From positions 1 to 25,487 of IMG/VR virus record IMGVR_UViG_3300033149_000404: a stretch of 25,487 bases of DNA. One strand, given 5' to 3'. Source of the stretch: a virus. Shown here in pieces: positions 1-25,487 of this stretch (position 1 is its first letter; each line of letters begins with the position of its first letter). Under the pieces are notes generated by a model, which saw nothing but the letters and a program-made list of their open reading frames with translations, did no database searches and was not told the DNA's origin. The position numbers and the translations under genes were made by a program.

Positions 1-1
1 A

Positions 2-883
2 TATGTATTGCATGGTAATGAGATAGAGTTTTTTGGTTTAGACCAGCCACAGAAAGTTCGTTCAAGAAGGCGTGATTACCTTTGGATGAATGAGGCTAAT
101 GAGTTTACACTTGAAGCCTTTAGACAGCTTAATATGCGTACTAATGAGCGTGTTTATATGGACTACAACCCTTCAGATGAATTTCATTGGATTTATGATT
201 ATGTTTTAACTAGAAAAGACTGCGAACTTATTATATCTACCTATAAGGATAATCCATTTTTACCTAAACAGGTTGTTAAAGAAATTGAGCGTTATAAGGC
301 TTTGGACTTAAATTATTGGAATATTTATGGTCTTGGGCAACGAGGAGTTAAACAGGCTAGGATTTATACTAAATATGAATTGATAGATGAGTTACCTGAA
401 GGTGGTGAGCATATTTATGGGCTAGATTTTGGCTATAACCATCCTACAGTATTGACTGAGGTTGTAATGAAGGATGATGATATATATGTTAATGAGCTCA
501 TTTATGAAAGCCATATGACTACACCAGAGCTAATTGCTAGAATGAAAGACCTAAATGTGTCTAAGGATGATTATATATATCCCGATGCCGAAGACCCATC
601 AAGAATACAAGAGTTAGAAGATGCTGGTTATAATGTTATTGCTGCTACAAAGGGTAAAGATAGTGTTAGAGCAGGTATAAATGAGATAAAGAGTAGAAAG
701 TTGTATATAACTAAATCTTCGGTTAATGGTTTAAAGGAACTCCAAACATATTCATGGAAGGTTAAGGGTGACCAAATATTAGATGAGCCTGTTAAGATAA
801 GAGATGATTTTGTTGACTCCTTTAGATATGCGGTACATTCATTCTTGGATGATGAGAATAAAGTTGGGTTTTATATAGCTTGA
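2..883 (+). CDS. terL: Phage terminase large subunit, C-terminal part (cut by window edge)
   Basis: This is the DNA-packaging motor ATPase/nuclease that docks on the portal. The frame is open to the left edge, so the gene begins outside the window; the TTG at position 8 is not a credible start. Counting from that TTG, a Walker-B-like stretch (YLWMNEANE, residues 24-32) ends the ATPase domain and a DYNPSD motif lies near 52-57. The RNase-H-like nuclease domain follows, with the expected spaced acidic residues: D140 in YGLDFGYNHP, D193/D196 in YPDAED, and D267/D270 in DDFVDSFRYA. This matches the Terminase_3/PBSX-type architecture. The small subunit and Walker A would lie upstream. It ends in TGA, followed by a promoter for the portal gene. 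Identity as TerL is solid; the subfamily is judged by eye. Confidence 0.93.
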   Translation, partial: YVLHGNEIEFFGLDQPQKVRSRRRDYLWMNEANEFTLEAFRQLNMRTNERVYMDYNPSDEFHWIYDYVLTRKDCELIISTYKDNPFLPKQVVKEIERYKALDLNYWNIYGLGQRGVKQARIYTKYELIDELPEGGEHIYGLDFGYNHPTVLTEVVMKDDDIYVNELIYESHMTTPELIARMKDLNVSKDDYIYPDAEDPSRIQELEDAGYNVIAATKGKDSVRAGINEIKSRKLYITKSSVNGLKELQTYSWKVKGDQILDEPVKIRDDFVDSFRYAVHSFLDDENKVGFYIA

Positions 884-886
884 ACA

Positions 887-916
887 TTGACCGCACATTT
901 AGAAATGTGGTATAAT
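887..916 (+). promoter_or_regulatory. Sigma70-type promoter for the portal gene with internal dyad
   Basis: TTGACC (887-892) is separated by 18 bases from a perfect TATAAT (911-916), which also carries an extended -10 TGG. Between the two boxes is a perfect inverted repeat, CACATTT-AG-AAATGTG (894-909), well placed for an operator. Transcription should start near 922-925, giving a leader of under 30 nt. The AAATGTG-TATAAT segment recurs at 17922-17934. Confidence 0.75.
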
Positions 917-924
917 GTTATTAC

Positions 925-950
925 AAACGCAGAAGTGCGTTTATTTTATT
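925..950 (+). promoter_or_regulatory. Leader hairpin plus U-rich tract abutting the portal start
   Basis: A perfect 7-bp stem, AAACGCA (925-931) with TGCGTTT (936-942) around a GAAG tetraloop, is followed by ATTTTATT and then directly by the ATG at 951. It looks like an intrinsic terminator but ends at a start codon, and there is no Shine-Dalgarno sequence. It could stabilise the 5' end, attenuate transcription or guide initiation through the U-rich tract. Confidence 0.6.
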
Positions 951-3380
951 ATGGCAAAAGGAAAGATACCAGTACAAAGACCAAGTTATATAATGAACTT
1001 GCCTGTACCGCCTCCACCTAATACTAGAAATTATTTGGACTCATACAGGAGTTTTGTTTATGCTTGTATCACCACTATTGCAGCAGAAGTATCTGCTATA
1101 GAGGTTAAACTATACAAGAAATCGGGAAGTACAATTAAAGAGGTGGATGAGCATGAGGCATTATCTCTACTTGAGTTTGTTAATGATTTTATGACCTTTT
1201 CGCAGTTAATTGATATTACTCAAACTTATAAGGAATTAACAGGTGAGGCGTATTGGGCAAAGATTAGAGATAATTCAGGTAGAGTGTCCGAATTGTGGGC
1301 ACTAAGACCCGATTGGGTGAAGATTGTGCCATCAGAGGATAATTTTATAAAAGGTTATGAGTATTGTCCTGGTGGAAATAATATTGATACAGTTTATTTT
1401 GATGCTAAAGATATAGTTCCATTCAAGAGTTTAAACCCAGAGGATGCTTATAGAGGGTTTGGTGTAGTTAAAGCTATTGCACAGGCTGTTGACATAAATG
1501 AGTTTAGTGCAGATTGGATTAGACAATTCTTTTATAACTCAGCTTTACCTGGATTGATATTTACAACTGATAAGAAGCTAAAAGAAGCTGAGATTAAACG
1601 ATTTATGACAGAGTGGAAATCTAAATTCCAGAGAAGACAAAATGCTCATAAGGTTGCATTCTTATCTGGTGGTTTTAAGGTTGACCAAGTAACACAGACA
1701 CCAGGGGACATGCAGTTTTTGGAACAGAGGAAGTTTGTTAGGGATGAGATATTATCAGCGTTTAGAATGCCTCTTGCGGCGTTAGGTATATCAGAAGATG
1801 TTAATAGAGCCAATGCTGAGGCTACATTAAGACAATTTATTGAACGAGTAATAAAGCCTAAAATGGTGCAATTAGTTGCAAACTTAAATGAGTTTTATTT
1901 AAGTGAGTGGGATGATGAGGAATTATTCTTTGACTTTAAAGACCCAACACCAGCAGATAGAGATTTAGATTTAAAGATATATGAGAGTGGTTTGACTAAT
2001 GGGTGGCTAACAACAAATGAAGTGAGAGATATGGAAAATTTGCCACCAGTTGAGGGTGGGGATGTAATTTATAAACCATTCACACTTCAGCCACTAAATG
2101 CTGTAGGAGAAAAGATTGCAGGGTTCTTTGGTAAAAAGAGTGATAAGGCAGATGGATTTATAAGATTAGAAGTGCAAAAAGATAAACAAGTTAGAAAGTT
2201 TGTTGCACCTATTCCCCATAAGAGATTAAGAAAAATACGAGATGAGGCGTTTAAGAAGGGTATAAAACATGACTTAAAACAATTATTAGTACACTACTTA
2301 AAAGAGGAACAGGATAAGGAGCAAAAGGTAAAAGATATATCCTTAAGTAAAGAGAAGAAAGAAAACTATTGGAAGGCAATGATTGTTAAGACTGATATAC
2401 AAGAGCAGCAGATGATTGAGATGTTAAAGAAGTTGTTTAAAGAGCAGGAGAAGGAAGTATTAAACAACCTTGAGTACGTAAAGTATATGAGAAAAGACTA
2501 CCGAAAGGGCAAGGTTGATGATTTTGTATTTGATATGGTGAGTATGCTTGGAAGGTGGAAGTCTATATTTGAACCTTTCATTAAAACAATCATTATTGAG
2601 AAGGGTGCTGATATATTTGACTTTTTAGGCTCAAGACAAAATATAGATGTATCAACAGCAAGGGTTGTTAGATTTTTGGAAACAGAGGGGTTGTCATTTA
2701 TTAAGAGTGTTAATGAGGTAACAATAGAGAAATTGAAAAAGACTTTGACTGAGGGTGTTATATTAGAAGAGAGTATACCACAACTTAAAAATAGAGTTAC
2801 AGATGTATTTGAGTCAGCAACAGAGGCTAGAGCAAAAACTATAGCAAGAACTGAGGTATTGAGGGCTACAAACTTTGCATCTATTGAGGCATATCAGCAG
2901 TCAGGTGTTGTGAGTGCTAAAGAGTGGTTAACAGCGTTGGATGAAAGAACTTGTGAAACCTGCCTACCTTTGGATGGTGTTGTAGTTCCTTTAAATAAGA
3001 GTTTTAATACTGCTGTAGGTCAGTTAGACGCACCTCCAGCACATCCTAATTGTAGATGTACAACAATACCTGTAATTGCAACTAAAAAGGTAAGACCTAA
3101 AAATAAAAGTATTATAGTTGAAAAAGTAAAGAGAAAGATAAAAGAAAAAGAAATTGAGGAGAAGAAAAAACTTGATGAAATTCATAATAAAGTACAACAG
3201 AAGATTGAGGTTAAAGAGGTCAAAGAGAGGGCTGATAAACAGGTGGAGCAAATAAAAGAAGATGCTAATAAACAGGTAGAGCAGGTTAAAGAGGAAGCAA
3301 AGAAAGAAAAGACCAAATTAACACAGGCGTTGTTGGATTTAAGAAATAAGTTTAGAGAGTTTATAAAAAATAATGGATAA
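951..3380 (+). CDS. Portal protein fused to a MuF-type head morphogenesis domain
   Basis: The portal is the dodecameric vertex ring through which DNA enters; MuF-type (SPP1 gp7-like) proteins are minor head proteins usually encoded by the next gene. Here both are in one 809-residue chain. Residues 1 to about 390 look like an HK97/SPP1 portal (YRSFVYACITTIA near 32, ELTGEAYW near 95, QFLEQRKFVRDEI near 255, RANAEATLRQF near 286). Residues about 595-710 carry the MuF pattern: ARTEVLRATN near 632, then CETC (668-671) and HPNCRC (698-703). The tail is a Lys/Glu-rich predicted coiled coil. I chose the ATG at 951 rather than the in-frame ATG at 915, because the latter overlaps the -10 box. The 3' end overlaps the next gene by 8 nt. 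Confidence 0.88.
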   Translation: MAKGKIPVQRPSYIMNLPVPPPPNTRNYLDSYRSFVYACITTIAAEVSAIEVKLYKKSGSTIKEVDEHEALSLLEFVNDFMTFSQLIDITQTYKELTGEAYWAKIRDNSGRVSELWALRPDWVKIVPSEDNFIKGYEYCPGGNNIDTVYFDAKDIVPFKSLNPEDAYRGFGVVKAIAQAVDINEFSADWIRQFFYNSALPGLIFTTDKKLKEAEIKRFMTEWKSKFQRRQNAHKVAFLSGGFKVDQVTQTPGDMQFLEQRKFVRDEILSAFRMPLAALGISEDVNRANAEATLRQFIERVIKPKMVQLVANLNEFYLSEWDDEELFFDFKDPTPADRDLDLKIYESGLTNGWLTTNEVRDMENLPPVEGGDVIYKPFTLQPLNAVGEKIAGFFGKKSDKADGFIRLEVQKDKQVRKFVAPIPHKRLRKIRDEAFKKGIKHDLKQLLVHYLKEEQDKEQKVKDISLSKEKKENYWKAMIVKTDIQEQQMIEMLKKLFKEQEKEVLNNLEYVKYMRKDYRKGKVDDFVFDMVSMLGRWKSIFEPFIKTIIIEKGADIFDFLGSRQNIDVSTARVVRFLETEGLSFIKSVNEVTIEKLKKTLTEGVILEESIPQLKNRVTDVFESATEARAKTIARTEVLRATNFASIEAYQQSGVVSAKEWLTALDERTCETCLPLDGVVVPLNKSFNTAVGQLDAPPAHPNCRCTTIPVIATKKVRPKNKSIIVEKVKRKIKEKEIEEKKKLDEIHNKVQQKIEVKEVKERADKQVEQIKEDANKQVEQVKEEAKKEKTKLTQALLDLRNKFREFIKNNG

Positions 3381-4185
3381 TCCAGAAGATATAATTAAAG
3401 AGTTAGATAGTGAGCTTAAAGATTTAAAAAATGCTGAAACAGATGTTGAGATAGGTGATGCTGTTAAAGGGTTAGAAAGGGCTTTAGAGGAGACTATACA
3501 TACCAAGTCTTATAAGGGTTTTAATGCTCTTAAATCTTCTTTAGAGGATATATATACTAAAATAGAAAAACAAGGCAATGAAAATAATAAGAGCATATTA
3601 TCAAATATTGAAAGATTGATTAAGGCTGTCAATAATAGACCAGAGGTTATAAAGGCTGAGGTTGTTAATCAGGAAAAGTATCCTAAAGAAATGAAGGTCT
3701 CTAATCTAAAGGATATAAAAATTCCTTCCTTTCCAGAGAAGGTAAAGGTTAGTAAACCCGACTGGTTAGATGATATAAGTAGCAGTGAAACGAGAAATAT
3801 ATTAAAACTGTTGAACTTACTCAAACAGCAAGGTATGACTGTTAGTATAAAAAATAAGGACTCGGATGAGGCAGTACCTGTAAGGTTGAGTGATGGTCGT
3901 AATTTTTATAAAGCTATTCAGACTGCTGTTAGTTCAGGGATTATTCCTTTTGTGGATTCAAGTGGTAACAGAGTTAGTCCTCTAGTAGACAGTGATAGAC
4001 ATTTACAGACGGATGTGTTAAATAAGTTAGTTCCTGAAGATTATGATTACTTGGATTTAGGTTATACAGGTTCTAATTTGACCTCTGTCGTATATAAAAA
4101 CGGAGGTGCGGGAGGTACTACGGTAGCTACATTGACTCTTACTTACGATGGTAGCGGTAACCTAGATACTGTAACCAAAACATGA
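3373..4185 (+). CDS. Phage structural protein with N-terminal coiled coil, unknown role
   Basis: This 270-residue protein has a charged, heptad-rich N-terminal half (residues 1-95), a Lys/Pro-rich linker (about 100-130) and a beta-rich C-terminus ending in [15 protein letters not shown] and [21 protein letters not shown]-like sequence. That C-terminal motif is, from memory, common in virion-associated phage proteins of undefined role. It overlaps the portal-MuF gene by 8 nt and the collagen-like gene by 4 nt (ATGA), so it is translationally coupled to both. Its position suggests a minor head component, perhaps a base for the collagen-like fibre. No catalytic motif is seen. Confidence 0.65.
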
Positions 4186-5864
4186 GTATAAAGTGGACAT
4201 TTAATCCATTCACAGGTGAGCTTGATGCGTATGACCCTTCTATGGGTGCAACAGGTCCTACAGGACCCACAGGTGCTACAGGTGCTACAGGAGCCACAGG
4301 TCCCACAACTGCAGGTCCCACAGGTCCCACAGGTCCCACAGGTGCTACAGGTGCTACAGGTGCTACAGGTGCTACAGGAGCCACAGGTCCCACAACTGCA
4401 GGTCCCACAGGTGCTACAGGTGCTACAGGTGCTACAGGTGCAACTGGTGCTACAGGTGCTACAGGTGCTACAGGTGCAACTGGTGCAACTGGAGCCACAG
4501 GTCCCACAACTGCAGGTCCCACAGGAGCCACAGGTGCTACAGGTGCAACTGGTGCTACAGGTGCTACAGGTGCTACAGGAGCCACAGGTCCCACAACTGC
4601 AGGTCCCACAGGTGCTACAGGAGCTACAGGTGCAACTGGTGCAACTGGTGCTACAGGAGCTACAGGTGCAACAGGACCCACAGGTCCTACAGGTGCAACT
4701 GGAACAAGTGCAACTGGAGTGGAATATTATTTTGAGAGCACTGATTCCGATATAGGTGGTTATGATACGATGACTAGAAATCCTGGAGATGTAGGTACTC
4801 AAGTAACATATCAACAGACATTTAAAAATACTGATGGGGAAGTCCTCTTAAAGAGTTTTATCACAGATGTAGGAGACCCTGGAGTAAATGAGATACCTGC
4901 AGGAATTTGGGAACTTGATTTGTTTGGAGCCGTTAGTAGTGATGCTGGTGATACTAGGTTAAAGGTTTATTTATATAAGAGGTCGTTGGGTGGTTCAGAA
5001 ACAGAAATTTGTAATACTGGTGGTGAGTTAGGAGAGATGTCTGGAAGTTCGGCGGCACTTTATAGTTGTGAGAAAGTGCTGTCCGCTGCTGAAGGTTTGG
5101 AAATTTCGGATAGGTTAGTTTTTAAAGTGTATGCTTATACAGATTCTGCATCTGATAAGACAGTGACTTTGTATATTGAAGGAGAAGATACTGCGTCAAA
5201 GATACTGACAACTTTGTTTGCTGGTCCCGTTGGAGCAACAGGACCCACAGGTCCCACAGGTGCTACAGGAGCTACAGGTCCTACGGGTGTAACAGGAGCT
5301 ACAGGAGCCACAGGTGCAACTGGTGCAACTGGTGCTACAGGTCCCACAACTGCAGGTCCCACAGGTCCTACAGGACCCACAGGTGCAACTGGTGCTACAG
5401 GTACTCAAGGTGGTAACCTATCTTCAGATATTGTTCTTAACGGATATGATATTCAGCTACAGATAGAACCAGGAAGTGATGATACCTCTAGTGGACTAAT
5501 ATGGAAGGATGCTACGGTTGATACTAACTCACAAGGTATTGGAGCTCCATTATTTATGGCAGCGGATGGACATCTTGATACAGCAGATGCAGATGCCTCC
5601 ACTACGAGTCCATGTGTAGCTTTAGCTTTAGAAACAGGTACAGGAACTAAAGATGTATTATTATTTGGAGTAATGAGAAATGATGGGTGGAATTGGACAA
5701 CTGGACCAGGTAAAGCAAGTATAATATATGTATCTACAGCTGTTGGAACTTTAACACAAACACAGCCTAGTGGAACAGATGATGTAATTCAGCCAGTTGG
5801 GTACGCATTAACGGATGATTGTATATTCTTTAATCCATCTATGATGTACTTTACTCATACATGA
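4182..5864 (+). CDS. Collagen-like phage fibre protein
   Basis: A 560-residue structural protein with two Gly-X-Thr collagen-like stretches. After a short N-terminal segment (residues 1-21), collagen region 1 spans about 22-178 and is almost only GAT and GPT triplets. A globular beta-rich domain follows (about 180-345), then collagen region 2 (about 348-407) and a C-terminal domain (about 410-560) resembling phage structural C-termini (near residues 490-560, FGVMRNDGW and QPVGYAL). The triplet phase is broken by the same five-residue interruption, PTTAG, at residues 41, 70, 108, 137 and 388. Such repeats form trimeric triple helices, so a trimeric fibre is likely. It lies between portal and protease genes, which favours a head-associated fibre, but tail attachment is not excluded. 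Long open frames in other phases here are artefacts of the repeat. Confidence 0.85.
4245..4715 (+). repeat. Collagen-coding 9-nt-period tandem repeat, block 1
   Basis: The DNA repeats with a 9-nt period (variants of GGTGCTACA, GGTGCAACT, GGTCCCACA and GGAGCCACA) encoding Gly-Ala-Thr or Gly-Pro-Thr. Synonymous variants are mixed, and a longer block encoding GPTTAGPT recurs four times. Such arrays are prone to slippage and to assembly error, so the copy number may not be exact. Confidence 0.9.
5223..5411 (+). repeat. Collagen-coding 9-nt-period tandem repeat, block 2
   Basis: A shorter array of the same 9-nt units as at 4245-4715, with the same recurring block encoding GPTTAGPT at about 5340. 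Near-identical units in the two blocks imply duplication or recombination between them. Confidence 0.88.
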
Positions 5865-5865
5865 T

Positions 5866-7158
5866 ATGAAACAAAAATACATGAATTTCGGTAATTATTC
5901 CTATAAAGAGATTAGGTCAAACCCTAGAGATAGGCTAGAGATAGAAATTGGTGACTCTAAACAACCAGAATTTTACCCACAATTAAAGATAATGCGTTGG
6001 GATAATGAAGTTAACGCTTCATTCAGATTAGTTGATACTGAACCTAAAACTCTCACTACAGAGGATGAGAAAATTAAACTAATAGGACAGAAAAAGGAAG
6101 TCCATTTATATGAGTTACCTGTAAGTGACGAACTGAAAGAGGGTGGATTTGAATTTGAGGTTATTCTAAAAGAGAAACCTGTTTCTAACAAAATTGAGTT
6201 TACTTTAGAAACCAAAGGGTTAGATTTCTTTTATCAACCACCACTTAATCAAGAAGAATTACCTCCAGATGGAGTTTCTGCTACCGAAACTGATGTTTTT
6301 GATAAAGATGGTAAATCAATTACTCACAGACCAAAAAATATAGTTGGTTCCTATGCTGTTTACCATTCAGGAAATCCAATAAATTATGTCGGTGGTAAAG
6401 AATATAAGTGTGGAAAAGTAGGACATATCTATAGACCTAAAATTATTGATTCAGTAGGAAAAGAAGTTTGGGGGATACTAAATATACAAGAGGGTATATT
6501 ATCTGTTACTATCCCACAAGAGTTTTTAAATACTGCTACATATCCTATTAGGCACGCTGCTGGGTTTACAATGGGATTTTTAACCGCAGGTGGAAGTAGG
6601 AGGGGTTATGGGGATTATATTTGGGGTTCAGTATTTTCTTCCAATGCTGATGAAGCTGGCGATGCAGTTAGTATTACAGCTTGGTTAAGTCGTTATTCAA
6701 CAACTTCTGTAACTGCTCGTATGAAGTGTGGATTATATCTTCTTACTGATTACGAGAAAAAGGGACAAACAGAGGAGAGGGAAATAACTTTAGACCACGC
6801 AGACGCACAGGAATATACCTTTAACTTTTCTGCACCGAAACCAGATGTAGTTGGTTCTACAGAATATGTTATTTGTATATGGGGAGATTATATAAATGGT
6901 CAAAAGCGAATATGGTATGATAGTGCTACAAGTCAGAGTCGTTATGAAAGTTATAACTATGATACTCATAATGCGGTATATCCGGACCCACTAGAACCAA
7001 CTACATCAAGTCATAAATTCTCCATCTACTGCACCTATACAGCAGGTGGTACAGGTCCCACGGGAGTAAAGACTATAAATGATACCGCTATTGCCTCAGT
7101 AAAAACTATAAATGATACTGCTATAGCTAGTGTTAAAACAATAATGGATGCTTCGTGA
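5866..7158 (+). CDS. Putative phage fibre/structural protein with C-terminal KTINDTAIAS repeats
   Basis: A 430-residue protein starting one base after the collagen gene's stop; an in-frame ATG at 5881 is an alternative start. The N-terminal 150 residues are charged and beta-rich. The middle (about 210-400) is rich in aromatic and polar residues (SRRGYGDYIWGSVFS, YVICIWGDYI), like a surface jelly-roll, but I recognise no named domain. Near the end a single collagen-like TGPTG precedes two copies of VKTINDTAIAS and a partial third. Similar V-K-T-x-N-x-x-A-I-A-S repeats are, from memory, frequent in phage structural proteins. It is probably a fibre or decoration subunit working with the collagen-like protein. 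No enzyme motif is seen. Confidence 0.6.
   Translation: MKQKYMNFGNYSYKEIRSNPRDRLEIEIGDSKQPEFYPQLKIMRWDNEVNASFRLVDTEPKTLTTEDEKIKLIGQKKEVHLYELPVSDELKEGGFEFEVILKEKPVSNKIEFTLETKGLDFFYQPPLNQEELPPDGVSATETDVFDKDGKSITHRPKNIVGSYAVYHSGNPINYVGGKEYKCGKVGHIYRPKIIDSVGKEVWGILNIQEGILSVTIPQEFLNTATYPIRHAAGFTMGFLTAGGSRRGYGDYIWGSVFSSNADEAGDAVSITAWLSRYSTTSVTARMKCGLYLLTDYEKKGQTEEREITLDHADAQEYTFNFSAPKPDVVGSTEYVICIWGDYINGQKRIWYDSATSQSRYESYNYDTHNAVYPDPLEPTTSSHKFSIYCTYTAGGTGPTGVKTINDTAIASVKTINDTAIASVKTIMDAS
7066..7146 (+). repeat. 33-nt imperfect tandem repeat encoding VKTINDTAIAS
   Basis: Two 33-nt units (7066-7098 and 7099-7131) encode identical 11-residue peptides with mainly synonymous differences. A truncated third unit (VKTI) ends the gene. 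Protein-level conservation despite DNA divergence suggests selection on the peptide. Confidence 0.8.
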
Positions 7159-7170
7159 TATAATAAAACT
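7156..7170 (+). promoter_or_regulatory. Possible extended -10 promoter giving a leaderless glycosyltransferase mRNA
   Basis: TGA-TATAAT (7156-7164) is an extended -10 match; the TGA is also the stop of the previous gene. A start site 6-7 nt downstream would coincide with the ATG at 7171, giving a leaderless mRNA. No convincing -35 box is present and chance is possible in AT-rich DNA. Confidence 0.35.
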
Positions 7171-8052
7171 ATGAATTTATCTGTCTGCATGATAGTTAAA
7201 GATGAGGAGGTCATGCTTGAGAGTTGTCTTAAATCTATCCAAAATGCTGATGAAATTATTATCTGTGATACAGGTTCTACTGATAAAACTATTGAAATAG
7301 CCAAGAAGTACACAGACAAGGTGTTTACCGATTATATTTGGAATGATAATTTTGCAGAAGCCCGTAACCACGCTAATTCTAAAGCGACAGGTGATTGGAT
7401 ATTAGTTATTGATGCTGACGAAACATTAGAGAAGAACGGTATTAAGAAGATAAAAGATATTTTAAAAGAATTACCAGATAAATATGACTCATTGAGTTGT
7501 AATGTTAAATCTGCTAAAGATGGTATGCTCCATAAGTCTCCTCGTGTTTACAAGAACTCTCCCAAGATTAAGTGGTTAGGAGCAATACATAACTATTTAA
7601 ATGTTAAAAGTAGCAAGGATGTTGATGTAACCATAACTTATGGATACAGTCCAGCACATAAGAAAGACCCAGATAGAGCCTTTAGAATACTTACTAAAGA
7701 GGTAACAAAGAACCCTAATTGTATAAGAGAGAAATTTTATTTAGCCAGAGAATACTATTACAGGAAAATTTGGCATGAGGCTATTAAATGGTATTTAGAA
7801 TATATAAAAGTGTCCACATGGGCAGCAGAAAAAGCAGAGGCGTATCTTAAACTAGCTAGGTGTTATTGGCAGTCCCGACAAGGTGAGAAGGCTAGAAATG
7901 CCTGTTTACAGGCTATTAAGATAAATACTAACTTTAGAGAGGCTATTGAGTTAATGGCTGAGATGAGTGGTCCAATAAATAGGAAGAGATGGATTGAGTT
8001 TGCTGCAGGTGCGGATAATAGTAAAGTTTTGTTTAATAGGAGAGTAGAATGA
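7171..8052 (+). CDS. Family 2 glycosyltransferase with TPR-like C-terminal region
   Basis: A 293-residue GT-A fold enzyme that should transfer a sugar from a nucleotide-sugar to an acceptor. The GT2 signatures are clear: MNLSVCMIVKDEE at the N-terminus, CDTGSTDKT (32-40) for nucleotide binding, and the metal-binding D-x-D in VIDADE (D81, D83). EARNHA near 63-68 fits the family. Residues about 185-265 form helical repeats (FYLAREYYYRKIWHEAIKWY, AYLKLARCYWQSRQGEKARN) consistent with TPRs, which often present protein acceptors. It follows the collagen-like and fibre genes and overlaps the next gene by 4 nt. Gly-X-Thr repeats of bacterial collagen-like proteins such as BclA are known O-glycosylation targets, so modification of the phage fibre is a reasonable inference. 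Sugar and acceptor are unknown. Confidence 0.88.
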   Translation: MNLSVCMIVKDEEVMLESCLKSIQNADEIIICDTGSTDKTIEIAKKYTDKVFTDYIWNDNFAEARNHANSKATGDWILVIDADETLEKNGIKKIKDILKELPDKYDSLSCNVKSAKDGMLHKSPRVYKNSPKIKWLGAIHNYLNVKSSKDVDVTITYGYSPAHKKDPDRAFRILTKEVTKNPNCIREKFYLAREYYYRKIWHEAIKWYLEYIKVSTWAAEKAEAYLKLARCYWQSRQGEKARNACLQAIKINTNFREAIELMAEMSGPINRKRWIEFAAGADNSKVLFNRRVE

Positions 8053-8234
8053 ATACGGATATTAAATGCCCATATTGTGGAACACCTGTATTAAAGAATG
8101 TATCCTATTCTATAACATCTGGATACTTTCATGCTAAACACAAATGTAGAAGATGTAAAATGGTATTCCCTATCACTATTATGCCTAAAGTGCTAAAAAC
8201 TATTGACACTCGGCAGCCTAAAGTGATAAAATAA
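8049..8234 (+). CDS. Small zinc-ribbon protein
   Basis: A 61-residue protein with CPYCG (7-11) and CRRC (33-36), a two-knuckle zinc ribbon resembling small Com-like phage proteins. It overlaps the glycosyltransferase by 4 nt (ATGA), so it is co-translated. The rest is basic, compatible with nucleic-acid binding. Com of phage Mu regulates translation of mom, so a regulatory role is possible, but nothing here shows the target. The 3' end of the gene contains a candidate promoter. Confidence 0.7.
   Translation: MNTDIKCPYCGTPVLKNVSYSITSGYFHAKHKCRRCKMVFPITIMPKVLKTIDTRQPKVIK
8203..8232 (+). promoter_or_regulatory. Candidate sigma70 promoter inside the end of the zinc-ribbon gene
   Basis: A consensus TTGACA (8203-8208) is separated by 18 nt from TAAAAT (8227-8232), one mismatch from TATAAT. 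The start site would be near 8239. The only nearby downstream element before the terminator is non-coding, so the transcript could be a short RNA or read through into the capsid genes. Confidence 0.5.
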
Positions 8235-8238
8235 CAGT

Positions 8239-8341
8239 ACAGTTAAATATATAAATTCAATAAAGACGGTACAGTCTAACACGAGTCCTTTTTAGAGGCT
8301 TAAAACCAGAGCGGTGTGCTTTGATTTTAAGTCTTTTTTTG
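8239..8341 (+). ncRNA. Candidate ~100-nt small RNA with own promoter and terminator
   Basis: From the predicted start site to the end of the terminator is about 100 nt with no credible ORF. It contains a small hairpin (AGAC-GGTACA-GTCT, about 8263-8276) and the strong terminal hairpin at 8297-8333. It matches no RNA family that I recognise. Alternatively it is just the terminator region of the upstream operon. Confidence 0.35.
8297..8340 (+). terminator. Strong intrinsic terminator between fibre and capsid modules
   Basis: The 5' arm GGCTTAAAA-C-CAGAGC (8297-8312) pairs with GCTTTG-A-TTTTAAGTC (8318-8333): about 15 bp with one internal mismatch and a few G-U pairs, around a short GGTGT loop. 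Seven T residues follow (8334-8340). It splits what would otherwise be one late operon, so capsid expression needs read-through, antitermination or a downstream promoter. Confidence 0.82.
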
Positions 8342-8343
8342 TT

Positions 8344-8394
8344 AAGTGGAGTAGGTAAGGGTTAAGTTTGCGTTTGTCTTTACCTATTCCATTT
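8344..8394 (+). promoter_or_regulatory. Large leader hairpin upstream of the prohead protease gene
   Basis: TGGAGTAGGTAAG (8347-8359) pairs with CTTTACCTATTCCA (8378-8391), and the stem can be extended at the base, giving roughly 13-16 bp with G-U pairs. No T-tract follows; the ATG at 8409 lies 14 nt further on. It begins only four bases after the upstream terminator, so it could be an mRNA-stabilising or processing element. Confidence 0.55.
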
Positions 8395-8408
8395 AGTAAA
8401 AAAAGATA

Positions 8409-9674
8409 ATGCCAGAAACAATAGGAAAATATCATAGGGTCCCAAACCCAAAATATAAAAAGCCTAAAAAGGAAAGAATAGTAACTATTACTATTTCTGC
8501 TTCGAAAGGTATAAAAGCGCTTTATGAAAGTAATACTAAGCAAATTAGAACTTATTTATTTGACGTTAAAAAATGGACAATGGTAGAGGCTAAAAAATGG
8601 GTAGCAGACCATAGTAAAAATTCTCAGAAGGAGGTAGATAGTATGAGTGAAAAGTTAATAGCAAAAGCATTTGTAGACAAATCTAGTGCTGAAGAGGGTG
8701 TTATACAAGCAGCTGTAGCATCTGATGGTATTGTAGATAGAGAGGGAGATAGAATAGACCCTGATGGATGGGATTTAACAAACTTCAATATGAACCCTCA
8801 ATTATTATGGGGGCATAATGTTAGGGAGTACAGACCTCCAATAGGAAAAGTTGAAAGGCTTTGGTTTGAGGGCGAGGGTAAAAGAAAACGTTTGATGTTT
8901 CAACCTAAATTTGACATGAAGGATACATTTGCTGCTGAATTGTTTAGAAAGGTTAAAGAGGGCTTTTTAAACGCATTTTCTGTTGGTTTTATACCACTTG
9001 AGAGAGATGGTAACACAATAACAAAGTCTGAACTGCTAGAGATTTCTTTGGTAGCCGTACCCGCTAACCCTAATGCTAGAGTTGTTTTAAGGGATGCTGG
9101 TATTAAATCACTTGATTGGGAAGATATTGTAGAGGAGAAAGCTGTTGTTCCTTTTAGAGCTTACGATACTTTACCTGATTCTGCTAGTTGGAATGCTAGT
9201 GAGTCAAAAAAGAGAGTTAAAGAGTGGGCTGGTAAAGATATGGGCAAATATAAAAGAGCATTTGCTTGGTATGACAAAGAGAATCCAGATAAACTCAGTT
9301 CCTACAAATTACCTCACCATGATGTTAGAGGGGGAAAACTTGTTACTAATTGGAGAGGCGTAGCGGCTGCAATGGCATCTTTGCTTGGTGCAAGGGGTGG
9401 AGTTAATGTACCCGATAAAGACAGGAGAGGTATTTACAATCATTTGAAAAGACATTACGCACAATTTGACAAGCCTGTACCAGACTACAGATTTGTAGAA
9501 GAACAGATATTAAAAAGTCTTAATGAGGAAGTTGAGTCCTCGTTTAATCAGGAATTACTAGGATTTATAAAATATAATATTAGGTCATTGAGAAACGAGG
9601 TTAGAGCAGAAAGAAAACAAATGAAGAAAGAAATAAAAAGGATGATTAAATCTGGAAAGGTGGTGAAAAAATAA
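8409..9674 (+). CDS. HK97-type prohead protease (U35) with extra C-terminal domain
   Basis: A 421-residue protein that cleaves the capsid precursor during head maturation. The protease core spans about residues 80-235: REGDRIDPDGWD, the catalytic-type His in WGHN (H136), the nucleophile Ser in LNAFSVGF (S191), and ELLEISLVAVPANPNA (about 208-223). Residues about 245-360 form a further domain (WNASESKKRVKEWAG, AFAWYDKENPD, YKLPHHDVRGGK) seen, from memory, in other phage protease or head proteins. A basic helical tail ends the protein. The ATG at 8409 has no clear Shine-Dalgarno, whereas an in-frame ATG at 8643 (residue 79) follows AAGGAGGT at ideal distance and starts just before the protease core. 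It ends immediately before the capsid gene. Confidence 0.88.
   Translation: MPETIGKYHRVPNPKYKKPKKERIVTITISASKGIKALYESNTKQIRTYLFDVKKWTMVEAKKWVADHSKNSQKEVDSMSEKLIAKAFVDKSSAEEGVIQAAVASDGIVDREGDRIDPDGWDLTNFNMNPQLLWGHNVREYRPPIGKVERLWFEGEGKRKRLMFQPKFDMKDTFAAELFRKVKEGFLNAFSVGFIPLERDGNTITKSELLEISLVAVPANPNARVVLRDAGIKSLDWEDIVEEKAVVPFRAYDTLPDSASWNASESKKRVKEWAGKDMGKYKRAFAWYDKENPDKLSSYKLPHHDVRGGKLVTNWRGVAAAMASLLGARGGVNVPDKDRRGIYNHLKRHYAQFDKPVPDYRFVEEQILKSLNEEVESSFNQELLGFIKYNIRSLRNEVRAERKQMKKEIKRMIKSGKVVKK
8627..8645 (+). promoter_or_regulatory. Internal ribosome-binding site and ATG within the protease gene
   Basis: AAGGAGGT ends about 8 nt before the in-frame ATG at 8643 and is the strongest Shine-Dalgarno in this part of the window. 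It would yield a 343-residue product beginning MSEKLIAKAF, just before the protease domain. Either this is the true start or two nested proteins are made. Confidence 0.65.
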
Positions 9675-10904
9675 ATGGATGATAAAAAACTAAAAGAATT
9701 GATTAAAGAAGTTATGGAAGAAGAAGAAGCAGTTGAAGAAGAACCAGTAGAAGAGGAAGCTCCCGAAGTAGTAGAAGATGTCCCCGCTGATGAACAAAAG
9801 CCTGAAGAGGCTGAGGCGTTAGTAACAGAGGAAGCTCTGGATAAATTTACTAACCGCATAGTTTCAGCAATTAAGACAGCAAAAGGTCTTAACGAATCGG
9901 ACACGAATGAAATAAAGAGTAAAATGTTTAGTAAGAGTTCAGGTTTCGCAGGATTTAGATTTCCTAAAGACCTTAACAACCTATCAAAGGAAGACAAAAT
10001 CGTTAGCTTTTTCAAATCCCTTGTTATGTACAAGGAGGATGCAGAGGCACAGAGAGTATTCAAAGCTCTTAACGAAGGTACAGCTGCAGATGGTGGCTAC
10101 CTAGTTCCTGAAGAATTGAAAGCTGAAATCTGGAGGATTTTACCTGATTATTCTGTAATGAGAAAGCTTGCAAGGATTATTCCTATGCAAACAGACTCTT
10201 TGAAGTTAAATTCTTTAGAAGCAAAACCTGCAGCCTACTGGACAGCAGAGTATGCCTCAAAGACAACTTCTAGTGCAGAATTTGGACAGATTGAACTTAC
10301 ACCTTACAAACTTGTATGTTTGTTACCTGTAACTCAAGAGTTAATTGCAGATGCAAATATTGACATTGTCAGGTTCATACTTGAACTATTTGCTGAAGTG
10401 ATTGCTGCAACAGAGGACAAAGCTTATTTCACAGGTTCTGGAACTGCACAACCAACAGGTCTTATGACCTCACTTGGTACAGCGGTTAACGCTGGTAACG
10501 CTATTAGCTTTGATAATGTTATAGACTTGATTTACTCAGTACCACAGACTATTAGAAATTCCAGAAGGGCAGCGTTTGTTGCTCCAAAGAATGTTATTAA
10601 GTCTTTGAGAAGGTTAAAGGACTCCAACAACAACTACATTTGGTCGCCAGGACAGCCTGACAACGATATGGTTGAAAGACTATATGGCTACAGATTGTTT
10701 GAACAAAACGATTTAGCACACAACCAAATGGTGTTTGGTGATTTCTCCTACTACATAATTGGTGATAGACAGCAACTAACTGTTATGACCACTATGGAAG
10801 GTGGAGATGCATGGAGACGAGACTCTATGGAAATCAAAACAAAGATTAGGGTTGATGGTGAATGTATTGATACCAACGCATTTGCTAAACTGATTAACGC
10901 TTAA
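9675..10904 (+). CDS. Major capsid protein, HK97 fold, with N-terminal delta domain
   Basis: The 409-residue shell protein. Residues 1 to about 130 form a very acidic then helical delta (scaffold-like) domain, to be removed by the protease encoded immediately upstream. The mature part likely begins near A131 (ALNEGTAADGGYLVPEEL), the standard start of HK97-type capsid proteins. Other hallmarks are AEYASKTTSSAEFGQIEL (N-arm/E-loop/P-domain), PVTQELIADANIDI, YFTGSGTAQPTGL and a C-terminal FGDFSYYIIGDR. The ATG directly follows the protease TAA, with a Shine-Dalgarno-like AAAGGTGGTG upstream. Third codon positions look richer in C than in neighbours (AAC, TTC, TAC), as expected for the most highly expressed structural gene. 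The function call is secure; the cleavage site is estimated. Confidence 0.95.
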   Translation: MDDKKLKELIKEVMEEEEAVEEEPVEEEAPEVVEDVPADEQKPEEAEALVTEEALDKFTNRIVSAIKTAKGLNESDTNEIKSKMFSKSSGFAGFRFPKDLNNLSKEDKIVSFFKSLVMYKEDAEAQRVFKALNEGTAADGGYLVPEELKAEIWRILPDYSVMRKLARIIPMQTDSLKLNSLEAKPAAYWTAEYASKTTSSAEFGQIELTPYKLVCLLPVTQELIADANIDIVRFILELFAEVIAATEDKAYFTGSGTAQPTGLMTSLGTAVNAGNAISFDNVIDLIYSVPQTIRNSRRAAFVAPKNVIKSLRRLKDSNNNYIWSPGQPDNDMVERLYGYRLFEQNDLAHNQMVFGDFSYYIIGDRQQLTVMTTMEGGDAWRRDSMEIKTKIRVDGECIDTNAFAKLINA

Positions 10905-10907
10905 TAT

Positions 10908-11024
10908 TCTACTTTAAAGTAGAGATGCTGTGAGGACAGCTTGAGTGGGATTGCTACACGAAACAAATAAGGTGGTGAGAACCTCATCCTCCCCTTCGGG
11001 GTTATGCTCATAATGTGGGCATAA
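10908..11024 (+). promoter_or_regulatory. Structured multi-hairpin RNA between capsid gene and next ORF
   Basis: Four hairpins follow one another in 117 nt: TCTACT-TTAA-AGTAGA (10908-10923), GCTGT-GAGG-ACAGC (10926-10939), a UUCG-capped stem in CCCCTTCGGGG (10991-11001), and a 9-bp stem TTATGCTCA-TAATG-TGGGCATAA (11002-11024). There is no poly-T tract, so it is not a simple terminator. It ends just before the GGAGG of the 56-aa gene. It may tune capsid mRNA stability or downstream translation. I do not recognise a named family. Confidence 0.55.
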
Positions 11025-11037
11025 GTTTGGAGGTTTA

Positions 11038-11208
11038 ATGCAAAAGATTAAATTATTAAAAAAGACCTATCTAGGTAATAAAGGCGAGGTAGTTGAAGTA
11101 ACTAATAATATAGCTCATGGCTTAATAGAAGCAGGGGCTGGTAAGTTGTATAGGGGTAGAAATAAGATGATGACCCCTAGAAGAAAGAAAGGATATTCTA
11201 TTAAATAA
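11038..11208 (+). CDS. Small 56-aa phage protein after the capsid gene
   Basis: The ORF (MQKIKLLKKTYLGNKGEVVE...) has a strong GGAGG placed 6-7 nt before its ATG and ends in a TAATG overlap with the next gene's start, which supports a real, coupled gene. The sequence is basic, and its K-x-L-K-K-T-Y-x-G-x-K-G-E-V-V-E-V start resembles short SH3-like barrel proteins often found beside capsid genes. Function is unknown; a minor head or decoration protein is a guess from position. Confidence 0.7.
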   Translation: MQKIKLLKKTYLGNKGEVVEVTNNIAHGLIEAGAGKLYRGRNKMMTPRRKKGYSIK

Positions 11209-11849
11209 TGGCTGTAGATAAGAGTTACGCTTTAACCACTAGGGATAGAGTAATAGATTTTTTAGAGTTGAAGAATTTATCTGCAACGGATAATGCTGTT
11301 ATAGATATATTTATTGAGACAGCTACAGAGTTTATAGAAAACTATTGTGAGAGAAGATTTAAAAAGACTACATATACAAATGAGGTTTATGATGGTGATG
11401 GTTCAGAATTTATTAGGTTAAAGCAATATCCTGTTATATCAACAGAATCCGTTACTTTATCAAGACGAAGCTCTGCTAGTAACGAGGATGATTGGGACTC
11501 TATAGATAGTGAGGATTATTTTGTAGATTATGATAATGGAATTATTGAGTATGTTAAGGGTATGAAATTTCAAAACTATCCAAGACATTATAGGGTTACC
11601 TATACAGCAGGATTTGATTTTGACAACTCAACCACATTTTTAGCTGACACTGAGGCTGGAGATGTTGAATATGCTTGTTGGAAGCTGATTGCTGTAATGT
11701 GGAATAGAAGGAAGGCTGACCCATCAGTACAATCTGAAAAACTAGGCAACTATGCTGTTACCTATCGCAAGTTTGTCAATGAGAATGCAGAGGTTCAATC
11801 CATTCTTGACAAATATGCAAGGGTTAGCGTAGGAGGCTTGAGAAACTAA
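11208..11849 (+). CDS. Head-tail connector (adaptor), gp6-like
   Basis: A 213-residue protein with the pattern of phage gp6-like connector proteins (Phage_connect_1 type). The N-terminal helices (TRDRVIDFLEL, NAVIDIFIETATEFIENYCERRF, residues about 12-56) are followed by the typical YDGDGSEFIRLKQYPVIS (about 64-82) and a helical region (GDVEYACWKLIAVMWNRR, about 153-172). It binds beneath the portal as the first ring of the neck. It starts in the TAATG overlap with the upstream small gene and shares one base with the next gene. Position right after the capsid protein fits. Confidence 0.82.
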   Translation: MAVDKSYALTTRDRVIDFLELKNLSATDNAVIDIFIETATEFIENYCERRFKKTTYTNEVYDGDGSEFIRLKQYPVISTESVTLSRRSSASNEDDWDSIDSEDYFVDYDNGIIEYVKGMKFQNYPRHYRVTYTAGFDFDNSTTFLADTEAGDVEYACWKLIAVMWNRRKADPSVQSEKLGNYAVTYRKFVNENAEVQSILDKYARVSVGGLRN

Positions 11850-12163
11850 TGGCGATTAGAAGGTTCTTTGATAAAGATATAGTAGTTAAAAGATACAAAA
11901 CTGTATCCGGATATAAGAAGTCCTTTCAGGCAACAGCAACAGCAGAGGGGGCTTTACAGCCTTTAGACAGGCAATCTACACAGGCTATAGATGTTTTGAC
12001 AAATAAGGGATATTTTGCTTGGTTTGATGTTGATGAGGACATAAAAGAAGGAGACAGGCTGACAGATGAGAATGGGGTTAATTATATAGTTAGGGAAATT
12101 GCAAAGATGGATTATGGTGCTAATCAACACCTAGAATGTTTGATAGAGGAGGCAAATGAGTAA
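11849..12163 (+). CDS. Head closure / head-tail joining protein
   Basis: A 104-residue protein in the position of the head-tail joining protein (Phage_H_T_join / SPP1 gp16 class). The sequence fits this class: basic start IRRFFDKDIVVKRYK, then a small beta barrel with ALQPLDRQSTQ, GYFAWFDVDEDIKEGDRLTDENGVNYIVREI. It would form the second neck ring that closes the filled head. It overlaps both neighbours (1 nt upstream, 8 nt downstream). Confidence 0.78.
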   Translation: MAIRRFFDKDIVVKRYKTVSGYKKSFQATATAEGALQPLDRQSTQAIDVLTNKGYFAWFDVDEDIKEGDRLTDENGVNYIVREIAKMDYGANQHLECLIEEANE

Positions 12164-12533
12164 TTTTACAATGACAGTAACGCCTACGTTTAAAAGAGTA
12201 GGACAAGCATTTAAAGATATAGCTGATGGATTTAAGTTACAGGAAGAACTTAATAGGTTCGCTTTTGCAATAGAAAGGGAATCTAAAGTTAAATCACCTG
12301 TAGATACAGGTTTAATGAGAGGTAGTATTACGACAACTATAGGTAATTTAGAGGCTAGAATAGCACCTCATACTTATTATGCTATATATGTGCATGAGGG
12401 TACTTGGAAGATGGGTGCAAGACCTTTCTTAAAAGAAGGTGCTGAAATAGCTGAAAGAAGTTTATATGGAAGTAAACCGCCATTTGTTACACATATTGAG
12501 ACTGTAATAAATGATGGGTTGAAAGGATTATAA
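12156..12533 (+). CDS. Neck/minor tail component, HK97 gp10-like
   Basis: A 125-residue protein with the typical signature of HK97-gp10-type proteins: VKSPVDTGLMRGSITT (about 47-62), YAIYVHEGTWKMGARPFLKEG (about 76-96). These lie between closure and tail terminator in siphoviruses and contribute to the head-tail interface. An AGAGGAGG sits only a few nt before the ATG. The gene ends in a 1-nt overlap with the next one. Confidence 0.82.
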   Translation: MSNFTMTVTPTFKRVGQAFKDIADGFKLQEELNRFAFAIERESKVKSPVDTGLMRGSITTTIGNLEARIAPHTYYAIYVHEGTWKMGARPFLKEGAEIAERSLYGSKPPFVTHIETVINDGLKGL

Positions 12534-12979
12534 TGTCGTTTAAGGTATTAAGACCACAAATAGTAGATTTACTAAATAATAATACTAAACTGCAAGAGGT
12601 ATATTCGTACCCTAGATTAGAGTTTGGTGGGTATCCTGCTGGGTATGTTGTACCTAGTGATAATAGTGCAGATTATGAAACTAATACAGAAAATGTAAGA
12701 ACTTATGCTTTTTTTATAAGAATGTTCTATGAAACAAAAACAGGTGGGGTTGAACAAGCATTTCAAGCCCTAGAGGAACTTGTTGATGAAGTAATAGATA
12801 CATTTGATGAAGATGACCAGAAAGGGTCGTCAACAAGAACCGTAGGGGTTAGCCTCCCTGCAGGTTATACTTTTTTAAACATATTGGCTCATCCTAGCAG
12901 GTGGGGCGAATTGCCTGACCAAGAGCTAGTAATGGCGGAGATAAATGTTAGGGTGAGAGTTAGTATAGATGTTAGTTAG
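12533..12979 (+). CDS. Tail terminator / tail completion protein (putative)
   Basis: A 148-residue protein in the slot between the gp10-like protein and the tail tube gene. The sequence fits a tail-terminator fold by composition and order only: N-terminal helix (LRPQIVDLLNNNTKLQEVYSY), a beta segment with YAFFIRMFYETK, the helix VEQAFQALEELVDEVIDTFD, and a last strand LVMAEINVRVRVSIDVS. Such proteins cap the finished tail tube. There is no diagnostic motif, so the call rests mainly on gene order. Confidence 0.6.
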   Translation: MSFKVLRPQIVDLLNNNTKLQEVYSYPRLEFGGYPAGYVVPSDNSADYETNTENVRTYAFFIRMFYETKTGGVEQAFQALEELVDEVIDTFDEDDQKGSSTRTVGVSLPAGYTFLNILAHPSRWGELPDQELVMAEINVRVRVSIDVS

Positions 12980-13005
12980 TTAAATTTGAGAGGTGGTGTA
13001 AGTAA

Positions 13006-13986
13006 ATGACCAAATATATAGGTAGAAGATTAAAAATAGGAGTAGCAAAAGAAACTGTTAGAGGTGCTGGTGCAACTCCTACATATTTAGTTCCTCATTT
13101 GTCTTTTTCTGTAGATGACAAAGTGACATCGGTAAGAGAACAAGCTGGTATTGGAGTAATAGCTGATTCAGATAATACATTTATTACAACAAGGTGGGCT
13201 GGAGGAGATTTAGAGTCTGAGGTAAGAGATAGTTCTTTTGGTTTATTTTTATACAACCTATTAGGTACTTGCTCAACCACAGGACCTGCTGATGAAGCGT
13301 ACACACACTCTTTTAGTGTGAGTGAGACAAATCAACATCAATCTCTAGCACTATTAGTTCAAGACCCAAATACGACTGAGATGTACAGTCTAGCGATGAT
13401 TGAATCAATGGAGATACTTGTAGAACTTGATGAAATAGTGAGATTTACTATTGCATTTTTGGCTCAAAGAGCAGAGAGTTCAAGTGATACTGTTCCTGCT
13501 ATAACAGCAGAGAATAAGTTTACAAAGAAACATCTTTCTTTTAAAGTTGCTGCTACATTAGCAAATCTGGATGCTGCAACCGCAAGTTCTGTAAAGAGAT
13601 TGAGACTTTCTATTAACAAGAACTTAATGCTTGATGATGTATTAGGTACAGCCTCTCCAGAGGATATACTTAATAGACAGATGGCAGTAGAAGGTGAAGT
13701 AGAACTAAATTATGAAGATGAGACATGGAAAAACTACTTTACAAATGCGACAAAGAGGGCTATGGAGATTAAGTTAACTAACACTGACGCAACAATTGGT
13801 AGTGGCTCAACAAATCCAAGTTTAACAATTAGGATGCCAAGAGTAGACTTTTACGAATGGGAACCTGATTATGCTTTAGATGAGATAGTTTCACAAACAC
13901 TATCTTTTAGAGCCAATTATGATGTGTCTGGTGGGAATAACATAATCTCAACTTGTGATTTAGTTAATGGAGTAGTTAGTTACTAA
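13006..13986 (+). CDS. Major tail tube protein
   Basis: A 326-residue protein that should polymerise into the hollow tail tube. The start KYIGRRLKIGVAKETVRGAGA (split by one residue at the N-terminus) and the later TRWAGGDLESEVRDSSFGLFLYNLLG resemble phage tube proteins of the Phage_tube_2 type; the remainder is beta-rich with a C-terminal domain (TNPSLTIRMPRVDFYEWEPD). A purine-rich Shine-Dalgarno, GAGAGGTGGTG, precedes the ATG. It lies directly before the tail chaperone and tape measure genes, the standard place for this gene. Confidence 0.8.
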   Translation: MTKYIGRRLKIGVAKETVRGAGATPTYLVPHLSFSVDDKVTSVREQAGIGVIADSDNTFITTRWAGGDLESEVRDSSFGLFLYNLLGTCSTTGPADEAYTHSFSVSETNQHQSLALLVQDPNTTEMYSLAMIESMEILVELDEIVRFTIAFLAQRAESSSDTVPAITAENKFTKKHLSFKVAATLANLDAATASSVKRLRLSINKNLMLDDVLGTASPEDILNRQMAVEGEVELNYEDETWKNYFTNATKRAMEIKLTNTDATIGSGSTNPSLTIRMPRVDFYEWEPDYALDEIVSQTLSFRANYDVSGGNNIISTCDLVNGVVSY

Positions 13987-13987
13987 A

Positions 13988-14332
13988 ATGAGTAAATTTA
14001 AACTAGAAAAGACATTCAAATTGGATTTTCTCGGTGATGGGTGGAAAGGTTCTTATATCAAGTTTAAAGCATTAACTGTTAAAGACTTTAAGAAGGTATT
14101 AGATTCTGTTCCACTTGATATTGAGGAATTGGAACAAGATGAGGTTCTAGGAGCTGTTGATAACGCTATAAAGCTTTTAAAGGATAACTTTATTGAAGGT
14201 AAAGGACTTGGTGCAGATGGTAAAAAGATAGATATATCTAAAAATGATTTAGAAGATTTACCACCTGATGTTATTACTAAAGCGTTAAGTTTTTTATCGG
14301 CGGGGTCAGTAACGCCAGAATTTCAGCAATAA
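13988..14332 (+). CDS. Tail assembly chaperone, short form (gpG-like)
   Basis: A 114-residue protein between tail tube and tape measure. In siphoviruses this slot encodes the G/GT chaperones that coat the tape measure during assembly. The sequence opens FKLEKTFKLDFLGDGWKGSYIKFKALTVKD and ends in a short unstructured tail. Near its 3' end is a slippery TTTTTTA (14290-14296), where a fraction of ribosomes should shift to -1 and make the longer form. No stop occurs in the -1 frame from 14281 onward. Confidence 0.8.
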   Translation: MSKFKLEKTFKLDFLGDGWKGSYIKFKALTVKDFKKVLDSVPLDIEELEQDEVLGAVDNAIKLLKDNFIEGKGLGADGKKIDISKNDLEDLPPDVITKALSFLSAGSVTPEFQQ

Positions 14333-14565
14333 AGGATATTCTTAGAGGTTATGCGCAGAGGGCTAAATACAAAGATTTAGATGACGACCACAAGTGGGCT
14401 ACAAAAGTAGTTACAGATTACGAGTACAGAAAGACTTTTGGACTGACACAAAAGGAGTTTGAAGAAGAACCATTAGATGTTTATTGGAGTAATATAAGTA
14501 TAATATCGTCTATCAATCAAATTGAGTCTGATAGTATAAAAAAGGCAACAAAAAATGCGAAATAA
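13988..14565 (+). CDS. Tail assembly chaperone, -1 frameshift product (gpGT-like)
   Basis: The frameshift product joins 13988-14296 with 14296-14565 to give about 192 residues: 103 shared residues plus 89 from the -1 frame. The extension reads IGGVSNARISAIKDILRG and continues through DDDHKWATKVVTDYEYRK to EPLDVYWSNISIISSINQ before ending at the TAA at 14563-14565, which overlaps the tape measure start. The 220 bp after the short form would otherwise be an unexplained gap in a very compact operon. The coding-like composition of the extension and its overlap with the tape measure gene match the known G/GT arrangement. Confidence 0.85.
14290..14316 (+). promoter_or_regulatory. Programmed -1 frameshift site (T TTT TTA) with downstream stem
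   Basis: In the zero frame the codons are AGT TTT TTA, so 14290-14296 is a canonical X XXY YYZ heptamer. Two bases later GGCG (14299-14302) can pair with CGCC (14313-14316) around a 10-nt loop in an unusually GC-rich patch. This is the standard layout for tail chaperone frameshifting. Confidence 0.85.
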
Positions 14566-16000
14566 TATAGATATAAGTGTAATAATAAAGCTTAAAGACC
14601 AGTTGTCTGGTAACATGAAAAAAGTTGCTACCAGTTTTCGAAGTGCTGGAATGACTTTAACAAAGACTTCTCAAAATATAGATACTGCTATTAGAGGAGT
14701 CAGTTTAGCCAATCTTGCTCTGGTTGCGGGATTTGCAGTAGCTACGAAGAGTATCGTAAGTGCTGCCTCTGAGTATGAAAAGGCTATGTTAGGTATTACT
14801 TCGGTTGCTGAGTCTTTCAATATAAGTGCAGATGAAGCAACTATGGCAGCTCAGAGTCTGGCTAGTGATGGTCTTATGTCTGTAAAAGATGCAGCGACTG
14901 GTTTGAAGAATTTACTTGCTACAGGGTTTTCGTTACCACAAGCGATAGATTTAATGAATGCTTTTAAGGATTCTGCGGCTTTTAATAGACAAGGGACATT
15001 AGAGTTTGGTCAAGCCATAGTAGGTGCTACACAAGGTCTAAAAAATCAGAATTCTATAATGGTAGATAACGCTGGTATTACTAAAAACCTTTCTAATATT
15101 TTAAAAGAAGCTGGATTATCTGCATCCGAATTAGGAAATGTTACAAGCGATGCTAATGTTAGATTAGCTTTATATAATGGTATTCTTAAAGAAGCATCTA
15201 TATTTAGTGGAGATGCTGCAAAAGCTACAGAGACTTTTGATGGTAAGATGTCTGCTTTAAAAACTAGGGCGTTCGAATTGAAAGTAGCAATAGGAGAGGA
15301 ACTATTACCTATAATTACACAATTTATTAACGGATTAATAGTTCTGACCGAAAAGATTAGTGTAGCGGTAAATTGGTTAAAACAAAATCAAGATGCTGTT
15401 AGAATACTTGCAGGTATGGTTGTAGGAGCATTAGTACCAGCTATGTACTCTCTGGCTACTTCTATAGTTGCTGTAGGTGTAGCACTAGCTCCTCTTATTG
15501 CAGCGGGTGCGGGGTTTGCTTTACTTTATAATCTTTTAGATAGACTTGTAAAAGAGAAAACAGGATTTTCATATTTTGAACAGTTAACAGCATTGATTCA
15601 GATTGTTTCTAATGCTGTTAGTAATTTAGTTAATTGGTTTCAGAGATTATATGAAAAAGCTAAAGCTGCTTTAAATATGTCATCTAAAGCCAGTGAGAGG
15701 GGTGGTTCTAGTCACCAGTTTGGTGGAATAGTACCAGGACCTATTGGAAAACCTGTATTGGCAACAGTTCATGGCGGAGAAGAAGTTATACCAACGTTTA
15801 AACAAAGTAGTAGCGGTAGTAGTGGTTCTACTAGTAATATTTCTTTAAATGTCTATTTAGGAATGTATGCTGGAAGCGAAACAGAGAAAAGAAACATCGC
15901 TGAAGCGTTATATAGTAAATTGGTTGAAATTGCTAGAAGTCAAAATAAAACTGTTGAGGAATACTTCCAACCTGTGGGAGGAGGTTTACTAATATCATGA
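14555..16000 (+). CDS. Tail tape measure protein (short)
   Basis: A 481-residue protein that sets tail length and is ejected with the DNA. The N-terminal half is helical and alanine/serine-rich with a tape-measure core (SAASEYEKAMLGITSVAESF, AAQSLASDGLMSVKDAATGLK, QGTLEFGQAIVGATQGLKNQ). A hydrophobic stretch (about 284-325, GMVVGALVPAMYSL onward) may span the host membrane. Near the C-terminus is the common tape measure motif GGIVPGPIGKPVLATVHGGE (about 390-409). It overlaps the GT frameshift extension by 11 nt and the next gene by 4 nt. At about 1.5 Angstrom per residue it predicts a tail of roughly 70 nm, on the short side. Confidence 0.9.
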   Translation: MRNNIDISVIIKLKDQLSGNMKKVATSFRSAGMTLTKTSQNIDTAIRGVSLANLALVAGFAVATKSIVSAASEYEKAMLGITSVAESFNISADEATMAAQSLASDGLMSVKDAATGLKNLLATGFSLPQAIDLMNAFKDSAAFNRQGTLEFGQAIVGATQGLKNQNSIMVDNAGITKNLSNILKEAGLSASELGNVTSDANVRLALYNGILKEASIFSGDAAKATETFDGKMSALKTRAFELKVAIGEELLPIITQFINGLIVLTEKISVAVNWLKQNQDAVRILAGMVVGALVPAMYSLATSIVAVGVALAPLIAAGAGFALLYNLLDRLVKEKTGFSYFEQLTALIQIVSNAVSNLVNWFQRLYEKAKAALNMSSKASERGGSSHQFGGIVPGPIGKPVLATVHGGEEVIPTFKQSSSGSSGSTSNISLNVYLGMYAGSETEKRNIAEALYSKLVEIARSQNKTVEEYFQPVGGGLLIS

Positions 16001-16341
16001 GTTATAAGATAAACGATTTAACACTACCAAGACCCGTGAAGTTTGTTAGAAAACAAATAGAGAGTGGTGCTACGGTGACAACATTAACAGGTGCAACTAA
16101 AAAAGATATAACAAACAGGAAAGAACAATATATTTTACATTTTCAAGCATTAACACAGACAGAGGTTGCTAACATTTTAACTGAGTATAATAAAGAAGAT
16201 ACCGTTGATTTTGAGTCTACAGAGGCTAATTTAGCAATCCCAAGTACAGAGTGCCAAATGGATATTACACAAAGAGAATATAATACTAAAGGTAGCGAAT
16301 ACAGGGAAGACCTGATTATCATATTAACGGAGGTTGTATAG
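15997..16341 (+). CDS. Small distal tail protein, unknown family
   Basis: A 114-residue beta-rich protein (TLPRPVKFVRKQIESGATVTT and QYILHFQALTQTEVANILTE), coupled to the tape measure gene by an ATGA overlap. Proteins immediately after the tape measure usually form the distal tail ring. The size is smaller than a typical Dit protein, so it may be only the ring-forming part or an adaptor. No motif settles it. Confidence 0.55.
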   Translation: MSYKINDLTLPRPVKFVRKQIESGATVTTLTGATKKDITNRKEQYILHFQALTQTEVANILTEYNKEDTVDFESTEANLAIPSTECQMDITQREYNTKGSEYREDLIIILTEVV

Positions 16342-17921
16342 TGTTAGGGTCGGGTAAAAGCTCACTTGCGATATGGACTGCCTTTGATGATGCAGTTACC
16401 TCATACTTCCGTAAGTTAAGGCATAGTTTAAAAATATCTTGGAAACGTGTCAAAGATGACTCTACGGCATTTGCTATAGTAGGTTCATCCGTTGTTGGTG
16501 GTATTGATATGGTACAAGGTCAAGAAACCGCTGTTACAGAGCCTGACTTATATACATATTATGACGAGACAGAAAACGTTGTAAGAATAGAGTATGACCG
16601 TCAATTGATAGAGCCTTTTGGTGGTATATCAATGGCTTTAATGGACATTGTATTAGATAATTCTGACTTAAGGTTTACTCCTGATTATAATGGAACTATT
16701 GGTACGGCTCTCATTCCTAATAGACCAATAAATGCACATATAGGGCTTGAACTTTTAGGAAGGGGAGTGACTATACCTGTATTTAAAGGATTGACAAGAA
16801 CTCCCAAAGAACATAAATCTAATAGAACTGTTGGTATTAACTGTTTAGATTACACGAAGTATTTAGACGAATATACTTTAGACGCTGGTACTTATACAAA
16901 TAAAAGAAGTGATGAGATTATTGAGGATATATTAACTAATGTAGGTTTCGGTTCAACGCAGTTTGATTTAGATACAGGTTTAAATACGATAGGGTTTGCT
17001 TGGTTTGATAAGGATAAAACCGCTGGAGCTAGAATAAGGCAAGTTTGTGAAGCAGAACAAGCTATGTTTTATCAAGATGAGGAGGGTATTTTAAGATTTG
17101 AGACTAGACGAGCACCTCAACTATCTCCTTATAACGTAAAAGTTTGGGATATAGACCCTTCAGATATTATTTTATGGGAAGATGATGAGTCTAGTGTGAT
17201 TGTAAATAAATGTATAGTTAAGGCAAATCCTAGAGAAGTTCAATCTTTACAGGTTATATGGACAGATGCACAAGAAGAGGAGATACTAGGAGGAGAAAGT
17301 ATTACAATTTGGGCTAACTTTGAAAATCCCGCATCCTCAATTACAACGCCTGTTGGTACAACCGATTATACGGCTTATACTGGGAGTGGTGGTACAGGTT
17401 CGGATATAACATCGGATATTTCTATTGATATAAGTAAATTTGCTAATGACGCTAAACTTGTTATAACAAATAATAACGCAAGTAAAGCTTATATCAACTT
17501 TTTACAATTAAGGGGAAAACCAGCTATAGTTGTGGGTGAAATATTAGAGGTATATGAGGATACAGACTCCATTAACAAGTATGGTGAAAGTCAGTTAACA
17601 GTTCAAAATAATTTAATAGATACATCTTCTTTCGCTGCATATTTAGCTAAAGTTACTGTTTATAAGTATTCTAACCCTGTCAGAAAGATTAGACTTACAG
17701 TTCAAGGTTTACCACAGATTCAACTGATGGATAAAGTTCAGGTTACAGACCAAGATTTAGATACTTCTACTGATTACCGTGTTATGAGAATACAAGGTAA
17801 TTTATCTGGTGGTGTATTTACACAAACATTGTATTTAAGGGAAGTAACTGCATTTGAAAGTGAAGTGTGGGCTACGATTGGAACATCTGTAATAGATGGA
17901 ACTAATATTATTGGACTATAA
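16341..17921 (+). CDS. Tail hub / baseplate protein (putative)
   Basis: A 526-residue protein starting with GTG in a one-base overlap with the previous stop; GGAGG lies about 9 nt upstream. The N-terminal 130 residues are beta-rich (ENVVRIEYDRQL, GISMALMDIVLDNSDLRFTPDYNGTIG), followed by a domain with NVGFGSTQFDLDTGLN and a region about 205-300 (GARIRQVCEAEQAMFYQDEEGILRF, here named only by its pattern of hub-like residues). Near 440-510 a beta domain recalls tail hub (gpJ/Tal-like) proteins. Position after tape measure and a small tail protein fits a hub that holds the fibres. No lytic motif is visible. Confidence 0.6.
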   Translation: MLGSGKSSLAIWTAFDDAVTSYFRKLRHSLKISWKRVKDDSTAFAIVGSSVVGGIDMVQGQETAVTEPDLYTYYDETENVVRIEYDRQLIEPFGGISMALMDIVLDNSDLRFTPDYNGTIGTALIPNRPINAHIGLELLGRGVTIPVFKGLTRTPKEHKSNRTVGINCLDYTKYLDEYTLDAGTYTNKRSDEIIEDILTNVGFGSTQFDLDTGLNTIGFAWFDKDKTAGARIRQVCEAEQAMFYQDEEGILRFETRRAPQLSPYNVKVWDIDPSDIILWEDDESSVIVNKCIVKANPREVQSLQVIWTDAQEEEILGGESITIWANFENPASSITTPVGTTDYTAYTGSGGTGSDITSDISIDISKFANDAKLVITNNNASKAYINFLQLRGKPAIVVGEILEVYEDTDSINKYGESQLTVQNNLIDTSSFAAYLAKVTVYKYSNPVRKIRLTVQGLPQIQLMDKVQVTDQDLDTSTDYRVMRIQGNLSGGVFTQTLYLREVTAFESEVWATIGTSVIDGTNIIGL

Positions 17922-17934
17922 AATGTGGTATAAT
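17921..17934 (+). promoter_or_regulatory. Promoter-like repeat of the portal promoter core
   Basis: AAATGTGG-TATAAT (17921-17934) repeats 903/904-916 before the portal gene, including the extended -10 TGG. No good -35 box is found at 17-18 nt. It begins at the stop codon of the tail hub gene. The shared leader pattern downstream makes a functional promoter more likely than the single box would. Confidence 0.6.
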
Positions 17935-17944
17935 TATAATACAG

Positions 17945-17971
17945 ACGCAGATTTAACCCTGCGTTATTTTT
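17945..17971 (+). promoter_or_regulatory. Leader hairpin plus U-rich tract abutting the 17972 start
   Basis: ACGCAG (17945-17950) pairs perfectly with CTGCGT (17959-17964) around an 8-nt loop; TATTTTT then runs straight into the ATG. The stem sequence matches that before the portal gene while the loop differs, which suggests the stem itself is conserved. No Shine-Dalgarno is present. Confidence 0.6.
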
Positions 17972-18472
17972 ATGGCTAAAAAGATTTTAAGAAAAGTGTG
18001 TGCCTCTAAAGGCTCAAAGAAACAAAGAATAGTGTCCTTGCTACCGATTGATAGAGCAGGTTGTAAGTGTCAGGAGGATATAGTAGAGATGAAGAAGAAG
18101 TTAGAGGTTGTTATGTACACTTGCCCTAAAAGTAAGGAAAAAGGGATGAAGAAATATCTTATAACCTGTGGTGAATGTGGAGCAGATATAGCCTATATTT
18201 ACGCAAAAGATGAAAATCTCTCTGATTGGTGTGATTTACACTATATAACAGAAAATACAGGGAAAGAGTGGAAGGGATGTATGGCGGTTAATATATCTCC
18301 TGTTGATGGGAGGTTGGGTTTTGAATGTACTTGTGGTAATGACACAAGGGATTTTAGAACTAATACTACAATGCCTTCCAAACTAGCTTTAGAAATAGCA
18401 AAGGAAAATTTAATTGGTAGGGAATTCGGTAAAAGGAATTCCAAATTTAAGACAAAAGAGGTCAAAAAATGA
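17972..18472 (+). CDS. Cysteine-rich putative zinc-binding protein in the tail operon
   Basis: A 166-residue basic protein with several cysteine pairs: CKC near residues 31-33, CGECG near 66-70, and CTCGND near 118-123, plus C11, C50, C91 and C106. This suggests one or two zinc-bound knuckles. It has no signal peptide. It is preceded by its own promoter and leader hairpin, and it overlaps the next gene by 4 nt. A cytoplasmic zinc protein between the tail hub and fibre genes is unusual; it may be a regulator, assembly factor or minor virion protein. I do not recognise a named family. Confidence 0.6.
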   Translation: MAKKILRKVCASKGSKKQRIVSLLPIDRAGCKCQEDIVEMKKKLEVVMYTCPKSKEKGMKKYLITCGECGADIAYIYAKDENLSDWCDLHYITENTGKEWKGCMAVNISPVDGRLGFECTCGNDTRDFRTNTTMPSKLALEIAKENLIGREFGKRNSKFKTKEVKK

Positions 18473-18513
18473 GTGCAAATCTAGGAAGTACAACTTATAC
18501 ATCTGTCACTTGG
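18469..18513 (+). repeat. 45-nt direct repeat, copy 1
   Basis: The first 45 nt of this gene are identical to the first 45 nt of the gene at 19055, including synonymous positions, while the following sequence diverges. This points to recent duplication or gene conversion at the 5' end. Confidence 0.9.
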
Positions 18514-19029
18514 GCAGCAGGTGATATTATTACAGAAGCCAAAATGGACAATATGGTAGCAAATGACCAGGCTTATGATTCTCATGAGGCTCAAGGGATT
18601 ACTTTAGCCAACAATAAATCGTTAGGCGCTAGAGACGTAGGAGACAGTAATTACTTAAATTTAGTTAAGCTTACTGCTGCAGATAAAATAGAAATAGGTG
18701 ATTCTGGTATAGCTGGGGTTGATGTAATAAATGCTGTAGAAATTAGGAACAATGGTACAGAAGACGGAGTTAGAATAGACCAAAACGGAGATGGAGTAGC
18801 ACTATTTATTGACTCAGAATGTGCAGATGGTAGTAGTTTAATTACAATGGCTTCTGCTGGTACTAGCCCACTTCAGAGTGCATTTACTAGAGTTGATGCT
18901 GTAACTGGAAATATTGCACTACAACTAGGAGGTTCGTGGATATGGGTAGATGCAACTGGTGACTTGAGGATAGCTACCTCAAAACCAGGAAGTGATACAG
19001 CAGGTGTCGTAGTAGGAACACAAAGTTAG
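18469..19029 (+). CDS. Tail fibre-type protein, paralogue A
   Basis: A 186-residue protein whose N-terminal 40 residues (MSANLGSTTYTSVTW, then AGDIITEAKMDNMVANDQAYDSH) are nearly the same as in the next gene. The C-terminal part is a repetitive beta-rich region (VEIRNNGTEDGVRIDQNGDG, ASAGTSPLQSAFTRVDAVTG) typical of trimeric phage fibre shafts. The shared N-terminus probably attaches to the virion while the C-terminus diverges for binding. It is coupled to the Cys-rich gene by an ATGA overlap. Confidence 0.65.
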   Translation: MSANLGSTTYTSVTWAAGDIITEAKMDNMVANDQAYDSHEAQGITLANNKSLGARDVGDSNYLNLVKLTAADKIEIGDSGIAGVDVINAVEIRNNGTEDGVRIDQNGDGVALFIDSECADGSSLITMASAGTSPLQSAFTRVDAVTGNIALQLGGSWIWVDATGDLRIATSKPGSDTAGVVVGTQS

Positions 19030-19054
19030 TATGTAAAAATTTGAAGGAAATTAA

Positions 19055-19099
19055 ATGAGTGCAAATCTAGGAAGTACAACTTATACATCTGTCACTTGG
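19055..19099 (+). repeat. 45-nt direct repeat, copy 2
   Basis: This is the second copy of the repeat at 18469-18513. Homology continues at lower identity for about 80 nt more. Confidence 0.9.
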
Positions 19100-19642
19100 A
19101 CGGCTGGTGATACTATTACAGAAGCTAAATTAGATAGTATGGTAGCGAATGACCAAGCATATGATAGCCATCAGGCTGAGGGAATTCTTTTGGATAATAA
19201 TAAATCATTTGCAGGCAGAAATGCAGGAGATACAGCGTCGAGAAACTTAATTAAACAAAATGCTGATGATGATGTAGAAATAGGAGATACAGGTAATTCA
19301 AGTTCTCATATAAAAGCTGTTCAAGGAAGTTATCAGGATATAGTTACTGCATCAGATGGTGCTACAGTAACATTTGATTTAGCAGATGGAAATGTTCAAC
19401 AAGTAACGCTAGGTGGAAATAGAACTTTAGCTTTAAGTAATGTAGCTGTAGGACAGAGATTTGTTATAAGACTTATTCAAGATGGTACGGGTTCAAGAAC
19501 TGTCACATGGTTTACAACGATTAAATGGGTAGGAGGGTCAGCACCTACTTTAACCACAACTGCTTCAAAAATAGATGTATTTGGTTTTATATGTACCTCG
19601 GCAGGAAATTATGAGGGTTATATAATAGGACAGAATATATAA
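19055..19642 (+). CDS. Tail fibre-type protein, paralogue B
   Basis: A 195-residue paralogue of the preceding protein. The N-terminal segment is conserved (SANLGSTTYTSVTW, TEAKLDSMVANDQAYDSHQA). The C-terminus differs: VTFDLADGNVQQVTLGGNRTLALSNV and QDGTGSRTVTWFTTIKWVGG resemble a small beta-sandwich seen in many phage receptor-binding or fibre proteins. GAAGGAA lies upstream of the ATG. The stop shares one base with the LamG gene start. Confidence 0.68.
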   Translation: MSANLGSTTYTSVTWTAGDTITEAKLDSMVANDQAYDSHQAEGILLDNNKSFAGRNAGDTASRNLIKQNADDDVEIGDTGNSSSHIKAVQGSYQDIVTASDGATVTFDLADGNVQQVTLGGNRTLALSNVAVGQRFVIRLIQDGTGSRTVTWFTTIKWVGGSAPTLTTTASKIDVFGFICTSAGNYEGYIIGQNI

Positions 19643-20301
19643 TGGCTGTTTTTGATACTATTTCAGGACATCCTAACCTACAAGGTTATTGGAGATTTGA
19701 TGGTGATTTTGTTGATAGTGGTCCTAATGGTTATAACCTATCTACTACAGGTACTATAAATGATGTAACAGGAGCTTTTGGAGGTGCTAAAGATTTTGTA
19801 CCTAATGCTAAAGCATATAATAGTGCGGCTAATTGTAATATTACAGGTAGTCAAACTTGGATTGCTTGGGTTAAACCAGACTTGGCAAATAATGGTGCAA
19901 TAATAGGATTAAGAGCAAGTGGTGGTGGAAATGAGAGGATATTAGATGTTGATTCTGGTGGGGTACATTATCTTTTAGATAATTTATCACCAAGAGAATT
20001 TACTCATAGCTATGCATGGGATATTTCTAACTATCAAATGGTAGTTATGGTTTATGATTCTGGTGCTAATAAAGTAAAGACATATATAAACGGCTCTTTA
20101 ATTAACACAGAATCTGTTACAGGTTCTTTAGCGGTAATAAGTTCAAATTTTACAATAGGTGCAAATGGAGATAACAATGCAAGATATTTTAACGGAAAAA
20201 TAGATGAGGTAGCAATTTTGAATACGGCGTTATCATCGGGAGAGATTCAACAAATTTATCTTGGTGCTTCAGCAGGATTCATGTTTCAAGAGGATTTATG
20301 A
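19642..20301 (+). CDS. LamG / concanavalin-like lectin-fold protein
   Basis: A 219-residue protein that is essentially one LamG-like jelly-roll domain: LQGYWRFDGDFVDSGPNGYNL (about 13-33, quoted in part), ITGSQTWIAWVKPD, a VYDSGANKVKTYINGSLINT strand pair, FTIGANGD and FNGKIDEVAILNTALSSGEIQQIY (the typical ending). Such domains bind carbohydrates or proteins; in phages they are common in receptor-binding proteins. It follows the two fibre paralogues and overlaps the XhlA-like gene by 4 nt. There is no signal peptide, as expected for a virion protein. Confidence 0.85.
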   Translation: MAVFDTISGHPNLQGYWRFDGDFVDSGPNGYNLSTTGTINDVTGAFGGAKDFVPNAKAYNSAANCNITGSQTWIAWVKPDLANNGAIIGLRASGGGNERILDVDSGGVHYLLDNLSPREFTHSYAWDISNYQMVVMVYDSGANKVKTYINGSLINTESVTGSLAVISSNFTIGANGDNNARYFNGKIDEVAILNTALSSGEIQQIYLGASAGFMFQEDL

Positions 20302-20549
20302 AAAGAACACTTACAGAAAGAGTAACAACTTTAGAAGCTATCATACCTACTATATGTGATGATATAAATGATATCAAAACTAACCATATTGCTCATATAC
20401 AGAGTGATATACAAGGAATGAGTAAGTGTGTGAGTTCTATGAAGAGGGATAGTGCGGAAGTCAAAACAGACGTTGCTTGGTTAAAGAGGTTTTTTTGGAT
20501 TGTAGCAACAACAAGTTTGGGAAGTTTACTTACAAACTTATTAAGATAA
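20298..20549 (+). CDS. XhlA-like lysis accessory protein
   Basis: An 83-residue protein with a heptad-patterned N-terminal part (residues 1-62, RVTTLEAIIPTICDDINDIK) and one C-terminal membrane segment (about 66-82, FFWIVATTSLGSLLTNLL). This layout is that of haemolysin XhlA-type proteins that sit beside holin and endolysin genes. It overlaps the LamG gene by 4 nt and is followed by the endolysin gene. Confidence 0.75.
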   Translation: MKRTLTERVTTLEAIIPTICDDINDIKTNHIAHIQSDIQGMSKCVSSMKRDSAEVKTDVAWLKRFFWIVATTSLGSLLTNLLR

Positions 20550-20558
20550 AAAATAATT

Positions 20559-21287
20559 ATGGCAATAAAATTAAGAAAGAATTTATTTGAAGGAAATGGA
20601 TATCTTACACAAAGATTTGGAGAACACCCAGAGTGGTATGGGGTGTATGGTCTTTTGGGTCATAATGGTATTGATTATGGCATTCCTACTGGTCGTGAGC
20701 TTTATTCGTGCATATATGGAGTGTGTACTGAACGAGCTTATGATGAGAATGGTTATGGAAATTATGTGAAGATAGAAAATGATGAGTGTGGAGTTATATA
20801 TGCACATTTAAAGGAGTTTAAGGTCAAGGTTGGAGATAAAATCGCAGCAGGGACGATTCTGGGGCTTTCTGACAATACAGGAAACTCTACTGGACCCCAC
20901 CTGCATTTTGGTGTGTTTCCAAAGCCTAGAGATAGAACTAATGGGTATGCTGGGTATATTGACCCACTAGGTAAAGATATTGAGTGGGTGGATGTATTGG
21001 AAGACCCTTTTTTAAAAGTTGAAATTGAGGAGCTAGAACAAAAGATAGAGGAATTAAAGGAAAGTGTTAACTATTATAAGGAAGGTAGGAACGAGGCTTT
21101 AAGAGATGCTAATAACAAACAAAAAGAATTAGATAAAATTGGTGGTAAACTAGATAAGGCAAACAAGAAGATAAAAGAACTGGAAAAAAGGATTAAAGAG
21201 CTTACGGCATCTAGTAATTACACAATACAGGAACATATAAATGCAATTATTAAAATTATTTTAGATAAATTTATGAAGGGGGTGTAA
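20559..21287 (+). CDS. Endolysin: M23 (LytM-type) metallopeptidase with coiled-coil tail
   Basis: A 242-residue cell-wall endopeptidase. The M23 zinc site is complete: HNGIDYG (H35, D39), YAHL (H83) and PHLHFG (H114, H116). Domain span is about residues 8-135, cutting peptide cross-links in peptidoglycan. Instead of a usual wall-binding domain, residues about 153-225 form a long Glu/Lys coiled coil, which may oligomerise or tether the enzyme. No signal peptide is present, so release through the holin encoded next door fits. The ATG at 20559 is preceded only by A-rich sequence without a Shine-Dalgarno. Confidence 0.9.
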   Translation: MAIKLRKNLFEGNGYLTQRFGEHPEWYGVYGLLGHNGIDYGIPTGRELYSCIYGVCTERAYDENGYGNYVKIENDECGVIYAHLKEFKVKVGDKIAAGTILGLSDNTGNSTGPHLHFGVFPKPRDRTNGYAGYIDPLGKDIEWVDVLEDPFLKVEIEELEQKIEELKESVNYYKEGRNEALRDANNKQKELDKIGGKLDKANKKIKELEKRIKELTASSNYTIQEHINAIIKIILDKFMKGV

Positions 21288-21291
21288 ACAA

Positions 21292-21501
21292 ATGCTAGAA
21301 AAGATAAAAGAATTTATAAATAAACTACCTAAAGAGGTAAAAGTTTCGATTTATATCTTACTCTCTTTTGGTATAGGAGAACTTATTAAATACCTGACAC
21401 CATTAGAACTTGATAGTGCCGTTCTCACAGGAGTTGTAAACGTAGCATTAGTATTTTTAGCTCAATTAAAGGCTAGATTAGACACTTTAAGAAAGAGGTA
21501 A
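21292..21501 (+). CDS. Holin (putative)
   Basis: A 69-residue membrane protein with an amphipathic N-terminus (LEKIKEFINKLPKEVK), two membrane segments (about 17-34 and 43-59), and a basic C-terminal tail (KARLDTLRKR). This matches small two-helix phage holins. It starts five bases after the endolysin gene, with GAAGGGGGTG just upstream as ribosome-binding site. A terminator follows, closing the lysis operon. Confidence 0.8.
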   Translation: MLEKIKEFINKLPKEVKVSIYILLSFGIGELIKYLTPLELDSAVLTGVVNVALVFLAQLKARLDTLRKR

Positions 21502-21515
21502 ACTTTGGAAGCGGG

Positions 21516-21547
21516 GGTTTTACTTCAGGCAGTAAAGCCTCTTTTTT
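21516..21547 (+). terminator. Intrinsic terminator after the lysis cassette
   Basis: GGTTTTACT (21516-21524) pairs with AGTAAAGCC (21531-21539), 9 bp with one G-U pair around TCAGGC; TC and six T residues follow (21542-21547). It lies 15 nt after the holin stop and ends the late transcription unit. Confidence 0.85.
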
Positions 21548-21594
21548 AGGGTTTAAAATGAAAACCCGTCAAAAAATAATAGAGGAGGTACACA

Positions 21595-21771
21595 ATGTTA
21601 CAGGAGGTAATAAATGAGCTATACAGGCTTTACAGATTGCGGGACGAGGGCAAGAAAGTTGATACCCTCATTGAAAGGCTCAATGAACTTCTCAAGGAAT
21701 ACTGCATGCTTTATGAACAGGAACAGATGGATGCAAAAAAGACAAATGAGAAGAATAACGAGAACAGGTAA
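21595..21771 (+). CDS. Small 58-aa helical protein
   Basis: The ORF starts after a strong AGAGGAGGT placed about 6 nt before the ATG, and encodes a highly charged, fully helical peptide (MLQEVINELYRLYRLRDEGK, then LIERLNELLKEYCMLYEQEQ). It ends 41 nt before the phosphoesterase start. Codon endings here (CTC, ACC, GGC, TGC) are more GC-rich than in the tail genes, as in the next gene. Function unknown. Confidence 0.72.
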   Translation: MLQEVINELYRLYRLRDEGKKVDTLIERLNELLKEYCMLYEQEQMDAKKTNEKNNENR

Positions 21772-21812
21772 GAAAGGAAAGACATACTAGAAAGATGTTA
21801 AAGGAGGTTAAA

Positions 21813-22841
21813 ATGTCCAAGAGCCTTGCTTTGAAGAACGTTGAAAATCCAGAGAAAATTATTAAACGCCTAAAGGCACAAGGAAGGAAGTATGAACGCA
21901 TCATTAAGCAATACGAAGATGAGGGAAGTCTGACGGATAAAATTATCAGCGTGGTAACAGACTCAATAGAAAGTATCCCACCTATCAAATTGCCTAAAGT
22001 TCGTGTTTATGAAGATGCTCAACAAGAGGAAGTGGCGGTACTTTTATTGTCTGACATCCACATTGGTAAACAAACTAAGTCCTACAACCATAAAGTCTTT
22101 GTAAAAAGACTTGAGGTTCTTCAAAATTCAATGATGAGTATTGTTGAAGCACATCGAAGCATAAGACCTATTAGAAAGTTGGTCATTGTTATGAATGGGG
22201 ACATTATAGATGCTGAAAGTGTCTATCCCTCTCAAGCAATAGACCACATCTCAGCCAAAATTATAGACCAGATATTTAGTATTGGTCTGCCAAAGCTGAC
22301 GGAGTTTTTGTACTTCTGTTTGGAAAACTTTGAGGAAGTAGAATGTTACTGCCAAAAAGGAAACCACGGAAGGTTAAACGCTTCTAAATGGTCAAGTTCA
22401 AAATCAACAAACTGGGACTTCGTAATGTATAAGTCTCTTGAAGCTGCAACTAAATTGCAACCCAGAATTAAGTGGCACATCAATACGAAAGACTGGAAGT
22501 CTATGTTCAAAATACAAGGGCATGGATTTTTAGCTTGTCATGGAGATATGATAAGAATGTACTACTCATTACCAGATTATGGTTTCAGTAGACAGTCTTT
22601 AAGATGGGCAAACGCTTACCGTAATAAAATGAAGCTAACCCACTTTTTATTTAGCCACTTTCACTCAATCAATACAGGTAAACGCTTCAACGACATTGTA
22701 TATTATTGCAATGGGAGTTTCGTAACTGACGACCCTTTTGGCGAAGAACACCTCGGCGTAGCTTCTGTTCCCGAACAACTATTCTTTTTCGTACATAAGA
22801 AGTTCGGAGTTACAGGAAGATATCCTATCTCTCTGGTATAG
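21813..22841 (+). CDS. Calcineurin-like metallophosphoesterase
   Basis: A 342-residue phosphoesterase with a complete set of metal-binding motifs: SDIHIG (D81, H83), NGDIID (D130), KGNHGR (N184, H185), ACHGD (H243) and FSHFHS (H282, H284). The motif order is that of the SbcD/Mre11-type superfamily, but no nuclease capping domain is identifiable. The start is the ATG at 21813, which has AAGGAGGT 5-6 nt upstream; an earlier in-frame ATG at 21795 would include that site. The N-terminal 70 residues are helical and family-specific. A hairpin terminator follows. The third-position base use looks richer in G and C than in flanking genes. Substrate unknown: DNA, nucleotide or phosphoprotein are possible. 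Confidence 0.88.
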   Translation: MSKSLALKNVENPEKIIKRLKAQGRKYERIIKQYEDEGSLTDKIISVVTDSIESIPPIKLPKVRVYEDAQQEEVAVLLLSDIHIGKQTKSYNHKVFVKRLEVLQNSMMSIVEAHRSIRPIRKLVIVMNGDIIDAESVYPSQAIDHISAKIIDQIFSIGLPKLTEFLYFCLENFEEVECYCQKGNHGRLNASKWSSSKSTNWDFVMYKSLEAATKLQPRIKWHINTKDWKSMFKIQGHGFLACHGDMIRMYYSLPDYGFSRQSLRWANAYRNKMKLTHFLFSHFHSINTGKRFNDIVYYCNGSFVTDDPFGEEHLGVASVPEQLFFFVHKKFGVTGRYPISLV

Positions 22842-22861
22842 AAAGGAGGTGGTCAATCTCT

Positions 22862-22892
22862 AGCCCTGTTAATAACCTAGCAGGGCTTTTTT
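22862..22892 (+). terminator. Intrinsic terminator after the phosphoesterase gene
   Basis: AGCCCTG (22862-22868) pairs with CAGGGCT (22881-22887) and is followed by Ts. Just before it, GAAAGGAGGTGG (22842-22853) is a perfect Shine-Dalgarno right after the stop, but no start codon follows at useful distance; it may be a remnant of a lost gene. Confidence 0.82.
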
Positions 22893-23042
22893 CTATGCTA
22901 TAATTTAGATGGTATATCAGGGGGTATATTATGTCTCAACGAATTATATATATATGGTGAGTTAAGCCGCCTGTGAACCTATGCCTCTGCTTTTTTGCTG
23001 GGGCATATTTAATCCATAAATAAAAAAGAGCCAAGAAAAATC
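22893..23042 (+). promoter_or_regulatory. Non-coding regulatory stretch: extended -10, 9-codon ORF, U-loop hairpin
   Basis: TGC-TATAAT (22896-22904) is an extended -10 without a clear -35. Next, AGGGGG precedes ATG TCT... at 22931, a nine-codon ORF (MSQRIIYIW, stop at 22958-22960). Then ATGCCTCTGC (22981-22990) pairs with GCTGGGGCAT (22997-23006) across six Ts, with one mismatch and one G-U pair. This order (promoter, short ORF with late Trp, hairpin) recalls a leader-peptide arrangement, but no downstream terminator partner is evident. From 22842 to 23153 I see no larger gene. Confidence 0.4.
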
Positions 23043-23050
23043 TTGACTCT
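23022..23050 (-). terminator. Minus-strand intrinsic terminator
   Basis: Read on the minus strand, AGAGTCAAGA (23050-23041) pairs with TCTTGGCTCT (23036-23027) around a 4-nt T loop and runs into TTTTT. The single G-U pair exists only in minus-strand RNA; on the plus strand it is a C-A mismatch, so the element is built for leftward transcription. No minus-strand gene is seen to its right in the window. Confidence 0.6.
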
Positions 23051-23071
23051 AATTTAAATGTGAGTTATAAT
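23043..23071 (+). promoter_or_regulatory. Sigma70-type promoter for the YopX-like gene
   Basis: TTGACT (23043-23048) is separated by 17 nt from a perfect TATAAT (23066-23071). The -35 box lies inside the arm of the minus-strand terminator. The start site should be near 23078-23080. Confidence 0.75.
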
Positions 23072-23078
23072 TCACATT
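23057..23078. promoter_or_regulatory. Inverted-repeat operator over the -10 box
   Basis: AATGTGA (23057-23063) and TCACATT (23072-23078) form a perfect 7-bp inverted repeat separated by GTTATAAT, so the -10 box sits in its centre. A second smaller dyad, TTCAC (23071-23075) with GTGAA (23082-23086), overlaps. Placement is ideal for a repressor. The AATGTG half-site also occurs at the portal and 17922 promoters. Confidence 0.65.
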
Positions 23079-23096
23079 ACAGTGAACAATATAATT

Positions 23097-23150
23097 ATAC
23101 CAAAATCTAGCAACCCACACAAGTGAGTGCCAAGAATTGGTATTTTTTTT
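23097..23150 (+). promoter_or_regulatory. Leader stem with T-tract before the YopX-like gene
   Basis: ATACCAA (23097-23103) pairs with TTGGTAT (23137-23143), or locally CCAA-GAA-TTGG (23130-23140), and is followed by TTTTTTT, then ATT and the ATG at 23154. It is attenuator-like, with no Shine-Dalgarno. Confidence 0.5.
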
Positions 23151-23153
23151 ATT

Positions 23154-23510
23154 ATGAATAGAGAAATTAAATTCCGAGCTTGGCACAAACCAAGACAGAT
23201 GATAATTACAAACGAGATGCTAATGAATTGGGAAACCAAAGACGGCGAGTATCTACATAGGGCTTTAACAGATGAGGACTATGTAGTAATGCAATACACA
23301 GGGTTGAAGGATAAGAATGGTAAAGAGATATATGAGGGTGATATTGTTAAAAAGGAGTCTGGTAAAACTAATAAAACTGAGGGTGAATTTACTGTTATAT
23401 GGAAAGGTGCGGGATTTTCTATATACAACGCCCAAAATAAATATACAGGTTGGCTAGGTAAAGATGTGGCTAATCATTCAGAAGTGATTGGCAATATCTT
23501 TACAGAGTAA
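23154..23510 (+). CDS. YopX-family phage protein
   Basis: A 118-residue protein starting MNREIKFRAWHKPRQMI, the characteristic opening of YopX proteins, followed by the typical MQYTGLKDKNGKEIYEGDIVKK (about 58-79, quoted in two halves of the family motif) and an SH3-like C-terminus ending VIGNIFTE. The family is widespread in phages of low-GC bacteria; its role is unknown. I chose the ATG at 23154 rather than the in-frame GTG at 23127, because the latter lies within the leader stem and the family begins at MNREIKF. Regulated by the promoter and operator upstream. Confidence 0.88.
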   Translation: MNREIKFRAWHKPRQMIITNEMLMNWETKDGEYLHRALTDEDYVVMQYTGLKDKNGKEIYEGDIVKKESGKTNKTEGEFTVIWKGAGFSIYNAQNKYTGWLGKDVANHSEVIGNIFTE

Positions 23511-23518
23511 ATCTGTAA

Positions 23519-23676
23519 GTTGACGGGGCTACACTAGCCTATCCATACTTTAGTTGGATTTATAGTGTCCAAAACGGATACCTCAATCATATATGATTAG
23601 GAAACGGCTTGGTTAACAGAGAAAAGAATACCTGAAGATTTAAATACCCTGGGGGCTATATAGGGATAAATATTTT
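23519..23676 (+). promoter_or_regulatory. Structured non-coding leader upstream of the 68-aa gene
   Basis: Between two genes lie several nested stems: ACACTA (23531-23536) with TAGTGT (23563-23568) enclosing ATCCA (23541-23545) with TGGAT (23555-23559); CCAA (23569-23572) with TTGG (23609-23612) enclosing CCT-AATCA (23581-23589) with TGATT-AGG (23594-23601); and CCCT (23647-23650) with AGGG (23662-23665) near the ATG. GGCTA-CAC-TAGCC (23528-23539 region) is a competing hairpin. A weak TTGACG/CATACT pair (23520-23549) could be a promoter. It might be a riboswitch-like or regulatory RNA; I recognise no family. Confidence 0.4.
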
Positions 23677-23883
23677 ATGGAACAAAAGCAAGATAAACTA
23701 CGAATTAAAGAATCAATTGGTAAAGTTAGACCTTGTGAATTGGGTAGAATGTTTAAAGATTATTACAACAAATATCTTAAAGTTGCTGATACTTCAGAAC
23801 CTTTTAAAGAGGCATTAGATATTTTTGACGGTTTAGTTCCTGTTACTACTCAGACACTTGACGACGTGTCTACTTTAGCGTAA
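23677..23883 (+). CDS. Small hypothetical phage protein (68 aa)
   Basis: A helical, charged protein (MEQKQDKLRIKESIGKVRPC..., FKDYYNKYLKVADTSEPFKEALDIF). ATTTT directly precedes the ATG and there is no Shine-Dalgarno, as at other leader-hairpin genes here. It is not recognised. The long structured leader suggests it is regulated after transcription start. Confidence 0.55.
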   Translation: MEQKQDKLRIKESIGKVRPCELGRMFKDYYNKYLKVADTSEPFKEALDIFDGLVPVTTQTLDDVSTLA

Positions 23884-23911
23884 TATTAGTTTAATATATA
23901 GTTAATATTTG

Positions 23912-23977
23912 AATGGATTTGTTCGGCGGTAGCAACGAAAGTGGAAGAAACTACATTTAGTGCTGGACATATCCATT
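23912..23977 (+). ncRNA. Candidate structured RNA between the 68-aa and HTH genes
   Basis: AATGGAT (23912-23918) pairs with ATCCATT (23971-23977), and after one T-T mismatch TGTTCGGC (23920-23927) pairs with GCTGGACA (23962-23969): 15 pairs over 66 nt, two of them G-U, which favours an RNA role over a DNA-binding site. Inside, GTAG (23929-23932) pairs with CTAC (23951-23954). It could be a cis-regulator of the HTH gene starting at 23990 or a small RNA. No match with a ribozyme or riboswitch core that I know. Confidence 0.5.
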
Positions 23978-23989
23978 TAGGTATTAACT

Positions 23990-24193
23990 ATGCCAAGACT
24001 AAATAAATATTATCAAGGACTTCAAAACTACAAAGATGAGTTAATTTATAACTCTCATATGATGAATGGTTTGAGTTTAGAAGAATTAGGTTGGATTTTT
24101 GGTATGACTAAACAAGGAATTCATAAAGCCTTAAAAAGGCATAAGAGCAACCTTAAGAAAAGAGGAATTACTATTTTAGACAAAAGTAGTTGA
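23990..24193 (+). CDS. Small helix-turn-helix protein
   Basis: A 67-residue basic protein with a clear HTH: GLSLEELGWIFGMTKQGIHKALKRHK (about 28-53; quoted as helix-turn-helix of the sigma-region-4 type, with LSLEELGWIFGMT as helix 2 plus turn and KQGIHKALKRH as recognition helix). It is likely a DNA-binding transcription regulator. It is a candidate for binding the AAATGTG dyads, but this is only inferred from proximity. No Shine-Dalgarno precedes the ATG; a structured RNA does. Confidence 0.7.
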   Translation: MPRLNKYYQGLQNYKDELIYNSHMMNGLSLEELGWIFGMTKQGIHKALKRHKSNLKKRGITILDKSS

Positions 24194-24217
24194 CAAATGG
24201 TTTAAAAAGTATATACT
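24190..24217 (+). promoter_or_regulatory. Sigma70-type promoter before the 24235/24250 gene
   Basis: Consensus TTGACA (24190-24195), a 16-nt spacer and TATACT (24212-24217). The start site would be about 24224, so the leader is only 10-25 nt. It overlaps the stop of the HTH gene. Confidence 0.65.
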
Positions 24218-24249
24218 TAACATAGTAAATAATTATGAAGGGAACAAAG

Positions 24250-24504
24250 ATGAAAACAGCTACAAAAAACTATCACCCTAAACTTGTAAAAAATTTGAAT
24301 GATTTAACAGATAGAGCGTTAGATTGTTTTAATATCAAAAATCCTTTGAAGAATAAAAATCCTACTTGGGATGATTTATATAAATATGGTTTTACCAGCA
24401 AAATTAAAACTATAAGAAAGCCATCTTTTGAAGATTTTATTAACGAGGAAAAATACAGTGATGAAGGAATTGCATTTGATGAAGATGGGAGTTTAATAGA
24501 GTGA
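24250..24504 (+). CDS. Hypothetical phage protein (84-89 aa)
   Basis: The protein has a basic N-terminus (KTATKNYHPKLVKNLNDLTD) and an acidic C-terminus (FEDFINEEKYSDEGIAFDED). It is not recognised. ATGs at 24235 and 24250 are both possible; the second has AAGGGA 6 nt upstream and is preferred here, while the first would be nearly leaderless. The end overlaps the RlpA-like gene by 4 nt (GTGA). Confidence 0.55.
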   Translation: MKTATKNYHPKLVKNLNDLTDRALDCFNIKNPLKNKNPTWDDLYKYGFTSKIKTIRKPSFEDFINEEKYSDEGIAFDEDGSLIE

Positions 24505-24992
24505 CTTACAAAATTGTTACACAGAATAACATATATTTAGAGCAGGAGTTAAAAAGAAAGTTTTATACAGGATTAGGTTTGGGAATAGCAATAACTACAT
24601 TGGTTTTAAGTCCATTTATTCTTGTTAAGGAAGCCCCTACTCAAGAAGCAAATTCCGACCTTATGCAGGTAGAAGAGCAGGTAGAAGATAAACAAACTTG
24701 GGTAGGTAAGGCTTCCTATTATTCTTGGGATGGTTGTGTTGGATGTGACCCTAATAGAATAATGGCTAATGGTGAGGTTTTAGATGATAATGCTTATACA
24801 GTTGCGTTTAATGAGCTTCCATTGGGTACTTATGTAATGGTCAGAAATTTGGCTAATGGTCAATTTGTTACAGCACAAGTTACTGATACTGGTGGATTTG
24901 ATAAATTAGACAGAATTATTGATTTAACTATAGCTGTTAAGAATGCAATAGGTTGTGGTGATTTATGTGATGTGGAGGTCAAAGAGTTATGA
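24501..24992 (+). CDS. RlpA-like double-psi beta-barrel protein with N-terminal membrane anchor
   Basis: A 163-residue protein starting with GTG in an overlap with the previous gene. Residues about 21-42 form a hydrophobic segment (signal anchor), then a linker rich in Glu/Gln (44-66), then an RlpA-like DPBB domain (about 67-162): GKASYYSWDGCVGC, IMANGEVLDDNAYTVAFNEL, PLGTYVMVRNL, the key VTDTGGFDKLDRIIDLT and IGCGDLCDVEV. D129 in VTDTGG is the conserved acidic residue of this family. Cysteines C79, C82, C152 and C156 may form disulfides outside the cell. RlpA proteins can act as peptidoglycan lytic transglycosylases. It lies far from the lysis cassette, so roles in entry exclusion, envelope remodelling or a spanin-like step are possible. 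It could have been acquired from a host. Confidence 0.82.
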   Translation: MTYKIVTQNNIYLEQELKRKFYTGLGLGIAITTLVLSPFILVKEAPTQEANSDLMQVEEQVEDKQTWVGKASYYSWDGCVGCDPNRIMANGEVLDDNAYTVAFNELPLGTYVMVRNLANGQFVTAQVTDTGGFDKLDRIIDLTIAVKNAIGCGDLCDVEVKEL

Positions 24993-25135
24993 ATATAGAT
25001 AGATATTGTCATGTGTGTGGGGGTTATATAAGTTTAAAACAATATATGTATTGTAAAAAACATAATATGAAACCCACTTGTTGGGATTGCCAAAAGGGTA
25101 ACAAATTAGTAAGCAAGGAGGTGAAAAAGAAATGA
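24989..25135 (+). CDS. Small zinc-ribbon protein (48 aa)
   Basis: The ORF MNIDRYCHVCGGYISLKQYM... carries two cysteine pairs, CHVC (7-10) and CWDC (31-34), with C22 and H25 between them (YCKKHN), so a zinc ribbon is likely. It overlaps the RlpA-like gene by 4 nt (ATGA) and the following ATG by 4 nt, as expected in a compact operon. The DNA near its end holds the AAGGAGGTG of the next gene. Function unknown. Confidence 0.65.
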   Translation: MNIDRYCHVCGGYISLKQYMYCKKHNMKPTCWDCQKGNKLVSKEVKKK

Positions 25136-25487
25136 GTTTTAAACCAGAAGGATATGAAAAATTTACTGCGAGTAATTATATGAAGTTAGAAGAAGGACCT
25201 AACAAGATTAGGATATTAACAGAGCCTATAAATGGTTATGAGTATTGGGTATTTGAGGATGGTCAGATTGTACCAAAGGGAACATTAGCAGGACCAGGAG
25301 GAAAACCTGTTAGATTAAGACCCAGTGAAAATTTTACTAAAGAGCAGATAGCAAATATGAGAATGTTCTCTGCGATGGTTGTGTGGAATTATAATCTTGA
25401 GAAAGTGCAAATACTAGAGATTAAGCAGATTGGTATTATGAATGCTTTGGACGCTTTGTATGATTCAAAGGCGTGGGGAGATGCTAC
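25132..25487 (+). CDS. Putative phage single-stranded DNA-binding protein (cut by window edge)
   Basis: The first 118 residues are visible: MSFKPEGYEKFTASNYMKLE, then GPNKIRILTEPINGYEYWVF, GPGGKPVRLRPSENFTKEQ, MRMFSAMVVWNYNLEKVQIL and EIKQIGIMNALDALYDSKAW. The pattern Y-x-K-L-x-E-G-x-N-K-I-R-I-L-x-x-P-x-x-G-Y-E-Y-W followed by a W-N-Y-x-x-x-K-V-Q-I-L-E-I segment resembles phage OB-fold ssDNA-binding proteins, though not decisively. AAGGAGGTG lies about 11 nt before the ATG. It probably opens the DNA replication module beyond the window. Confidence 0.6.
   Translation, partial: MSFKPEGYEKFTASNYMKLEEGPNKIRILTEPINGYEYWVFEDGQIVPKGTLAGPGGKPVRLRPSENFTKEQIANMRMFSAMVVWNYNLEKVQILEIKQIGIMNALDALYDSKAWGDA

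Follow-up and report, generated by a model that had tools for sequence, protein, structure and literature searches.

According to the sections of the published account used here (PMC12802891), the helD/pps system of Bacillus subtilis has sense and antisense promoters that face each other upstream of the gene, the antisense promoter carrying an extended -10 box. The antisense RNA is terminated and about 94 nt long, the two start sites lie 39 bp from each other (inclusive), and the helD pattern asks for 45–55 bp between the -10 boxes; such systems are characterised by induction with subinhibitory rifampicin, and shortening the gap by 17 bp abolishes the drug response (PMC12802891). For IS10, the relevant part of the description (PMC5006887) gives RNA-OUT, from the pIN/pOUT pair, as a 69-nt antisense RNA that comes from the opposing promoter and covers the translation start of the transposase mRNA, over 35 nt; since single changes in pIN destabilise RNA-OUT, this antisense RNA and the sense promoter share bases. 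In phages, P22 sar and lambda OOP are short RNAs made from promoters opposing the main transcript; the passages drawn on here report interference between pO and pR in lambda, OOP covering cII and sar covering ant (PMC13397905, PMC3985674).

The locus considered here is an intergenic stretch (22894–23153) of IMGVR_UViG_3300033149_000404, a 25,487-base virus record from an uncultured phage; this whole stretch of DNA was analysed and is called the window (Table 1). Among the viral contigs and genome contigs scanned, the element was found in a single other record, IMGVR_UViG_3300033145_000051 (G001; 41,720 bases), hereafter the relative, and every statement on conservation refers to this one pairwise comparison. 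Both ends of the relative's record fall in a collagen-like repeat gene, and it is therefore probably near complete. In the window, a collagen-like repeat gene (GATGPTGPT) occupies 4230–5460.

The best explanation of the locus, held with moderate confidence, is a convergent-promoter switch in which a terminated antisense RNA, RNA C, starts from a local leftward promoter, P-, facing a rightward promoter, P+. RNA polymerase would hold P+ or P-, one at a time, and a polymerase leaving one promoter would cross the opposing one and then halt at the terminator just behind it. The short leftward RNA C (~67 nt, 23087 to 23021) would start at the nearby P- and be ended by a hairpin, in the -35 region of P+, and a 72-nt rightward RNA B would end at about 23150, behind P-. 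The outcome would be a switch between two mutually exclusive states, located where the late genes of the phage meet the early ones. Furthermore, RNA C, being complementary to transcripts that read through from the upstream promoter P1 via RNA A, could act antisense on that leader.

By analogy, the locus resembles helD, RNA-OUT, sar and OOP in its presumed working and is placed in none of these families. As in the sections cited for helD, the promoters are convergent, the antisense RNA would be short and terminated, and the antisense promoter has an extended -10 box (TGGTATAAT); the antisense end would lie 58 bp upstream of the sense start, close to the ~55 bp that follow arithmetically from the 39 bp of helD. 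The locus differs from that account by its start sites, 39 bp apart there and predicted to overlap by 9 bp here with -10 boxes 22 bp apart, by a rightward unit that would end at once as well, and by its phage setting. The 45–55 bp helD pattern, as worded in those sections, does not occur at the locus; it is matched nowhere in the window (0 sites) and, in the relative, at 3 other places (2638, 9869, 28417).

RNA C would have about the length of RNA-OUT (67 nt predicted, 69 nt for RNA-OUT as described) and would likewise share bases with the sense promoter; unlike the published case, RNAs B and C would overlap by ~9 nt and no translation start lies beneath RNA C. The likeness drawn to sar and OOP, both short phage RNAs from opposing promoters, is one of layout, and the passages on those RNAs have them covering coding mRNA, whereas the opposite strand is non-coding here. 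Indeed, RNA C would lie over neither coding sequence nor a translation start, 23021–23087 being non-coding on the plus strand and the next downstream start codon being at 23154. P22 sar is 68–69 nt long. The two parts of a short terminated RNA of the RNA-OUT or sar type, an opposing promoter and a terminator, are both predicted at the locus and conserved. A small literature search found no description of such an arrangement for a phage.

Table 1. Features predicted at the late/early boundary of the window.
Feature	Position	Strand	Basis or state in the relative
Terminator ending the late genes	22863–22886	plus	d 36.4 (relative 28.6)
P1 promoter, extended -10 box TGCTATAAT (relative: TGTTATACT)	22896–22904	plus	Motif
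Structured RNA A, three helices	22911–23015	plus	Three double compensatory changes (window against relative)
Predicted RNA C, 67 nt, two hairpins	23021–23087	minus	P- and the terminator
U-run of RNA C terminator, TTTTTT in minus	23021–23026	minus	Eroded to TTTTCA in the relative
Terminator stem-loop of RNA C, 10 bp, 4-nt loop	23027–23050	minus	Terminator score, fold, conservation
Promoter P+, TTGACT (23043–23048), 17 bp, TATAAT (23066–23071)	23043–23071	plus	Consensus match 11/12
Perfect palindrome AATGTGA-N8-TCACATT over the P+ -10; first hairpin of RNA C; possible operator	23057–23078		TGTGA-N8-TCACA kept in the relative
Predicted RNA B, 72 nt	23079–23150	plus	P+ and its terminator
Extended -10 of P-, TGGTATAAT	23094–23102	minus	Only minus-strand TGNTATAAT of the window
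P- promoter, weak -35 box TTGTGT (relative: TTGCGT)	23117–23122	minus	Read from the sequences
RNA B terminator stem-loop, then T7-8 just ahead of the YopX start codon	23127–23143	plus	Terminator score
YopX-like gene (phrog_98; TIGR01671), no visible Shine-Dalgarno	23154–23510	plus	Absent at this place in the relative

The minus-strand sequence of the hairpin is AGAGTCAAGA-TTTT-TCTTGGCTCT, followed by TTTTTTATTTA. An earlier note on this DNA had claimed that its stem pairs fully only in minus-strand RNA and that one arm contains the plus-strand -35 box, and both statements stand. All 10 pairs form in the minus RNA, including a U-G pair that becomes C-A in the plus RNA, the folding energies being -13.7 kcal/mol and -8.8 kcal/mol, respectively; TTGACT lies in the right arm. 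The hairpin is a GC-containing stem-loop with a U-run directly behind it, as in intrinsic terminators. Terminators were ranked with a d'Aubenton-type score, which combines stem energy and T-run, and the hairpin comes first of the 5 terminators of the window (d 38.0) and is the sole one on the minus strand. Its score was equalled on either strand in none of 1500 dinucleotide shuffles of 22842–23160. Its reading as an intrinsic terminator for leftward RNA is thereby supported, at the level of sequence.

The two genomes are 79% identical over the intergenic stretch, and their two longest unchanged runs, 23024–23054 (31 nt; P = 0.007 by column shuffling) and 23094–23109 (16 nt), coincide with both ends of the leftward unit C proposed here. 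Identical columns amount to 24/24 at 23027–23050, 16/16 at 23094–23109 and 12/13 at 23066–23078, and to 6/11, 8/16 and 10/17 in the flanking blocks 23016–23026, 23079–23093 and 23110–23126. The -35 box of P+ accounts for part of the conservation of the terminator stem, in which every pair is invariant between the two genomes, so that there is no covariation. P+ explains the conservation only in part because 23094–23109 lies downstream of its start site. The strand is indicated by two details: the U-G pair of the stem is present in both genomes as minus RNA, and in the first hairpin of RNA C one pair changes, as minus RNA, from A-U in the window to G-U in the relative; in plus RNA these U-G and G-U pairs would be A-C or C-A. 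Both favour the minus strand. In the relative, the first hairpin has lost its outermost pair and the terminator of RNA C scores d 12.9 as against 38.0, its U-run being eroded (TTTTCAATTATA).

An accidental overlap of a promoter and a terminator-like hairpin is very improbable. Simple counts in 20000–25487 are close to expectation and not above shuffles, with 4 terminator-like sites for 2.4 expected (sd 1.7) and 21 promoter-like sites for 21.4 expected, and a loose pattern of closely spaced convergent promoters is common (6 in the window, 9 in the relative). Chance would nevertheless have to produce both the score that no shuffle equalled and the 31-nt unchanged run.

Searches beyond the relative gave little. 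Matches to the hairpin pattern in L021 and L022 were judged to be due to chance, their surroundings being unlike the window, and the element was not matched in the more distant protein-level relatives (L003/L029, L030, L033–L036, L038, L039). A phage DNA search returned weak short matches only; a similar terminator in an intergenic stretch of Staphylococcus phage CF5, between same-strand genes, was judged a chance similarity (E 0.03).

The promoter P- is missed by a standard -35/-10 scan and was found via the extended -10 motif, which was chosen after the sequence had been seen. In the window, TGNTATAAT has four plus-strand sites (908, 7156, 17926, 22896) and a single minus-strand one; the relative has three plus-strand sites (3793, 14881, 37191) and one minus-strand site (19759), which is the ortholog of the 23094 site. 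The plus-strand sites are located at gene starts or ends. As shuffled windows contain about 1.3 sites per strand, a single minus-strand site is unremarkable by count; its position is the remarkable point. Indeed, none of 1500 locus shuffles combined TGNTATAAT with a same-strand terminator of d at least 12 within 150 nt. Two of the plus-strand sites in each genome belong to a promoter repeat, AAATGTGGTATAAT with ACGCAGA close behind (908 and 17926 in the window; 37191 and 14881 in G001), which precedes a portal-like gene and the gene at 17972 in both genomes.

RNA C is predicted to start near G23087, and the polymerase would reach the stem 37 bases on. From the coordinates, its predicted length is 67 nt in the window and 66 nt in the relative; the minus strand of 23021–23088 folds at -21.5 kcal/mol. 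No Rfam family reached its gathering cut-off anywhere in the window; below the cut-off, SorY matched the locus best (24 bits for a cut-off of 111; 23021–23087, minus). A trans target was sought as a second plus-strand site of the window sharing at least 11 bases with the locus, and none was found.

The earlier note had reasoned that something must be transcribed leftward from the right, possibly an antisense RNA across the YopX gene, and that no minus-strand gene is visible. Leftward transcription into the hairpin is supported by sequence; the far source is not, as the extended -10 box of P- lies only 43 bases upstream of the stem. The antisense RNA across YopX is not borne out either, since the predicted ~67-nt RNA starts left of the ATG at 23154 and the relative has no YopX gene there. 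No minus-strand gene is evident indeed: 45 of the 46 ORFs of the relative (at least 70 aa, non-overlapping) are on the plus strand, so that no leftward operon in need of a terminator at 23027–23050 is seen and a distant leftward operon is an unlikely source. A minus-strand coding gene at the locus itself was rejected, as neither the starts nor the lengths of the small minus-strand ORFs agree in the two genomes.

Leftward transcription might also be stray. The hairpin would then be an insulator, i.e. a leftward terminator, with no dedicated promoter, that stops stray antisense transcription before the late operon. It is indeed the best minus-strand terminator of the window and stands back to back with the late operon's own terminator, and weak minus-strand promoter-like sites are found farther right (24016, 25093). 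This reading, which we consider unlikely, leaves unexplained the unchanged TAGATTTTGGTATAAT (23094–23109) between flanks that have changed on both sides. A short RNA from the local promoter is thus ranked first, followed by the insulator and then by a DNA operator.

P+ is one of the two best promoter matches within 20000–25487, and both of its hexamers and its spacer length are kept in the relative. A near-palindrome, AGAGCCAAGA-N4-TCTTGACTCT, covers its -35 box and the palindrome of Table 1 its -10 box; both might be DNA operators that bind a phage repressor of P+, the hairpin being a by-product of the dyad. The first is unchanged in the relative, which keeps the core of the second and encodes a 64-aa HTH protein. 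However, good further copies of these palindromes are found in neither of the two genomes (the first has no other site within 4 mismatches), and an operator needs neither a T-run beside the stem on one strand nor a pairing kept as U-G in minus RNA, which makes this possibility quite unlikely.

Rightward transcription from P+ is predicted to start near A23079 and would yield an RNA B of the same length, 72 nt, in both genomes, as calculated from the coordinates. The stem of its terminator is maintained in the relative with one G-U to G-C change, and its score rises from d 17.3 in the window to d 30.4 in the relative, the best of 8 there. In the relative, nothing is evidently coding for ~250 bases past RNA B; the predicted RNA B is therefore probably either an independent RNA or a leader subject to attenuation. 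A plus-strand hairpin, AUACCAA/UUGGUAU, was considered as an anti-terminator and dropped, as only 5 bp remain in the relative.

The YopX ATG lies within a few bases of the T-run of RNA B. The relative retains the P- promoter and the hairpin without YopX at this place, so that the element does not owe its presence to YopX. The ~250 non-coding bases found there instead (L002 7527–7776) fold strongly, at -67 kcal/mol, and carry a long 5' hairpin. Another structured stretch without coding capacity is present in the early region (23901–23989 in the window; L002 7963–8049), with one long hairpin per genome. The arms of this hairpin differ, 3 of the 10 outer pairs being changed on both sides, around a common core, GGCGGTAGNAACGAAAGT and AGTGC; Rfam gave no match of note for either copy.

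On the upstream side, RNA A follows P1; all of its 21 pairs hold in the relative, and 20 of them do so in the window. The column null gives P = 0.002 for its compensatory changes, the structure being drawn from those same two sequences; by pair counting, 64 of 500 shuffles match the observed value, two rows giving little power. Among the 23 sources searched, the covariance model found only the copies of the window and of the relative at a meaningful E-value. P1 transcripts running on would carry the full complement of RNA C.

The hairpin might also work on the plus strand, within a long P1 leader (22911 onward) in which it would follow RNA A and serve as a spacer or as a stem that stabilises the leader. 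RNA A is a real structured plus-strand RNA and the hairpin also folds, less stably, in plus RNA, but in that RNA it has the C-A mismatch in both genomes and no U-run. As the conservation of the right arm is also better accounted for by P+ within the hairpin, this role is improbable.

Two further observations concern the boundary upstream. Directly behind the stop codon that ends the late genes, and ahead of their terminator, both genomes have AAGGAGGTG(A/G)TC (22844–22855; L002 7036–7047 in the relative). This sequence is almost perfectly complementary to the 3' end of 16S rRNA, yet no gene that it could serve is visible. In the distant relative L029 (4990–5085; 56% protein identity), the late genes have a terminator-like end, followed by TGCTATAAT and a short RNA with a terminator-like end, i.e. 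the same layout as P1 without sequence similarity.

Returning to the convergent-promoter switch, its geometry can be read from the two sequences. The -10 boxes of P+ and P- are 22 bp apart in the window and 23 bp in the relative, each promoter lies inside the unit of the other, and each terminator is just behind the opposing promoter, that of RNA C covering the -35 box of P+ and the stem of RNA B beginning 5 bp behind the weak -35 box of P-. From the start sites, which we infer to overlap by ~9 bp, and from the size of a polymerase footprint, open complexes would hardly form at P+ and P- simultaneously. The suggestion that the two directions would interfere is in line with these overlapping start sites and with the bases shared by the -35 box and the terminator. 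A further step, which is doubtful, would be that three interlocked RNA units, the leader A, B and C, are packed into ~260 bases without any protein, the choice of promoter alone deciding between a leader that continues into the early genes and one covered by antisense RNA C.

The long antisense RNA envisaged over YopX would be replaced by a short local one, which can easily be tested. If the RNAs exist, the locus would be a very tight natural pair of convergent promoters with overlapping start sites, in which the same bases act as -35 box and as terminator stem, and would provide a compact test bed for promoter occlusion. A set of conserved non-coding RNAs would also be gained for a phage group that is known here from metagenomes alone. 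Globally, the locus is predicted to be a genetic switch of a known kind in an unusually compact form.
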